Below are positions 1 to 64,000 of a stretch of DNA of 64,000 nucleotides, one piece after another. The stretch's first letter is position 1; every line of letters begins with the position of its first letter. The notes beneath the pieces were generated by a model that saw only the letters and a program-made list of their open reading frames with translations, made no database searches and was not told the DNA's origin. A program made the translations under genes and the position numbers. This stretch comes from Allosalinactinospora lopnorensis (lineage in GTDB: Bacteria; Actinomycetota; Actinomycetes; Streptosporangiales; Streptosporangiaceae). The stretch spans positions 1 to 64,000 of the forward strand of contig NZ_LAJC01000007.1 of the NCBI RefSeq assembly GCF_000981225.1, given 5' to 3'.

Positions 1-1390
1 CCGAGGCCCAGGCGTCGGCGGTGGTGGCCAGCTCGGATTGTCCGGCCGCGGAGATCGGGACCAGCTGCGCCCCTGCCCCGGGCGCGGCAGGCTCGCCCGC
101 GGCTTCAAGTGGGGGCGGGGGTTCGGCGAGGATGGCGTGGGCGTTGGTTCCGGAGAACCCGACCGCGCTCACCGCCGCCAGGCGCGGCTGGCCGTCCTGG
201 CCGGCGGGCCAGGGCACCGACTGGGTGGGCACCCGCAGCGCGCCGTTGTCGTGGAGTTGGGGCATCGGCCTGGTATGGCCCGCGGTGGGCGGGATCGTCT
301 CGTTCTGCAGGGCCAGCACAGTGGCGATCAGAGAGGCCAGTCCGGCGGCGCCTTCCAGGTGGCCCACATTGGATTTGACCGACCCCAGCCACACCGGCTG
401 CTGCGCCGATCCGGCGCGGCCCAGGACTGCGTCCAGGGCGGCGCGTTCAGCGTTGTCCCCGGAGCGGGTGCCGGTGCCATGGGTTTGGACGTAGTCCACC
501 GCAGCGGGGTCGATTCCGGCCTCGGTGTAGACGCGGCGCAGCAGTTCGGCTTGGGCGCGGTGCGAGGGCGCCCCCACCCCGCCTGGGGAGGCGCCGTCGT
601 TGTTAGTGGCGCTGGCCAGGACACAGGCCCGCACCGGGGCGCCCGCCCGATGGGCATCACTCAGGCGCTGCAGGATCACCACCGCGGCGCCCTCGCCGCG
701 TATGAACCCGTCGGCGTCGGCGGCGAACGGGCGGGTGCGGCCGGTGGGGGACAGGGCACCGGAGTTGCGGAACATACGGGTGTGGGTGTCCAGCACCAGC
801 GCGTTGGCGCCGCCCACGACCGCCAGATCGACCTCGCCCAAGCGCAGTGCCTGGCAGGCGCGGTGCAGTGCGACCAGCGAGGCCGAACACGCGGTGTCGA
901 CCAGCTCCGAGGGTCCGCGCAGATCAAAGGCCCGCGAGATGCGGCCGGGGGCCATGGACGGCAGCGCCGCTGCGGTGTCGACCATGGTCATCGCCGCAGA
1001 GCCCGCGCCCAGGTGGGTAATGGCCTGGTCCAGGAAAGACGAACCCCACCACACCCCGGTGCGGCTGCCGCGCAGCGTTGACGGGGCGATGCCGGCGTGC
1101 TGCAGCGCTTCATCAACCAGCTCGGGCCCCCACCGCTGCTGGGGGTCCAACGCCGCTGCCTCCTCGGCGGTGAGAGCGAAGTGGGCATGGTCGAACCCGG
1201 TCAAGACGTCGTCGCTGAGGATGCCGGCGGGCAGGATCGCCGACCGGGGATGCTCAGGCGCGGCATCGGTGATCACATCGCGCCCGTGAAACAGCACCTC
1301 CCAGAACTCTTTCGGGCTCGTGATGTTGCCGGGCAGGCGGCAGGCCATCCCCACCACCGCCACCGCATCGCTGCAGGCCACGGCGCTCAT
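1..1390 (-). CDS. Type I polyketide synthase, N-terminal ketosynthase part (runs off the window)
   Basis: The reading frame is open from an ATG at 1390 to the window edge (463 residues visible), so only the N-terminus is present. It is a beta-ketoacyl synthase domain that would catalyse decarboxylative Claisen condensation in polyketide assembly. The sequence shows AVVGMACRLPG near residue 12, DPQQRWGPELV near 82, the active-site cysteine in DTACSAS (Cys about 168), and the two catalytic histidines in THGTGT and KSNVGHLEGAAG. A VGFSGTNAHAILAE motif marks the end of the ketosynthase fold. The usual DTACSSS reads DTACSAS here. The start codon overlaps the stop of the methyltransferase gene upstream as ATGA, so the two are translationally coupled. 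The domain order beyond the ketosynthase cannot be seen. Confidence 0.93.
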   Translation of the reverse strand, partial: MSAVACSDAVAVVGMACRLPGNITSPKEFWEVLFHGRDVITDAAPEHPRSAILPAGILSDDVLTGFDHAHFALTAEEAAALDPQQRWGPELVDEALQHAGIAPSTLRGSRTGVWWGSSFLDQAITHLGAGSAAMTMVDTAAALPSMAPGRISRAFDLRGPSELVDTACSASLVALHRACQALRLGEVDLAVVGGANALVLDTHTRMFRNSGALSPTGRTRPFAADADGFIRGEGAAVVILQRLSDAHRAGAPVRACVLASATNNDGASPGGVGAPSHRAQAELLRRVYTEAGIDPAAVDYVQTHGTGTRSGDNAERAALDAVLGRAGSAQQPVWLGSVKSNVGHLEGAAGLASLIATVLALQNETIPPTAGHTRPMPQLHDNGALRVPTQSVPWPAGQDGQPRLAAVSAVGFSGTNAHAILAEPPPPLEAAGEPAAPGAGAQLVPISAAGQSELATTADAWAS

Positions 1391-2091
1391 TTGGTCACCA
1401 CCCACACCGCCACGCAACCGAACACGCGCACCTCGACCCGGGTGGCGCCGAAAGGTTCAGCCAACAGCGCGCGCAACTTTTCGACGGAATCGGTGGCGTT
1501 GAAAAACACCCCAGAAGCGTTGTAGTGCTCGATCAGCCTGCGTGCGCGCCCGGTGACGTGCACCCCGGCGCCGTGGCAGACGATGGTGCAACCGATGAAA
1601 CGCCCGCCGGTTTTGAGCACACGGTGGGCTTGGGCGACCAGCGGCGCCAGCTCGGCCATGCTGGCGCGCTTGATGGCGTGCAGCGTCATGAAGCACCCCA
1701 CCGAGTCCACGCTGGCCTCAGCGATGCTGTCCCAGGGGTTCACCGCGTTCTGCGCATGCTCAACCAGGTTGAACCGGCCGCGCAGCCGGCGGGCTGTAAG
1801 GCTCATGCAGGCGGGGTTGACGTCGAGGAGGTGCAGGGTGCGCAGTGGGCTCCAAGACGGCAGCCGGGCCGGGAAGTAGCCATTACCAACCCCGACCTCC
1901 ACGTGCTCCTCACCGGCGTGTGCGGCCAAGAGGGTGTGCAGCAGGCCGTTGGGCACCCCCCACACACACGGGTGGCGCCACCAGATCACCTGCGGGGTGT
2001 AGCGCAGCCGCATCGTCAGGTAGGTGTAGAGGCTGGGGTTGGCGCCGTTTGCAGCCGTGGGGGGCGAGGAGGAGACGGACTTCGCGGACAT
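1387..2091 (-). CDS. Class I SAM-dependent methyltransferase
   Basis: About 234 residues. The Rossmann-type SAM-binding fold is recognisable from the glycine-rich motif I (VEVGVGNGYFP, near residue 60), the acidic residue ending the next strand (LHLLDVNP) and a GGRFIGC strand after the post-motif region. The substrate is unknown; its place between a monooxygenase and a polyketide synthase suggests tailoring of the same natural product. I prefer the ATG at 2091, which has GAGG six bases upstream; an in-frame ATG at 2103 would add four residues but has no clear ribosome binding site. Its stop overlaps the polyketide synthase start (ATGA), so they form an operon. Confidence 0.82.
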   Translation of the reverse strand: MSAKSVSSSPPTAANGANPSLYTYLTMRLRYTPQVIWWRHPCVWGVPNGLLHTLLAAHAGEEHVEVGVGNGYFPARLPSWSPLRTLHLLDVNPACMSLTARRLRGRFNLVEHAQNAVNPWDSIAEASVDSVGCFMTLHAIKRASMAELAPLVAQAHRVLKTGGRFIGCTIVCHGAGVHVTGRARRLIEHYNASGVFFNATDSVEKLRALLAEPFGATRVEVRVFGCVAVWVVTK

Positions 2092-2172
2092 GGTGAACCT
2101 CATCTCGGCGCACGAGAACCAACTGGGGGTGGAGTGGTCACGGGATTCGCAGACGGTTCATCGAAAGGCACT

Positions 2173-2225
2173 GCTCCCCCGTGGTGCCTCCGCTGGCGAC
2201 ACAAGCGGGAGACACCACGGGGAGC
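2173..2225 (-). terminator. Hairpin terminator after the FAD monooxygenase
   Basis: Arms at 2173-2186 and 2213-2225 pair perfectly over 13 bp apart from a single bulged C in a C run. The hairpin lies about 20 bp beyond the stop of the monooxygenase gene, and before the methyltransferase start, so it probably separates two transcription units. No long T tract follows. Confidence 0.6.
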
Positions 2226-2245
2226 GCAACGCAGGGGTGCGAGGG

Positions 2246-3505
2246 CTAGGCGGCAGTGACCTCAGCGAGGTAGGCGCGGGCCTTGCCGGGGTCATAGAGC
2301 CAGTTGGCGAAGTCGGAAGGGTCATCGAAATCATCGATCCAGCGCTGCTGGATCCGCGGATACTTCGGCGCGGCCTGGGCCAGCTCCAGGTAATGGGGTT
2401 CGGCGCTGCCGTCCCAGAAGCGGTCGATCATGGTGGAAAACGCCGAGGAGTGAATGCCATAGAGGCTCCAGAACCGGTGGTAGGTCTGTTCCATCCAGGC
2501 CCGGTCGAAGGGCCGCATGCCGTGTTTGACGATTGCCTCGAAGTAGATCTCGGCGCAGCGTGTGGAGTTGCCCCAGCCTTGGCAGCTGACCGGGTCCGAG
2601 GTCAGCACGGCATCGGCCATCCCCAGCACGAGCCCGCCCGAGGGCAGGACACCGACCGGGGTGCGCGCCACCGGGTCGATGCGCTTCATCAGGGTCGCCG
2701 GTCCCTCGACAAGCTCAGCTTGTCGGCACATCTCAGCGAAATCGGGCACGTGTTCGTCCAGGCGGGCGCGGATGCGCCTCCACACCTCCTTATCGGGCTG
2801 CACCGCGCGCGTGTCTTGTGCGGAGAAGCAGTCGAACGAGGAGCCAGGGCGCCCGGCCATCATCACACTGGTCACGGCCCCGACCGTTGTCAGCACCGGG
2901 ATCAGATACACCTCTCCCGCCGGTGAGGAGGTCGCGCGGATCCGATTCTTCAGACCGGTGACGCCCTCCACGAACGCCTGGGCATAGCAGCGCGTGCGGG
3001 CACCGGCCGAACGTGAGGGGTCGGCCTCGAAGAGGTGGCCCAGTTCGCTGTCGCCCGAGGCGACCACGATCAGGTCATACATGCCGGCCCTGGCCATGTA
3101 GTCCAGGTCTTCGGTGGTGAAAGCGGCGGTGACCGCTTGCCCTTGGTCCACATCGCAGTACCAGGCCAACCAATCGGCGATTTTTACACTGCGGTCAATC
3201 GAGAGTCCCGGGCCGCGACTCCAGTCGGCGGCGATGTCCACCGCGTGTGCCCCCGGGGGACGCAGCGACAACTCGACTCCTTTAAGTTCGGGTGCTTGCG
3301 AGCGCCATGCGAACGAGAGCAGGCCGGCCTTCTCCTCCATCGCGCGGGTAAGCGGAAACGACATCTGGGTAATGGCCGGTCGGCCATCACGGATCTCCTC
3401 AGGGGTGTGGCCCCCCACCAGCCGCACGTGATAGCCGGCCTGGCGCAGGCAGTGGGCCAGATACATCCCGGACTGCCCGGTGCCCACGATCAAAATGTTG
3501 CGCAC
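2246..3505 (-). CDS. FAD-dependent monooxygenase, styrene/indole monooxygenase (StyA) type
   Basis: 419 residues, close to the roughly 415 of StyA-type two-component flavin monooxygenases, which epoxidise or hydroxylate aromatic substrates using reduced FAD supplied by a separate reductase. The N-terminus carries the FAD-binding dinucleotide fold (ILIVGTGQSGMYLA), and a second conserved segment, DLIVVASGDSELGHLFE, lies mid-protein. MADAVLTSDPVSCQGWGN near the C-terminal third matches the GD-type FAD ribityl-binding region in position, with MADA in place of the usual GDA. No flavin reductase gene is visible nearby. The start codon is 3 bp after the stop of the DUF742/GTPase-like gene, so it is the last gene of a conservon-like operon, in the position where other conservons often carry a cytochrome P450. 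The substrate cannot be inferred. Confidence 0.82.
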   Translation of the reverse strand: MRNILIVGTGQSGMYLAHCLRQAGYHVRLVGGHTPEEIRDGRPAITQMSFPLTRAMEEKAGLLSFAWRSQAPELKGVELSLRPPGAHAVDIAADWSRGPGLSIDRSVKIADWLAWYCDVDQGQAVTAAFTTEDLDYMARAGMYDLIVVASGDSELGHLFEADPSRSAGARTRCYAQAFVEGVTGLKNRIRATSSPAGEVYLIPVLTTVGAVTSVMMAGRPGSSFDCFSAQDTRAVQPDKEVWRRIRARLDEHVPDFAEMCRQAELVEGPATLMKRIDPVARTPVGVLPSGGLVLGMADAVLTSDPVSCQGWGNSTRCAEIYFEAIVKHGMRPFDRAWMEQTYHRFWSLYGIHSSAFSTMIDRFWDGSAEPHYLELAQAAPKYPRIQQRWIDDFDDPSDFANWLYDPGKARAYLAEVTAA

Positions 3506-3507
3506 CT

Positions 3508-4434
3508 TTAGGGCCCTTCGTTCACGGGTTCACCGGCACGGTCGAGCATCTGATCGAGCACAGCCCGCAGCACACCGATGGCCGAATCGCTGTCGCGGCT
3601 CTGCCACCCCACCACCGGGATCGCCGCATCAAGACCTGCGACCTGGCGGACTACCTCGGTCGTTGCGCCCCCGCCGCGCCCCTCGTGCAGAGCCGCCACA
3701 GCGGGCAGGTCACGCTGCTGGATGTAGGAAACGGCCTGTGCGCAGGCCGCGGGTCGGTGCGCGTCGATGAGGATCACCGCGCCCGCGGCCTCACGCACCA
3801 GGTCATCCCAGATCACCTCGCAGAATGGCCCCGCGATGCTCACCAGGTGCACCAGCGCCGAAGCACCGGCCAGGAAGCGGGCCCCATAGCCCACCGTCAC
3901 CGTGGCCAGGATCTTGGATCCCTGCGCATCCGTGGTGATCATCAGCTCCTCTGAGCGCACCGCAGGCGCGTGTGCGGCCGCCGTGATGAAGGAACACTGG
4001 TGTGCGCTGGCCCCACCGACAAGGAAGACCTTCACCGACGGTGCTTCCACCGGCGCTTCAGGCGGTGCTACCGACCCCTCAAGGGCGCTGATCATCCGTT
4101 GCAGCATGGCCGGATCAGCGTGCTCGGGACGCCCGTCGGGCTCCACACGCACCAGCCCGGCATCGCATAGATCGCTCAAGAACAGCTTGACCGCGGCCCG
4201 CGGCGTCGTCAGCTGGCTGGCGATATCCACCACCCGCAGCCGCTGGCCATGCGCGCTGGCCGCGCGGCACAGGTCATAAATCTGCACGGCCCGCTCATCG
4301 AGGTCCGGCGAGGGCTTGACCTTGGCATCACTGACCTCCACCGGGTAGTGCTCCAGCAGCGACGCTCCTCTGTACTGCTCTGTGGAGGCCGCTGTGGATG
4401 GGGACGTTACGCAATCAGCATGGGCGTTCAGCAT
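3508..4434 (-). CDS. DUF742 fused to degenerate conservon GTPase (CvnC-CvnD fusion)
   Basis: 308 residues. Residues about 40-120 form the DUF742 winged-helix-like region (YDLCRAA, RVVDIASQLTTPRAAVKLFLSDLCDAGLV). Residues about 130-300 align by eye with the small CvnD GTPase family: APAVRSEELMITT, TVTVGYGARFL and the very typical IWDDLVREAAGAVILIDAHR. The nucleotide-binding motifs are lost: the P-loop reads GGASAHQCSF instead of a GxxGxGKT type, the DxxG region reads SIAGPFCEV, and the base-specificity loop reads ALHEGRG. It is therefore probably a pseudo-GTPase. In ordinary conservons CvnC and CvnD are separate proteins working with a sensor kinase CvnA; no kinase is present here. The ATG overlaps the end of the Roadblock gene by 7 bp. 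Confidence 0.8.
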   Translation of the reverse strand: MLNAHADCVTSPSTAASTEQYRGASLLEHYPVEVSDAKVKPSPDLDERAVQIYDLCRAASAHGQRLRVVDIASQLTTPRAAVKLFLSDLCDAGLVRVEPDGRPEHADPAMLQRMISALEGSVAPPEAPVEAPSVKVFLVGGASAHQCSFITAAAHAPAVRSEELMITTDAQGSKILATVTVGYGARFLAGASALVHLVSIAGPFCEVIWDDLVREAAGAVILIDAHRPAACAQAVSYIQQRDLPAVAALHEGRGGGATTEVVRQVAGLDAAIPVVGWQSRDSDSAIGVLRAVLDQMLDRAGEPVNEGP

Positions 4435-4853
4435 CGGGCTTCCTCGTTGCGAAGTAGTTCCGTGCGCAGCTGGGGGGTCAATGCGTGTGCGACGCTGTCG
4501 ATCAGCAGGCTCATCTGGTGCCCGATGATCTTCATGTCGGCCTCGGGCGCGGTCAGTACAGCCAGGGACGAGCCACCACTGACGGACATCACCACCAGAT
4601 GTCCTTGGCGCATGCGCAGCAGGAGTTGCTCCACCTCGCCCTTGGCGAACATCTGGGCCGTGCTTACCGACAGGCTCTGCAACCCGCTGACGATCGCTGA
4701 AAGCTGCTCGCCATGCTCACGTACCTCGTCTGAGGAGGCCATCAGCACGCCATCGGAGGAGACGACGATGGCCTGGCGCACTCCCGATGTCGCATCCGCG
4801 AACCTGCTGATCAGCCAGGTGAAATCCTCGGCGTTGCGCACCGGCGTATGCAT
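4428..4853 (-). CDS. Roadblock/LC7 domain protein (CvnB-like)
   Basis: 141 residues forming a single Roadblock/LC7 domain: the N-terminal FTWLISRFAD helix, the GVRQAIVVSSDGVLMASSD strand pair, EQLSAIVSGLQSLS and a GHLVVMSVSGGSSLAVL strand. In conservons, CvnB proteins form complexes with the kinase, DUF742 and GTPase components at the membrane. A good ribosome binding site (GAAGGAAG) precedes the ATG. It is the first gene of an operon with the fused DUF742/GTPase-like gene and the FAD monooxygenase. The 280 bp upstream is a divergent promoter region shared with the HTH regulator. A paralogue lies at 7710-8111. Confidence 0.88.
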   Translation of the reverse strand: MHTPVRNAEDFTWLISRFADATSGVRQAIVVSSDGVLMASSDEVREHGEQLSAIVSGLQSLSVSTAQMFAKGEVEQLLLRMRQGHLVVMSVSGGSSLAVLTAPEADMKIIGHQMSLLIDSVAHALTPQLRTELLRNEEARC

Positions 4854-5134
4854 GCTCGTGTACTTCCTTCGAACGGCGGTAGCTCACAGGAGCCGTGAGA
4901 TCGAACCCGGTTGAGCGTCGCACCAACAAGAGTTCGTATGGGAACAGCGTGGAATCCCAGCAACGCGTGTCTCTAGTGGGAGTTTCTTTCGCCCTCCCTG
5001 GAGCCAATGACCGACTTCGCGGACGGATGCTTTCCGGGGTGGGGAAGAAAAGTTTCCGTCGCGCCTGACCCGCCCTGATCGCCTGCTACGCCGTTACCGT
5101 GGGAGTGATGGCGTCCTTGGAAGGTGGACACCTA

Positions 5135-6574
5135 ATGCCCTCTGATGTCGCTCCCCACGGCATCCAGTGCGCTCTTGACCTGCGAGAAGCCTGGCTGGCC
5201 GAACACGGTCCCCGAAGCGACCTGCATCAACTGGCCGAACAGATACACACCCATTGCGGCCACGCCCGCTTCAAGGCCCTGCGGCTCGCCCACGGGTGGC
5301 GTCGTGTCGAAGACGCCGTCACTGAATTCCACGCCTGGACCGAGGTGCAAGGATTAAGTCGCACCGGGATGGACGTGCGTAGTTGGCGCAACTGGGAAGC
5401 AGGAAGCCGCCCCGGCCCCAGCTACCTCGATCTCCTCTCGAGGTTCCTATCCAGCAACGCTGTGTGGATGGGGTTTGCTCCCGACTATTCAGCGGGAGCG
5501 GCGCCGCCCGCAAGATCGCTCGCCACTGCTGACTCGGCTACAGCTTTAAGCCCGGAGGAACTCGTGGCCTCCTGCGCCATTGAGGCGGCGCGCCGCGGCG
5601 CCCAGCTGGACACACCGGTCGGCGCCTACACCATCGACGAGCTCACCGCAGCGATGTATGAGGTCGCCGACGCCTACCCCTACAGCCCGGTCCTGCCGTC
5701 TTTGCTGCGCGCACGAGAACTGCGCGATCAAGCCTGGCGACTGCAGGAGCGCTGCCAGCGTCCCAACCAGCTCAGGGATCTCCACCACATCGCCGGATGG
5801 TTGTGCGCCATCCTCGCCAACGCCTCGTTCGACCTCGGCAGCACGGCCTCAGCACAGACCCACGCCCGTGTAGCTGACCTGCACGGTGAACTCATCGACG
5901 ACCACGGACTGCGTGCCTGGGTGGCCGGTCTCCACGCACTCATCGCTTACTGGGACGGACGCCCCCACGACTGTGTCGCCTACGCCGAATCCGCACGCCG
6001 ATTCCACCCCACCCGCGGGACCACGCTGGTGCGTGCCGCCAGCATCCACGCCCGAGGGCTCGCGTTGCTCCGCCGCCACGATGACGTCGACGCCGCACTG
6101 CACGAGGCCGAACGCCTCAGAGACAACGCAGGCGAAGACCTCCCAGGAGTGATCGCCTTCCCCCACGCCAAGCAGCTCTACTGGGCCTCCTCAGCCCATC
6201 TGGGTTTGGGTCTCTCCGAACGCGCTCAGGCAGCCGAGAACGCAGCCGCTAGTGCGATCACCCTCTACGAGGCCGACCCGCCCCAGCTGCGCCGCGACGG
6301 CGAACTCGGCCACGCCCGCCTGGACTATGTCACTGCCCGTCTCGCAGGCGACGAGTTCGACGGCATCGCCGAGGAGGTCAACACGGTGCTGGTCAGCATG
6401 CGCCAGCGGCGCATCGAAAGCGTCATGCGGCGACTGCGCCAACTCACAACGGTTCTACAGAAACCAGCGTTGCGCTCCAATCGGCACCTGCGCGAGGTAC
6501 ACGAGGCCATCGATGCCGACCTGCGCTATTCCCCGCCCATCGCCGCCCTGCCGACCGGAGACACCGCCCTATGA
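5135..6574 (+). CDS. HTH plus helical-repeat (TPR-like) transcriptional regulator
   Basis: 479 residues from the ATG at 5135, which has a strong ribosome binding site (GGAAGGTGG) seven bases upstream. An in-frame GTG at 5099 has none. The N-terminal 110 residues hold an XRE-like DNA-binding region (FKALRLAHGWRRVEDAVTEF, then VRSWRNWEAGSRPGPSYLDLLSRFL). The rest, from about 150, is almost wholly alpha-helical with repeated A-x-x-x-H/A patterns resembling tetratricopeptide repeats (ASIHARGLALLRRHDDVDAA, AYWDGRPHDCVAYAESARR). Large HTH-TPR proteins of this build are common pathway regulators in actinomycetes. It is transcribed divergently from the conservon-like operon and overlaps the next gene by ATGA. 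The target and ligand are unknown. Confidence 0.75.
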   Translation: MPSDVAPHGIQCALDLREAWLAEHGPRSDLHQLAEQIHTHCGHARFKALRLAHGWRRVEDAVTEFHAWTEVQGLSRTGMDVRSWRNWEAGSRPGPSYLDLLSRFLSSNAVWMGFAPDYSAGAAPPARSLATADSATALSPEELVASCAIEAARRGAQLDTPVGAYTIDELTAAMYEVADAYPYSPVLPSLLRARELRDQAWRLQERCQRPNQLRDLHHIAGWLCAILANASFDLGSTASAQTHARVADLHGELIDDHGLRAWVAGLHALIAYWDGRPHDCVAYAESARRFHPTRGTTLVRAASIHARGLALLRRHDDVDAALHEAERLRDNAGEDLPGVIAFPHAKQLYWASSAHLGLGLSERAQAAENAAASAITLYEADPPQLRRDGELGHARLDYVTARLAGDEFDGIAEEVNTVLVSMRQRRIESVMRRLRQLTTVLQKPALRSNRHLREVHEAIDADLRYSPPIAALPTGDTAL

Positions 6575-7422
6575 GCACACCCACCGTTGCGATCCTGCAC
6601 CCGGGCCGGATGGGGACCGCCATCGCACGCCAGATCGACAGCGCCTCCACAAAACTGTGGTGCCCCCAAGGGCGCAGCCCAGCCACACACCACCGCGCCA
6701 ATGGTGCCGGTCTTGAACCTCTGGGCCTCAACGAACTTGCTGCGGCTAGTGACATCGTGATCTCACTGGTGCCCCCAGCAGCGGCCGAAGACACCGCGCA
6801 CGCCCTCTTGGCCGAAGGCTTCACCGGGCTCTACGTCGAGGCCAACGCGATCCGCCCACACCGCGCCCACGCTCTGGCCGAGATGACCCGCAAAGCAGGC
6901 GCGGACTTCGTCGACGCCTGTGTGATTGGCCCGCCACCAGCACCGAACACCCAGACAACACGCTTCTACCTGGCTGGCGACCGCCAGCTCTGCAACCAGG
7001 TCACCGCGTTGCTTCCCACCGGAGCCCCCCAGATCCACTATCTGGGAGCCGAGGACGGTCAGGCCTCCGCGCTCAAAACGGCCCAAGGTATCGCGCAAAA
7101 AGCGACACGCATCGTGAGTATTCTCGCTCATGCCCTGGCTACTAACTACGGGGTCACCGACGAGCTAGCCAGTCTCACCAGCACCTGGCCCCACCCCGCC
7201 TCCGAACCCGAGAAATTCCCCAGCGTAGCGGCGCGAGCCTGGCGCTGGGAATCAGAGTTCCACGACATCAGCCAGGCCCTACACGAAGCAGGACTCCCAC
7301 CAGGGATCACCACCGAAATCATCACCCTTCTTCGGAAATGGGAAAATCTTAAGGATGATGACAACACAGGCTTAGATGAAGTCATTTCCCAAATGATAGA
7401 TATCGGCAATTCTAATCCTTGA
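6571..7422 (+). CDS. NAD(P)-binding beta-hydroxyacid dehydrogenase / imine-reductase-like protein
   Basis: 283 residues. The N-terminal Rossmann fold begins VAILHPGRMGTAIARQI; the standard GxGxMG fingerprint reads HPGRMG. DIVISLVPP follows at the end of the fourth strand. DACVIGPPP sits where the 6-phosphogluconate-dehydrogenase family has its substrate loop, and a C-terminal helical domain contains ALKTAQGIAQKATRIV, where the family's catalytic lysine would be sought. This layout matches the beta-hydroxyacid dehydrogenase family, which includes imine reductases. It is translationally coupled (ATGA) to the upstream regulator. The last 100 bp are clearly less GC-rich than the rest, so the 3' end may be a recombination boundary. 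Confidence 0.72.
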   Translation: MSTPTVAILHPGRMGTAIARQIDSASTKLWCPQGRSPATHHRANGAGLEPLGLNELAAASDIVISLVPPAAAEDTAHALLAEGFTGLYVEANAIRPHRAHALAEMTRKAGADFVDACVIGPPPAPNTQTTRFYLAGDRQLCNQVTALLPTGAPQIHYLGAEDGQASALKTAQGIAQKATRIVSILAHALATNYGVTDELASLTSTWPHPASEPEKFPSVAARAWRWESEFHDISQALHEAGLPPGITTEIITLLRKWENLKDDDNTGLDEVISQMIDIGNSNP

Positions 7423-7640
7423 TGGTGTCACTTGTCGGTAGTTTTTGACATAATCGACGGACCTCATCCGTCAACACGGTTTCGCTGAGCTGGACCGATT
7501 CCATGAGGTAATTGTCTAGTTCTGCGGGCAGTGATTCTTTCCCCAGTGCGGCGATATCGACGATGGTGCGAAGCCTATGCTCGGTGTCAGTGTCGATTCG
7601 TGCGCGGCATTCGTGGCGGGTGAGGATGTGCGGGCAACGC
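7412..7640 (-). pseudogene. Possible 3' end of a truncated gene of unknown function
   Basis: A minus-strand frame is open for about 74 codons up to a stop at 7412, overlapping the convergent dehydrogenase gene by 11 bp. It has plausible protein character (RTIVDIAALGKESLPAEL, then ESVQLSETVLTDEVRR) but no start codon before an in-frame TAG near 7640, apart from an internal ATG halfway. I do not recognise the family. It may be the tail of a gene whose 5' part was lost, or chance coding. The stretch 7641-7709 holds nothing else. Confidence 0.25.
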
Positions 7641-7709
7641 TAGGTGTCCTCACGGGTGCTCACCAGGCCCCTCCCCGCCGTGGACCGCGGCGGTAACGCG
7701 TTCACGCAA

Positions 7710-8111
7710 CTATCCGCGCAACTGTGGAATGAGCACGTGGCCGGCGTTTTCCACCAGCCGCGCCACCTGATGGCCCACGATCTTCCCCTCGGCCTCGGCG
7801 GAGGTCAGTGCTGCCAGTACCGACCCGTCACTGACCGGCGTGATGAACAGGCGTCCGCGCCCTAACTGCATGATCACCTGCTCGGGCTCGCCCTGGCCAA
7901 CCACACGCGCGGTTCCCCCGGCCAGGCTCTGGAACCCACTCACGATCGCGGCGAGCTGCTCGGCTTGCTCGCGTGATCCTTCCCGGGAGGTGAGCACTAG
8001 GCCGTCGGTGGAGACCACGAGAGCCTGCACCACACCGGGCACGTCCTCGACGAAGTTCGAGACCAGCCAGGCGAATTCGTCTGCCTCGGTTACTTGAGCA
8101 AGCGCGGTCAT
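7710..8111 (-). CDS. Roadblock/LC7 domain protein, second copy
   Basis: 133 residues, clearly a paralogue of the Roadblock protein at 4428-4853: EFAWLVSNFVEDVPGVVQAL, VVSTDGLVLTSREGS, EQAEQLAAIVSGFQSLAGG and GRLFITPVSDGSVLAAL align along their length. The start at 8111 overlaps the stop of the exonuclease gene as ATGA; an ATG nine bases earlier is also possible. It probably acts as a partner of conservon-type signalling proteins. No DUF742 or GTPase gene is next to it, so it may be a leftover of a larger cluster or may serve the pseudo-GTPase fusion 3 kb away. Confidence 0.85.
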   Translation of the reverse strand: MTALAQVTEADEFAWLVSNFVEDVPGVVQALVVSTDGLVLTSREGSREQAEQLAAIVSGFQSLAGGTARVVGQGEPEQVIMQLGRGRLFITPVSDGSVLAALTSAEAEGKIVGHQVARLVENAGHVLIPQLRG

Positions 8112-8652
8112 AGCTGCCATACGTCGTAGCGTGCTGCGACGTCGTCGGGGCCGATGTGGCGTTTTCCGGGGTGCGTGGCGGTGTTGAGCACTCGGACGTG
8201 CTTGTCGAGCGGCTGGTAGTAGTCGCGGCTGAGGGAGAAAATCCACGCAGGCCGACTGTGACGGCGGGCGCGGCTGATCAGGGTGGCGATCACGTCGTCG
8301 GCCTCGGCGGTATCGATCTCGACCCAGGCCAGGCCGTAGAGGTCGAGCCCGCGCTGGACGATAGGGATCGCCTCCAGCTCCTTGCGGGCGTCGTCATCGA
8401 GCACCCCGGTGGCCTTGTAGTCAGCGTCGACCTCCTGGCGTTCGGCCGAACTGTGCTCGCCGTCGAAGACCACGATGACCTCGGGACCGTGGGCAGCTCG
8501 TCGCGGATCGCGACCCGCAGCAGGGCGAAGAACCCGAAGAGGGCGATGAGATCATGGGGCTTGTCCCGCGAGCGGATCTCAGCCGGGAACCCAAAGGCCG
8601 CCCTCCAGAGCAGGTTGTGACCATCGACCAGCAACAACGGAGCTTGAGGCAT
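8108..8652 (-). pseudogene. 5'-3' exonuclease (PolA N-terminal/FEN type), short and frameshifted
   Basis: The N-terminal frame begins [20 protein letters not shown], typical of the metal-binding first strand of 5'-3' exonucleases. The second frame continues [20 protein letters not shown], then [16 protein letters not shown] and FSLSRDYYQ, which carry further conserved acidic residues. The frames join near 8485 if one C is restored in the CCC run before ACGG. Even when restored, the protein (about 181 residues) stops at AARYDVWQL, before the helix-hairpin-helix DNA-binding part found in full family members, so it is short. Its ATG overlaps the stop of the glycosyltransferase remnant (TGATG) and its stop overlaps the Roadblock start (ATGA), which implies it was once expressed as part of an operon. 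Confidence 0.7.
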
Positions 8653-8944
8653 CACCGCACCGCCTTTGCGAACCATTCGGCGACTGTGGTGGGCCGGAAG
8701 TCCCGCGATCGGTAGTACGCAGCCCTGGACAGGTGCCGGTAGCCTACCGGCTCCCCCAGCACCTCCTAGGGAGTTTCCAGAGGGCGTGCTCCCCGCCTGA
8801 GGTGAACACGCCACGTCGCCGGCCAAGGGGCTGCGCCGACGAGGAAGGAAGGTGGTCGATGTCGAAGCAGACCACGGGCGTGCCCACGGACACGGTCTCC
8901 ATCGCAACCAGGCCGAAGGACTCACGCGGGGAGGGCGGGACCTC
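8652..8944 (-). pseudogene. C-terminal remnant of a group 1 glycosyltransferase
   Basis: Reading down the minus strand from about 8944, one frame gives [20 protein letters not shown] followed by [24 protein letters not shown] and [20 protein letters not shown], ending at a TGA that overlaps the exonuclease start. The [18 protein letters not shown] segment is the classic E-x7-E donor-sugar-binding motif of GT-B glycosyltransferases of family 4 type. The N-terminal two-thirds are missing, replaced by a fragment of a lysyl-tRNA synthetase in a different frame. Confidence 0.55.
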
Positions 8945-9117
8945 ACCTCGCCGGAGGGCACTATCCCATACTCCAAGGCCCGCAGGAAGTCCTCGTCGAG
9001 CTGTATCGCTTCGAGGTCGCCCCCAGCGGGGAGCAGGGACTGCTCGGTCAGGCGGCGGCGCCCACTCGACCGGGTCGACGAGCTCGTGATCAGGTGCGTC
9101 CCAGGGTCGATCGGATA
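8945..9117 (-). pseudogene. C-terminal fragment resembling class II lysyl-tRNA synthetase
   Basis: Minus-strand translation shows ELVDPVE in one frame and [10 protein letters not shown], then [18 protein letters not shown], in the next. This matches the C-terminal catalytic region of class II lysyl-tRNA synthetases (usually ELxDPxEQRRR and LDEDFLxALEYGMPPxGG). The fragment ends abruptly where motif 3 should follow, joining the glycosyltransferase remnant. It abuts a decayed CRISPR repeat at 9118. It is too short to be functional. Confidence 0.45.
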
Positions 9118-9207
9118 GGACTCACCCCCGCGTAGGCGGGGAGTAGGTCGTGTCACTTGGTCCAATTTAGAACCGAACTGACTCACCTCCGCATAGGCGG
9201 AGAGGTA
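9118..9207 (-). repeat. Vestigial pair of CRISPR repeats, 1.3 kb beyond array 1
   Basis: 9118-9146 matches the array 1 repeat except for its last three bases (tag instead of cac). 9179-9207 is a more degraded copy (actcacctccgcataggcgg). Their starts are 61 bp apart, the exact period of array 1, so the DNA between them is a fossil spacer. They lie on the trailer (oldest) side of array 1. Confidence 0.75.
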
Positions 9208-9626
9208 TGTCGATCGTGTTAGGCGACCTTAAGTGTATGGCGCTCTTCTCGGCCTGTGTTGCTGTTGTAGTCCACTCTGCTGAGAGCGCAGTCCCGTCCG
9301 GACAGGGGTAGCAGCTTCGAGTGTGGGCTCCCTATACCAGACACTCCGCCGAAGGTTGAGTATTCCATCTAGAAAGACGTGGCCGGAAGCGGCCTCAGAG
9401 CGAAAACCAGCGCTGACCTGGATTAACGACGGCGTTAAGCCTGAGCTCTCCCAAGAGAAGCCTTTAGAATCGAACGTTATGCGCGAGATCTGGATTGAGA
9501 GCGCCCGGCCAGCGAACCGGGGTATGGCATGTGCTGGTTCCAGAGGAAAGCGCAGGAGGGCAAGGTCCCTTCGACCGCCTAGCTGGAACCCTGGTTTGCG
9601 CCGTGGTGTGGGCAGGGGACGAGCGA
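9208..9626. other. No gene recognised
   Basis: About 420 bp between the vestigial CRISPR repeats and the HTH remnant. Open frames exist on both strands, but none has a convincing start, ribosome binding site or recognisable protein. Base composition is slightly less GC-rich than its surroundings. Confidence 0.5.
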
Positions 9627-9905
9627 GTGAGCGCGTTGGTGCCGGCGTGGGGCAGGACGGGTCCACGAACGTCGGTAGCAGCCGAAGTCGCCACCGCTAG
9701 ATGGAGAGAAGGCGAGGTCAAGCTCAAGCAAGGACGCGAAAAAAGCCATCCGCCAGGCACACGCCGATGACTGGACACAGACCGAGATCGCGAAGGCAAC
9801 CGACCTGACCCGAGAAAACAGTGCGTCTCGGCCCCACCCCGGAGGCCGCTGAAGCGGTTCGGAAGGCTCAACACCGCAACACGAAGAATTATAGGAGCCC
9901 AGCGA
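9627..9905 (+). pseudogene. Small helix-turn-helix protein, broken by frame jumps
   Basis: A GTG at 9627 (AGGGGACGA upstream) opens a frame giving VAAEVATARWREGEVKLKQG. The next frame gives AIRQAHADDWTQTEIAKATD, and a third gives REKTVRLGPTPEAAEAVRKA. Joined, these resemble a short actinobacterial coiled-helix plus HTH protein (W/M-T-x-x-E-I-A-x-x-T-G-L-x-R-E). The jumps sit in A runs near 9740 and 9807, each needing removal of one A, unlike the C-run losses seen elsewhere. The start of the next gene follows immediately. Confidence 0.4.
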
Positions 9906-10316
9906 ATGACTCACCTGCGCCTCGATGGCGTGGAGACTTACGCGCAACTGCGCGCCATCGTGGCCGACCGCGGCGGCTACGGCGTCACCGAAATGGTGCA
10001 TCTGCGTGACCTGACCGGGAAGCAGCGCCTCAAGAGGCTCGTGTGCGAGAAAATTGCGGATTCGCTCTACAAGCATGGCATTGGGCACGTACCTGCCGAC
10101 CTTCCAAGGTACCAGGATGCCGAGGTCCGGCTTTACCTGCGCGAGACCCTGATCGGAGGGATGATCGATGCGGTCCTGTTCCCGGACGAAGAGGGCGACG
10201 AGGTGCTAATCCATGCTGCGGCGGCTGAGAAAGCGGCGTGGGATGCACGGGAGAGGTTGCGCAAGATCAAAGAGATCGTCGACGCCGACGGGGAGGCCCG
10301 GGCTGAGCGCGGGTGA
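9906..10316 (+). CDS. Conserved-looking protein of unknown function
   Basis: 136 residues from the ATG at 9906. I do not recognise the family. The protein is rich in charged helices, with YAQLRAIVADRGGYGVTEMV at the N-terminus, KQRLKRLVCEKIADSLYKHG in the middle and a long charged C-terminal helix (AAEKAAWDARERLRKIKEIV). Codon use and third-position GC are normal for the window, which supports a real gene. It lies directly after the broken HTH gene and just before a DUF6221-like remnant, all on the plus strand. Pairing of a small HTH protein with this unknown protein is suggestive of a mobile-element or plasmid-maintenance origin, but that is inference. Confidence 0.55.
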   Translation: MTHLRLDGVETYAQLRAIVADRGGYGVTEMVHLRDLTGKQRLKRLVCEKIADSLYKHGIGHVPADLPRYQDAEVRLYLRETLIGGMIDAVLFPDEEGDEVLIHAAAAEKAAWDARERLRKIKEIVDADGEARAERG

Positions 10317-10320
10317 GATC

Positions 10321-10521
10321 GTGGAGTTTCTAAGAGCGCGGCTGGACGAGGATGAGCAGGTGGCAGCCGAGAGCCTGGACGTGAACGTACTCGTCGACAG
10401 GGTAGGCGGAACCGAGCCGCCCCGATGGGCCCAGGCTGGCGTCGGACTCACCCCGCGTGGACGGGGCACTCAGGTCGTAGGCGACATCGAGGTCGTAGCC
10501 GTTGGACTCACCCCCGCGTAG
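10321..10521 (+). pseudogene. DUF6221-like N-terminal fragment truncated at the CRISPR array
   Basis: From a GTG at 10321 the frame reads VEFLRARLDEDEQVAAESLD, resembling the N-terminus of small actinobacterial proteins (VxFLRARLDEDE, DUF6221 type). It then runs into the oldest, degenerate repeat of array 1 at about 10444 and stops at 10521 inside the array. The array side therefore seems to have cut off its 3' end. Identification rests on a short motif only. Confidence 0.35.
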
Positions 10522-12976
10522 GCGGGGAGCACCGCACGGCCGACCACGTTGTCGGAATGAGTGGTGGACTCACCCCCGCGTAGGCGGGGAGCACGGCTAC
10601 CTCAAGAAGGACGACGACGGATCGGACTCACCCCCGCGTAGGCGGGGAGCACCTCGGCGCCCTGCGCGATGGCCGCGAGATCCGGGACTCACCCCCGCGT
10701 AGGCGGGGAGCACTCGCCTGCACTTCGGGCACGCCCGATGAAGTTGTGACTCACCCCCGCGTAGGCGGGGAGCACGGATACTTCGCCTTATAAGCGAGAG
10801 GTCGCGGGGACTCACCCCCGCGTAGGCGGAGAGCACACCTCCGGCGGGGTGAGCTCGTAGGAGTAGGAGGACTCACCCCCGCGTAGGCGGGGAGCACGGC
10901 ACGCGCCGGTACCCGCTTACCCCAGCCGTGGACTCACCCCCGCGTAGGCGGGGAGCACCGGACAGATCGCCGGGTACGCCGTCGCCGCGGGGGACTCACC
11001 CCCGCGTAGGCGGGGAGCACGGTCCTGGGCGGGGTGGCCCAGGGCCCCTTTCTGACTCACCCCCGCGTAGGCGGGGAGCACGAGGCGAATGCCACCGTCC
11101 AGGAGATGGTGGCGGACTCACCCCCGCGTAGGCGGGGAGCACCTCGAACGCTTCGGAGATAGCGATGTCGAGGCGGACTCACCCCCGCGTAGGCGGGGAG
11201 CACTCGTAGGTCGCCGCCTTCAACACCTCGGCGAGGGACTCACCCCCGCGTAGGCGGGGAGCACGGCCCGGACGCCTGCAGCGAGATCCACACGTCGGAC
11301 TCACCCCCGCGTAGGCGGGGAGCACCGGATCTCCAGCGGCAGCTCCAGCACGTCCACGGACTCACCCCCGCGTAGGCGGGGAGCACGCCGAGCGGGAAGG
11401 GGTCTCAAAGGGGGGTCCGGACTCACCCCCGCGTAGGCGGGGAGCACCCGCACCATCTACCGGATGATCGCCGCCGGTGAAGACTCACCCCCGCGTAGGC
11501 GGGGAGCACCACCCTCGCCGTCACCGCGGTGTCGGGGGATTGGGACTCACCCCCGCGTAGGCGGGGAGCACATGCCGTTGTCGCCGGCCACGTCCTCAAT
11601 GACGGACTCACCCCCGCGTAGGCGGGGAGCACAGGTACGCGCGTTCTCGCTGCGCCGGTAGGAGGGACTCACCCCCGCGTAGGCGGGGAGCACCCCGGGA
11701 GGTCCCCACCGGCGAGACGTATATCGGACTCACCCCCGCGTAGGCGGGGAGCACAGGGATTGCAGCGAGATCGGGTAGGTGCGCGCGGACTCACCCCCGC
11801 GTAGGCGGGGAGCACCGCGGCACCGAGTACCCCAACGGCACGATCGTGGACTCACCCCCGCGTAGGCGGGGAGCACTTTGGCCAGGTCAGCGAAGTACTC
11901 ACCATCGAAGGACTCACCCCCGCGTAGGCGGGGAGCACGACTGCTTGACGAACACCCGGCAGTTCAGCGTGGACTCACCCCCGCGTAGGCGGGGAGCACC
12001 GCCCGATCCCGGGCACCCGGTCAGCGACCTTGGACTCACCCCCGCGTAGGCGGGGAGCACATGGTCGCCCCTATAGCGGCACCTCCAGTGAAGGACTCAC
12101 CCCCGCGTAGGCGGGGAGCACTCCTCTTGACCGTCACACGATGGCTCGCCCATGGACTCACCCCCGCGTAGGCGGGGAGCACAGTGAACTGGATCCCATG
12201 GATTACGACCATTTGGACTCACCCCCGCGTAGGCGGGGAGCACCTTCCAGGAACTCCACGATGGTCATGAGGCCAGGACTCACCCCCGCGTAGGCGGGGA
12301 GCACTGCGCCCGGTGGGCGCCCTGGTGGTGCCGCTGGGACTCACCCCCGCGTAGGCGGGGAGCACCCGCACCACGACCTGCAGCGGCTGCGCGAGATGGA
12401 CTCACCCCCGCGTAGGCGGGGAGCACGAGTCCGGTGGTGCGTGGCCGTGGTCGCAGGCGGACTCACCCCCGCGTAGGCGGGGAGCACGATGGATTCCCCA
12501 GCGGGCCCTTCCGGTCCACGGACTCACCCCCGCGTAGGCGGGGAGCACGTGTTCACTGTCGCCCCGAGCCGGCCCATGACCGACTCACCCCCGCGTAGGC
12601 GGGGAGCACTGGCCTTTACGCCACTTCAAGGCGGTCACGGGGGACTCACCCCCGCGTAGGCGGGGAGCACCCTGCTGGCCGGTGAGGTGCAGCCGAGCAG
12701 CGGAGACTCACCCCCGCGTAGGCGGGGAGCACATACCACCACCCTTTGAGGAACCCCCGGTTGGGGACTCACCCCCGCGTAGGCGGGGAGCACGAAGGAG
12801 GCGTGCGGCCACTCCTCGCCTTTTCGGACTCACCCCCGCGTAGGCGGGGAGCACCCCACGACGTCGGCGCTTCGCAAAAGGGGTGCGGACTCACCCCCGC
12901 GTAGGCGGGGAGCACGTTTGGTTCCACTCCGGGGCGGCGATTTCCTTGGACTCACCCCCGCGTAGGCGGGGAGCAC
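10444..12976 (-). CRISPR. CRISPR array 1, type I-E, 41 good repeats plus one degenerate
   Basis: On the minus strand the 29-base repeat starts GTGCTCCCCGCCTACGCGG and ends GGGTGAGTCC; it forms a CCCCGC/GCGGGG stem with a CTAC loop. Good repeats lie at regular 61 bp steps from 10505 to 12949 (core starts), with spacers of about 32 bases. A few steps are 58 or 62 bp because of indels or an altered first base. A degenerate repeat sits at 10444 and a point-mutated one at 10809, both on the left. Decay at the left marks the trailer, so transcription is from right to left, reading away from cas2. I found no spacer matching elsewhere in the window by eye, but did not check exhaustively. Confidence 0.98.
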
Positions 12977-13011
12977 CCTTCGCGATCAGCGCCAATGCGG
13001 CACGTTATAGA
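12977..13011 (-). promoter_or_regulatory. CRISPR array 1 leader, overlapping the cas2 stop
   Basis: The 35 bases before the first repeat match the 35 bases before array 2 at 21 positions without gaps; shared blocks are TCnATAAC, GCC and the final AAGG. The ATAA of this leader includes the cas2 stop codon, leaving only 28 non-coding bases between cas2 and the array. The array promoter must lie within cas2 or the array is read through from the cas operon. Confidence 0.65.
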
Positions 13012-13325
13012 TTTTTGACCTCTTCTAGTGTCTCCTTCGGCCAGCCGATCAACGTCAGACCATCGATCGTCCGGGGAGTGCGGCTGCCCTCGCCGTACGT
13101 CAGTACGCGGTAGCCCTGCTCGGTGTCGGCGCCATGCACCATGACCGCCCAGCCCTCCTGAGCGTCGATGGCTTCTCGCAGGCCCGCCCACAGGTGCTCG
13201 CGCACCCTTCTGGTCAGGGTGCCCACATAAACTCCGGGCGCCGGCTCCAGCATCCAGCGGGTCAACGCGCCGCGCGTGCCATCGGCGATCGCGGTCGTGG
13301 AGATGACACAGAATCCGCCAGCCAT
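13005..13325 (-). CDS. cas2e: CRISPR-associated endoribonuclease-like Cas2, type I-E
   Basis: 106 residues, the usual size of Cas2e. Its ferredoxin-like fold is recognisable from FCVISTTAIADGTRGALTRW, followed by PGVYVGTLTRRVREHLWAGL. In type I-E, Cas2 is the structural core of the Cas1-Cas2 integrase that inserts new spacers at the leader end of the array. The ATG overlaps the cas1 stop (TAATG), and its own stop codon lies inside the conserved leader block of array 1. It is the last gene of the eight-gene cas operon. Confidence 0.95.
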   Translation of the reverse strand: MAGGFCVISTTAIADGTRGALTRWMLEPAPGVYVGTLTRRVREHLWAGLREAIDAQEGWAVMVHGADTEQGYRVLTYGEGSRTPRTIDGLTLIGWPKETLEEVKNL

Positions 13326-14281
13326 TACCGGTCTGCCTCCGTGGCGTAGTTGACGCCCGATGGCAGTTCCCCGTCGGGATCCCAGAGGTTGATCACGTCT
13401 GGGGGGCCTGGACTATCCGAGCTGGGCAGATCCAGCACCTGGTAGATATCGGAGACCATTCGCGGGATCAGGCGCAGCAGCCGGAATTCCTCACGCAGGC
13501 TCAGACGTGCCGCGCGTTCAGGGTCGGTGCTCTTGTGCAGTGAGAATGCTAGGGGAACCGTCGTCTCAGCCTTGTACAGGTCGGCGATGTCGAGAGCGAA
13601 TGCCCGCTGCTGGCCATGGTGGAGTATGCCCAGCGCGGGCGAGGCCCCCAGGCTGAGGATCACTGAGGTGGCGATCCCGTACAGTGCCTGATTTCCCGAG
13701 GTCAGCGCCTTGTTCACGGGGTCCTGTGCGTCGAAGTCCGCCGGGTCGTAGCTTCGTTTGAAGCGTGGGATTCGGTGCTGCTGCGCCAGCGTCCGGTACA
13801 GCACCTTCATTCGGCGTCCTTCCAGGCCCCGGAGCTTGTCCAAGGTCAACCCCTCGGGCAGTGGTTCGGAGAAGCGCATGGTGAACAGCCGCTTGGCGGC
13901 GGCCAGGCGGCGTTCGGTGTCGGATACCACTTCCACTTGGCGGTCCAGTAAGCGGGTGCTGGTGCTGTCGTTGAGGAAGGCCGAATAGCAGCGCACTCCG
14001 CCGTCGCCGACGTGGACGATGACCGCGCCGTCGCTGGTGAGCCTTTTTACCGCTGCGTGTGTGGTGCTGGTGCCCGGGCCCAGGAGTACGCAACCGATGC
14101 CAGCGGTGGGTAGGTAGACACGTTCCTCTTCGCCGTCGTCGAATTCCACCAGTGCGCAGACACCGTTACGGTCTGCTTTGATCTGCACCGTGTCCAGGTA
14201 GAGAAAACCGAGGCGGTCGGCCACCCGGGGTAGGGCTACGGCGGTCGGCGCGCCCAGGGTTTTGGGGAGGCGGCGGGCCAT
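13325..14281 (-). CDS. cas1e: CRISPR-associated integrase Cas1, type I-E
   Basis: 318 residues. Cas1 is the metal-dependent integrase that, with Cas2, captures spacers and joins them to the first repeat. The three metal ligands are visible: Glu in LEGRRMKVLY (about residue 166), His in GILHHGQQ and Asp in ALDIADLYK. The N-terminal beta-sandwich (YLDTVQIKADRNG) and the type I-E C-terminal extension are present. Length and motifs are complete, so spacer acquisition looks intact. There are 3 bp between the cas6e stop and this start. Confidence 0.97.
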   Translation of the reverse strand: MARRLPKTLGAPTAVALPRVADRLGFLYLDTVQIKADRNGVCALVEFDDGEEERVYLPTAGIGCVLLGPGTSTTHAAVKRLTSDGAVIVHVGDGGVRCYSAFLNDSTSTRLLDRQVEVVSDTERRLAAAKRLFTMRFSEPLPEGLTLDKLRGLEGRRMKVLYRTLAQQHRIPRFKRSYDPADFDAQDPVNKALTSGNQALYGIATSVILSLGASPALGILHHGQQRAFALDIADLYKAETTVPLAFSLHKSTDPERAARLSLREEFRLLRLIPRMVSDIYQVLDLPSSDSPGPPDVINLWDPDGELPSGVNYATEADR

Positions 14282-14284
14282 GCC

Positions 14285-14926
14285 TCACCGCCGCGCGGGA
14301 ACGACGGAGAGCAGCCCGAGCCCGTAGGCACGCCCGCGGCCGATGCCTTCGACGATCGCGGATGTTAAGCGCTGCTGGTCGGTGACCTCGGCCACCCCGT
14401 CGAACTGGATGCCGTGGTTGAGCAGCCGGTCGTTGTCGCCGTGTCGGCGGACATCAGAGCCGAAGGCGTAGCGGCTGCTGTCCAGTGTTACCGGGGCCAA
14501 CCCCGCGTCATGGGCCTTGCGCCGCCACCAGTCGTTGGCCTGGTCGCCGTAGAGGGCTTTGCGTGTGCCTCGCTTTTTTGGGTTTTCGGGGTCGCGCACC
14601 GCTTTGGTGGGGTTGGCCGCGATCCGGTAGTACACGGGTGTTCCCTCGGTCAGGTGTTCGAACAATGGAAGCAGCGAGCGGCTACGCGCGCTGGGGAACG
14701 CCGAGAGGTCGGGGGCAATCTGTGATTGCACCAGCAACTGCAGTGCGCAGTCGTCGGGCTCGACCCGGTAGAGCGCACCGGCCTGGCGACGGGGTTGCGG
14801 GCCGAGCCCGTCAGGAAACATCCTCATCAGTTTTTTGTGCAGGGCTGAGGCGGTGTAGCGAAGGTGCTCGCTCTGGGGGCCGGTCAGCGTGGTGTGGGTG
14901 AGCCAGAGTTGGGCGGGCAGGGTCAA
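14285..14926 (-). CDS. cas6e: CRISPR pre-crRNA endoribonuclease Cas6e (CasE)
   Basis: 213 residues. Cas6e cleaves the array transcript within each repeat and stays bound to the 3' hairpin of the mature crRNA as part of Cascade. The likely catalytic histidine is in ALHKKLMRMFPD (about residue 30), the usual place in this family, and the C-terminal glycine-rich loop is GIGRGRAYGLGLLSVVP. The start is a TTG overlapping the cas5 stop as TTGA. It must process two repeat sequences that differ in three positions: two at the 5' end and one in the hairpin loop. Confidence 0.95.
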   Translation of the reverse strand: MTLPAQLWLTHTTLTGPQSEHLRYTASALHKKLMRMFPDGLGPQPRRQAGALYRVEPDDCALQLLVQSQIAPDLSAFPSARSRSLLPLFEHLTEGTPVYYRIAANPTKAVRDPENPKKRGTRKALYGDQANDWWRRKAHDAGLAPVTLDSSRYAFGSDVRRHGDNDRLLNHGIQFDGVAEVTDQQRLTSAIVEGIGRGRAYGLGLLSVVPARR

Positions 14927-15666
14927 CGCTCCTCCTCGATGGCTTTCGCGATCGTGGCGTAGCCGTGCATGCCGGTGCCCGCACTCCCCTTGGCGGGCGG
15001 GTCGATGGGCAGTTCTACGGCTCCTCGTGTCAAAAAGGCGCGGTTATGTGGACTGCGCGCCACGGGCACGTCGTTGATGCGAACGTCGGGGGCACCGCGT
15101 TCCTCGGGAGGGACGTCGTGAAGGGCGGTGATCTCCCACATGCCCACCTCGCGGGGTGAGAGGTATAGCGGCGTGGTTTGGGCCATCCGCAGCGGGGTGG
15201 AGGTGCCGGTGCCCAGCAGTATTGGCAGCGCTGGTGGGCAGCCACGCCGGCCGAGGTAGGGTGCCCAGCGCGGGACGCGCAGCGCCTGGGCTAGTTCGTC
15301 CACCAGGGGGGAGGGGCCAGCGAGGAAGGCGGTGAAGGCTGCGTCAGCCAGGTAGGCGCGACGGGTGATGACGGCGCTCTTGCGGCGTTTGCGTTCGGCG
15401 GTGACCATCTGTTCTTCAGAGGAGCGGCCTCCGCCCACGGTGTGGTAGTCGGTGAGCACCCGCCCTGGGCGGTCGCGGCGCACCAGCAGCTCCAGACTCG
15501 CCCACTGCTCGGGCAGCGGTTGGTGGCGCTCGATGCCGCGGGCCGCGGCGAGCAGCCCCAAGATGCCTGAGCGCGTGGGGTAGGGGTAGGTGTCGCGCTC
15601 ATCGAATGTGGAGCGGACCCCCCATGACTGCAAGGGGCCGGTCAGCAGTAGCGCCAGGGTCGTCAC
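14923..15666 (-). CDS. cas5e: Cascade subunit Cas5e (CasD)
   Basis: 247 residues from a GTG at 15666 that overlaps the cas7 stop as GTGA; an upstream extension of the frame is arginine-rich noise. Cas5e holds the 5' handle of the crRNA in Cascade. The N-terminal LALLLTGPLQSWGVRSTFDE matches the family signature (L-x-GPxQSWG), and RDTYPYPTRSGILGLLAAARG and the C-terminal glycine-rich end follow as expected. The 5' handle contacts the repeat bases at the end that is the same in both arrays (GTGAGTCC). Confidence 0.95.
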   Translation of the reverse strand: MTTLALLLTGPLQSWGVRSTFDERDTYPYPTRSGILGLLAAARGIERHQPLPEQWASLELLVRRDRPGRVLTDYHTVGGGRSSEEQMVTAERKRRKSAVITRRAYLADAAFTAFLAGPSPLVDELAQALRVPRWAPYLGRRGCPPALPILLGTGTSTPLRMAQTTPLYLSPREVGMWEITALHDVPPEERGAPDVRINDVPVARSPHNRAFLTRGAVELPIDPPAKGSAGTGMHGYATIAKAIEEER

Positions 15667-16937
15667 TGGTAAGCCCCCGCCACGGTGTGCTCGGTGACGG
15701 CGGCGGCGAGGTCGGGAAGCGGCAACCGGTCGCCAAAGCCTGCTGCGTCCTTGTCTACTCCTTGAGCGATCTGGTCGGCGCTGATGGTGGCGGCGTGGGC
15801 GTGCCACACGCGCCCGGTGGGGCCGAAGAAGTTCTCTACCTCGGTGACGTGCTGGCCCAGTGCCTTCAGGCTGGCCGGCAGGTGGCCCCCGACCCCTGGT
15901 TGTACCGCGCCCTCGAAGGCCGCTGCCAGGCTGACCGGGTGATCGGAGCGCATTGAGGCATACACCAGGGCCGGTGGGGTGTGCGGGGCGGTGGAGGTCC
16001 GCTTGCCCGAGGGAACCGCCAGCGCGAAAGCGCGTAGGAAGAGCCCGGCGAGCTCGGCTGCGGCCCGGATGCCGTCCGCATTTTGAGCCATGTATGCGGC
16101 GAGGTCGCCCAGGTCCAGGGTGGCGTAGCGGTAGAAGACCCCGCTGGCGTACTCGGCGGTGCCCAAATGGGCGCTGCCGCTGCTCTCCTTTCCGGTGAGC
16201 AGGTCATCCACCGCGGTGAAGTAGTCGACCTCGAACTTGGCCTCGTGGGTGGTGAAGGCGTGGGCGACTTGGGAGGCGCCGTCGATGCGGCCTTCGGGGA
16301 GGGCGGCGATCATCCGCCCGAACAGCGCCAGCCCGGCGCCGGTGCACTCTTTGAGGACTTTGAGCAGCTCCTTCTGCCACTTTTTGTCCTTACGGCCGTG
16401 GACGGTAGGCAGTTCCTCGCCTTCGGGGGCAGAGTCGGCGGCGCGCTGGTAGTCCTCGCGGTGGGCCTCGGCCAGGTCAGCCAGGCGGGGAATGTCGCTG
16501 TCGTTCAGGTAGAGCAGGACGTTGGTGAGCAGTTTGGAGGCTTCGTCCTCCTCTGCGGTGTGTTTCTTGCGGGGCTGCTTGCGCCCGCCGTCCTCTTCTG
16601 CCTCTGCCTCGGCCTCGTCGTCCTTGTCATCAAGCATGGTGAACAGGTCGCGGGCGGCGATCTGGGCGGTGCGCTCGGGCCAGCCGCGGTGTTGCAACTC
16701 CTCGGCGATCTGTTCGCCGTGCGCCCGGGACCTCGATCCGAAATCCCAGTCGGCGCCGTTGGTCAGCTCCTGCAGCTTCGTGCGTGTGGCGCGTTTGTAG
16801 CACTGGCTGGAGACCCGCATCCGGGTGGCCCCGCCATAGGAGAGTTCTTTGGGCGCGCCCATGTCGTCACGGTTGAGGTTGGCGAACGGGACGGCCTGGA
16901 CGATGTGCAGGTCGAGAAAGCGCGGCGTGGCAGGCAT
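15663..16937 (-). CDS. cas7e: Cascade backbone subunit Cas7e (CasC/Cse4)
   Basis: 424 residues. Cas7e polymerises along the crRNA to make the Cascade backbone. The N-terminal LDLHIVQAVPFANLNRDDMG and GGATRMRVSSQCYKRATR are highly characteristic of the family. The protein is longer than many homologues because of a low-complexity acidic-then-basic insert near residues 100-135 (DDEAEAEAEEDGG, then RKQPRKK). A clear AAGGA ribosome binding site precedes the ATG. A 45 bp gap separates it from cse2. Confidence 0.96.
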   Translation of the reverse strand: MPATPRFLDLHIVQAVPFANLNRDDMGAPKELSYGGATRMRVSSQCYKRATRTKLQELTNGADWDFGSRSRAHGEQIAEELQHRGWPERTAQIAARDLFTMLDDKDDEAEAEAEEDGGRKQPRKKHTAEEDEASKLLTNVLLYLNDSDIPRLADLAEAHREDYQRAADSAPEGEELPTVHGRKDKKWQKELLKVLKECTGAGLALFGRMIAALPEGRIDGASQVAHAFTTHEAKFEVDYFTAVDDLLTGKESSGSAHLGTAEYASGVFYRYATLDLGDLAAYMAQNADGIRAAAELAGLFLRAFALAVPSGKRTSTAPHTPPALVYASMRSDHPVSLAAAFEGAVQPGVGGHLPASLKALGQHVTEVENFFGPTGRVWHAHAATISADQIAQGVDKDAAGFGDRLPLPDLAAAVTEHTVAGAYQ

Positions 16938-16982
16938 ATCGGTCCTTCACTTCCTAGGTGGTGGGTGGGAGGGAGATCGGGC

Positions 16983-17630
16983 TCAAGCCCTGGTGCTGCG
17001 CCACGGTGGCCGGCGCAGGTAGGACTCCTGCCAGCGTCGGGCGACGGCGTCAGGGGCGCGCAGGCGGTGCTCGATGTCGATCGCCAGTTGCGACCATTCC
17101 GGCAGGGGGCTCTGCTGGCCGTGCAGGTAGGACAGGACCGTGAACAGGTGGCGGGGCAACCGGTCGCGGTCGCTTCGGCACAGCTGCAGCAGCCGCTTCT
17201 CCCGGGGCGTCATCTTGTCCGGGCTGCTACCGCCCGGTGTTTTGCCGTCCTTGCGGTCGGCTTCGGCCAGCGCCAAGCCCAGGTCCAGGCGGGGGCGGCG
17301 GGGGGTATCGGAGGCTTGCCTGCGGTGGCGTTCCCACCGCTCGGCCAGTGTCGTGGACTTAGGGAAGTGGGCCATCAGCCCCGCGGTCAGCAGCAGCGTC
17401 TCGCGGACCCTGCGCCAGTTGAGCAGGTCGGCGTAATCCGCGCCCTCGTTGTGGGCCCACCGCAGGATGTGCCGGTTGGCCGCCAGCGCCTGGTCGGGGC
17501 CCTTGCGCACGGCCGGGCGCAGGTCGGAGCGCACGCCGCCGTACTCCAGCAACGAAGCCATATGGTGAGTGAACGCCTTGAACATGGGTGTGCGCTGTTG
17601 CCAAAGCGAGGGGCCGGTTTCAGAGGTCAT
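16983..17630 (-). CDS. cse2: Cascade small subunit Cse2 (CasB)
   Basis: 215 residues, basic and helical. Cse2 forms the dimeric belly of type I-E Cascade and helps hold the target strand. Recognisable family features are YADLLNWRRVRETLLLTAGL, then ALAEADRKDG and RLLQLCRSDRDRLPRHLFTV. The ATG overlaps the end of cse1 by 11 bp, so the two large and small subunits are translationally coupled. Confidence 0.93.
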   Translation of the reverse strand: MTSETGPSLWQQRTPMFKAFTHHMASLLEYGGVRSDLRPAVRKGPDQALAANRHILRWAHNEGADYADLLNWRRVRETLLLTAGLMAHFPKSTTLAERWERHRRQASDTPRRPRLDLGLALAEADRKDGKTPGGSSPDKMTPREKRLLQLCRSDRDRLPRHLFTVLSYLHGQQSPLPEWSQLAIDIEHRLRAPDAVARRWQESYLRRPPWRSTRA

Positions 17631-19275
17631 CGCTGCCTTCCGGGCTGCGTGCGGATACGGGCCAGGGGCGGTGTTTGATGATCGAGCGGTGCAGCATGAA
17701 GTCCTGCCGCGAGGGCGGGTGGGGGGAGCCGTTTCCCTCGTGCGCGTTCCCAGTGACCTCGTCGTAGACGGTGAGGGTGAGCCCGCGTGCGGCGACCCGC
17801 CCGTGGTGCTCCTGCGTTGGGTCGTTGGGTTCGGCGGCGCCCAGGTCCGCGGCCAAACGGTCGCCGAACACCTTTTCGGCGCGTTCCCAGAAACGGGCAG
17901 CCCCGCGCGAGGGCCAGGCTTGGTTCAGCTTCTCTCGCGGGCCGCTGCGAACGCCGTTGCGCCACGCGGAGCGCAGCCGGGCCTTGAGTAGTTCGCACTC
18001 CTTGGCCAGCAGGGCCAGCAGCCGCCGCGCGGCCGCGGCGTTCTCCTCCTCCCGGAGGCGCTCTATGAGCACTGGGGGCACGGCCGACAGCCACCAGGTG
18101 TGGTCAGTCGTCATGGGGTCCTGAGAAAACCCGACCGCGGTGATTCCCGCCGGGCCGGGCTGCTCGCCGCCCAGATGCAGGCGCTCCTCCACAAACCGCG
18201 GCGGGCGGTAGGCGCTCGCCGCGACGTGCCGACCCGAGGCACCATCGGCGGTCTCGGGAAGCAGCGCGTCCAAATCGCGCCAGAGCGCCCGGGACGGGTT
18301 GGCGCGACGCTGGGTGCCCTTGCTGCGTTCGTAGCTGAGGAACGGGTTTTCCCTCTTCAGCCCAGGCCAGGGCTTGCGGTAGGCCCAGGTGCGGTAGGCA
18401 TCGACCACGTGCCCGCCCTCGCCTGGCACCAGCAGCAGGGCATGGGTGTGCACCGCCGTCAGCAGCGCGCACATCCCTCCGGGCGGGGAGGGAGGAGCAT
18501 CGGGGTCGGGCAGCTCCTCCTGCTCCCACGGGCACAGGTCAGGGCCGGGGCGAGAGGCCGGGTCGGGGATAGCCGGGTTCGGTGGAACCAGCGACAACAG
18601 GAGCGAGGTGAACAGCGACGCTCCGCTGGGGAAGTAGGTGATCGTGTTGCGCAGCATCCCGGCCTTGGAACTGGACGAGCGTGTGCCGCCGACCGTGCGC
18701 GCGGTGATCTGGCCCGCCGCCCCGTAGTACCACTGCACGATCAACCACCACGCGGCCTCCTCAAAGGCGATCGCGCCCTGGTTGGAGGCGTGGTGGCGGG
18801 TCCACCAGGTCGCCGCGTTGTCTCCGGTGGGACGGCCCAACACGAACTTGTTGATCCCCGAGGTCTCCGCTTCCTCAACAAGGCGGGGATCCTGCAGGAA
18901 CGGCCGCTGGCCGAACAGGCAAAAGCGTCCCTCGGGCACCCGGGCGAAGTAGCGCTCCACAGGGGTGGCCCCCTCACTGGGCGGCGGCTCGCCGGACAAC
19001 CCGGGCGGGCAGGAGGCAAACGTGCCGTGGGTGAGCCAAAGGTCCCGCCGGCGGCGCCATTCGGCCACCCCCTCTTGGCGGTCCAGCCCGGTGATGCGGT
19101 AGGCCAGCGCGGTGAGGATGTGCCACAGCCCCGCATACCCCGGCGGCAGAGGCGCCTCGATGCCGCTGAGCCGGTGCGCGGTGCTCAGCAGATCGGCCAG
19201 TCCCGTCTGCGCCACGTCTCCGTCCAGGGTCCGCGCACGAATCCACGGGCGCTTCGCCAGGTCGAAACAATCCAT
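17620..19275 (-). CDS. cse1: Cascade large subunit Cse1 (CasA/Cas8e)
   Basis: 551 residues, a normal length. Cse1 recognises the PAM and recruits Cas3. The N-terminal FDLAKRPWIRARTLDGDVAQ followed by TGLADLLSTAHRLSGIEAPL is typical of the family (W-I-x-V/A near the start, then the sxxe(l)xxA pattern), and RYFARVPEGRFCLFGQRPFL leads into the mid-domain. The ribosome binding site AAGGAGAG overlaps the cas3 stop codon, so expression is coupled to cas3. No frame break was seen. Confidence 0.95.
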   Translation of the reverse strand: MDCFDLAKRPWIRARTLDGDVAQTGLADLLSTAHRLSGIEAPLPPGYAGLWHILTALAYRITGLDRQEGVAEWRRRRDLWLTHGTFASCPPGLSGEPPPSEGATPVERYFARVPEGRFCLFGQRPFLQDPRLVEEAETSGINKFVLGRPTGDNAATWWTRHHASNQGAIAFEEAAWWLIVQWYYGAAGQITARTVGGTRSSSSKAGMLRNTITYFPSGASLFTSLLLSLVPPNPAIPDPASRPGPDLCPWEQEELPDPDAPPSPPGGMCALLTAVHTHALLLVPGEGGHVVDAYRTWAYRKPWPGLKRENPFLSYERSKGTQRRANPSRALWRDLDALLPETADGASGRHVAASAYRPPRFVEERLHLGGEQPGPAGITAVGFSQDPMTTDHTWWLSAVPPVLIERLREEENAAAARRLLALLAKECELLKARLRSAWRNGVRSGPREKLNQAWPSRGAARFWERAEKVFGDRLAADLGAAEPNDPTQEHHGRVAARGLTLTVYDEVTGNAHEGNGSPHPPSRQDFMLHRSIIKHRPWPVSARSPEGSDDL

Positions 19276-19284
19276 TCACTCTCC

Positions 19285-22200
19285 TTAGCGAGGGCTGGAG
19301 CTCAACGGCGCGGTGAACAAGCCGTAATCGGGGCTGAACGCCACCCTGTGACGCTGCGGCATCGTCGAGGGCCAATAGCCCGCGCTGTCGCCGACACCGG
19401 GAATGACCGTCGGCTCGACAGCATCGCGGAAGGGTACGACAAGGACGTTGCCAAGCGTCGGGTGGTCGGCGAACCAGTCGGGGGGATCGACGGCCACCGC
19501 CTCCTGCCAGCCGGCCGGCCGCACGGGGATGCTGTGCTCCATCACGGTTCGCACCGCCGCGGGGCTGGGGCGAGCACCCGCCGGGGGTGCCTCCGGCAGG
19601 CGGGCGGTACCGTGCGGGTGCAGGTGAAACGCCCCGTCGCGCCGCCAGACGGGAAGCAGGCGCAGCGTGTCCACGCCCAGCCGGGTCGCCAAGATCCCCT
19701 CGACGTCGGTGTCGGCCTCGGTCAACCGGTGCAGGTCTCCGCGGGACAGGTCACGCCCGGGAGTGGGAATGATCGCCTGGTCGCCCCGGCTCGCGCTCAC
19801 GCTCTCCTCGGCCCACCACGACATCAACGCCTTCTCGAAGGCGCCGTCCACAGTGCCGAGGAGGCACAGGTCGGGCTCGGCGTCCTCGACGAGGCCTTGG
19901 ACGTCGCCGGGGACGTCGATCGTTCGGGTCCGTTCCCCTTCGCCGAGCGCCTCCGCGGAGGTGCGCAGCGCACGCCATGTCTGAACAAGGGCGGCATGCG
20001 GGTAGGGCACGGCCTCGGCCGGGATGCTTGATCCTCCTCGATGTCGGCGAGTACGTGCACGGTCCAGTTCCGCCATGGCGGTGGGACCTGTGCACTGGCC
20101 CGGTGCCGGTGGGCCCGCCCGGCCCGCTGCAGCAGAAGGGAGGCGGGGGCCAGTTCACTGAGCACCACGTCGAAATCCCAGTCCAGGGACTGCTCGGCCA
20201 CCTGCGTGGCCACGACCACGCACCGATGCGGGCGCTTGGGCCGCTCAGGCGGATCCTTCTCGCCGCGCTTTCCAAACAGCGCCTCCAGGTCCTCGGTGCG
20301 CTGCTCGCGGTCTGTGCCGCGCATGCGGGCGTGCAGCAGGTGGATCGCACAGCCGTCTGTCGCCTCGGCGCGCAACAGGGCGGCCAGGACCTGGGCGGTC
20401 GTCACCGTATTGACGATCACCAGCGCGCACCCGCTCCCCTGCCCCGTGCCGGCCGAATCGAAGATGGGGGTCAAGATGTCCCGGCAGAGTTGGGCCAGCC
20501 ATCTCCCTCGCTCGACCAGGTCGCGGCGTTGGCCGGCCGGGAGGGTGTAGGCGTGGGTGGTCACGGTGAGCCGGGTCGATTTTTCGGGGGATGAGGCCCG
20601 CACCGTCATCGCCCCGGTCGCGGAGTCGTAGTAGCACCAACGGATAGGGGGGAGTGAGAGGGTCCGCGTCTTCGCTGCGGCGAGAGTTGTCGACCTCTGT
20701 GTGGCCCACGATCGAGCCCCGCCGGTAGGCCTCTAGGTACTCGCGCGCCATCCCCGCCGGCAGGGTCGCCGACAGCAGCACCACCGGCACACCAAAGGCC
20801 CCCAGCCACGTGAGCACCGTGCGCAGCAGCACACGCATGTAGACGTCATAGGCGTGGCATTCGTCGATGACGACGACCTTGCCGAACAGCCCCGACAACC
20901 GAAACGGCTGATGCCACCCCGGAAGCGCGGCAGCGAGCAGCTGGTCGATCGTCGCCACCGCCAAGGGGGCATGCAGGCGCAATAACTTGTGGGTGTCCCG
21001 GTCAGAAAGGCCAAAGCGCGCCTCGAACGGTTCGGCATGTTCCTCACTGGCCACCGGGCCCAACGCGCACGCCTCGATGCCGGTGTCCAGCAGAGAGGTG
21101 TCGGCGGGATCGCCATAGAGATCGCGGAGAACACGGTCGGCTTCGTCGGAAAAGGCCGCCATCGAATGCAAAAGCTCCACGGTGGCACCCCGGCCCAGCA
21201 GCGGGGCCAGGTCCCCCACCGTGCGCCCGAACATGGCATTCGTGGTGGCCATGGTCGGCAGGCAAAACATCAAGCCCAAATCGCGCCCAAGGCGCCGGCG
21301 AAAGACCTGCAGGGCTTCTTGGGCGACTTCGGTCTTACCCCCACCCGTGCGCTCGGTGACGATGAGCAGCCCAGGACCGGTCACTTGCTTGTCCAGCTCG
21401 GAACAGATCGAGAGCTGAACCCCGCGAGGCGAGTAAGGGTAGCGCTCAGTGAAAGCGGCGTTCCGCAACCGCAGAGGGGTAAGCCCGAGGCGCCGCAGCT
21501 CGGCGCGTGCGGCCTCAACACCGGATGCGAGGAAGACAGCGGCGGATTCGGGCGTCCACTCGGGCGGCAGGTGAGGGCGCCGATGCCGTTCGATGAACGC
21601 AGCCTGCGAGACGATCCAGTCTGCGAAGGGCACCAAGCCGCAGGCAGCAACCGCGGCAAGCACGTTATCAACGGGATCGGGCAGGAGCCGGGGACGGCTC
21701 AGGGCCTGCCACACAAGTTCGGCAAAGTCGCGGCGAACGCTACCCAATCCGCAGCGCCATCGCGGGCTTCCTCCAACGCGGTACGCGCCTCGGCCCTGCT
21801 CATTGCCGAGGTGATTCGACCGTGGTGGGCGCCGATCACCAACCCGATGAACTGCCGAAGCTCCTCAGCCTCGGACTTCCCCAGCGGTTGTGTTGAGCCG
21901 GACAGCATCGCAGGCCACTCCTCCAGCACGGCGCTCGCCTGCCCCGGACGGGCATGCCCGGTCGCAGCACCCCCTGCAGAGGGAGGAGCGGCCCTCCACA
22001 TGCACCTCCAGGTACCAAGATCCCGAGCGGCGAAACCAGTGGTCGCTTTCCCCAGGTCATGAAGAGCCGCAAGCAACGCCAAGCACGTAGCACCGTCAGC
22101 CCCCAGCCCACGCAATGCAGCACGCGGAAGAACCGGAGAATCGAACGCCTCAAGCGCAAGGATGCAACCGGCCGAGTCAAGCAGATGCGCGATCAGCGGA

Positions 22201-22331
22201 TAGGCACCGTTGGGCAACCGCTCCGCAGATTTTCCCCACACCCAGCCAATATCCACCGGGCGCTCCCTTGACCCAGATCCCGCAGAGGAAGGCCCTGGAC
22301 GGGAGGCAGGCGGAAGACGGCGGTAGCTCAT
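19285..22331 (-). pseudogene. cas3: CRISPR nuclease-helicase Cas3, type I-E, split over four frames
   Basis: All parts of an HD-helicase Cas3 are present in order. Frame 1 (22331-about 21715) has the HD nuclease: LLAALHDLGKATTGF and the HHGR histidines. Frame 2 (to about 20640) has Walker A (ERTGGGKTEVA), DECH (VVVIDECHAYD) and motif III (LLSATLP). Frame 3 (to about 20030) has ATQVAEQSLDWDFDVVLSE and QRAGRAHRH (motif VI). Frame 4 (to 19285) is the C-terminal domain. Joins 1 and 3 are repaired by one C each (GAACTTG; GATCAAGC). Join 2 lies in a C6 run or the next CC and needs minus one or plus two. The restored protein is about 1015 residues, the normal size. All catalytic motifs are intact, so the gene may be whole in the organism. 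Confidence 0.9.
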
Positions 22332-22439
22332 GGGACTAGTCTGAAGAGCGGCATGGATGACCTCGCATGTTTCACGAACAATGGCCGGTTTAGGCCACAA
22401 GTCGAAAACTGCTGCAGTTCCGGGCGCTTCAATCCGGAG

Positions 22440-22512
22440 GCAACCATCCCCAATGAGCAGCAAGCAAAGGTTAACTTTCAATAACACGCCACGTTTTTGC
22501 AGCTGAGAAAGG
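22440..22512 (+). promoter_or_regulatory. CRISPR array 2 leader
   Basis: AT-richer DNA directly before the first repeat. The last 35 bases (22478-22512) match the array 1 leader at 21 of 35 positions without gaps, including TCAATAAC and the terminal AAAGG. The remaining 108 bp up to the cas3 start at 22331 must also hold the divergent cas operon promoter; I see no clear consensus boxes. Confidence 0.7.
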
Positions 22513-24435
22513 GAACTCCCCGCCTGCGCGGGGGTGAGTCCTGCGGGGCGTCCCCTCTCTGACCGGCTGTGACGAACTCCCCGCCTGCGCGGGGGTGAGT
22601 CCCTGCGCCACCACAGTCCCGCGCCGGCTCAACAGAACTCCCCGCCTGCGCGGGGGTGAGTCCCCCCACCCGGCCTCGACGAGGACGGGGACGGCGAACT
22701 CCCCGCCTGCGCGGGGGTGAGTCCAGTCCTTCTTCTTCGAGCTTGAGCGCGGCTTTGAACTCCCCGCCTGCGCGGGGGTGAGTCCATCACCATCGAATCC
22801 GACCTCGCCGAAGACACGAACTCCCCGCCTGCGCGGGGGTGAGTCCCCCCCGTCGAGAGGACCACCCCCCGTGGCGTAGAACTCCCCGCCTGCGCGGGGG
22901 TGAGTCCGTGATGCTGCAGGACCAGGGCGCCGGGAAGGGGAACTCCCCGCCTGCGCGGGGGTGAGTCCGCGGTCGGCCTCAGTCCACCCGCCGGGGGGTT
23001 GAACTCCCCGCCTGCGCGGGGGTGAGTCCTTGCGGGCAGACAGGGTGACGATGTCGTTGGCGAACTCCCCGCCTGCGCGGGGGTGAGTCCGACTGGAAAC
23101 CGCCCCGGTGGCTGCCGCGCCGGAACTCCCCGCCTGCGCGGGGGTGAGTCCAGACACGCCCCGGTGCAACGGGACCGAGCAGCGAACTCCCCGCCTGCGC
23201 GGGGGTGAGTCCATGCCCCGGAACATGCCCGCGACCGGGGCAGAGAACTCCCCGCCTGCGCGGGGGTGAGTCCGCGCGCACCACCTTGCAACGATGCGGT
23301 CGCATGAACTCCCCGCCTGCGCGGGGGTGAGTCCGTCGGGGACGGTCAGCGCGAGCAGGATAGCCAGAACTCCCCGCCTGCGCGGGGGTGAGTCCGAGCT
23401 TCTGACGCTTCCCTCCTGCGACGCCTGGAACTCCCCGCCTGCGCGGGGGTGAGTCCGGCGCCGAGATGTGGGACTGGGCGTAGTCCAGGAACTCCCCGCC
23501 TGCGCGGGGGTGAGTCGAACGGCACCGCGCAGGACGGCCCGACCACCGCGAACTCCCCGCCTGCGCGGGGGTGAGTCCACGTGCTGCAGGCAGGGCCCTA
23601 CGGGGCGGTGGAACTCCCCGCCTGCGCGGGGGTGAGTCACATGGCCCTCAGGTAGTGCTCGGACCCGGCCACGAACTCCCCGCCTGCGCGGGGGTGAGTC
23701 CTGGGCCAGGCCCAGGCCGAGGCCGAGCGGGTCGAACTCCCCGCCTGCGCGGGGGTGAGTCCGGTTATATGCCTGTGACCTGATCATTCCTCCGAGAACT
23801 CCCCGCCTGCGCGGGGGTGAGTCCTGCACTCTCACCCGGTGCGGCCCCTCGACGACGAACTCCCCGCCTGCGCGGGGGTGAGTCCGCAGGTATCTCTACG
23901 AGCCCCACGCCCCCGCGGAACTCCCCGCCTGCGCGGGGGTGAGTCCTCCGACAGATGCCCGCAAGATCGGAGCCCGCAGAACTCCCCGCCTGCGCGGGGG
24001 TGAGTCCCCGGATTCGAGCACCTGCACCTGTACCGCGACGAACTCCCCGCCTGCGCGGGGGTGAGTCTGGAGAGTGGACCCCTACCTCACCACGACCGGG
24101 CGAACTCCCCGCCTGCGCGGGGGTGAGTCCACCTTGTCTTTCCAGAAGTTCAGCGCGCCGCTGAACTCCCCGCCTGCGCGGGGGTGAGTCCCCCATGGAC
24201 ACCGCCACCCCGCATGACCTGGCGAACTCCCCGCCTGCGCGGGGGTGAGTCCACGTACTGGCACGTCCACCACGCCTCGTTGCTGAACTCCCCGCCTGCG
24301 CGGGGGTGAGTCCGTTCCTCGCTGGCGATTCACGAGCGGGGTGTCGAACTCCCCGCCTACGCGGGGGTGAGTCCGCGCCCGACAGTCCGGCATGAGCGGA
24401 CCACGGGAACTCCCCGCCTGCGCGGGGGTGAGCCC
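22513..24435 (+). CRISPR. CRISPR array 2, type I-E, 32 repeats
   Basis: The 29-base repeat starts GAACTCCCCGCCTGCGCGG and ends GGGTGAGTCC; it differs from the array 1 repeat at positions 2, 3 and 14. Repeats start at 22513, 22574 and every 61 bp (twice 62 bp steps near 23673 and 23796, and at 24102) to 24407, with 32-base spacers. Repeats at 23489, 23611 and 24040 have altered ends. The repeats at 24346 (TAC in the loop, as in array 1) and 24407 (GAGCCC end) are the most altered, so the trailer is on the right and transcription runs left to right, away from cas3. Confidence 0.98.
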
Positions 24436-24613
24436 CTGCGGGTCAATGGGTCGGGTCTGCTCGGGTTTCGATGAGCGTTTCGGTCATAACCTTCTCCGCT
24501 CATCCCGCGTTGCACGCGGGCTTCGTGCGCACATCCACGTTGAGCACATACACACTGGGTAGAACCGACCAGTTGCCCCATCCTCGATTCCGGGACGGTA
24601 ACGTACGGCGGTT

Positions 24614-25003
24614 CTACGAAACCCGCGTCGCCGGGGTGCTGTCGATGCCGCACATGCGTGCGTGCAACAGGCTGGCCTGGGGAGTCGGGCAGTCCAGATG
24701 AGGTCGGATACACCAATGCTTGCCGACGAAGGTGACTCCGCCGGGCGTGAACGCCAGGGCCGCCAGCCCGCGCGCCAGCATGGTGTAGGCCGCGGCGCAG
24801 TGACGGCCTCCATAGAGCAGGTCATCGCCGTGTTCGGCTACCCAGGCGGCGCTTTGGCCGGCCAACTCCCTTCGCTCGTGGTCGGTAAGGCCGGCGATCT
24901 TTCGCATTGCGATGGGAACGGCCATGTGCAGGGTGGTGACCAGCACCGCCAGGTTGCGGGGCGGATCGGCGGAGTCCGTCGGAGAAGAGACATGCGTGGT
25001 CAT
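24614..25003 (-). CDS. Small protein of unknown function
   Basis: 129 residues. The N-terminus is disordered; then NLAVLVTTLHMAVPIAMRKI, LTDHERRELAGQSAAWVAEH and YTMLARGLAALAFTPGGVTF form likely helices, and the C-terminus has three cysteines and several histidines (GKHWCIRPHLDCP, LLHARMCG) that could bind a metal. I do not recognise a named family. The ATG overlaps the stop of the GNAT-like gene upstream as ATGA, so it is the second gene of a two-gene unit. The 178 bp between it and array 2 hold nothing I can name. Confidence 0.6.
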   Translation of the reverse strand: MTTHVSSPTDSADPPRNLAVLVTTLHMAVPIAMRKIAGLTDHERRELAGQSAAWVAEHGDDLLYGGRHCAAAYTMLARGLAALAFTPGGVTFVGKHWCIRPHLDCPTPQASLLHARMCGIDSTPATRVS

Positions 25004-25584
25004 CGCCGTTCCTCGGTCCTGCGCTGTGCGGCTTGGATGCTGGGCTCACAGCAAATGTCGATGTGGGTGGTGGGAACGGCGTAGCGGCAAGCGATCTCGT
25101 GGATGGTGGCGGCGCGGTCATCAGGGATCAGTTGTCGCTGGTCGATGTCGAGGGTGTCCTGTTCCAGAGTCATCGGCAGCATCAGCCGTGATAGCGGTGC
25201 GGCGATGCCCAGGCGCTGCATCCACAGCTCTCCGAGCACGGTGCGCCCCGAGCCGATGCCGAGTTCTCGGCCGGTGCGGTGGCGGTGTATCTCCTTGGCT
25301 GTCTGCCACAGTGCGGTGGCGATACCGGCGCGTCGAACGCCGGGCTCGACATAGAGCATCGTCACCACGTCGAGTTGTTCGCTCCAGCGCAGGCTTCCGT
25401 AGAGTAGTGCGCGGTCGAAAGCGGCTTCGGCCTCCTCGGTGAACGCGACGATCTGGCCAGCCTGGATGCCGAGGGGATTGCGTGGTGCAACGGCGATGAG
25501 GTCGCGAACGGTGCTGTGTGCGCCGGAGTCGGCGGGTTGTTCATCGAAGAGGTAGCCGAGTGGCATGATCAGGTTCTTGGGCAT
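25000..25584 (-). CDS. GNAT-family acetyltransferase-like protein
   Basis: 194 residues from the ATG at 25584, preceded by AGGGGGAG. The acetyl-CoA-binding motif A is visible as TMLYVEPGVRRAGIATALWQ (V-x-x-x-x-R/Q-x-x-G-x-A), with the preceding strand. The usual C-terminal part of the GNAT fold is weak, and the last 60 residues (IPDDRAATIHEIACRYAVPT) look like an added helical region. Substrate unknown. It is translationally coupled to the downstream small gene. An upstream extension of the frame to 25857 lacks coding character. Confidence 0.6.
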   Translation of the reverse strand: MPKNLIMPLGYLFDEQPADSGAHSTVRDLIAVAPRNPLGIQAGQIVAFTEEAEAAFDRALLYGSLRWSEQLDVVTMLYVEPGVRRAGIATALWQTAKEIHRHRTGRELGIGSGRTVLGELWMQRLGIAAPLSRLMLPMTLEQDTLDIDQRQLIPDDRAATIHEIACRYAVPTTHIDICCEPSIQAAQRRTEERR

Positions 25585-25730
25585 GTCTCCCCCTGCGGTG
25601 TGGTGCTGTGTCCGGGATCGGGTGGTCGAGTTCGACGCTGGCGTGTAGCGGCTGAGCCGTTCCTCACGTGAGACGAGACGGGGGATCAGCGGTGAGGAAT
25701 CCAAGGACGCCGGGTCACTGGTAGGTCGGG

Positions 25731-26402
25731 CTAGCGGAGCGCGGGAGCTCGCCCGGTCAGCCATTCGGGCGCCGGAACGAGCTGCAGGGGCCTGGGCACA
25801 GCCATGTAGAAGTCCAAGACGCCGAGATGGGCCTGCGGGTCGCCCAAGGGAAACCACACGGAGACCGGCTGCGGTTCGTCGGAAGGCGCTTCTTGGACCT
25901 TTACGGCCCGGCGCTCACCCAGGTCGTATTCACGACAGATGAAGACGAACGCGCGGTCGTGCAGGTCGACGAGTCGCGGACAGACGCGCATCGCAAACGC
26001 CAAGCACCGGGGATGGGTGGGAGGTTCTGCGACATGGGCTTGGGGGGTGCAGCCGGTGAAAACGCAGGTGCTGGTGGGTTTGATGGGGGTGCCGCACACG
26101 CCGCACCGGCGTTCCAGCATTGCGCGTCGCTGGCGTAGAGGGCACTGCTCACCGAAGCGGGGACTGCCTTCGCCGAGCGTGCAGTCGCAGGTGATCGTTG
26201 GCCCGGTGGTCGGGTGGTGGATGATGCGCTCTTCGCCGCTGGTCCACGGGGTGGTCCAGGGCACCGGCATGCCGCCGCGGGTGTGCGGCAGGCGGTTGAC
26301 GCGGGGCGGGACGGGGATGTCGCGGTAGTGCTGGGGCACAGGAGTTCTCCAGCGGATGTGGTCGACGCATCGGGAAGCGGGTGTTGGGCAAGGGAAGGAC
26401 AT
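25731..26402 (-). CDS. Cysteine-rich protein of unknown function, probable zinc ribbon
   Basis: 223 residues from the ATG at 26402. The middle holds a cluster of cysteines (TCDCTLGEG, EQCPL, RRCGVCGTPI, STCVFTGC) and histidines that would suit one or two zinc-binding knuckles. The C-terminal third (FVFICREYDLGERRAVKVQE) looks like a compact beta domain. I do not recognise a named family. It lies in a run of minus-strand genes of mobile-element character; 29 bp separate it from the methylase-like gene upstream. Confidence 0.55.
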   Translation of the reverse strand: MSFPCPTPASRCVDHIRWRTPVPQHYRDIPVPPRVNRLPHTRGGMPVPWTTPWTSGEERIIHHPTTGPTITCDCTLGEGSPRFGEQCPLRQRRAMLERRCGVCGTPIKPTSTCVFTGCTPQAHVAEPPTHPRCLAFAMRVCPRLVDLHDRAFVFICREYDLGERRAVKVQEAPSDEPQPVSVWFPLGDPQAHLGVLDFYMAVPRPLQLVPAPEWLTGRAPALR

Positions 26403-26431
26403 GGCGGCGGGCGTCCCCGTGCGAGGGGCGG

Positions 26432-27226
26432 CTAGCTTTGGTCGAAATCGCCCAGCAGGGCGGCGGTGCGCTCGTGGTGAGCTTCCTCCAGCCACGTCTG
26501 GTCGTCGTCGCTGATCCCGATGACGGCGCTGCGGTCGATGCCCCACAGCACGCAGTTGGTGGCGAGCACGGCGGCGGCCAGTTCATCGATCACGCGGAGT
26601 TGCCAGGTGAGGCTGGCGGGATCGATCCCGCGCTGGCGCAGACGGGTGGCGATGTGCATGATGCGGGTGCCGCTCCACACCTGGAGAAGCGTCAGGGTGG
26701 CTCCCGGGTGCAGGGCGGCGATGCGCTGGGCGTCCAACGCGGGTGCCTGGGAGAGCAGCGGGTCGGTGCCCATCGCATACACCTGTGCGTAGAGGCTGTG
26801 CAGGATGTGTCCCAGCGCATCGACAGTGCTTCGTGCGTTGGCGTCGTCGATGAGCTCGGGAAGGCCGGCCTCGATGCAGGCGGCGGCGACGCTGCGGGCA
26901 CCTGCAGCCAAGGGCCGCCCTATCGTGGGGGAGATCCCGGGCATCCATTCGCTCAAGCACGTCCAGCGTGGGGAGAGCTCGGGCCAGAGGTCGGTGCTCA
27001 AGCCCCAACGCGCCCACAACTCGTTGATGAACTCCGGGGTGGGCAACTGGGGAAGTGACTCCTCGAGAACCCGTTCGGGTTTGTCTTCCTGGGGCACGGT
27101 GCGCAGCAGGCAGATTGAGGCCGCCACGCTCATCGGGACTTCGAAGCGGGAAGGCCCATATGTCTTGTCCCAGGCCTGGGTGATTGCGGTGGCGATGTGG
27201 CGGGCGTGCTGCTGAGGGGTGGTCAT
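26432..27226 (-). CDS. Paralogue of the neighbouring methylase domain that has lost its SAM-binding motifs
   Basis: 264 residues from the ATG at 27226. It aligns with the product of 27447-28309 at both ends: the N-terminal ARHIATAITQAWDKTYGPSR and VPMSVAASICLLR match the other protein's start, and TRLRQRGIDPASLTW with the following ID, AA and WG residues matches its RQRGNDPASMTW region. The central catalytic part is gone: there is no FFTP, and EPTAGAGGMLL is replaced by an unrelated sequence. It is probably a non-enzymatic derivative, perhaps a partner or decoy of the methylase. Function unknown. Confidence 0.6.
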   Translation of the reverse strand: MTTPQQHARHIATAITQAWDKTYGPSRFEVPMSVAASICLLRTVPQEDKPERVLEESLPQLPTPEFINELWARWGLSTDLWPELSPRWTCLSEWMPGISPTIGRPLAAGARSVAAACIEAGLPELIDDANARSTVDALGHILHSLYAQVYAMGTDPLLSQAPALDAQRIAALHPGATLTLLQVWSGTRIMHIATRLRQRGIDPASLTWQLRVIDELAAAVLATNCVLWGIDRSAVIGISDDDQTWLEEAHHERTAALLGDFDQS

Positions 27227-27446
27227 CGGAGTGACCTCTCTGTGGTTCGTGGGGCGGTCATCGCAGGGAGGGATCAACGCACGAGTCGCCGGGCGGCGCG
27301 GGTTGATCGGGGCAGGGCTTTCGTTTGCAGGCGTTGAGCACGCCTCGGGGTGCTGTGGCCAGGAGCGGCTGTCCGTCCTCGCTTGTTTCATCCGCTCATC
27401 GGATGTAAGTGCTTGCATAAGGTCGGATTTCTGCGGCGGCGGGGCG

Positions 27447-28309
27447 CTATGCGGCGGTGGCGTAGGTGAACAGGTCCTGGACAGCGCGCAGGATCTGCAG
27501 GTTCGACGCGGCGTCGCGGGCGCGGATTCCCAGGGCCCGCTCGTGCAGCGCCCGGGCAATCCAGTCCTCGCGCAGGGCGTCACCGCAGCCGATGAGCACG
27601 TTGGTTCCCAAGCCCCACCGGTGGGCCTGGACGGCCGTGCAGGCAGCGAGGACTGGATCGATGTCACAGGCGACCCAGGTCATGGACGCCGGATCGTTGC
27701 CGCGTTGGCGTAGGACCTCGGCGGTGGCGAGCAGCATGCCTCCGGCTCCGGCCGTGGGCTCACAGAAGCTCGTCCCTGGTTCGACCTGCGTGTCCCCGAG
27801 CAGGAGTTCGGCGTGCAGGCGGGCGACGTCGGCGGGGGTGAAGAACTGCCCGTCGCGGTCCCGGGTCTTCTTGGGACGCAACGCCATCACCAGCGGGCCG
27901 AGTACGTCGATGTGTGTGAGGTGGCCGTTGATAGCCATGTCCACCAGCCGCTCCTGGCCGCTGCTTCCGTGACAGCGGCGATGCCGTCTCGTTCGTTCGC
28001 ATAGAGCGTGTCGTTCTGGGTCCACTCCAGTAGCGGGAGAACGCGATACATCAGGTCCGGTCGGGCCCGGCAGAAGGCCGTCCAGATTTCGGTGATGCAT
28101 CCGGCGACCTCGGTGCTGTCAGCGCTCATGAGTCGCTGGTCCGGGTCGGGGCCATCAGGGGCGGCTTTGTCGATGAGGGTGAGTGCGGCGACGACGCTGA
28201 GGGGGATGGTGCTCGGCCCAGCGAACTGGGCCCGCCATGCCTTGTCGACACGCTCGGCAAGCTGGACGATCCGTCTATTGGCCTGCCAGTCGAAGGAGTC
28301 ATGTGACAC
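27447..28309 (-). pseudogene. N-6 DNA methylase-type SAM-binding protein, frameshifted
   Basis: The N-terminal frame (28309-about 27960) has DKAWRAQFAGPSTIPLSVVA. The second frame has FFTPADVARLHAELLLGD, SAM motif I (CEPTAGAGGMLLATAEVL) and a motif-II-like acidic VACDIDPVLAACTA. This is the SAM-binding half of HsdM-like adenine methylases. The NPPY/DPPF catalytic motif expected later is absent, so even the restored 287-residue protein may not methylate DNA. One C added in GGCCAGG near 27960 joins the frames. A GGAGG ribosome binding site precedes the GTG at 28309, and an AT-rich motif shared with 37282-37308 lies 20 bp upstream. Confidence 0.65.
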
Positions 28310-28328
28310 GTTGACCTCCGTTTTGATT

Positions 28329-28355
28329 GCTTATTGGAATTATTATTTTAAGTAG
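28329..28355 (-). promoter_or_regulatory. AT-rich operator-like motif, copy 1
   Basis: This 27-base element matches 37282-37308 at 22 positions; both contain TTCCAATAAGC next to a TACTTAA block and have the same orientation toward the gene they precede (methylase here, unknown protein at 37431 there). It overlaps the expected promoter position of the methylase gene. Confidence 0.5.
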
Positions 28356-28560
28356 TCATCGGTTGTCAAGCCGAGGCCCGCGCCTTGGGGTGGCACTCAC
28401 CCCCGCGGGCGTCATCCCCTCGCTTCCGTGGGACTGAGGGAGGGGAACGTGGAAGACAGGGCGAGTTGCAGGAGTGGCTTCTTGTCCGCATACAGCGGTG
28501 AACTCGCGCCTCTGTGGGGCTGGTGGCACGACCGGAGGGGATGGTCAGGCTGCTTAACAC

Positions 28561-28611
28561 CCCCTGCCTGAAGGTGTCTGCCCTGGCGGGAGCAGACACT
28601 TCAGGCAGGGG
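28561..28611 (-). terminator. Strong hairpin terminator after the small gene at 28643
   Basis: Arms 28561-28581 and 28592-28611 are complementary over 20 bp with one bulged base, around a 10-base loop. It lies about 30 bp beyond the stop of the minus-strand gene at 28643. The 270 bp from here to the methylase start hold no gene that I can see. Confidence 0.7.
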
Positions 28612-28642
28612 AACGGCTTTCTATCCCGCTGCGTATCGCGCG

Positions 28643-29059
28643 TTAGTCGAGAAGGCCGGGCTTGTCTGGAGTGCCCTGGTAGGCCATGGGCGCCTCCGGC
28701 GACTCGGGAGACGGCTGCTCGTCACGTGCGCCGGGTTCGGTGGGGGTGTGCCACCGCTGGAGTGCCTCGAAGTAGCGCAGGCAGGCGTGGGCGAGTTCCC
28801 GCGCGAAGTCGAGGTCCTGAGCCGATACGCACTCTGGAGTGCTGACGCTGACGTGGGCATGGAGTGCCCCCTGGTCGATCGCCAGGATCGGCGCTCGGTC
28901 GGGGTAGACGAAGCACTCCGCGCTGGGCTGCGCAGAGTCAGACTCGCTTGCCTGGCCTGAGTGGAAAGAAACGCTCACCACCGGGTCGAGCCCTCTCTGC
29001 GAGATGGTCAGCATCGCGAACGACTGTGGCGACGGAGCCGAAACCTGCTGGTCAGACAC
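28643..29059 (-). CDS. Small protein of unknown function
   Basis: 138 residues from a GTG at 29059 with a good ribosome binding site (GGGGAAGGTGA); an ATG at 29092 would add eleven residues. The protein has a beta-rich first half (FAMLTISQRGLDPVVSVSFH, HAHVSVSTPECVS), one amphipathic helix (DFARELAHACLRYFEALQRW) and a disordered acidic/proline C-terminus. I do not recognise a family. It is transcribed divergently from the ADP-ribosylglycohydrolase gene across an AT-rich region with a small palindrome. Confidence 0.5.
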   Translation of the reverse strand: MSDQQVSAPSPQSFAMLTISQRGLDPVVSVSFHSGQASESDSAQPSAECFVYPDRAPILAIDQGALHAHVSVSTPECVSAQDLDFARELAHACLRYFEALQRWHTPTEPGARDEQPSPESPEAPMAYQGTPDKPGLLD

Positions 29060-29139
29060 GGGTTCACCTTCCCCTTGGGGTCCTGGATGCAAGGGGTAAG
29101 CGCGCTACCGCACGACTTGTGACACCAAAAATAAATATT

Positions 29140-29154
29140 GATAAGCAACTTATC
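29140..29154. promoter_or_regulatory. Palindromic operator candidate
   Basis: GATAAG-CAA-CTTATC, a perfect 6-3-6 dyad in an AT-rich stretch between two divergent genes (starts at 29059 and 29202). It lies where a repressor could control both promoters. Confidence 0.35.
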
Positions 29155-29201
29155 GAACTCTATATTGGTGGCTGTCCCCCTCAACCCCGATGTAAGGACT
29201 T

Positions 29202-30805
29202 ATGACTATGACGATGTCCCTGGCCCGTGACGCGGGCCGGTTCTGGTCCGACCGCACAGCCGGCGTGCTGCTGGGAGCGGCCTGCGGCGACGCTCTGGGC
29301 GTGCCTTATGAGTTCAGCCGCCGACTGGCCGATACCGAGACCCCCGAGATGATCGGGGGAGGGCTGGGCCCGTATGCGCCTGGCGAGTACTCCGATGACA
29401 CGCAGATGGCGGTGTGCCTGGCCCAAGCCGCCCTTGAGCACACCGACATGGGCAGCGGGCCCGCACGTCAACAGGTGGCCGAGGCGTGGCTGCGCTGGCG
29501 CCGCGAGGGAGCCAGCGACATCGGGGCGCAGACCTCGAGCGTGCTGTCGGCCGCCGAGCACGCCGGCGGAACCATCCTGGTGGCCGCCACGATGTTTGAG
29601 GCCTCATGGAAGCGCTACCAGGCTGGGGCGCCAAGCGCGGGCAACGGGTCGTTGATGCGCACGGCCCCTCTCGCGCTGGCCTACCTGGACGACCCGGAAG
29701 GGCTTGCCGACATCGCCGCGATGTACAGCGCCCTCACCCACGCCGACCCGCTTGCCGGCGAGGCGTGCGTGCTGTGGTGCGAAGGAGTCCGCCACGCCGT
29801 GATGCACGGCGACTTCACCGGCGTCCAGGCGGGCCTGCGGCTGCTGGAGGAGGACCGGCGCGCCCAGTGGCAGGCGTGGCTGGACGAAGCCGAAACCAAA
29901 CCACCGCACGCCTTTTCTCCCAACGGCTTCGTCGTCTCAGCCTGCAGGCAGCTTGGTCAGCGATCACCCGCACACCCATCCCCCCGAACCGCCCCGGGGA
30001 GGGAAGTTTCGCTGCCGATCACTTCCGGCTCGCCCTTGAGGCCGCGGTACGTGCCGGAAACGACACCGACACCGTGGCCGCGATCGCGGGCGCGCTGCTC
30101 GGCGCCCGCTGGGGCGCATCCGCAGTTCCCTGGCACTACCACAGGGCAGTGCACGGTTGGCCCGGGTACCGCGCACGCGAGCTGATGGCTCTGGGCGTGC
30201 GTATCGCCGGAGGCGCCGACCAGCAGGGCTGGCCCACCGCGGCCCGCCACCCGCGCCTCGTCGATGCCAGGAGCCCCTTCTCGGCGACACACCCCCATGA
30301 TGACGGGGTCGTGCTGGGCAATCTGGCACTGGCCGATGCGTGGAGCACCGATGTTGACGCGGTGGTATCGCTCTGCCGGGTCGGGGCTGCCGACTTCGCA
30401 GAAGTGCCCCGACGCGACCATGTGCACATCTGGCTCATTGATGCCCCAGGCACCAACGCCCACGTCCACTATGCGCTGGACCAGGCCGCCCGCGCAGTGG
30501 CCGGACTGCGCGCCGAAGGCAAACGGGTGCTCCTGCACTGCGCCGCCGGACGAAGCCGAACCCCCACAGCGGCTGCCCGCTACTCGACCCTGACCCAAGC
30601 AATCCCACCGTCTGAGGCGTTGAAGGACGTCATGGCGGCCATCACCCCCAACCGGCCCGCGCCGAGCCCCGAGCTCGAGAGTGTCCTGTACCACCTCAGC
30701 GGCGAGCCCGCCCCCGCACAGCTCGAGCCCCTCTACAAGGCACCCCGGATGGGGGTGCGGCACAATCAGAACCCGAGTAAGCCCGAGCCCTTGTTCGAGG
30801 AGTAG
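29202..30805 (+). pseudogene. ADP-ribosylglycohydrolase fused to a dual-specificity phosphatase, frameshifted
   Basis: The first frame carries an ADP-ribosylglycohydrolase (DraG) domain: GVLLGAACGDALGVPYEF, the metal-binding EYSDDTQMAV, NGSLMRTAPLAL and HADPLAGEACVLW. It continues in the second frame with AGNDTDTVAAIAGALLGARW, the second metal-site motif. From about residue 350 a tyrosine/dual-specificity phosphatase domain follows with the catalytic loop LLHCAAGRSRTPT (C-x5-R). One C added near 29935 (GCCTGCAG to GCCCTGCAG) gives GFVVSALQAAW, as expected for the family, and a 534-residue protein. It would remove ADP-ribose from a target and dephosphorylate proteins. AAGGA precedes the ATG; nine bases separate its stop from the recombinase gene. 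Confidence 0.8.
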
Positions 30806-30814
30806 GGAGAGGAT

Positions 30815-31858
30815 GTGTCGCGCAGTCAGCGACGCCTAGACGAGCGAGTCCGGGCAGCTCTGCCGCCCGAACTCGACGCCTGCCTCGATCGGGTACACCC
30901 CCCACCGGAAGGACGACCCAGAGGGCCTTCGGACCGGAAGAAGGCCCCAGAGACGCTCCTCGAAGGAGAACAGGAGCTCCAACGCCACCTCCAGGACCGC
31001 CCGGAGAGCACCCAACGCGCCTACATGGCCGACTGGCGCCGCTGGTGCGCCTGGTGCGAACGGAACCAAAGAAGCCCGCTGCCAGCGCATGCCGCCGACG
31101 TGGCCCTCTACCTCGCCTCCGCCTCGGTGCAGGACCCAACGACCGGCCAACCCGCCCCCTCCACCATCGAGCGCTGGAGCGCAGCGATTGCCGCCGCGCA
31201 CACCGCGCGCGGCCTTCCCACGCCCACGACCCAGGAACCAGCCGCGGCCGTCCTTGCTGCCTTGCGGCGGCGGGCGAACAGCGGCCGTCGGCTGCTCACC
31301 CGAGCACTCAACGATGACGAATTCACCCGGCTCCTCGGCGTCCTTCCCCTCGACACCTGGCCACAAGCCGCGATCCGCCGGCGCGACCGCCTCATCCTGA
31401 CCCTCGGCCGCGCCACCGGCCTGCCCCCCGACGCTTTCCTCGGCCTGAGTGTCAACAGCATCAGCCAACAGAGCGAGTCCACGCTTGGCGTGGCCACCGA
31501 CGCGGAGAACCTCCTGCTGAAGCTCGAGGAAGCGCCGGTAGGTCTTGCTTGGGAATCCTTCCTCCAGTGGAGGACGCTGCTGGACCTGGCTGACTCTGTT
31601 GGAACAAGCGGCCTGCGACAACTGGCCGCCAACGGCGACCTAGAAGCACTCCTCGCCCAAGAGCCGGACCCGAGTAAGCCACCCGAGCAGCGGCCGGATG
31701 CGGCGGCATGGCTTTTCAGAAGCGTGCGTCGCGGAGGAGCCATCCAGCAAGAACGCCCGCACAGCTCGCTGGTCATGCGGATAGTTCAGAAGTACGCACA
31801 CGATGCCGAACTGGACAGCGACGGCCTCAACGCCTTTTCTCTTCGGCCACCCAGCTGA
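30815..31858 (+). CDS. Tyrosine recombinase/phage integrase-like protein, degenerate
   Basis: 347 residues from a GTG at 30815. The N-terminal SAM-like core-binding domain is recognisable (STQRAYMADWRRWCAWCERN, then AADVALYLASAS and STIERWSAAIAAAHTARGLP). The catalytic domain is damaged: the first active-site arginine region reads RATGLPPDAFLGLS, where the family has TGLRxSEL, and the H-x-x-R box reads FSLR before the frame ends at once. Another frame continues with ATQLSTEDMAV, suggesting that the true C-terminus was lost to a frame break. No catalytic tyrosine is identifiable. It probably cannot recombine DNA. Confidence 0.55.
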   Translation: MSRSQRRLDERVRAALPPELDACLDRVHPPPEGRPRGPSDRKKAPETLLEGEQELQRHLQDRPESTQRAYMADWRRWCAWCERNQRSPLPAHAADVALYLASASVQDPTTGQPAPSTIERWSAAIAAAHTARGLPTPTTQEPAAAVLAALRRRANSGRRLLTRALNDDEFTRLLGVLPLDTWPQAAIRRRDRLILTLGRATGLPPDAFLGLSVNSISQQSESTLGVATDAENLLLKLEEAPVGLAWESFLQWRTLLDLADSVGTSGLRQLAANGDLEALLAQEPDPSKPPEQRPDAAAWLFRSVRRGGAIQQERPHSSLVMRIVQKYAHDAELDSDGLNAFSLRPPS

Positions 31859-32899
31859 GTACCGAGGACATGGCCGTCACCACCCGCACCGACTGCGTCG
31901 CACTTACGCCGCCGAAACCAGCCATGAGGGAAGGCATTCAGACAGTCGCAATATCTGACGTCGCCAGAGCGCTCTGGCGACGCGGAGAGTGCCGCCATGG
32001 TCGAGGACTTCTTCGAGCAGTGACCAGAGCCCAGCAGTTACCCGCCGGTCAGTTGGTATCTGGTGACACGGTCCTTGGCTGCGCCCCGTGCCGCGGTAGA
32101 TCGAACACTAAGCGTCGGTTTTCCGTGGAAACTACCGGGACCTCCTGGGGCGCGAACAGCTCGGTGAACATCATCTGCGGTCGCCCCTGTTCCGGAGGAT
32201 GCGGGCCGTTCTGCCAGGGCCTCGTCAATCATCTGTCACGGGCCGCACGGCCCCTGGCGCGTGCGTGGCGGAAAGAAATTAACAGGGGAATCTGCACAGT
32301 CCGAAACAACCGGATTAAACTCACCCGAAATACACGCATAGGTGGCCACGAAATCACGACTTCCACGTTCATGTCGGCGGTGAGAGAACACCACCCACAT
32401 CCGATGATGAGACCTCTTGTCACCGTCGCCAGATTCGTCTTTAGGACCAGGTGGTCCACGCCCAACCGGACCATATGCCCATCCGATGAATCCGGTGAGG
32501 GATGCCTGGCGCATCCCGCTGACGTGGCACTGCCAGCGAAAAGGGACTCCGGGCAACCAGACAAGAATCGCGTTCGACAACAAACAACGGTAATCACACC
32601 GCCGAGAACACCGAACCCAACCGGAAGATTATGTTCAGACTCCAAGATCAGACCCTCTTAATTGACGGGAAATATGCCATGTCTGATAACTTCGGATTCG
32701 CTGCGTGAATGAACGCAAGACGGTTATTCCTGGACTGTGCCTGATCGGATCCCCCTCCCCCTTGACCTCGCGGGCACTCACGGCGACCTCGCGAACGCCA
32801 CCTACCGCGCGAGCCGTGACCGGTCTTCCCAGCGCGACGACCGAGACGGGGAACGGCGGGCGTCGGGAGCATGCGGGGGCTGCGGAGGGGCTGGTGTCT
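31859..32899. other. About 1 kb without a recognisable gene
   Basis: The first 120 bp may be the decayed C-terminus of the recombinase. The rest has lower GC than the neighbours and frames on both strands without coding character. The promoter and leader of the NTPase gene at 32900 must lie in its right end. Confidence 0.5.
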
Positions 32900-34831
32900 A
32901 TGACGACGACAGGACGGGTTCTTGGCCGCGAGGAGGCGAACCGCGCCCTGGCCAGATACGCCGAGCGGGCGGGGCAGGGGAAGCGACCACCCATCCTCGT
33001 GTTCACTGGGACGGGAGGCAGCGGCAAGACCGCGGTGCTGCGGATGCTCGGCGAGCGGATCGACCAGATTGTCCCCTATGCCCGGGTCAACCTCGCCACC
33101 ACCGGTCAGCAGGACGGCATGGCGCAGCTGCTCTCCGCCCTGGCCTACGGGCTCGGCCGCAGGTGCCCCGGTTACGGGCGGTTGCGCTTCCCTCGCCTGG
33201 TGATCGGTCGCCTGGCGATGGAGGAGAGCATCGACTTCACCGATCCCGCCGTCGCCAGCCAGAAGATGGTCGACCGGATACGTCGGCACCGCGGGCTCGA
33301 CAAGCTCTGGAAGGTCACCCGCGAGTTGGCCGGCGATCTCATCGGACTTATGGGGGTTTCGCAGGAACTGGGCACACTGCTGGGTCGGATCCTCGGTCTC
33401 GTTGCCGAGTTCCCGGGGGCACCGACGCGAGCGAATTCCCTGCTGCTGGGGGCAGCCTACCGCTGGTACGGGCACCGGGACCAAAGGCTGGCCAACACGC
33501 CGATTGATGTTCTCACCGACCTGAACCGCTACGCGCGCAACCTTGAGGACGAGGTGAGCCGCCGCTACGTCGAGGAGCTGCTGGTGGACGCGTTCCTCGC
33601 CGACCTGCGCGAGGCGTTCCAGCGAGGAACCCGCAGCCAACCAGGAATGTATGGCGCGGTCGTCCTGCTGGACAACGCCGACACCGAACTCGGCCAGGGC
33701 TTTCTCGATCACTTTGTGCGGGCGCGGAGCCGGGCCGCGGCGCTCGGCCTGCCGGCCGAGCCGCTGGCCGTGGCCGTAAGCAGCCAGCGGCAGCTCTCCG
33801 GTCCCGTCAACACCTACTTCACCCACCACTGCCTGCGCGATCTGACTCTCGACGAGGTCGATGTGCTCGCCCGTGCGGAGCTGCCCAGCGGTGTCGACCA
33901 CCGCGCCTGCCACATGGTCCATCAGCTCACTGGCGGCCACCCGGGCGCGACGGTGCTCGTGCTGGCCACGCTCGCCGCCTGGCCCTCTGCCGCACAAAGC
34001 GGGATCGGCGCTCTCCTGGCGCACGGGGTCCCGGGCAGCGGCGCGCCTGATACGCCGTCGCCGGATGTGACCGTGGAGGCACAGCTGCTCAAACGGCTGC
34101 TTACCGGTGTTCCGGAGCTTCCCGATTCCCTCGGCCCCAGCGAGAACCTCATCGAGGCACTGACCATCGCAGCGATCGCCCGCACCCGGGAGGACATCCA
34201 GCGGATGCTGGCCGACCACGCCGATGATGCGCTGATCGATGCCACGACCGTCCACAACGTGGGGCTGTGGCACGAGGGGGAGGTTTCCGGAGGGCGGGGC
34301 CTGCTGCGCTGGCTACTGCTGCGCCGTGCCCTCGCCCGCGAGGGCGAGCACCTTCTAGAGCTGTATCGCGGACTCAGCGAGCACTGCCGCAAGAACGAGG
34401 AGACCGGGAATACTGAGGAGACCATCGGCCGGCTGTACCATGCGCTGTGCGCCGGTGACCTCACCCAGGTCGCCGGCCGGCTGGACTATCACCTGCCCGG
34501 ACACGACCTCGACCGGCCCTGGGTCGAGGTGCTGCGCGCGGTGGCTACTGCACCCCGGCTGACCTCTGATGGCCAGACGCACGAACCGCACGACCTCCTC
34601 ACCGACCTGACCCGTTCGATGACCCAGGGGGGATCGCGCCGCATGGCCAGCGTGGCCCGTGTGGTGGCGGGCGTGTGGATCGCCTCCGATCCCCGCACCG
34701 GACCCAACCGCAACGATCTGCACACCCTGGTCGCCAACGACCTCCGGCGGCTCGCCCCCGAGGCGGACCGGCCGGCCGACCTGGTCCGCGAGGCGCAGAG
34801 GCACGACCAGCTGGCGCGGCTGTGGTCCTAA
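32900..34831 (+). CDS. Large P-loop NTPase, STAND-like, of unknown role
   Basis: 643 residues from the ATG at 32900 (GGAGGGG nine bases upstream); the frame is open further upstream but without coding character. Walker A is FTGTGGSGKTAVLRML (about residue 38) and Walker B is GAVVLLDNADTELG (about 255). VAVAVSSQRQLSG follows where a sensor motif would sit, then QLTGGHPGATVLVLATLAAW, which resembles the GxP helical region of STAND/AAA+ signalling ATPases. The C-terminal 300 residues are helical. No effector domain, transmembrane segment or DNA-binding domain is seen. It is followed after 57 bp by a gene for a membrane-anchored ligand-binding protein, so the pair likely works together as sensor and switch. 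Specific function unknown. Confidence 0.72.
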   Translation: MTTTGRVLGREEANRALARYAERAGQGKRPPILVFTGTGGSGKTAVLRMLGERIDQIVPYARVNLATTGQQDGMAQLLSALAYGLGRRCPGYGRLRFPRLVIGRLAMEESIDFTDPAVASQKMVDRIRRHRGLDKLWKVTRELAGDLIGLMGVSQELGTLLGRILGLVAEFPGAPTRANSLLLGAAYRWYGHRDQRLANTPIDVLTDLNRYARNLEDEVSRRYVEELLVDAFLADLREAFQRGTRSQPGMYGAVVLLDNADTELGQGFLDHFVRARSRAAALGLPAEPLAVAVSSQRQLSGPVNTYFTHHCLRDLTLDEVDVLARAELPSGVDHRACHMVHQLTGGHPGATVLVLATLAAWPSAAQSGIGALLAHGVPGSGAPDTPSPDVTVEAQLLKRLLTGVPELPDSLGPSENLIEALTIAAIARTREDIQRMLADHADDALIDATTVHNVGLWHEGEVSGGRGLLRWLLLRRALAREGEHLLELYRGLSEHCRKNEETGNTEETIGRLYHALCAGDLTQVAGRLDYHLPGHDLDRPWVEVLRAVATAPRLTSDGQTHEPHDLLTDLTRSMTQGGSRRMASVARVVAGVWIASDPRTGPNRNDLHTLVANDLRRLAPEADRPADLVREAQRHDQLARLWS

Positions 34832-34888
34832 CCGACCGGCGGGCGACACGCGTATCACCACCTTCGAAGCGACGACGAGGAGGAAACT

Positions 34889-36452
34889 GTGCCAGAGGAC
34901 GAGCAGGGATGGCGCCCGCCACGGCAGGGGGGCGCGACCAGCGCGGCACCGCAGCCGGGCGGCATGCACACACCGGCCCCGGTGCTGAGGCGGCGCCGCC
35001 GGATGCGGCTTTTGGCCTGGGGCGCGGTTCTTGCGGCGCTGATCCTGCTCGCGGGCGGCCTGTGGTGGGCCATCCCCCCGCTGCGGTGCGGGGACCTGAC
35101 CAACGGCGTCCGCCGGGTGGACGGTGAGTGTGTCGGGGTGACCGACGGCTCCTTCGTCTTCGACCCGGCCTTCCGTGAGGTCCAAGAGGACATCGTCGCC
35201 GAGAACGCCTGGGCCGCAAAGAAGGCCGCCGAAGAGGACGTCCCGTTGGTCAAGGTCGCGCTGCTGGCCACCCTCACCCCGACCGACAGCAGCGCGATGA
35301 CCCACGAGCAGGTTCTGGGCGCGCTCGAAGGCGCCTATGTCGCCCTGCACCGGGCCAACCACACGCCGGAGCTGCGCGATTCCCGCCCGTTCGTCCAGCT
35401 CTACCTCGCTAACGAGGGCAGCCGGCAGCAGCAGTGGGAGATCCCGGTGAACCAGATCACGGGCATGACCGACGACGACGTCCCCTTGGTCGCGGTGTTC
35501 GGACAGTCGATCAGCACCGACCGCACCGAGCAGGCCGCCCGCCGCCTCTCCCAAGCCGAGATCCCAGTCATCACCGGCTCGACGACCGCTGACAGCCTCG
35601 ACCACGACAACATCGAAGGCTGATCCGCACCGCGCCGAACAACACCGACTTCGCCACCGCCCTGGACCGCTACGTCGACGACCACAACGACCTAGACACG
35701 GCGATGATGGTGTTCGACCGCGTGAAGGCCGACATCTTCGTGAGCTCGCTGCGTGACGCCTACCAGGAAAAGCTCGGTGAGGACCACATCGACTTCCCCG
35801 ACCAGCCGTTCGCCGGTGACACGATCAAGGAGGGCGGCGTGGACGTCTTCTACCCGATCACCCAGAACATCTGTGACGCACAACCGGACATGGTGCTCTT
35901 CGCCGGACGCGCCCGCGACCTGCGGGTGTTCCTGGAAGCGCTGAGCGAGCGAAGCTGCCGCAACGACCCCATCTCGGTGCTGTACGGCGAGGTGGGCCTG
36001 TTCCCCTGGACCGACGACGAGACCATGACCCTGCTCGAGATCGGCAACATCACCCTGCTGAGCGCCGCCGGCACCGACCCCCGCTGGGCGCGAAACGAAG
36101 TACCAGCCCAGAGGGATTCACCGAGTTCCACTCCTCCTACCGCAAGCTGGTAAGCGACGACCCGGCGAAGCTGGACAACGGCTACGCCATCACCTACCAC
36201 GATGCCCTGGCCATCACGGTGAGCGCCGTGCGCATCACCGACCCGTGGGCGCTGGTCCCGCCCGCGCCCAAGGACATCCGCGATCACCTACTCCTCCTCA
36301 ACAGTGAGAACGAGGTCACCGCGGCGAGCGGCACGCTGAGCTTCACCGAGAACCGCAGCGGTAACCCCGGCGGGAAGCACATCCCAGTGCTCGCCCTCCC
36401 CGACTCCTCAGACTCCACCAGCGGCAAGCCCTACATCACCCCCCACACCTGA
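34889..36452 (+). pseudogene. Membrane-anchored periplasmic-binding-like protein, two frameshifts
   Basis: The first frame has a short proline-rich cytoplasmic tail, a basic stretch (LRRRRRMRL), one transmembrane helix (LLAWGAVLAALILLAGGLWW) and the start of an extracellular domain, LRCGDLTNGVRRVDGECVGV. The fold resembles the type 1 periplasmic binding proteins: VALLATLTPTDSS, then VPLVAVFGQSISTD and IPVITGSTTADSLD in the first lobe. The second frame adds ALDRYVDDHNDLDTAMMVFD and ICDAQPDMVLFAGRARDLRV; the third adds YAITYHDALAITVSAVRI. One C added near 35614 (GGCTGATC) and one near 36107 (GCCCAGAG) restore 521 residues. No ABC permease or ATPase is nearby, so it is a sensor rather than a transporter part. 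GTG start, GAGGAGG upstream. Confidence 0.7.
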
Positions 36453-36727
36453 TCCGGCGCGGGGCTAGCAGACCAGTCCAGGTACTGGCGGAATCCCCAT
36501 CGCTGGCCAGCGAGACGGGTCATCAGGTCGCGCAGCATAGTCATCCAACGGCCCCAACACCAAAGGACACGTACAACGAGCGGTCATGGCACCATCCCTC
36601 TCCCCGTCCCTCTACATGCCAACCGGCTTCGATTGTCAACAAGGGGGTCTGTAGGTGCTGGACGCGATCGTGTGTGGCCATTTCGAATTGCACAGGTGCT
36701 AAATTCTCCCGGCGTAGCGAAAAAGCT

Positions 36728-37192
36728 TTAAGACGCTGGCTCCTCCGTAGTGCTCACTTCCCGTCGACGAATGTCATGGCCGTGAGCTTCGATGACCTCA
36801 TCAACTGAGACCCCCAAGACACGGGCGAGGTCTTCGGCGTCGGCGCGTCGCAGCCGACGCACCCGCCCCTGCTCGAGCTTTTGGTAGGTGGACAGGGTCA
36901 GATCGGAGTCCAGGCGCTCAAGCACGTCCTTCTGCGACAGGCCAGCCAAGGACCGAAGCACGCTCAATCCGCGGCCGCTCTCGTCCAGGAAATCCTTGGG
37001 GCGGCACCCAAGGACACGGGAAAGATCGCGCAGCACCGGCGGGGGAGGGGCGGCCCGCGAGTGTTCGTAGTTCGCGATCGTTGACCGCGAGACCCGCATT
37101 CGTTTGGCCAACTCCTGCTGCGTCATCCCACTCCTTTCGCGGGCTACTCGCAGCACGTTCGGGTCCCAGCCGGGCACTCCGCCCTTTGCCAT
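36728..37192 (-). CDS. XRE-family regulator with two HTH domains
   Basis: 154 residues. Two Cro/cI-type helix-turn-helix domains stand in tandem: RVARERSGMTQQELAKRMRV with SRSTIANYEHSRAAPPPPVL (residues about 13-60), and LRSLAGLSQKDVLERLDSDL with STYQKLEQGRVRRLRRADAE (about 80-135). There is no ligand or protease domain. It is transcribed divergently from the unknown gene at 37431, and a copy of the AT-rich motif found before the methylase gene lies in the region between them, so it is a candidate regulator for both. The 275 bp downstream to the binding-protein gene hold no recognisable gene. Confidence 0.82.
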   Translation of the reverse strand: MAKGGVPGWDPNVLRVARERSGMTQQELAKRMRVSRSTIANYEHSRAAPPPPVLRDLSRVLGCRPKDFLDESGRGLSVLRSLAGLSQKDVLERLDSDLTLSTYQKLEQGRVRRLRRADAEDLARVLGVSVDEVIEAHGHDIRRREVSTTEEPAS

Positions 37193-37281
37193 GTCTCTCC
37201 CGTTTCACCCAGTCGCCGCCTCCATCGACTATGCCGCACATCGGGAGGTGAACAGGTCAGGGGTGTGGACACCACCTGTGT

Positions 37282-37308
37282 TTACTTAACAGAACTATTC
37301 CAATAAGC
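37282..37308 (+). promoter_or_regulatory. AT-rich operator-like motif, copy 2
   Basis: Second copy of the 27-base element at 28329-28355 (22 identities). It lies in the divergent region between the XRE regulator and the gene at 37431, in the same orientation to the latter as copy 1 has to the methylase gene. Confidence 0.5.
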
Positions 37309-37430
37309 TGCCTTTGCTGTGGGGTCGAGCTTCAAAAGGCCCAAAGTCGGCCGCCGTCCAAGACCTCACCCGCCGGCCAAGACCGTCGACGGCATCCCTC
37401 TGCATCCGCGTTTTACAGGAGATCATTCCC

Positions 37431-38297
37431 ATGACCCCATCCCATGGTTCGCCACGGACCGATGGTGGTCCGCACCGGACCACCGCAGACCAGGCCATCG
37501 GTCAGATCCATGCCCTGCTCACTCAGGCCGGCTTGTCCGGCATGCTGATGGGCCACCGCCAAGGTGTTTCCGTGCTCTCCGTCAACAGCGAGCTCACCAT
37601 CTGGGCCTACAGCGGGCGGATAACCTGGCGCCACAGCAACACCGACCGCCACGCCCCGGTCTCCATCCACCCCCTCGAAGACGCTGAGGGAGCGGCACAA
37701 AGAATCCTCGAACACCTAGGGCGAAAGCCCGCCTCAGACGAAGCCGGGCACTCGCCTCAGGTTGAGGAGGCAGGTGCGGAGAACAACCGTCCATCGCAAC
37801 GAATCGATTGGCGTCGGCCCGTAGGGCGCTGGGCGCCGCGGCAAGGCAAAACGAGACCCCTGGAGGAGACGGCACTGACCGCCGCGCCAGCCAACATCCA
37901 CCCCGCAAGCGACTCTCAAGGTGCTGCCCGTCAGCTTCTCCCCCACCTTGGCTTGGATGATGAGCACGGGGAGGAAGAACTCTCGAAGAACGAGTCGAGC
38001 GCGCGTGAGGAATCGCGTATTCATCCACAATCGCACCTCGCACCGACAACAGGTGGGCGGCGTGAGCAGCCCGCTGCCACTCGATCGAGGTTCTTCTGGC
38101 CAGGTTTACCTGGGACAGCTACTGACATTAAGACGGCTGAGCTCGTCACGAGCCGGCTGCCGGAGCCTCTTCCTTCTTGTGCGCGAGGAACTCGAACCGG
38201 ACATGCCTCGGCGCAGAGGAGTGAAGTCCATGAATCTCAAGCAGCCAGGCCCCCGCAGCGGCATCCCATCAACAGCCAGCCAACTCAAGCAGCATGA
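37431..38297 (+). CDS. Protein of unknown function with a repeated motif
   Basis: 288 residues from the ATG at 37431 with AGGAG nine bases upstream. Residues about 20-95 form a compact domain (AIGQIHALLTQAGLSGMLMG, VLSVNSELTIWAYSGRITW). The segment IHPLEDAEGAAQRILEHLG is echoed later as IHPASDSQGAARQLLPHLG, so part of the protein has been duplicated. The last 100 residues look disordered and rich in S, T, R and Q, which is unlike a folded protein and may reflect a frame break. I do not recognise the family. It lies just before the excisionase gene. Confidence 0.45.
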   Translation: MTPSHGSPRTDGGPHRTTADQAIGQIHALLTQAGLSGMLMGHRQGVSVLSVNSELTIWAYSGRITWRHSNTDRHAPVSIHPLEDAEGAAQRILEHLGRKPASDEAGHSPQVEEAGAENNRPSQRIDWRRPVGRWAPRQGKTRPLEETALTAAPANIHPASDSQGAARQLLPHLGLDDEHGEEELSKNESSAREESRIHPQSHLAPTTGGRREQPAATRSRFFWPGLPGTATDIKTAELVTSRLPEPLPSCARGTRTGHASAQRSEVHESQAARPPQRHPINSQPTQAA

Positions 38298-38336
38298 TCA
38301 TCTCTGCTGGGTGCTCCTTCGTCGAAGGAGCCGCGG

Positions 38337-38576
38337 ATGAGGCCACTGACCATCACCGAACTCTACGCGCTTCCTGCAGCGGTGGACCTGATGACGGCGG
38401 CACAGGCGTTGAACATGGGACGGACCACCGCCTATGAGCTGGCGAAGAACGGTCAGTTCCCATGCAAGCTCATCCGCTACGGCGATACCTACCGCGTCCC
38501 GGCAGCGGAGATCCTGCGACTACTGAACGTTCCCATCCCGAGCAAAGAAACGCCGACAGCAACGGAAGTCGAATGA
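38337..38576 (+). CDS. Excisionase-like small HTH protein
   Basis: 79 residues. The MerR/BldC-like winged HTH of excisionases is clear: LMTAAQALNMGRTTAYELAK followed by GQFPCKLIRYGDTYRVPAAE and ILRLL. In actinomycete integrative elements this gene usually sits directly before the integrase and the tRNA attachment site. Here the integrase is missing: only 170 bp separate the gene from tRNA-Ile. That space contains a small dyad (GACCGTG at 38656 and CACGGTC at 38670) that could be a binding site or terminator. Confidence 0.8.
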   Translation: MRPLTITELYALPAAVDLMTAAQALNMGRTTAYELAKNGQFPCKLIRYGDTYRVPAAEILRLLNVPIPSKETPTATEVE

Positions 38577-38747
38577 CGAGCCACGCACCCAACAGCGAAT
38601 CCTTGATCCGTCTGATGCCGCCTGGACACGTCCTTGCCCGTGGCATGAAAGACATGACCGTGTCATCCTCACGGTCAAACGACGGTCAAGCCTCTGAGCT
38701 CCTAACCCTCAACCCCGAAATCCGAGGCTCTGACCTGCGTGAATGGG

Positions 38748-38821
38748 TGGGCGTACCAGGACTTGAACCTGGGGCCTCATCCTTATCAGGGATGCGCTCT
38801 AACCGTCTGAGCTATACGCCC
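38748..38821 (-). tRNA. tRNA-Ile (anticodon GAU)
   Basis: 74 nt on the minus strand. The acceptor stem pairs GGGCGTA (38821-38815) with TACGCCC; the D arm has AGCTCAGACGGTTAGAGC, the anticodon loop is CTGATAA with anticodon GAT, and the T arm contains GGTTCAAGTCC. CCA is not exactly encoded (the next bases read CCC A). Its 3' end points toward the accessory region, as expected for an integration target. Confidence 0.97.
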
Positions 38822-38967
38822 TCGTTCCGGTGGAACTCTACCGTATGCGGCGATCCGGAGCGAACCGGTTCACCTGGGCGGTGGAGGGAACCGAACTCCT
38901 CTTCCGCTCCTAGTCTAACGTGCTCCGGCCGCCGCGCGGGCCTGTACGGGGTACGTCCGGACGGGTA

Positions 38968-39000
38968 CCGGTCCGGCTCCACCGCCGGGAGCCGGACCGG
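38968..39000 (-). terminator. Hairpin terminator after the DUF3566 gene
   Basis: Perfect 13 bp stem (38968-38980 with 38988-39000) and a 7-base loop, ending 12 bp beyond the DUF3566 stop codon. It marks the end of the gyrBA-DUF3566 transcription unit before tRNA-Ile. Confidence 0.7.
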
Positions 39001-39011
39001 AGGGGACGGGC

Positions 39012-39634
39012 TTATTCGGACTCGCTGAGGGTGATGTCGATCCCGCCCACGAGGTCGGCCGCGAGGTTGTAGAGCATCGAGGCGACCGTGGCCAGCGCGG
39101 TGATCAGGATGATGTTCAAGGCTCCGACGAGGCCGGTGTAGCCGAGGACCCGAGCGGGGGAGAACCAGGTCTCCGGATCGACCTGCAGCTCTTCGTCCTC
39201 GCTTTCGGTGAGTGAGGTGATCAGCTCGGTCAACGCGTCGAAAACGCCGAGGGTTGACAGGATCGTGTAGATCACTGCGATCGCGACGAACAGGACGATG
39301 AAGCAGACGAGGGAGACGACGAAGCTGAACTTCATCACCGACCACGGCTCTACCCGGCTCACCGTCAGGTGGGCCTTGCGGGTGGCTTCGTAGCCTTGAC
39401 CGCTGTGGGCTGCTGCTCCTGCGGTTGCTGCGGCGCCGTCATCGCCGGCACTCCCCCCTGCTTGGCTTTGGCCGCTTCGGGGGCCTCCGCGTCGCTTTCG
39501 GGCGTGTCGTCGAGCGGTTCGCCGCTTTCGGTCGACGTAGCGGCGGCGTCGACCGCTTCCGCTTCTGTGCCGTTGTCGCTGTCGGCTGCGGCCGACTCCT
39601 GAGGAGCGGAGTCCCCTTGCTTACTGTCAGACAT
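39012..39634 (-). pseudogene. DUF3566 membrane protein downstream of gyrA, frameshifted
   Basis: The DUF3566 family protein follows gyrA in most actinobacteria. The first frame (39634-about 39380) is the usual disordered, acidic/alanine/proline N-terminus ending AVKATKPP. The second begins HLTVSRVEPWSVMKFSFVVS and contains two membrane segments (VSLVCFIVLFVAIAVIYTIL; YTGLVGALNIILITALATVA). One extra C in the run AAGCCACCCGC gives KPPRKAHLTVSRVEPW, the sequence expected at that junction, and a 207-residue protein. A genuine loss of this conserved gene would be unusual, so a sequencing error is a serious possibility. Confidence 0.85.
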
Positions 39635-39809
39635 AGCCACGTTACCGCTGAACTCTCCAGTGACGAGTGAAAACCGGACCAAGGAGATGGGGGGCGCCCT
39701 CCACCGCGCGGAGCGGGGGAGAGGGTGGAGCCAAGCCTACGGTCTGGTGGCAGGTCGAGGGCAACAGCGCGGGGCGGCACCCCGCGACTCCCGCCCTCCA
39801 CGCTCCCGC

Positions 39810-42371
<2,562 letters not shown>

Positions 42372-42426
42372 TGGATGTCGATCCTTTTCTACCTGGGTCG
42401 TTCGCTGCCGTCGGGGTGCCCGGGAA

Positions 42427-44559
<2,133 letters not shown>

Positions 44560-44674
44560 TCAATTCCCCGCGCCCTTCAGTGGCCGCTGCGGGGGTGTGG
44601 AACGTGATGCGCCGGTAAGCGCATGGTGATCCTGTAGTCACCAAGATGTCATGTCCGTATCCCCGCCGGGGAAC

Positions 44675-45163
44675 TCAGCCGGCCCTACGCGGTCCTGGGC
44701 CGCGCCCGCGGCTGGGCCCCTGCACCTTGATGCTGCGTACCGTGCCGTCTCCGAGTTCCTCGTTGAGCCTCCGCAGCAGGTCGCGCAGCATCGCGCGCGC
44801 GTGCGCCGCCATACTCGCGGAGTCCGCGGCGATGACCAGTTCGCCTTCCTCGTAGGAGACGGGCCGCAGGTGCTGGGCGTTGAACTCGCCGACGATCTCG
44901 GTCCACCGGCCGAAGACGCCGCCCACCGCCACCTGCTCCTGCCAGCCGTGCTCGACCAGCCAGGCGCGTACCGCGTCGCCGAACATCTGGGGTTCGTTCC
45001 GGGACCGGAGCCGGCCACGGCGCATACGCCGGGGAGGGCCATCGGGGGAGGCGCCGCGCTCCTTGGCCGCGGCCTTCGCCTGGGCGAGGGCCTGGCGGGC
45101 CAGATCCACACCGGTCGGTCCGGATTCCTCCCCCCCAGCCTGTGGATGACTTCGGTCACTCAC
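44675..45163 (-). CDS. dciA: DciA-like protein (DUF721)
   Basis: 162 residues from a GTG at 45163 that overlaps the recF stop by 8 bp. DUF721/DciA proteins load the replicative helicase DnaB in bacteria lacking DnaC. The first 70 residues are charged and disordered ([17 protein letters not shown]); the KH-like domain follows with [20 protein letters not shown], then [20 protein letters not shown] and [15 protein letters not shown]. Position directly after recF in the dnaA-dnaN-gnd-recF run is typical of actinobacteria. Confidence 0.92.
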
Positions 45164-46289
45164 GTTCCACACCCCCCTCGTGCACCCGGAAACGGGTTCC
45201 CTGCAGCTCGTCCGGAACATCGGCGGCGACCGCCGCACTCACCAGGACCTGTTCGGCGTGGCGGACGTGCCCGGCCAGCCGACGCCGACGTCCCGCGTCG
45301 AGTTCGGCGAAAACATCGTCGAGGATCAGCACCGGATCGTCGCCGTCAGCGCGGAGCAGCTCGAACCCGGCCAGCCGCAGGGACAGCGCGTAGGACCACG
45401 CCTCGCCCTGACTCGCGTACCCCTTCGCCGGAAGGTCATCGAGATACAGCCGGAGATCGTCACGGTGCGGACCGACCAGGCTGATTCCGCGCTGTAGTTC
45501 CTGCTCGCGGGACTCGCGCAGCGCCGAATGGAGTACGTCCACAAGCTGGGGAGACCCGGTTGGGACATGCGCGGCGTCATCGGGAACGGCCGAGCAGCGG
45601 TACTGCAGGACCGGCGGTCCCCCTACCGAGGTCAGTTCGGCATAGGACTTGGCGACCAATGGCTGCAACTCCGCCACCAGAGCCAGCCGACCTGCGATCA
45701 GTTCGGCGCCGGCCTCGGCGAGATGCTCGTCCCATACATCCAGGGTCGACAAATCGGCATCACGTCGCTTGGCCAGCCCGGCCGAGGCCGACTTCAACAG
45801 GGCGTTGCGCTGCTTGAGGACACGTTCGTAGTCGGAACGCACACCCGCGAACCGGGGTGAGCGGGCGACCAGCAAGTCGTCCAGGAAGCGGCGACGCTCC
45901 CCGGGATCCCCCTTCACCAGCGAGAGGTCCTCCGGGGCGAACAGGACCGTACGCAGAACGCCCAGGACTTCGCGGGGACGCGTGGCGGGCGCCCGGTTGA
46001 GACGCGCGCGATTGGCCTTGCCCGGATTGATCTCCAACTCAATGACCGCCTGGCGGTCGCCTTTGACGACGGCCGCTCGGATAATCGCGCGTTCAGCGCC
46101 CTTGCGCACGAGAGGAGCATCGTTGGCCACCCGGTGACTGCCGAGGGAGGCGACGTATCCGATGGCTTCGACGAGGTTGGTCTTCCCCTGGCCATTGGCC
46201 CCGACGAACGTACTGATTCCCGGCTCCAGCTCCAGATGCACTTGAGGATAGGAGCGGTAGTCGGCCAGTTGCAGGTGCGATACGTACAT
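45156..46289 (-). CDS. recF: DNA replication and repair protein RecF
   Basis: 377 residues from the ATG at 46289. RecF is an SMC-like ATPase that helps load RecA at gaps. The signature N-terminus [20 protein letters not shown] is followed by Walker A ([20 protein letters not shown]). The ABC signature helix region is [17 protein letters not shown] and Walker B is [20 protein letters not shown] lies upstream of the start. A perfect parS site sits 48 bp before the start. The end overlaps dciA. Confidence 0.96.
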
Positions 46290-46336
46290 CTGGCCTCTCT
46301 CTTCGACTGCGCGACGGTCGTGGTCGTCTGGTTTCA

Positions 46337-46350
46337 GTTTCACGTGAAAC
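46337..46350. other. parS centromere site
   Basis: Perfect GTTTCACGTGAAAC between recF and gnd, on the other side of the origin from the parAB cluster of sites. Confidence 0.95.
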
Positions 46351-46448
46351 GACGACCATTTCTGCGGACGAACGACCCCAGCGACCCTGGATCGGCTCAT
46401 GGGAGACGATACTGCCGCGAAACGGATGGATCCCGGAGGCTGCTGGGT

Positions 46449-47354
46449 TCAGTCTCCGGCAGCCTGGTCGGCGCCGGTTTCAGTCCCGGTGACGGCGTGT
46501 CCGCCGAACTGGTGGCGCAGGGCCGCGACCACCTTCATGGCGGGGCTGTCCTCTTGGCGCGAAGCGAAGCGGGAGAACAGAGCGGCCGTGATGACCGGAG
46601 CCGGAACGGCATTGTCAAGCGCGGCTTGCACGGTCCACCGGCCTTCACCGGAGTCCTCGGCATAGCCGTGCAGCCCCTTGAGTTCAGGGTCTTCCCGAAG
46701 GGCCCGGACCAGGAGATCCAGCAGCCAGGACCGCACGACCGTGCCTTCCCGCCAACTGTCGAACGTGCCCGGGATGTCGTCGACGATGTCCGAGGCGGCC
46801 ATGAGCTCATACCCCTCGGCGAGCGCCTGCATCATCCCGTACTCGACGCCGTTGTGGACCATCTTCACGAAGTGTCCCGCGCCGACCGCTCCCGCGTGCA
46901 CATAACCGCCGCCGGTGTCAGGGGCGAGGGCTTCGAAGATCGGGGCGGCGCGGGCGACATCCTCGGCCGTACCGCCGACCATGATGCCGTAGCCGTTCTG
47001 CCGCCCCCAGACACCGCCGCTGACACCGGCGTCAACATAGGCGATCCCGCGTTCCCGGAGCTGCTCGACCCGCTGGCGATCGTCCTCATAGTGGGTGTTG
47101 CCGCCGTCGATGACAAGGTCGCCGGGGTCCAGGAGCGGGGCGAGGTCGCGGATGGATCCGGCGGTGGGCTCTCCGGCCGGGAGCATCAACCAGACGACGC
47201 GAGGGGCCTCAAGGCGGTCGACCAGCTCGGTGAGGCTCGCCACGTCCCGGCGCTCGGGACTGAGGGCGAACCCCACGACTTCGTGTCCCTTGTCACGCAG
47301 CCGTCCGGCCATGTTCCAGCCCATTTTTCCGAGGCCGATCAGACCCAGTTGCAT
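46449..47354 (-). CDS. gnd: 6-phosphogluconate dehydrogenase, decarboxylating
   Basis: 301 residues. It oxidatively decarboxylates 6-phosphogluconate to ribulose 5-phosphate, making NAD(P)H in the pentose phosphate pathway. The N-terminal LGLIGLGKMGWNMAGRLRDK is the coenzyme-binding fingerprint, with VVWLMLPAGEPT and DLVIDGGNTHYEDD. The catalytic region has DAGVSGGVWGRQNGYGIMVG and the lysine/asparagine in GHFVKMVHNGVEYGMMQALA. I chose the ATG at 47354, seven bases after GGGGGAG; one at 47360 is too close to that site. The short form is common in actinobacteria between dnaN and recF. Confidence 0.95.
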   Translation of the reverse strand: MQLGLIGLGKMGWNMAGRLRDKGHEVVGFALSPERRDVASLTELVDRLEAPRVVWLMLPAGEPTAGSIRDLAPLLDPGDLVIDGGNTHYEDDRQRVEQLRERGIAYVDAGVSGGVWGRQNGYGIMVGGTAEDVARAAPIFEALAPDTGGGYVHAGAVGAGHFVKMVHNGVEYGMMQALAEGYELMAASDIVDDIPGTFDSWREGTVVRSWLLDLLVRALREDPELKGLHGYAEDSGEGRWTVQAALDNAVPAPVITAALFSRFASRQEDSPAMKVVAALRHQFGGHAVTGTETGADQAAGD

Positions 47355-47406
47355 GCTCATGCTCCCCCTGTGCCGCCTCTATGGACATGTGCGCAAGCCG
47401 AGTCGG

Positions 47407-48558
47407 TCAGCTCGAAAGCCGGACCGGCATGATCAGGTACCGGTAGTCGGCGGTGGCCGCCTCGTCGGCGGGCTTACCGGTAATGATCGCGGGCTTCGTC
47501 GACGTCGTGAACTGCAGCCGGGCGATGTCGGAGTCGATCGCGTTGAGCCCGTCGAGCAGGAACGCGGAGTTGAAGGCGATCTGGATCTCGTCGCCGTCCA
47601 GGGAGGCGTCGAGGACTTCGACGGCCTGGGCCTCGTCGCCGGTGCCGGCTTCCAGGACCAGGCGATCGTCGCTGAAGGCGAGGCGCAGCGGGGTGTTCCG
47701 CTCGGCGACGAGGGAGACGCGCTTGACCGCCTCCATGAACTCGGCCTTCTGCACCTCGGCAACGGAGCTGAACGAGTCGGGAAGCAGTGCCCGGTACTTG
47801 GGGAACTCGCCGTCGAGCAGGCGAGTGGTGGTACGGCGGCCGCCTCCCTCGAAACCGATCATGCCCTCGCCGCTCTCGGTTTCCGAGAGTGCGATGGACA
47901 CCTCGGCCCCACCGGTCAGGGACTTCGCGGTCTCGGCGAGCGTCTTGGCCGGGACCAGGGCGACCGCGGACAGCCCGGAGTTCTCGGGGCTCCAGCTCAG
48001 CTCGCGCACGGCCAGGCGGTACCGGTCGGTGGAGGCCAGTGTGACGGTGTCGCCCTCGATCTCCACACGGACGCCTGTGAGCATCGGCAGTGTGTCGTCG
48101 CGCCCGGCCGCCACGGCGACCTGGCTCACCGCGGCGGCGAAGACATCGCTGCCGACTGATCCGGTGACCCGCGGCATCTCGGGCAGGGTGGGGTAGTCCT
48201 CCACAGGCAGGGTCAGCAGTGTGAACTTCGCGCTGCCGCAGGAGACGACGACCTTGCCGGCGTCCGCACTGATCTCCACGGTCTGTGGAGGAAGGTTGCG
48301 GGTGATCTCGGCGAGGAGGCGGCCCGATACCAACGTGGTGCCGGGGTCCTCGGCGTCGATGTCCACCGAGACCTGCGCGGAGACCTCGTAGTCGAAACTG
48401 GACAGCTTCAGCTTCTGCCCGCTTTCGCCCTCGCTCGCGTCCAGCAGGATTCCGGCCAGGACGGGGACCGAAGGCCGGACCGGCAGTGCACGAGCGGTCC
48501 AGGCAACGGCGTCGGCAAGTACGTCGCGTTCGACCCGGAACTTCACTATCCGACTCAC
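47407..48558 (-). CDS. dnaN: DNA polymerase III beta sliding clamp
   Basis: 383 residues from a GTG at 48558. DnaN forms the ring that tethers DNA polymerase III to DNA. The three-fold beta-clamp structure is reflected in FRVERDVLADAVAWTARALP, then TDRYRLAVRELSW (the ligand-cleft TDxxRLA motif), DGEFPKYRALLP and a C-terminal YRYLIMPVRLSS (the conserved MPxR end). It lies after dnaA with a 616 bp gap that holds the origin. Confidence 0.98.
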   Translation of the reverse strand: MSRIVKFRVERDVLADAVAWTARALPVRPSVPVLAGILLDASEGESGQKLKLSSFDYEVSAQVSVDIDAEDPGTTLVSGRLLAEITRNLPPQTVEISADAGKVVVSCGSAKFTLLTLPVEDYPTLPEMPRVTGSVGSDVFAAAVSQVAVAAGRDDTLPMLTGVRVEIEGDTVTLASTDRYRLAVRELSWSPENSGLSAVALVPAKTLAETAKSLTGGAEVSIALSETESGEGMIGFEGGGRRTTTRLLDGEFPKYRALLPDSFSSVAEVQKAEFMEAVKRVSLVAERNTPLRLAFSDDRLVLEAGTGDEAQAVEVLDASLDGDEIQIAFNSAFLLDGLNAIDSDIARLQFTTSTKPAIITGKPADEAATADYRYLIMPVRLSS

Positions 48559-48844
48559 TTTCTGCGAAGAGACCTACGGACCCCTGCGGATGGCGGCGCG
48601 CTGCGCTGTCCTCTCGGTCACCCGGCGGAAGCTCCCGGGACACCTCCGGGGCCCGGCACCGTACCGGGATACATCAGGGGGCAGGGTTCACACCGTACCC
48701 CGATCCGGCCCTTGGCGCTGCCCCACCACACCTGATCGTCGCCGACTGATTCGGCTCCCGGAGAGGGCGAACGGTCCGTCCACAGATTGGGCGCGAAGCT
48801 GAGTGAGAAGCCATGTGGGGTCTTAAAGGTGGCGTCGTAGTAGT
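48559..48844. other. dnaN upstream region
   Basis: 286 bp between the dnaN start and the DnaA-box cluster. It should contain the dnaN promoter. I see no gene and no DnaA box of good quality here. Confidence 0.5.
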
Positions 48845-49174
48845 AGGGGGTGTGGACAGTGTGGACAACCCCTCTTCCCGCAGGTGACTCCGGAATTCTT
48901 TTCCACCGAGGCTGTGGGCGGTCGCTGGGGAAAAGTGCGACGACTGTGGATGTGCCGGCCGGCCCCACACGTCGTCCACGGGTTGTCCACCGGTTATCCA
49001 CGGACCGCCCACAGGGGAGGGACGGCGATGCTTCGACGGCCGGTGGATCCACCCACAGCTTGTCCCCAGCAGGCCCCCGGTTCCCCACAGGAAAACGGCG
49101 GTTATCCGCAGGAGGAGCGGGGTTTTCCACGGGGTGTCCACAGAATGAGTGCCCGGCTGGGGACAGAAGACGTT
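48845..49174. other. Origin of replication (oriC), dnaA-dnaN intergenic DnaA-box cluster
   Basis: At least nine 9-mers match TTGTCCACA or TTATCCACA with at most two changes. On one strand: 48851-48859 (one change) and 48860-48868 (perfect TTGTCCACA in reverse). On the other: 48983-48991, 48994-49002, 49060-49068, 49102-49110, 49134-49142 (one change each) and 49123-49131 (two). In Streptomyces and mycobacteria the origin lies in this same gap, with many weak boxes. Confidence 0.85.
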
Positions 49175-51313
49175 TCAAATGTTGCGCGATTGCTGCTTGA
49201 TCCGGTTGGTGAGCTCGGTTACCTGGTTGTAGATCGAGCGTCTCTCGGCCATGAGGGACCGGATCTTGCGGTCGGCGTGCATGACGGTGGTGTGGTCCCT
49301 GCCACCGAACTGCTGTCCGATCTTGGGGAGAGAGAGGTCGGTGAGTTCCCGGCAGAGGTACATGGCGATCTGCCTCGCTGTGACCAGGACCCGCGAGCGC
49401 GAGGTTCCGCAAAGGTCCTCGGTGCTGAGCCCGAAGTACGACGCGGTCTGAGCCATGATCGCCGAAGCGGTGATCTCCGGTCCTTCGTCGTTGGGGATCA
49501 GGTCCTTCAGCACGATGCCGGTGAGGTGCAGGTCTACCGATTGCCGATTGAGGCTCGCGAATGCGGTGACCCGGATGAGGGCCCCTTCGAGCTCGCGGAT
49601 GTTGGTGGCGATCTTGCTGGCGATGAACTCCAGGACCTCCGGTGGAGCGGCGAGGCCTTCCTGGGCGGCCTTCTTCCGCAGGATCGCGATCCGGGTCTCC
49701 AGTTCCGGAGGCTGGACGTCGGTGATCAGGCCCCACTCGAAGCGGTTGCGCAGCCGGTCCTCCAGTGTGTTGAGCTGTTTGGGGGGCCGGTCACTGGAGA
49801 CCACGATCTGCTTGTTGGAGTTGTGCAGCGTGTTGAAGGTGTGGAAGAACTCCTCCTGAGTCTGCTCCTTGTTCTCCAGGAACTGGATGTCGTCGACCAG
49901 GAGGACGTCGATGTCGCGGTAGCGGCGCCGGAAGCCGTCGGCCTTCCCGTCGCGGATGGAGTTGATGAACTCGTTGGTGAACTCCTCGGAGCTCACGTAG
50001 CGCACCCGGGCGCCGTCGTAGAGGCGCTGGGTGTAGTGGCCGATGGCGTGCAGCAGGTGGGTTTTCCCCAGGCCCGATCCGCCGTAGATGAACAAGGGGT
50101 TGTACGCCTTGGCGGGCGCCTCGGCGACGGCGACCGCGGCCGCGTGGGCGAACCGGTTGCTGGACCCGATGACGAAGGTGTCGAACGTGTATTTGGGGTT
50201 CAGCCGCGCCGGCTCGGCCGAGGTGTGCGGTTGGTTGCCGCCCGTGGTGTCGGGAGCGCTGGGCAGGGGAGGGGGCGGTACCTGGCCGGAATCGTCGTCC
50301 GACTGGAGCGGGATGTTGCCTGTCCGGTCGTCGGCCCCGTCGTTGCCGCGGGGCGCCGAGTCCGGAGCCTCCGGTGCCTGTTCGTACGGGAGGTGAGTCT
50401 CCTCCCGGGCGGGTGTCTCCCAGTTGTTGGGAGCGCCCCACTGATTGGGCTCCTCCCAACCCGCGTGGTGCTGCTCCTGGGGCCGCTGCTGTCCCGGCGG
50501 ACCGTACTCTCCGTGCCCGGGAACGGTTCCGTAGGCCCCGTAGTCCTCGGAGCGCCTCGCCCTGCTGTCGGCAGGCGAAGCGAGCAGGTCCTCGCCGTGG
50601 CCGGGGGGAGAGGCATACGGAGGGGCGGTGTGTCCATAGGACTGTGAACGGTGCGGGGGGCGCGGCTGGGGGTGGGCCGGGCCGGACTCGTGGGGGGATG
50701 CCTCCCTCTCCCCACGCTGTTCAGGGGAAGGGAAGCGGTCACGTGCGCCGGAGCCCTCGGATGGGCGCTCGGCGGGACCGGGGTACCCCGCGTGTCCGAA
50801 ATGGCCATCGGGCAGTGCCTCGGAGGTGGCCGGAGGGCCGGGGATGTCCTCGCGTGCGACAGGGAGCTGGGGAGAGCCTTCCTTCGGCGGCTGAGCGCCG
50901 GGAGGCGCTGGGTCGGATCCGTGCCGCGGTGTCTCCTGGCCGGCGGGTACTCCTGGCCGGTTTCCCTGCATAAGCGGCTGGCCGCCCGGTGCGGGGGGCG
51001 CAGGACCGTAGCCCGCCGTCGGCGCGGTGCCGGGGGGCATGGGCTGGACCGCTGTCGGATCGACGGTGACCGCCACACGGATCTCCCGGCCCAGCTCGGC
51101 TGACAGTGCCTGGCTGATGGCCGGGCGGAGCCGGGTTTCGAGGATCTCCTTCGCGAATTCGTTGGGTGCGGCGAGCAGAGCTGTGTCCTCGATCAGGCCC
51201 AGGGGGCGGGTCTGCGGAAGCCATGCCCGTTGCTGCGGGGGCAGCGCGCTGTTATCGAGGCTGTCCAGCACGCTCGTCCACACCATTGCGAGGTTGACCT
51301 GTGCCTCAGACAC
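49175..51313 (-). CDS. dnaA: Chromosomal replication initiator DnaA
   Basis: 712 residues from a GTG at 51313. DnaA binds DnaA boxes and opens the origin. Domain I ([20 protein letters not shown]) is at the N-terminus. Domain II is an exceptionally long disordered linker, roughly residues 100-370, rich in P, G, E, Q and R. Domain III has Walker A ([20 protein letters not shown]) and Walker B ([20 protein letters not shown]). Domain IV ends with the DNA-binding signature [20 protein letters not shown]. Long domain II is typical of filamentous actinomycetes. Confidence 0.98.
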
Positions 51314-52103
51314 GGTGACCTGCCATGGTTCGTCCCCTTCTCACGGTGTTCTGCTGCGGTCGGCCGGCGCCGCGTGGTCGCTGGTGTCAGACGACTCATT
51401 CTCTCGGCTGCACCGGTCGTTCTGGGCCGGACCGGCCCCTGGGGTGCCCCTCGGGGCCGATGCGCTCAACGAACGATGTTCTGTGGGTAACTAAGCGTGT
51501 GTCTGTGGACTAGCTGTGTACGATTTCGCCGCGCGTTCGCGCCGCGGAGCCGGTGGAGCGGCTCCGCACTTCCACAGTGGACCGAAGTTCATCCACATGT
51601 TGTGCACAGCCTCTCAGATTCCGGCGGGGACCGAAGAGTTATCCACAATCCCCAGATCAAAGGGTGTGATCGCTAGTTGTCTCGATGGTTGTGCCGGGGC
51701 AGGGGTAGTCGCACGAGGAGCGGTGTCCCCCTCTGAGGTTATCCACAGCTTAGGGATGGCTGGGGAAGACGCACGGCTTGTGAATAACGTGGTGTCCACA
51801 GGAGGCGGATCTGTGGACTGCGGTCCTCGTAGCTGCTGGTAACGTGTCTGGCCGATTTGACCGGCGTCCTGACAAGCCGTATCTTCCCTTATACTTGCGA
51901 CGGTATCTTTGTGTGCGAAGGTCGTGGTGCCGCGATCGCAAGGTCGGTGGGTGGAGAATCCGCCGTAGGGCGCGGACCTCTCGACGAAGTCAACGAAGCG
52001 CCAATCCCTGAGGAAGGAACCGGCGGACAGGCCGGCCAGCCAAGGGGACCTCCTGCCTGTCGGGCGGGAGAGGAAGTCAATCACACGCCCCTGGAGCCCA
52101 GCA
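51314..52103. other. dnaA-rpmH intergenic region with a second DnaA-box cluster
   Basis: 790 bp between divergent dnaA and rpmH. Perfect TTATCCACA occurs at 51639-51647 and 51739-51747. TTGTGCACA is at 51600-51608, TCATCCACA at 51589-51597, GTGTCCACA at 51792-51800, and reverse boxes are at 51482-51490 and 51504-51512. The DNA around 51630-51680 is the most AT-rich part. It may autoregulate dnaA, or act as part of the origin. Confidence 0.75.
51857..51885 (+). promoter_or_regulatory. Promoter of the rpmH-rnpA operon (candidate)
   Basis: TTGACC-N17-TATCTT, a good match to a vegetative sigma promoter, about 215 bp upstream of rpmH. A second A/T-rich stretch (TTATACTTG) follows directly. Confidence 0.45.
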
Positions 52104-52247
52104 GTGAGCAAGCGTACGTTTCAGCCGAACAACCGGCGTCGCGCGAAGGTCCACGGTTTCCGGCTGCGCATGCGCACCCGTGCCGGGCGCGCGGTCATTG
52201 CTTCGCGCCGGAAGAAGGGGCGCGTACGGCTGACCGTGAGCCAGTAG
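52104..52247 (+). CDS. rpmH: 50S ribosomal protein L34
   Basis: 47 residues from a GTG at 52104. The sequence [20 protein letters not shown], followed by [19 protein letters not shown], is the near-invariant L34 pattern. It is the first gene of the rpmH-rnpA-yidD-yidC-jag run, transcribed divergently from dnaA. Confidence 0.98.
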
Positions 52248-52328
52248 TCGCCACGCGTCGAACGATACGGTGGGCCGGTCTGCCGCTTGCGGCGGCCGGT
52301 CTTCTTATTGTGTCCGAGGACCCATCCC

Positions 52329-52769
52329 ATGTTGTCGCCCAAGAACCGTATGCGGCGCAGTGCCGACTTCGGGCTCGTCATGCGTAAAGGACGCCGCGGC
52401 AGCCGGGAGGCCTTGGGAGTCGCCTACCTGGCGCCGCCCTCCGGAACCGGCGGGGAGTCCCCCGGCCCACCGAAGGTGGGATTCGTCGTGAGCAAGGCTG
52501 TCGGGGGCGCGGTGACACGCAAGCGGGTTCAGCGCCGCCTCCGCCACCTCATGCGCGAGCGGCTGCCTCTTCTGCCTGAAGGTAGCCTGCTAGTAGTGCG
52601 GGCCAAACCCTTGGCCGCGTCCCAAGAACACGACGCGCTGGCCGCGCAGCTCGAGGGTGCACTGGCCACGGCGATGAGCTCCCGCACGAAGGCGACACGC
52701 CGCCCCTGGGGGCGAGAAGCCGACGCATCCAACGGCGCGCGGGCCAGCGGGGAGCGGACGGGCTCATGA
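52329..52769 (+). CDS. rnpA: Ribonuclease P protein component
   Basis: 146 residues from the ATG at 52329 ([20 protein letters not shown]); the frame is open upstream without coding character. RnpA is the protein cofactor of the RNA enzyme that trims tRNA 5' ends. Conserved parts are [20 protein letters not shown] and [20 protein letters not shown]. The signature usually reads RNxVKRRLR; here it is RKRVQRRLR, with Lys replacing the Asn. Its C-terminus extends about 30 residues beyond the core and overlaps yidD (ATGA). Confidence 0.95.
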
Positions 52770-53083
52770 TCGACGGCAGACCGAATCCGGTAGCGCGGCT
52801 GCTGATCCTGCCTATCAGGGGTTATCAGCGGTTCATCAGCCCTCTGTTCCCGCCAGTCTGCCGTTTCTATCCCTCATGCAGCGCATACGCGGTGCAGGCG
52901 CTCCAGGAGCATGGCGCGCTGCGAGGACTATGGCTTGCGGTCCGGAGAATCGCCCGGTGTCATCCGTTTCACCCGGGAGGGCTCGACCCGGTACCACCGC
53001 GCAAGGGCGTACGCGCGCAAAGAGCGAACGACGCGGGCCACGGGAACGGGGGCGACGTCGCTCCCGGCCCAACAGGCCTGTAG
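52766..53083 (+). CDS. yidD: Membrane protein insertion efficiency factor YidD
   Basis: 105 residues. YidD is a small membrane-associated protein that helps YidC insert inner-membrane proteins. The core [20 protein letters not shown], then [20 protein letters not shown], with [15 protein letters not shown], is diagnostic. About 20 C-terminal residues beyond the core are not conserved. It overlaps rnpA (ATGA) and is followed 31 bp later by yidC. Confidence 0.97.
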
Positions 53084-53114
53084 CTGAACTGGAGCAAAAA
53101 GAGGGAGTTCGCCG

Positions 53115-54062
53115 GTGCTGGACTGGCTATACAACATCGTCGGCTGGGTGCTGATCCACATCCACTCCGGCCTGACGTTCCTTGGGCTGAACCCGGACAG
53201 TGGGTGGGCGTGGGGCCTGTCCATCGTCGCTCTGACCATCCTAATGCGGCTGATCATGGTTCCGCTGTTCGTGAAGCAGATGCACACGCAGCGGAAGATG
53301 CAGGAAATGCAGCCGCAGATGATGAAGGTGCGGGAGCGCTACAAGAACGACAAGCAGCGCCAGCAGCAAGAGATGATGAAGCTCTATCAGGAGAGCGGCA
53401 CCAACCCCGTCATGGGCTGCCTCCCTCTGCTGCTGCAGATGCCGGTCTTCTTCGCGCTGTTCAACGTGCTGCGCAACGTGGCCGAGGGAAGGGCGCGCTA
53501 CGGATTCACCGAGGATCTCGTGGAGAGCGCCCAGAACGCGCAGATCTTCCACGCTCCGCTGGCCGCCCAGTTCACCAGCTCAGCGCAGGAGCTCGCGCAG
53601 TACAACGCGGACCCTGTCATGGCCAGGATCGTCATCGCCATCGCCTGCGTGATCATGGGAGCGACGACCTTCCTGACCATGCGGCAGAGCATCAAGCGGA
53701 GCACGGCCCAGATGCCGGACAACCCGATGATGCAGACCCAGAAGATCATGATGTACCTCGCCCCGGCCTTCGGTCTGTTCGGCCTGGCCATGCCGATCGG
53801 TGTGCTCATCTACTGGGTCAGCTCGAACATCTGGACCATGGGTCAGCAGCACTTCCTGTACCGGAAGCACCCCGTTCCGTCCCCCGGCGAACCCGTCTCC
53901 ACTGCGGCGAAGGATGCGAGCCCGAACGGGTCGGCCAAGGGATTCCTGGGTAAGCGCAAGGAACAGGAATCCGAGCCTGAACCGGCTGAAGAGCCTAAGA
54001 TCGAGCGTAAGCAGCCGAAGAAACAATCGCGTGCGAAGCGCACTGGTGGGAAGAAGCGCTAG
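53115..54062 (+). CDS. yidC: Membrane protein insertase YidC/OxaA
   Basis: 315 residues from a GTG at 53115 with GAGGGAG upstream. YidC inserts and folds inner-membrane proteins with or without SecYEG. Transmembrane segments are visible near residues 35-55 (WGLSIVALTILMRLIMVPLF), 100-120 (MGCLPLLLQMPVFFALFNVL), 170-195 (RIVIAIACVIMGATTFLTM) and 215-240 (FGLFGLAMPIGVLIYWVSSN). The arginine in TILMRLIMVP is the conserved hydrophilic-groove residue. The C-terminal tail is long and highly basic (RKQPKKQSRAKRTGGKKR), suited to ribosome binding. Confidence 0.97.
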   Translation: MLDWLYNIVGWVLIHIHSGLTFLGLNPDSGWAWGLSIVALTILMRLIMVPLFVKQMHTQRKMQEMQPQMMKVRERYKNDKQRQQQEMMKLYQESGTNPVMGCLPLLLQMPVFFALFNVLRNVAEGRARYGFTEDLVESAQNAQIFHAPLAAQFTSSAQELAQYNADPVMARIVIAIACVIMGATTFLTMRQSIKRSTAQMPDNPMMQTQKIMMYLAPAFGLFGLAMPIGVLIYWVSSNIWTMGQQHFLYRKHPVPSPGEPVSTAAKDASPNGSAKGFLGKRKEQESEPEPAEEPKIERKQPKKQSRAKRTGGKKR

Positions 54063-54176
54063 CCGCGGCGGCGGCACAATGGGGAATCAGGGGCCATACG
54101 GGCCGGATCGCGCAGGCGAGAATCAGCCCCGGAAGCGTGGAGCCGGCCGGATCGCGATTAAAGGAGACAGCTCGCT

Positions 54177-54737
54177 GTGAGCAACGGCAACACCGAGAAC
54201 GCGGAGGAGAACCGCGGCAGCGTGGCGGTGGCGGACGAGCCGGGGCAGGACGAAGCCACGGAACCCGGTATCGACGTTGAGACGCTGGAAAGGGAAGGCG
54301 ATATCGCGGCCGACTACATCGAAGGGCTGCTGGATATCGCCGACTTCGATGGCGACATCGATATGGACGTCGAAGGGGACCGCGCCAAAGTCTCGGTCGT
54401 GGGAACCACCCTGGAGGAACTCGTCGGCGACAAAGGGGAGGTGCTTGAGGCGCTGCAGGAGCTGACACGGCTGGCGGTGCACCGCAAGACCGGAACCCGG
54501 AGTCGGCTGATGCTCGACATCGGTGGGTACCGGGATTCGCGTCGCAAGGCGCTCAGCCGGATCGGCGCTGAGGTCGCCGACGAGGTGAAGCGGAAGGGCG
54601 AAGTGAAACCGATGGCGCCGATGACCCCGTTCGAACGGAAGGTGGTGCACGACGCCATCGCCTCGGCCGGACTGCGCAGTGAGTCGGAAGGTGAAGAGCC
54701 AAACCGTTATGTGGTGGTGTACCCCGCCGACCACTGA
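54177..54737 (+). CDS. jag: RNA-binding protein Jag/KhpB
   Basis: 186 residues from a GTG at 54177 (AAAGGAGACAG upstream). The first 30 residues are acidic and disordered. A KH-II domain (DRAKVSVVGTTLEELVGDKG with EVLEALQELTRLAVHRKTG) and an R3H domain (VKPMAPMTPFERKVVHDAIA, then SEGEEPNRYVVVYP) follow. Position after yidC is universal in actinobacteria and many firmicutes. It probably binds RNA and affects cell division or envelope functions. A terminator and a parS site follow directly. Confidence 0.95.
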   Translation: MSNGNTENAEENRGSVAVADEPGQDEATEPGIDVETLEREGDIAADYIEGLLDIADFDGDIDMDVEGDRAKVSVVGTTLEELVGDKGEVLEALQELTRLAVHRKTGTRSRLMLDIGGYRDSRRKALSRIGAEVADEVKRKGEVKPMAPMTPFERKVVHDAIASAGLRSESEGEEPNRYVVVYPADH

Positions 54738-54739
54738 TG

Positions 54740-54753
54740 GTTTCACGTGAAAC
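54740..54753. other. parS centromere site
   Basis: Perfect GTTTCACGTGAAAC starting 3 bp after the jag stop codon. Confidence 0.95.
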
Positions 54754-54758
54754 ACCCG

Positions 54759-54800
54759 GCGCCTCCCACACGTAGGATCGTGGGGGGCGCTTTTATTGTT
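54759..54800 (+). terminator. Rho-independent terminator after jag
   Basis: Stem 54759-54769 with 54780-54790 (11 bp including one G-T pair), 10-base loop, then TTTTATTGTT. It ends the rpmH-to-jag transcription unit. Confidence 0.8.
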
Positions 54801-54933
54801 CGGCCCCGGACTCCCCTACCGAGTACGTCTGTAGGCGGGCTGCGCGCTGCTCAACTCAGGCGTGATCTTCTCGACGTCGCTGTCGAGATGTCGATGTGTC
54901 GATGAGCGAACGAAGAGACCAAGGTGGTGACTG

Positions 54934-55649
54934 ATGACCTCGGGCGCTGGCGGGCGTGTGGCGCCGCCCGAGCACGCGCATGCGCTGTTCGGTGATGCCC
55001 TACCCAGGATGGCCCGGTACGCTGATCTCCTTGCGGATGCCGGGGTAGTGCGCGGCTGATCGGTCCAAGAGAGGTGCCTCGGTTGTGGGAACGGCACTTG
55101 ATGAACTGTGCTGTTGTTGAGGAGTTGATCCCCGAGGGTGCCGAAGTCGTTGACGTCGGAGCCGGAGCGGGTCTTCCCGGTGTGGTGCTCGGTGTCATGC
55201 GACCGGATCTCTCTATAGTCCTCCTTGAACCTCTTCTCCGTCGGACGGTCTTTCTGCGAGAGTGCGTTGAGACTCTCGGCCTGAAGAACGTGACCGTGCA
55301 TCGGGGACGAGCCGAAGAGATGAGGAAGGAACTGCGTGCAGACGTTGTCACGGCTCGCGCAGTCGCTCCTCTGACTCGCCTCGCAAGGTGGGTACTTCCT
55401 CTGCTCCGTAAGGATGGCATCCTGCTCGCGCTCAAGGGAGAGCAAGCGGAGAGTGAGTTGGAGGAAGCGCGCGCAGATTTGTACGCACAACGCCCATGCG
55501 TTGCCAATGTTGTTCGGGTTGGCCACGGTAAGGTCGAACCGGCTACGACGGTCGTTCGCGTCAGGGTCACATCCGAGAGCGGCCAGCTCACTCCGTCCAG
55601 GTCGAGACGTACGCCGGGCGGCAGAAAGAAGCGTGGACGGAAGAGGTGA
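54934..55649 (+). pseudogene. rsmG: 16S rRNA m7G527 methyltransferase RsmG (GidB), frameshifted
   Basis: RsmG methylates G527 in 16S rRNA. The start at 54934 (AAGGTGGTGA upstream) gives PPEHAHALFGDALPRMARYA, then DLLADAGVVRG and a premature TGA. The next frame continues LIGPREVPRLWERHLMNCAV and the SAM motif VVDVGAGAGLPGVVLGVMRP, exactly as the family should. One C added at about 55047 (GGCTGATC to GGCCTGATC) restores a 238-residue protein of normal layout with a basic C-terminal tail. Loss of rsmG is viable in bacteria and gives low-level streptomycin resistance, so the break could be real. The stop overlaps the parA GTG. Confidence 0.9.
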
Positions 55650-56713
55650 ACTCATTCGTGCCCCAGAACCAGTTCGATGGCACCCATGTTTCACGTGAAA
55701 CAGATCTGGTGTTCAGCCCGGGAGACACTCCGGAGCCAGGAGCCCCACGTGAAACGCCCTCCTGGGAAGACCAGTCGTGGCACGCCGCCGATGTTTCACG
55801 TGAAACGGATTTCGACGCAGAGGACCACCCCTCTGCCGACGTGGAGCTTGATACGCCGATCGCGCGCGCGGCACGCGCGGCCATGTCGGGACGAGGCTCC
55901 GGCGATGATTCGTGGCCGCGCCCCGCTGAGTGTCGGGTGCTGAGTGTCGCCAATCAGAAGGGTGGGGTCGGTAAGACGACCACCACGGTGAACCTCGCCG
56001 CTTCACTGGCCATGCACGGAAACCGGGTCCTCGTCGTGGACCTCGACCCTCAAGGGAATGCCTCCACGGCATTGGGGATCGAGAAGGAAGAGACCTCCCG
56101 ATCCATCTACCACTGCCTGGTGGAAGACGCGGAAATCCGCGATCTGGCGCAGTCGGTTCCTGATATCCCGAACCTGTGGTGCGTGCCGGCCACGATCGAC
56201 CTGGCAGGGGCGGAGATCGAACTCGTGTCCCTGGTCGCCCGAGAGTCCCGACTCAAGCGCGCGTTCTCAGCCTTCGACAGCAGCGAACTGGACTACATCC
56301 TCGTCGACTGTCCGCCATCCCTCGGACTGCTGACCGTCAACGCGATGGTCGCGTGCGATGAGGTGCTGATTCCGATCCAGTGCGAGTACTACGCGCTCGA
56401 AGGACTCGGCCAGCTGCTGCGCAACGTCGAGCTGGTGAAGTCGCATCTCAACCCGTCGCTGGAGATCTCCACCATCGTGCTCACCATGTACGACGGTCGG
56501 ACCAGGTTGGCTTCACAGGTCGCAGATGAGGTACGCCAGCACTTCGGGGATCTGGTACTCAAGACATTGGTGCCTCGGAGCGTTCGCGTCTCGGAAGCGC
56601 CGAGCTACGGACAGTCCGTCATGACCTATGACCCCGGTTCCACTGGGGCGGTGGCCTATATGGAAGCGGCCCGCGAAATGGCTCATCGGGCGAAGACGGG
56701 CGTCGGTAACTGA
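55646..56713 (+). CDS. parA: Chromosome partitioning ATPase ParA (Soj)
   Basis: 355 residues from a GTG at 55646 that overlaps the rsmG stop. ParA moves origin regions by binding DNA in its ATP form and being released by ParB. The deviant Walker A is SVANQKGGVGKTTTTVNLAA (about residue 100), the acidic strand VLVVDLDPQGNASTALG, and Walker B LDYILVDCPPSLGLLTVNAM. The 90-residue N-terminal extension is disordered and contains VSRET twice because two perfect parS sites lie in the coding sequence there. Confidence 0.97.
   Translation: MNSFVPQNQFDGTHVSRETDLVFSPGDTPEPGAPRETPSWEDQSWHAADVSRETDFDAEDHPSADVELDTPIARAARAAMSGRGSGDDSWPRPAECRVLSVANQKGGVGKTTTTVNLAASLAMHGNRVLVVDLDPQGNASTALGIEKEETSRSIYHCLVEDAEIRDLAQSVPDIPNLWCVPATIDLAGAEIELVSLVARESRLKRAFSAFDSSELDYILVDCPPSLGLLTVNAMVACDEVLIPIQCEYYALEGLGQLLRNVELVKSHLNPSLEISTIVLTMYDGRTRLASQVADEVRQHFGDLVLKTLVPRSVRVSEAPSYGQSVMTYDPGSTGAVAYMEAAREMAHRAKTGVGN
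55688..55701. other. parS centromere site inside parA
   Basis: Perfect GTTTCACGTGAAAC, read in frame as part of a VSRET peptide. Confidence 0.95.
55793..55806. other. parS centromere site inside parA
   Basis: Perfect GTTTCACGTGAAAC, again encoding VSRET. A degenerate copy (CCCCACGTGAAAC) lies between the two near 55743. Confidence 0.95.
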
Positions 56714-56738
56714 CCATGGGACGTGAAGGGAGACGTCG

Positions 56739-57671
56739 GTGAGCCAGCAGCGGCGCGGTCTAGGGAAAGGCCTGGGGGCTCTCATTCCGCAGGGGCCGGC
56801 GACGGTCGATGTGGAACAGATAGCCCCCACGGACGGGGAAGCCCCTCCTCCAGCCCTTGATGGCGCTTATTTGGAGGAGATCGAGGTCGGTGCGGTGACT
56901 CCGAACCCGCGCCAGCCTCGCCAGCACTTCGACGAAGAGCAGTTGGAGGAGCTGAAAGCCTCGATCGCCGAAGTCGGCCTGTTGCAACCCATCGTTGTGC
57001 GCAAGCTCGGCGATGGGCGCTACGAGCTGATCATGGGGGAGCGTCGTTGGCGGGCCAGTATGGAGGCCGGCCTGGAGCATATCCCCGCCATCGTGCGCGA
57101 CACCGGCGACGATGCTATGCTCCGCGATGCGCTGCTGGAGAACCTGCACCGCCAGCAGCTCAACCCCCTGGAGGAGGCTGCGGCGTATCAGCAGCTCTTG
57201 GACGACTTCGGTGCGACACACGACGAACTCGCAAAGCGCATTGGCCGCTCGCGTCCGCACATCACCAACACGCTGCGATTGCTGAATCTGTCGCCGGCGG
57301 TGCAGCGCCGGGTGGCCGCGGGAGTGCTCAGTGCCGGCCATGCGCGTGCGCTGCTCTCGGTGGACGATATGGAGACCCAGGAGCGGCTGGCGCGACGCAT
57401 TGTCGAGGAAGGACTGTCGGTCCGGGCGCTGGAGGAGATCATCACGCTGGGGGAGACGGACGGCAAGCCTTCCAGCCAGCGCCGCGCACCGGTTTCGCGG
57501 GAGACACCGCCGGAGATCGAGGAAATGGCGAGCCGCCTCTCGGACGCCTTCGATACCCGGGTAAAGGTCAACATGGGGCAGAAGAAGGGCAAGATCGTTG
57601 TGGAGTTCGCGACGAGGGAGGATCTTGAGCGCATCATCGCCGCCATGGATCCCGTGTCGAGAGAGAACTAA
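56739..57671 (+). CDS. parB: Chromosome partitioning protein ParB (Spo0J)
   Basis: 310 residues from a GTG at 56739. ParB binds parS, spreads using CTP and recruits condensin. The N-terminus [13 protein letters not shown] interacts with ParA in the family. ITPNPxQPR is present as [20 protein letters not shown], the CTP-binding region as [20 protein letters not shown] and [20 protein letters not shown], and the parS-binding HTH as [20 protein letters not shown]. The C-terminal dimerisation domain ends [12 protein letters not shown]. It lies 25 bp after parA in one operon. Confidence 0.97.
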
Positions 57672-57883
57672 CGGCAGCGGTCGCCATGTCGACATGACCG
57701 TATATCGGTCGGGCGCTACACCCCCTTGGCACACAGGGGCAGGGACCAAGCCCCGTCTCCGGGGAACACCACCGGATCCGGCCAAGCTCGTGGTCTGACC
57801 CGAGGCACAGCCCCAGCTGTCCGCAACACCGGGCCTGCTCTCAGACGAAGCGGGAACCGGCTCTACAAGGCAAGAGGCTCCCG

Positions 57884-57929
57884 ACATGCGAATGGTCCCC
57901 GAGGACGTCCTCGGGGACCATTCGCATGT
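57884..57929. terminator. Perfect 46 bp palindrome, bidirectional terminator candidate
   Basis: Arms 57884-57906 and 57907-57929 are exact reverse complements with no spacer (ACATGCGAATGG outward ends, GAGGACGTCCTC centre). It lies between convergent parB and trxA, so it probably ends both transcripts. There is no T tract on either side. Confidence 0.65.
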
Positions 57930-57937
57930 GCTCTACG

Positions 57938-57951
57938 GTTTCACGTGAAAC
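57938..57951. other. parS centromere site
   Basis: Perfect GTTTCACGTGAAAC 8 bp from the long palindrome and 25 bp beyond the trxA stop. Confidence 0.95.
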
Positions 57952-57975
57952 AAGGATGCGAGGCAGGGACCGCGC

Positions 57976-58299
57976 TCAGATGTATTCCTGCAGGTCCTCC
58001 AGCAGCTTCCGCTTGGGCTTGGCGCCCATGATCTGCTTGACGACCTCGCCATCCTTGAAGAGATTCATCGTCGGGATCTGCATGACCCCGTACTCACGCG
58101 GCACGTTCGGCTGCTGGTCGATGTTGAGCTTCACGATCTCGATCTTGTCGCCGTGCTCGTCGGCGATCTCTTCAAGAATCGGGGCGATCTGGCGGCACGG
58201 GCCGCACCATTCGGCCCAGAAGTCGACCAGCACCGGCTTGTCATTCTTCAGGACGTCGGTCTCGAAGCTGGCGTCGGTGACTTCCTTGAGCTTCGCCAT
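57976..58299 (-). CDS. trxA: Thioredoxin
   Basis: 107 residues. TrxA reduces protein disulphides. The active site is VLVDFWAEWCGPCRQIAPIL (WCGPC), with the conserved cis-proline in YGVMQIPTMNLFKDGE. It lies 82 bp after trxB, the enzyme that reduces it, and both are probably read from the SigR-type promoter upstream of trxB. Confidence 0.98.
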   Translation of the reverse strand: MAKLKEVTDASFETDVLKNDKPVLVDFWAEWCGPCRQIAPILEEIADEHGDKIEIVKLNIDQQPNVPREYGVMQIPTMNLFKDGEVVKQIMGAKPKRKLLEDLQEYI

Positions 58300-58381
58300 A
58301 TGAATACTCCTCGTGAATGAGACTCGGGCATATAGTCGGCCCTCCCGGTGTCTCCGCTAGAGGACCGTGACGATATGAGCG

Positions 58382-59314
58382 TCAGTTCCCCTGCTCGGCG
58401 AGGTACCGTTCGGCATCCAGAGAGGCGGCACAGCCGGTGCCGGCGGCGGTGACGGCCTGCCGGTAGACGTGATCCACGACATCGCCGCAGGCGAACACGC
58501 CGGGGATGTTGGTCTTGGTCGTGGGGGCGTCGACCGTGATGTACCCCTCCTCGTCCAGGTCGAGCTGGCTCTCGAATAGCTCGACCCGCGGGTCATGACC
58601 GATCGCGATGAACAGGCCGGTGATGTCGAGTTTGCTTTCCTCGCCGGTCTGGGTGTTGCGCAGCTGGACCCCAGTGACCTTGTTGTCGCCCAGGACCTCG
58701 GTTACCTCGGTGTTCCAGAGGAACCGGATCTTGTCGTTGTCGAACGCGCGCTCCTGCATGATCTTGCTGGCGCGCAGCTCCCCGCGGCGGTGGATCACGG
58801 TGACCGAACGCGCGAAGCGGGTGAGGAAGGTGGCCTCTTCCATCGCGGTGTCGCCGCCGCCGACCACCGCGATGTCCTGCTCCCGGAAGAAGAAACCGTC
58901 GCAGGTGGCGCACCACGATGTGCCGCGTCCGGAGAACTCCTCCTCGCCGGGGACACCGAGCTTGCGGTATCCGGAACCCGTGGCGACGATCACGGTACGG
59001 GCATAGTGAGTCTCGTTGCCGACCTTGACGACTTTCGGAGTCGCTTTCAGGTCGACCTCGGTGACGTCGTCTGGCACGAGTTCGGAGCCAAACCGTTCAG
59101 CCTGCTTCCGGAGGTTGTCCATGAGGTCGGGCCCCATGATGCCGTCAGGAAAACCGGGGAAGTTCTCCACATCGGTGGTGTTCATCAACGCGCCACCGGC
59201 GGTGATCGAGCCTTCGAACACGAGCGGCCGGAGTTCGGCACGCGCCGCGTAAATAGCCGCGGTGTAACCCGCGGGGCCAGACCCGATGATGATCACGTTA
59301 CGGACGTCGCTCAC
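58382..59314 (-). CDS. trxB: Thioredoxin-disulfide reductase
   Basis: 310 residues from a GTG at 59314 (GAAGGG upstream). It transfers electrons from NADPH through FAD to thioredoxin. The FAD fingerprint is [20 protein letters not shown], the redox-active pair is [11 protein letters not shown] (CATC), the NADPH-binding motif is [20 protein letters not shown], and the C-terminal FAD motif is [20 protein letters not shown]. All key residues are present. Confidence 0.97.
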
Positions 59315-59381
59315 GCTCGTCGGCCCTTCGGTAACTCGGGCGGCCACTCAGAGAGTGACCCGCTGGGGAGGTCGTTCACTA

Positions 59382-59410
59382 CCAACAGATGGTAGGCGTC
59401 CGCCATTCCC
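59382..59410 (-). promoter_or_regulatory. SigR-type promoter for trxBA
   Basis: On the minus strand GGGAAT-N18-GTTG, matching the thiol-stress sigma factor SigR consensus (GGAAT-N18-GTT) exactly, about 70 bp upstream of the trxB start. In Streptomyces coelicolor trxBA is a SigR target. Confidence 0.75.
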
Positions 59411-59499
59411 AACCAGTGCTGACGCTCGTCAAGGGGCGTTTGACCTGGTTTTCCGTCCTTGCCGTGGTGAGTCGGGGCTCTTCTACCGGGAGCGGTTGG

Positions 59500-60396
59500 C
59501 TACGGTCCGGCGACCGTGGTCTCGGCCAGAACGGAGTCCTCAGCCGGTCCTGTGCCGGCGCACCGCGGCGAAACGACCACGACGTCGAACTCGTCCTTCG
59601 GCTCGGAACCGTAGTACATCACCCAGGCGTCCTCAGCGGCGCCGCCTCCGCTCGGTTGGAAGGATCCGACGTCGATCAGCGCGGGCTGCTGTCCACCGTT
59701 GGTGCTCCCGAGCTTGTGAACGCACGAGGAGACGTCGGACGGGGCCTCCGAGGGGGTTGGGTGGGACGAACCCTTCCGCTCCTCTGCGTCGCTCTCAGGG
59801 GCGCCGGGGAGGGCGTCGGGGAGGGCGACGGGGGAAACGGAACCGAGAACCTCCGAGGCCTGGGTGTCGAGTTCCTCCTCTGTGTACTCGACGTCGCTGT
59901 TCAGCATCACGGGCCGATAGGCGAGGGCGGTATCGGGGTTCTCGTCCTTCTCCGCTTCCTCATAAGTCGCCCCGACCGGCTCATCCTGGAAGAACATTCC
60001 CTGCACGATGGCGCCGGCACCGCCGATCACGAAGATGGCCGCTGCGGCGGCGACGAGATAGGGCATCCAGTGTTTGGGCCCCTTGGGCCGATGAAGCGGG
60101 AGAGGAGCACCTCCTCCGGAGCCGCCGTCCGACCGCGGGGGCTCCGGGCCCGAAGGCCGCTCATGGCGGTGTTGGACCTCGGCCTGCACGGCATCCTCGA
60201 TGCGCGCGGCGACATCAGCGGGAAGTGGGGGGGCCGGTACCTCCCCCAGTGTCCGTGACACAGCGGCCAGGGCGTTGAGCTGTTCACCGCACTCGTCGCA
60301 TCCGGCCAGGTGCTCCTGGACGGAGCCCTCCTCGTCCGGATCCAGCAGGCCTTCGGCCGACAAGGCGAGGATCTCCGCGTCCACGTGAGACGTCAC
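59500..60396 (-). CDS. Zinc-binding anti-sigma factor, membrane-bound
   Basis: 298 residues. The N-terminal anti-sigma domain has HVDAEILALSAEGLLDPDEE and the zinc motif EHLAGCDECGEQL (H-x3-C-x2-C). One transmembrane helix follows near residue 115-135 (YLVAAAAAIFVIGGAGAIVQ), then an extracellular domain of about 160 residues. The start is a GTG overlapping the sigma factor stop (GTGA). It would hold the co-transcribed ECF sigma factor at the membrane until a signal. It corresponds in position to the RsmA-like anti-SigM proteins. Confidence 0.88.
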   Translation of the reverse strand: MTSHVDAEILALSAEGLLDPDEEGSVQEHLAGCDECGEQLNALAAVSRTLGEVPAPPLPADVAARIEDAVQAEVQHRHERPSGPEPPRSDGGSGGGAPLPLHRPKGPKHWMPYLVAAAAAIFVIGGAGAIVQGMFFQDEPVGATYEEAEKDENPDTALAYRPVMLNSDVEYTEEELDTQASEVLGSVSPVALPDALPGAPESDAEERKGSSHPTPSEAPSDVSSCVHKLGSTNGGQQPALIDVGSFQPSGGGAAEDAWVMYYGSEPKDEFDVVVVSPRCAGTGPAEDSVLAETTVAGP

Positions 60397-61025
60397 GATC
60401 TCCGGTCACCTCCTCTCGGGGATGTGACGTCCCGGGAGTCCTCAGGGTTCCTGAGATGAGCGAGATATGGCAGAAGCCTGGCGCGTCCGCGGGCGCAGCG
60501 GCTCTTGACGGTACCTGAGGCGATTTCCAGTATCTCGGCGGCCTCGTCGACGCGGTATCCCAGCATGTCGACGAGGATAAGAGCGAGACGCTGCTCCGGC
60601 GGCAGGTTCTCCAGGGCCGCCTGCACGTCCAGGGAGGAGTCGCTGCGGCCGGTGGGGTCGGGAGTCGTTCCCTTGGTGCGCTCGTTGGAGAGCACATCGA
60701 GGGTGGCGTCGTCGGTGGGAACAGAGGGGCGTACCAGCTTGCGGCGCATCCGGTCGTGGCAGGCGTTGATGACGATGCGGTGCAGCCAGGTGCTGACCTG
60801 CGCGTCCCCGCGGAAGCGGTGCGCTCCGCGGAAAGCCGAGAGGAAGGCATCCTGGAGAGCGTCGGATGCCTCCTCCGGGTCGCCCAGAACACGGACGGCG
60901 ACAGCCCACATCCGCTCACGGTGCCGTTTGACCAGCTCGTTGAAGGCTTGGTCATCACCTTGAGCGTGTCTGGACAACAGCTCCTTGTCGGGGAGCTCCT
61001 GAACTGCGTCCATCACCGTGTTCAC
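60393..61025 (-). CDS. sigM: ECF RNA polymerase sigma factor, SigM-like
   Basis: 210 residues from a GTG at 61025 overlapping the pseudokinase stop. Region 2 is visible as FNELVKRHRERMWAVAVRVL, then DPEEASDALQDAFLSAFRGA and WLHRIVINACHDRMRRK. Region 4 is LENLPPEQRLALILVDMLGY, then RVDEAAEILEIASGTVKSRC and ARGRARLLPYL. The murJ-pseudokinase-sigM-anti-sigma-trxB-trxA order is the actinobacterial SigM locus. It probably responds to envelope or disulphide stress. Confidence 0.92.
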   Translation of the reverse strand: MNTVMDAVQELPDKELLSRHAQGDDQAFNELVKRHRERMWAVAVRVLGDPEEASDALQDAFLSAFRGAHRFRGDAQVSTWLHRIVINACHDRMRRKLVRPSVPTDDATLDVLSNERTKGTTPDPTGRSDSSLDVQAALENLPPEQRLALILVDMLGYRVDEAAEILEIASGTVKSRCARGRARLLPYLAHLRNPEDSRDVTSPRGGDRRS

Positions 61026-62554
61026 ATTTTCCCGCGCAGCTCGACCTCATGGATTGTTCCTCGGTGTTCACCTTCGTCGGGCAGTTGAGTGAACCAGATC
61101 ACCACATACTGTCCTTCGACCGGATCAGCCAGCTTAACGTTAGTTTCTCCGCTGGCCTGCTCGGCCTCTCCCGAAGTGGCCAGCGCACCCGGCTCGGGTT
61201 CGTCTCCGACGAGGATCTCCAGGTTCGCGGGGCCGGCGTTCCCCAGGTTCAGGTCGACCTCGTGCAGCTCGGCGGGTTCGCCCAGGTCAACGAGGATGCC
61301 GACCCCCTCCTTGAGGTTGCCGAACTCGGCGCTGTTGTAGCGCTGGGTGTTCCAGTGTGTGGAGGCGTCGCCGTCGAAGGCGTTCGGGATCCGGTCGTTG
61401 TGTTCCTCGCCACTGCCCCCTGGGTCGAAGCTCTCGGTGTTCTGCGGTTCGAGCGTGTCCAGGTCCTCGTCCGGTTCGACCGCTGCCTCTTGGTTTCCGG
61501 TGCCGTCGGCGCCGGTGCCGTCGGAGTCGCCGCCTCCTCCTCCGATGTTGCTGCCGACGACCCAGGCTCCGGCGACCACACCGACGAACAGGACGAGGGC
61601 GGCCGCGCCGATCAGGGCCTGGCGGAGGCCCGGGGAACGCGCGGCGCCTTTCTCGCTCTTCTTCGGAGGGTGGCTTTCCTGTGGGCGAGGGGGGCTCGGA
61701 GGGCGCGGGGGCGTGACGATGCCGAACTCACCGCTGCGGCGGGAGGTGCCGTGTTCCGGCGGAGGGGCGTTCGCCGGGGTCGCCGGAAGTGGCACCATGC
61801 GCGGGACGTCGGCCAGGGCTTCGGCGACCTCTCGGGAGCTGGCCAGCGGTGCCTGGTTCCCGGTGTCGCGGAACACGGCACGGTTAACTATCTCGTCGAG
61901 CTTCGGCGGGATCCCGGACCGGACCTGACTGGGCCGACACGGGCGGCCGGAATCGGTGGGGGCCGCGGGAAGGCCGCTCTGCTCGCTGTCGGGCCAGTGG
62001 CCCGTGAGCGCCGCATAGAGAAGCTTGCCGAGGCCTTGGGCGTCAGCGGCCGCGGGGTCGGGGGCGGAGACACCGCGCAGGGCGGCATCGACTCCGACGC
62101 CTGTCACCTTGACCGCACCGCCGACACTCCACATGAGCTTGTTAGGGGTGAGATAAAGGTGGAAAAGGCCGGTGGCGTTGGCCGCCGAGAGCGCCTCGGC
62201 CGCCTCCGCGACAAGCCCGGCCGCGCGCTCGGGTTCGAGCGGCCCCTTCGCGAGCAGTTCGGCCAGCGACTGGCCGACAACCCATTCCTCCACCACGTAG
62301 GGGGTAGGGCCGGAGTCGTCGGCGTCGAAGACCTGCGTGACACGGGAGTCCGACACACGGCTGGTAGCCCGGGAGGCGTGCACGACCTCGGTCGTACGGG
62401 GGAAACCGTCGGCGAATGTCCAGACCGCGACGGGGCGGGCGAGCGTTTCGTCGGTCGCTTTCCAGAACGTCGCCCCTCCGGTGTCGCTCACCGGTTCTTC
62501 CAGCCGGTAGCGACCGGCGAGGCGTGCTCCTGGCTCAATCATGAAGGTGCTCAT
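61022..62554 (-). CDS. Membrane pseudokinase of the MurJ locus
   Basis: 510 residues. The N-terminal 240 residues have a protein kinase fold (LAGRYRLEEPVSDTGGATFW, then PTPYVVEEWVVGQSLAELLA) but the catalytic motifs are lost: HRD-equivalent reads GLFHLYLTPNKLMWS and DFG-equivalent reads VTGVGVDAAL. A proline-rich linker, one transmembrane helix (ALIGAAALVLFVGVVAGAWV) and an extracellular beta-sandwich domain (RIPNAFDGDASTHWNTQRYN, resembling discoidin/F5-8C modules) follow. In mycobacteria the pseudokinase is fused to MurJ and recruits FhaA to stop peptidoglycan synthesis; here it is a separate protein. The 258 bp before it hold its promoter and no gene. Confidence 0.85.
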   Translation of the reverse strand: MSTFMIEPGARLAGRYRLEEPVSDTGGATFWKATDETLARPVAVWTFADGFPRTTEVVHASRATSRVSDSRVTQVFDADDSGPTPYVVEEWVVGQSLAELLAKGPLEPERAAGLVAEAAEALSAANATGLFHLYLTPNKLMWSVGGAVKVTGVGVDAALRGVSAPDPAAADAQGLGKLLYAALTGHWPDSEQSGLPAAPTDSGRPCRPSQVRSGIPPKLDEIVNRAVFRDTGNQAPLASSREVAEALADVPRMVPLPATPANAPPPEHGTSRRSGEFGIVTPPRPPSPPRPQESHPPKKSEKGAARSPGLRQALIGAAALVLFVGVVAGAWVVGSNIGGGGGDSDGTGADGTGNQEAAVEPDEDLDTLEPQNTESFDPGGSGEEHNDRIPNAFDGDASTHWNTQRYNSAEFGNLKEGVGILVDLGEPAELHEVDLNLGNAGPANLEILVGDEPEPGALATSGEAEQASGETNVKLADPVEGQYVVIWFTQLPDEGEHRGTIHEVELRGKM

Positions 62555-62812
62555 GCCGGGAGTGATGGACGCGACGACCAGCCATCAATGAAACGGGGGC
62601 GTTGCGCCCACCCTGAGAGTCACAGATGCATCCGGCCACGTCGCCTGTCCCTGACCTCCCTTCAGGCAGCTCAGACAAACACGGGTGTTGCGGCAGAGGA
62701 CTGCTGCTCCATGCTAGGACGCCTGGAAACTGTCTCCGGAGGACAATCACACCTGGCTCGGCACACATAGAGGCCCTTTCAGTGGTTACGCGCTGTCATG
62801 TCTTGCCGGTGA

Positions 62813-64000
62813 TCAGCGGCGCAGTAAACGGTTCCGAACCATATCCAAGAAGGTTGTGACTTCAGTCACTCCGGCGCGCCTGGCTACGAGGATGAAGAGC
62901 GCGCCGCCGATCAGGCCACCCACGATGATGGCGAGCAGCGGTGGCAGCACGGTCCCCGGCATCAGCCCGAAAGTAAGGATCATTGCCACGCCGAAAATAG
63001 CGCTGGGGATCGCGGCCAGATGCAGTTTGACCAATGTCAGCAGTACCCGGCGCCCGTCCAGACCGTTCAGGCGCCGGCTCAGCAGCCGCCAGGCCAGTAG
63101 TGAGCCCACCACGTAGTACAAGCCGTAGGCGATGGGGAGCAGGATGACGACGAGGCGCGGCGGTACGAGGAACAGCAGGCTCACCGCGAGCACAGCATGG
63201 GTGAGTTCAGCGGGGATCGCGATGAGCGAGGGGGTCCGGGTGTCCCCGAGCGCGTAGAAGACGCGCTGCTGCAACTGGAACAGCGTGAACGGGATCAGCA
63301 TGATCGAGAAGGCCATCAGGATCATCCCGATGCGCTGCGCGTCCTCCACCGATGTGCTGCCACGCGCATAGATCAGCACGCAGAACGGGATGCCGAAGAC
63401 CACCATCGCGATCGAGATCGGCGCGATGAGCACGGACGCCAGCCGGAACCCGCGGGAGAAGTCCGAACGCACCAGGTCCTTGCGCCCGTCGGTGACATGC
63501 TCGCTCATACGGGGTAGCAGAGCGGTGATGACCGAGACCGCGATGACCGCGTAGGGAAGCTGGTACAGCATCGAGGCGTACTGGTACGCGGTGATGCCGG
63601 TCCCTGCGGCCGACCCTCCCGCTTCGGCGGCGCGCACACCTGCCCGCGTGGCGACGTTCGTGGTGACCAGGAGCCCGGCCTGCACGATGCCGATGTAGAG
63701 CATCATCCAGGAGGCGGTCCGCGCGGCCTCGCCCAGGCCGGAGCCGCGCAGGTCCAGCCGCGGCCGCCAGTGGAATCCGGCCTTCCACAGCGCCCAGAGC
63801 AGCACGGCACACTGCAGGACCTGGCCTGCTGCCGTTCCGGCGCCGAGGAGGGCCAGGCTGTCCTCGGTGACGCTCTCCGGGGTGCTTCCGGGACCCGCGA
63901 CCGCAAGGAAGAGTATGCCGACGCCGATGATGATCAGATTGTTCAGGATCGGCGCCCACATGGGAGCGGCGAAGTGGTTCCGGCTGTTCAGCATGGCGCT
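62813..64000 (-). CDS. murJ: Lipid II flippase MurJ (MviN), C-terminal part
   Basis: About 396 residues visible; the gene continues beyond the window. MurJ flips lipid II across the membrane for peptidoglycan synthesis. The MOP-superfamily pattern of many hydrophobic helices is clear (NNLIIIGVGILFLAVAGP, YASMLYQLPYAVIAVSVITA, LIPFTLFQLQQRVFYALGDT). The conserved LPYAVIAVSVITALLPRMSE and YALGDTRTPS motifs identify it. The C-terminus ends in a short basic tail. Confidence 0.95.
   Translation of the reverse strand, partial: SAMLNSRNHFAAPMWAPILNNLIIIGVGILFLAVAGPGSTPESVTEDSLALLGAGTAAGQVLQCAVLLWALWKAGFHWRPRLDLRGSGLGEAARTASWMMLYIGIVQAGLLVTTNVATRAGVRAAEAGGSAAGTGITAYQYASMLYQLPYAVIAVSVITALLPRMSEHVTDGRKDLVRSDFSRGFRLASVLIAPISIAMVVFGIPFCVLIYARGSTSVEDAQRIGMILMAFSIMLIPFTLFQLQQRVFYALGDTRTPSLIAIPAELTHAVLAVSLLFLVPPRLVVILLPIAYGLYYVVGSLLAWRLLSRRLNGLDGRRVLLTLVKLHLAAIPSAIFGVAMILTFGLMPGTVLPPLLAIIVGGLIGGALFILVARRAGVTEVTTFLDMVRNRLLRR

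What the first reader, a model, noticed from the sequence alone, without database searches (positions are those of the whole stretch)
12977..22512. Two arrays with different repeats share a 35-base leader, and one leader overlaps the cas2 stop
The 35 bases before each array agree at 21 positions without a gap, although the repeats differ at positions 2, 3 and 14. Both leaders face the cas operon. In array 1 the conserved ATAA block is also the cas2 stop codon, leaving 28 non-coding bases. The integrase signal and a coding sequence therefore constrain each other, and array 1 may be read from the cas operon promoter.
Basis: seen in the sequence. Interest (0 to 1): 0.58.

Follow-up and report, generated by a model that had tools for sequence, protein, structure and literature searches.

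The report
CRISPR leader reaches into cas2 gene
In this actinobacterium the DNA stretch that probably marks where new CRISPR memories are inserted runs into the end of the cas2 gene, and many relatives show the same overlap, so one piece of DNA serves both as gene end and as probable insertion signal; the parts are ordinary, the double use is mildly unusual.

Summary
A type I-E cas operon is flanked by two arrays whose leaders face it; 21 of 35 bases agree, the repeats differ at positions 2, 3 and 14, and the cas2 stop lies 28 nt before array 1. The likeness goes further than reported: 30 of 50 bases, so leader 1 includes about the last 20 nt of cas2. A profile built from 86 leaders of other loci ranks the window's two leaders first and second of 127,902 positions. 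The family motif is a CAGGTC core (-13 to -8), AAGT at the repeat and a looser A/T-rich part (about -46 to -18). In 41 of 69 distinct cas2-side arrays, window included, the cas2 stop lies within 47 nt of the first repeat. In 21 such loci with a second array, cas2 coding bases match the other array's leader at 287 of 518 positions (chance 24%; control 142 of 540). Overlap and separation interchange at least 10 times on a Cas1 tree. So the leader shapes the cas2 end; the reverse constraint, a role of ATAA, and read-through transcription are untested. The two-array layout is known from Streptomyces avermitilis; a cas2 stop inside a repeat is reported for S. thermophilus CRISPR4.

The parts
13005..13325 (-). 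cas2 (Cas2e, 106 aa); TAA stop at 13007-13005; the Cas2 domain ends at aa 92, so the leader overlaps only the tail
   Evidence: TIGR01873 E 7.4e-18, above cut-off, aa 7-92; PF09707 E 2.9e-26, aa 6-92
12977..13024 (-). leader of array 1, about 48 nt: 28 nt non-coding plus the last 20 nt of cas2 (stop included)
   Evidence: 13 of the 20 coding nt equal array 2's leader, chance mean 4.1; profile over -50 to -1 ranks 2 of 127,902 positions
12984..12990 (-). core of leader 1, GCTGATC (family consensus GCAGGTC)
   Evidence: two mismatches within CAGGTC
12948..12976 (-). first repeat of array 1
10504..12976 (-). array 1, 41 repeats with 32-33 nt spacers (one of 29 nt), reading in the direction of the cas genes
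22465..22512 (+). leader of array 2, wholly non-coding if cas3 starts at 22331
   Evidence: profile ranks 1 of 127,902 positions; Cas3 of L013 aligns from its residue 1 at 22331
22499..22505 (+). core of leader 2, GCAGCTG
   Evidence: two mismatches within CAGGTC
22513..24435 (+). array 2, 32 repeats; terminal repeat degenerate (ends GAGCCC)
13325..14281 (-). cas1 (Cas1e, 318 aa); the E, H and D aligned with E. coli Cas1 residues 141, 208 and 221 are kept (that these are the catalytic residues is recalled)
   Evidence: TIGR03638 E 1.5e-94; alignment with E. coli Cas1
14285..14926 (-). cas6/casE
   Evidence: TIGR01907
14923..15807 (-). cas5/casD ORF (domain from aa 50; the true start is probably inside)
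   Evidence: TIGR01868
15663..16937 (-). cas7/casC
   Evidence: TIGR01869
16983..17630 (-). cse2/casB
   Evidence: PF09485 E 3.8e-9; no NCBIfam match
17620..19275 (-). cse1/casA
   Evidence: TIGR02547
19285..22331 (-). cas3, in four pieces in alternating frames in this assembly
   Evidence: tblastn with four relatives' Cas3; two of the three ORF pieces scanned hit Cas3 HD or helicase models, the third (19285-20076) none

Best explanation
This is an actinobacterial type I-E CRISPR-Cas locus with one array on each side of the cas operon. Each array is preceded by a copy of a leader about 48 bp long that marks the insertion point for Cas1-Cas2: a conserved CAGGTC core 8-13 bp before the repeat, AAGT (here AAGG) touching the repeat, and a looser A/T-rich part at about -46 to -18. 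At array 1 the leader has no room of its own. Its far half is the last codons and the stop of cas2, and the C-terminal tail of Cas2 has adjusted to the DNA signal. New spacers go in at the leader-repeat junction, downstream of the stop, so cas2 is never damaged. Array 1 probably also receives transcripts running out of cas2. Shown by sequence: shared leader, family-wide motif, its presence in cas2 coding DNA, recurrent overlap. Inferred: recognition by Cas1-Cas2 (perhaps with a host bending protein) and read-through transcription.
For: Profile from 86 leaders, window and its nearest relative L013 excluded, ranks the two window leaders 1 and 2 of 127,902 positions. Core within one mismatch of CAGGTC in 82 of 89 leaders of the same Cas1 clade (window excluded), 15 of 17 of a more distant clade and 15 of 16 from other families of the class. 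cas2 stop within 47 nt of the first repeat in 41 of 69 distinct arrays. In 21 overlap loci with a second array, cas2 coding bases equal the other leader at 287 of 518 positions against a chance level of 24%; in 18 loci without overlap the cas2 end matches at 142 of 540. Upstream-block score: fully coding copies mean 7.5 (n 17), non-coding leaders left out one at a time 6.6 (n 56, P 0.63 for a difference), cas2 ends without leader -8.3 (n 17, P 4e-7). Tails are unrelated peptides (KNL, SAIVK, NVPL, ESVNP). Stop triplets are concentrated at -21 (30%), -31 (23%), -32 (14%), -42 (13%) and -5 (19%) in 70 non-coding leaders against 2.8% further upstream, and 26 of 41 overlapping cas2 stops start at -21, -31 or -42. 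Acquisition at both arrays of this layout was seen in S. avermitilis (PMC4762764, passages).
Against: Both window leaders depart from the core at two positions; only 7 of 89 same-clade leaders do so by two or more. The upstream block is weak in part of the family: with a profile from upstream or turned arrays only, 10 of 20 overlapping copies rank in the top 5 of their operon, but 8 of 20 rank below 50. In 7 of 21 loci the coding match to the second leader does not reach P 0.01. Loci are related, so the P values are too small. There are no acquisition, binding or transcript data for this genome; cas3 is in pieces in this assembly.
Confidence: 0.8

Rival explanations
1. The shared upstream blocks are a promoter for each array, and only the bases next to the repeat guide integration. 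In array 1 the promoter would lie in the cas2 end.
For: The letters from -21 to -18 resemble the start of a -10 box, and TANNNT starts at -21 in 16 of 123 distinct leaders, the only position from -90 to +9 that reaches 6. PMC4762764 says leaders appear to promote array transcription (passage).
Against: No position has a near-TTGACA box (5 of 6) in 4 or more of the 123 leaders; no sigma-70-like promoter at either window leader; the window's hexamers at -21 are CATTGG and CGTTTT. PMC4762764 predicted the -10 elsewhere, overlapping the first repeat (section read).
Confidence: 0.25
2. The overlap is neutral: the leader offers stop triplets at fixed places and the Cas2 tail is dispensable, so cas2 simply ends at the first in-frame stop it meets; no benefit from the overlap and no mutual constraint. 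This is compatible with the best explanation; it concerns why the overlap exists.
For: Stop triplets sit at fixed leader positions also where no gene ends; overlap and separation change at least 10 times on the tree; the tail lies outside the Cas2 domain in the window and tails are unrelated between clades.
Against: Nothing here contradicts it. Persistence of one stop position in a clade (28-29 nt in window, L013 and L014) is mild evidence for stability only.
Confidence: 0.55
3. Duplication: array 2's leader is a copy of the cas2 end plus leader 1, and the likeness is ancestry without function.
For: In 14 of 30 loci with two facing arrays the own second leader is the best match to leader 1; L013's two leaders agree at 41 of 50.
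Against: In the window leader 1 is closer to L013's leader 1 (39 of 50) than to its own leader 2 (30 of 50). The core positions are kept across families of the class while flanks are not, which needs selection.
Confidence: 0.05
4. Array 1 has no promoter of its own and is expressed only as the tail of the cas transcript.
For: 28 nt gap, same direction, no terminator-like site. In S. avermitilis cse1 to cas2 are co-transcribed and array I is transcribed (PMC4762764, section read).
Against: Relatives have cas2-side arrays up to 221 nt away with the same core, and array 2, which reads away from the operon, must be transcribed on its own with a similar leader.
Confidence: 0.35

Closest known systems
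Streptomyces avermitilis type I-E locus (PMC4762764)
   Same: Eight cas genes between two oppositely transcribed arrays with different 29-bp repeats, leaders aligned with each other, spacers acquired at both arrays; the paper says that in most actinomycete I-E systems two arrays are transcribed in opposite directions (passages; section 12).
   Different: The passages and section read do not mention cas2 codons as part of the leader or a family-wide leader motif; the aligned figure could not be seen.
Streptococcus thermophilus CRISPR4 (type I-E by recall)
   Same: [quoted passage not shown] 2014 (PMC5826314, passage; Carte et al. not read).
   Different: There the stop reaches the repeat itself; here it lies 28 nt before it, in the leader. 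The same passage says no new spacers were seen there.
Escherichia coli K-12 CRISPR I
   Same: Type I-E, array downstream of cas2 in the same direction; Cas1 33% identical over 276 aligned positions.
   Different: 105 nt between cas2 stop and first repeat; an IHF-dependent leader (recalled; not tested here).
Catalogues of CRISPR leader motifs (Santiago-Frangos 2021; Buyukyoruk 2025)
   Same: By title they treat leader motifs; seen only as entries in reference lists.
   Different: Neither paper is held, so I cannot say whether the actinobacterial I-E motif or the cas2 overlap is in them.

Membership tests
CRISPR-Cas type I-E | Cas1e, Cas2e, Cse1, Cse2, Cas7, Cas5 and Cas6e genes | tested here: met
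   (NCBIfam) for six and (Pfam) for Cse2: each above the curated cut-off
CRISPR-Cas type I-E | Intact cas3 | tested here: inconclusive
   homologous throughout but in alternating frames; may be assembly error
CRISPR-Cas type I-E | 29-nt repeats and 32-33 nt spacers | tested here: met
   41 and 32 repeats; one spacer of 29 nt in array 1
Actinomycete two-array I-E layout (as in S. avermitilis) | Downstream array in the cas direction, upstream array opposite, leaders facing the operon | tested here: met
   in the sample 30 of 61 loci with arrays have both leaders facing the operon
Actinomycete I-E leader family found here | CAGGTC core at -13 to -8 within one mismatch | tested here: not met
   both window leaders have two mismatches, though the whole profile ranks them 1 and 2
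Actinomycete I-E leader family found here | Directs Cas1-Cas2 integration | not testable with these tools
   needs an acquisition or in vitro integration assay
IHF-dependent I-E leader (E. coli type) | IHF site and host IHF required for integration | not tested
   no IHF site search or host-factor search was made

The most novel reading that the evidence does not exclude
In actinomycete I-E systems the DNA site on which the Cas1-Cas2 integrase acts is partly written inside the gene of Cas2 itself, in several frames and with the leader supplying the stop codon. This ties enzyme and target site together, so the adaptation genes travel with a matching landing site, and it forces the Cas2 tail to follow the leader.
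Probability: 0.35. Interest if true: 0.6.

Novelty: new variant of a known kind. Interest (0 to 1): 0.45.

Why it matters
If the far half of the leader is needed for adaptation, part of a protein-coding gene is also the landing site of the machine it helps to encode. Leader annotation that starts at the cas2 stop would then cut off part of the signal, and plasmids carrying array 1 without the cas2 end would lack it. The aligned motif (CAGGTC...AAGT plus the -46 to -18 part) gives concrete positions to mutate in an actinomycete where acquisition already works, and it bears on how I-E integrases find the leader in bacteria outside the E. coli model.

Tried and rejected
A 10-bp helical phasing of the A/T blocks: not supported (permutation P 0.61).

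A standard promoter in the leader: no sigma-70-like site in the window regions and no shared -35-like box. One search did list three terminator-like sites on the minus strand near array 2 (two are repeat hairpins, one at 22503-22488 lies in leader 2); they were not pursued.

Extra stops in the leader as such: entering 70 non-coding leaders in three frames gives a read-through fraction of 0.46, like shuffled leaders (0.48). The leader has no more stops than its composition gives; they are only concentrated at fixed places.

Spacer origins: both arrays against 50,697 phage records gave weak matches only (best E 1e-4 for array 1, in several pieces, and 5e-2 for array 2), no convincing protospacer. 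Plasmids were not searched.

Decay of the system from the cas3 frame changes: not claimed, because another gene of the window (5'-3' exonuclease, 8108-9186) also looks split between frames, which suggests assembly errors.

Rows set aside: 64 loci were tried (window, three named, 60 fetched). Class loci L105 and L124 had weakly read arrays. The registers of L092 and L113 seem off by one base. One search found matches in 127 of 341 family genomes; only the 60 regions were read.

Full report
What is there. The window holds a type I-E cas operon on the minus strand, cas3 to cas2, with array 1 directly after cas2 (first repeat 12976, minus strand) and array 2 beyond cas3 (first repeat 22513, plus strand). 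Array 1 has 41 repeats and array 2 has 32, with 32-33 nt spacers apart from one of 29 nt; degenerate repeats lie at or beyond the ends far from the operon, which agrees with leaders facing the cas genes.

More than chance. With array 2's 35-mer as query no other place in the window, both strands, reaches 21 except array 1's leader; with array 1's, three places besides itself and leader 2 do. The agreement continues upstream: 30 of 50 and 35 of 60. A position weight profile from 86 leaders of other loci (effective number 65), excluding the window and its nearest relative L013, over -50 to -1 ranks leader 2 first and leader 1 second of 127,902 positions. Taken apart, the halves are less striking: -50 to -21 ranks 19 (leader 1) and 59 (leader 2), and -21 to -1 ranks 12 and 2.

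Relatives. I read 60 regions around Cas1 relatives in the same family, one of them this genome's second locus, three named loci (Nocardiopsis ansamitocini L013, Allokutzneria L014, a Propionibacteriaceae MAG L015) and 26 short loci of the class search, partly repeats. Arrays and leaders were found by script. Of 61 loci with arrays, 30 have both leaders facing the operon; in 12 more the downstream array faces cas2 and the upstream array is turned round. Consensus repeats differ between the two arrays in 33 of 42 loci with both, so differing repeats are usual. In 90 leaders of the same clade the weighted frequencies of C-13, A-12, G-11, T-9, C-8, A-4, A-3 and G-2 are 81-97%, with a looser upstream part (A at -39 to -37 in 57-59%, T or A at -31 in 95%, A/T-rich at -20 to -18). 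The core is within one mismatch of CAGGTC in 82 of 89 same-clade leaders (window excluded), 15 of 17 of the distant clade and 15 of 16 class loci; both window leaders have two mismatches.

The overlap with cas2. Among 69 distinct cas2-side arrays facing cas2, 41 have the stop within 47 nt of the repeat, most often with the stop triplet starting at -21 (18), -42 (6), -16 (4) or -24 (4); the window's -31 is shared only with L013. In 70 non-coding leaders stop triplets are concentrated at -21, -31, -32, -42 and -5 (30, 23, 14, 13 and 19%, against 2.8% upstream): the leader's own blocks supply many of the cas2 stops. In 21 overlapping loci with a second array, cas2 coding bases match the other leader at 287 of 518 positions (chance 24%), 14 of 21 loci at P below 0.01; the cas2 ends of 18 non-overlapping loci match at 142 of 540. 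In the window it is 13 of 20. A profile of non-coding leaders scores the coding copies as high as non-coding ones and far above cas2 ends without a leader. Against this, with a profile from upstream or turned arrays only, 10 of 20 overlapping copies are in the top 5 of their operon and 8 of 20 are below rank 50, all eight with the stop 13 or 18 nt before the repeat. At least one of these still matches its own second leader well (L051, 25 of 30), so the upstream part differs between lineages. The tails encoded by the overlap are unrelated peptides, the stop falls in all three frames relative to the repeat (20, 8 and 2 of 30 loci, two of them with an uncertain register or in the distant clade), and the tail lies outside the Cas2 domain in the window. 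The constraint is therefore on DNA. On a Cas1 tree of 69 rows overlap and separation change at least 10 times, six stop classes at least 15 times (17 of 66 inner branches are poorly supported, L117 and L119 are long branches).

How it probably works. Cas1-Cas2 integrates at the leader-repeat junction, guided by the core and the bases touching the repeat, with the upstream part assisting directly or through a bending protein. That is inference from the fixed distance to the repeat and from what is known of E. coli (recalled) and S. avermitilis; nothing here measures it. Insertion downstream of the stop leaves cas2 unharmed. Transcription from the cas promoter into array 1 is plausible: no terminator-like site lies between, and S. 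avermitilis co-transcribes cse1 to cas2.

Known or new. The layout, unequal repeats and aligned leaders are in print for S. avermitilis (PMC4762764; passages, section 12). A cas2 stop overlapping the repeat is reported for S. thermophilus CRISPR4 (PMC5826314, passage). In the listings of ten searches of the open library I saw no paper that by title or abstract describes the leader extending into cas2 codons in actinobacteria; I did not read most of them, and two leader-motif catalogues are not held. I rate it a new variant of a known kind: ordinary machinery, with a recurrent double use of the cas2 end that is quantified here.

Limits. Loci are related, so P values overstate. cas3 of the window is in pieces, perhaps through assembly error.

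Noticed in passing
window 19285-22331: cas3 is homologous along its length to intact relatives but alternates between two frames in four pieces; either decay or assembly error.
   Followed up: partly
window 8108-9186: A 5'-3' exonuclease-like gene (PF02739 on the ORF 8108-8473) also appears split between frames, which favours assembly indels as a general cause.
   Followed up: partly
window 9118-9205: Two degenerate array-1-type repeats 32 nt apart, 1.3 kb beyond the end of array 1, with an unassigned ORF (9906-10316, no Pfam match) between: a relic of a longer or interrupted array.
   Followed up: partly
L098 (G000:C4:84380-104300): A second, distant type I-E locus in the same genome (Cas1 36% identical) with its own two arrays; its two leaders are nearly identical to each other and share the CAGGTC core but not the cas2 overlap (108 nt apart).
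   Followed up: partly
window 10504-12976 and 22513-24435: The last base of the consensus repeat is C in window, L013 and L014 and in no other of the 95 same-clade arrays read, which end in G; since this base comes from the PAM in E. coli (recalled), the PAM may differ in this clade. Some window repeats end in T, G or A.
   Followed up: no
L131 (E. coli K-12, cas2 end and CRISPR I leader): The 12-mer TTAAGGTTGGTG occurs both in the last 30 nt of E. coli cas2 and in the CRISPR I leader (sequence printed), perhaps a trace of a similar overlap or duplication.
   Followed up: no
L073, L087, L088, L094, L095: Loci whose cas2-side array is turned round, with the leader at the far end; CAGGTC is present there in all five, so the core goes with the array and not with cas2.
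   Followed up: partly
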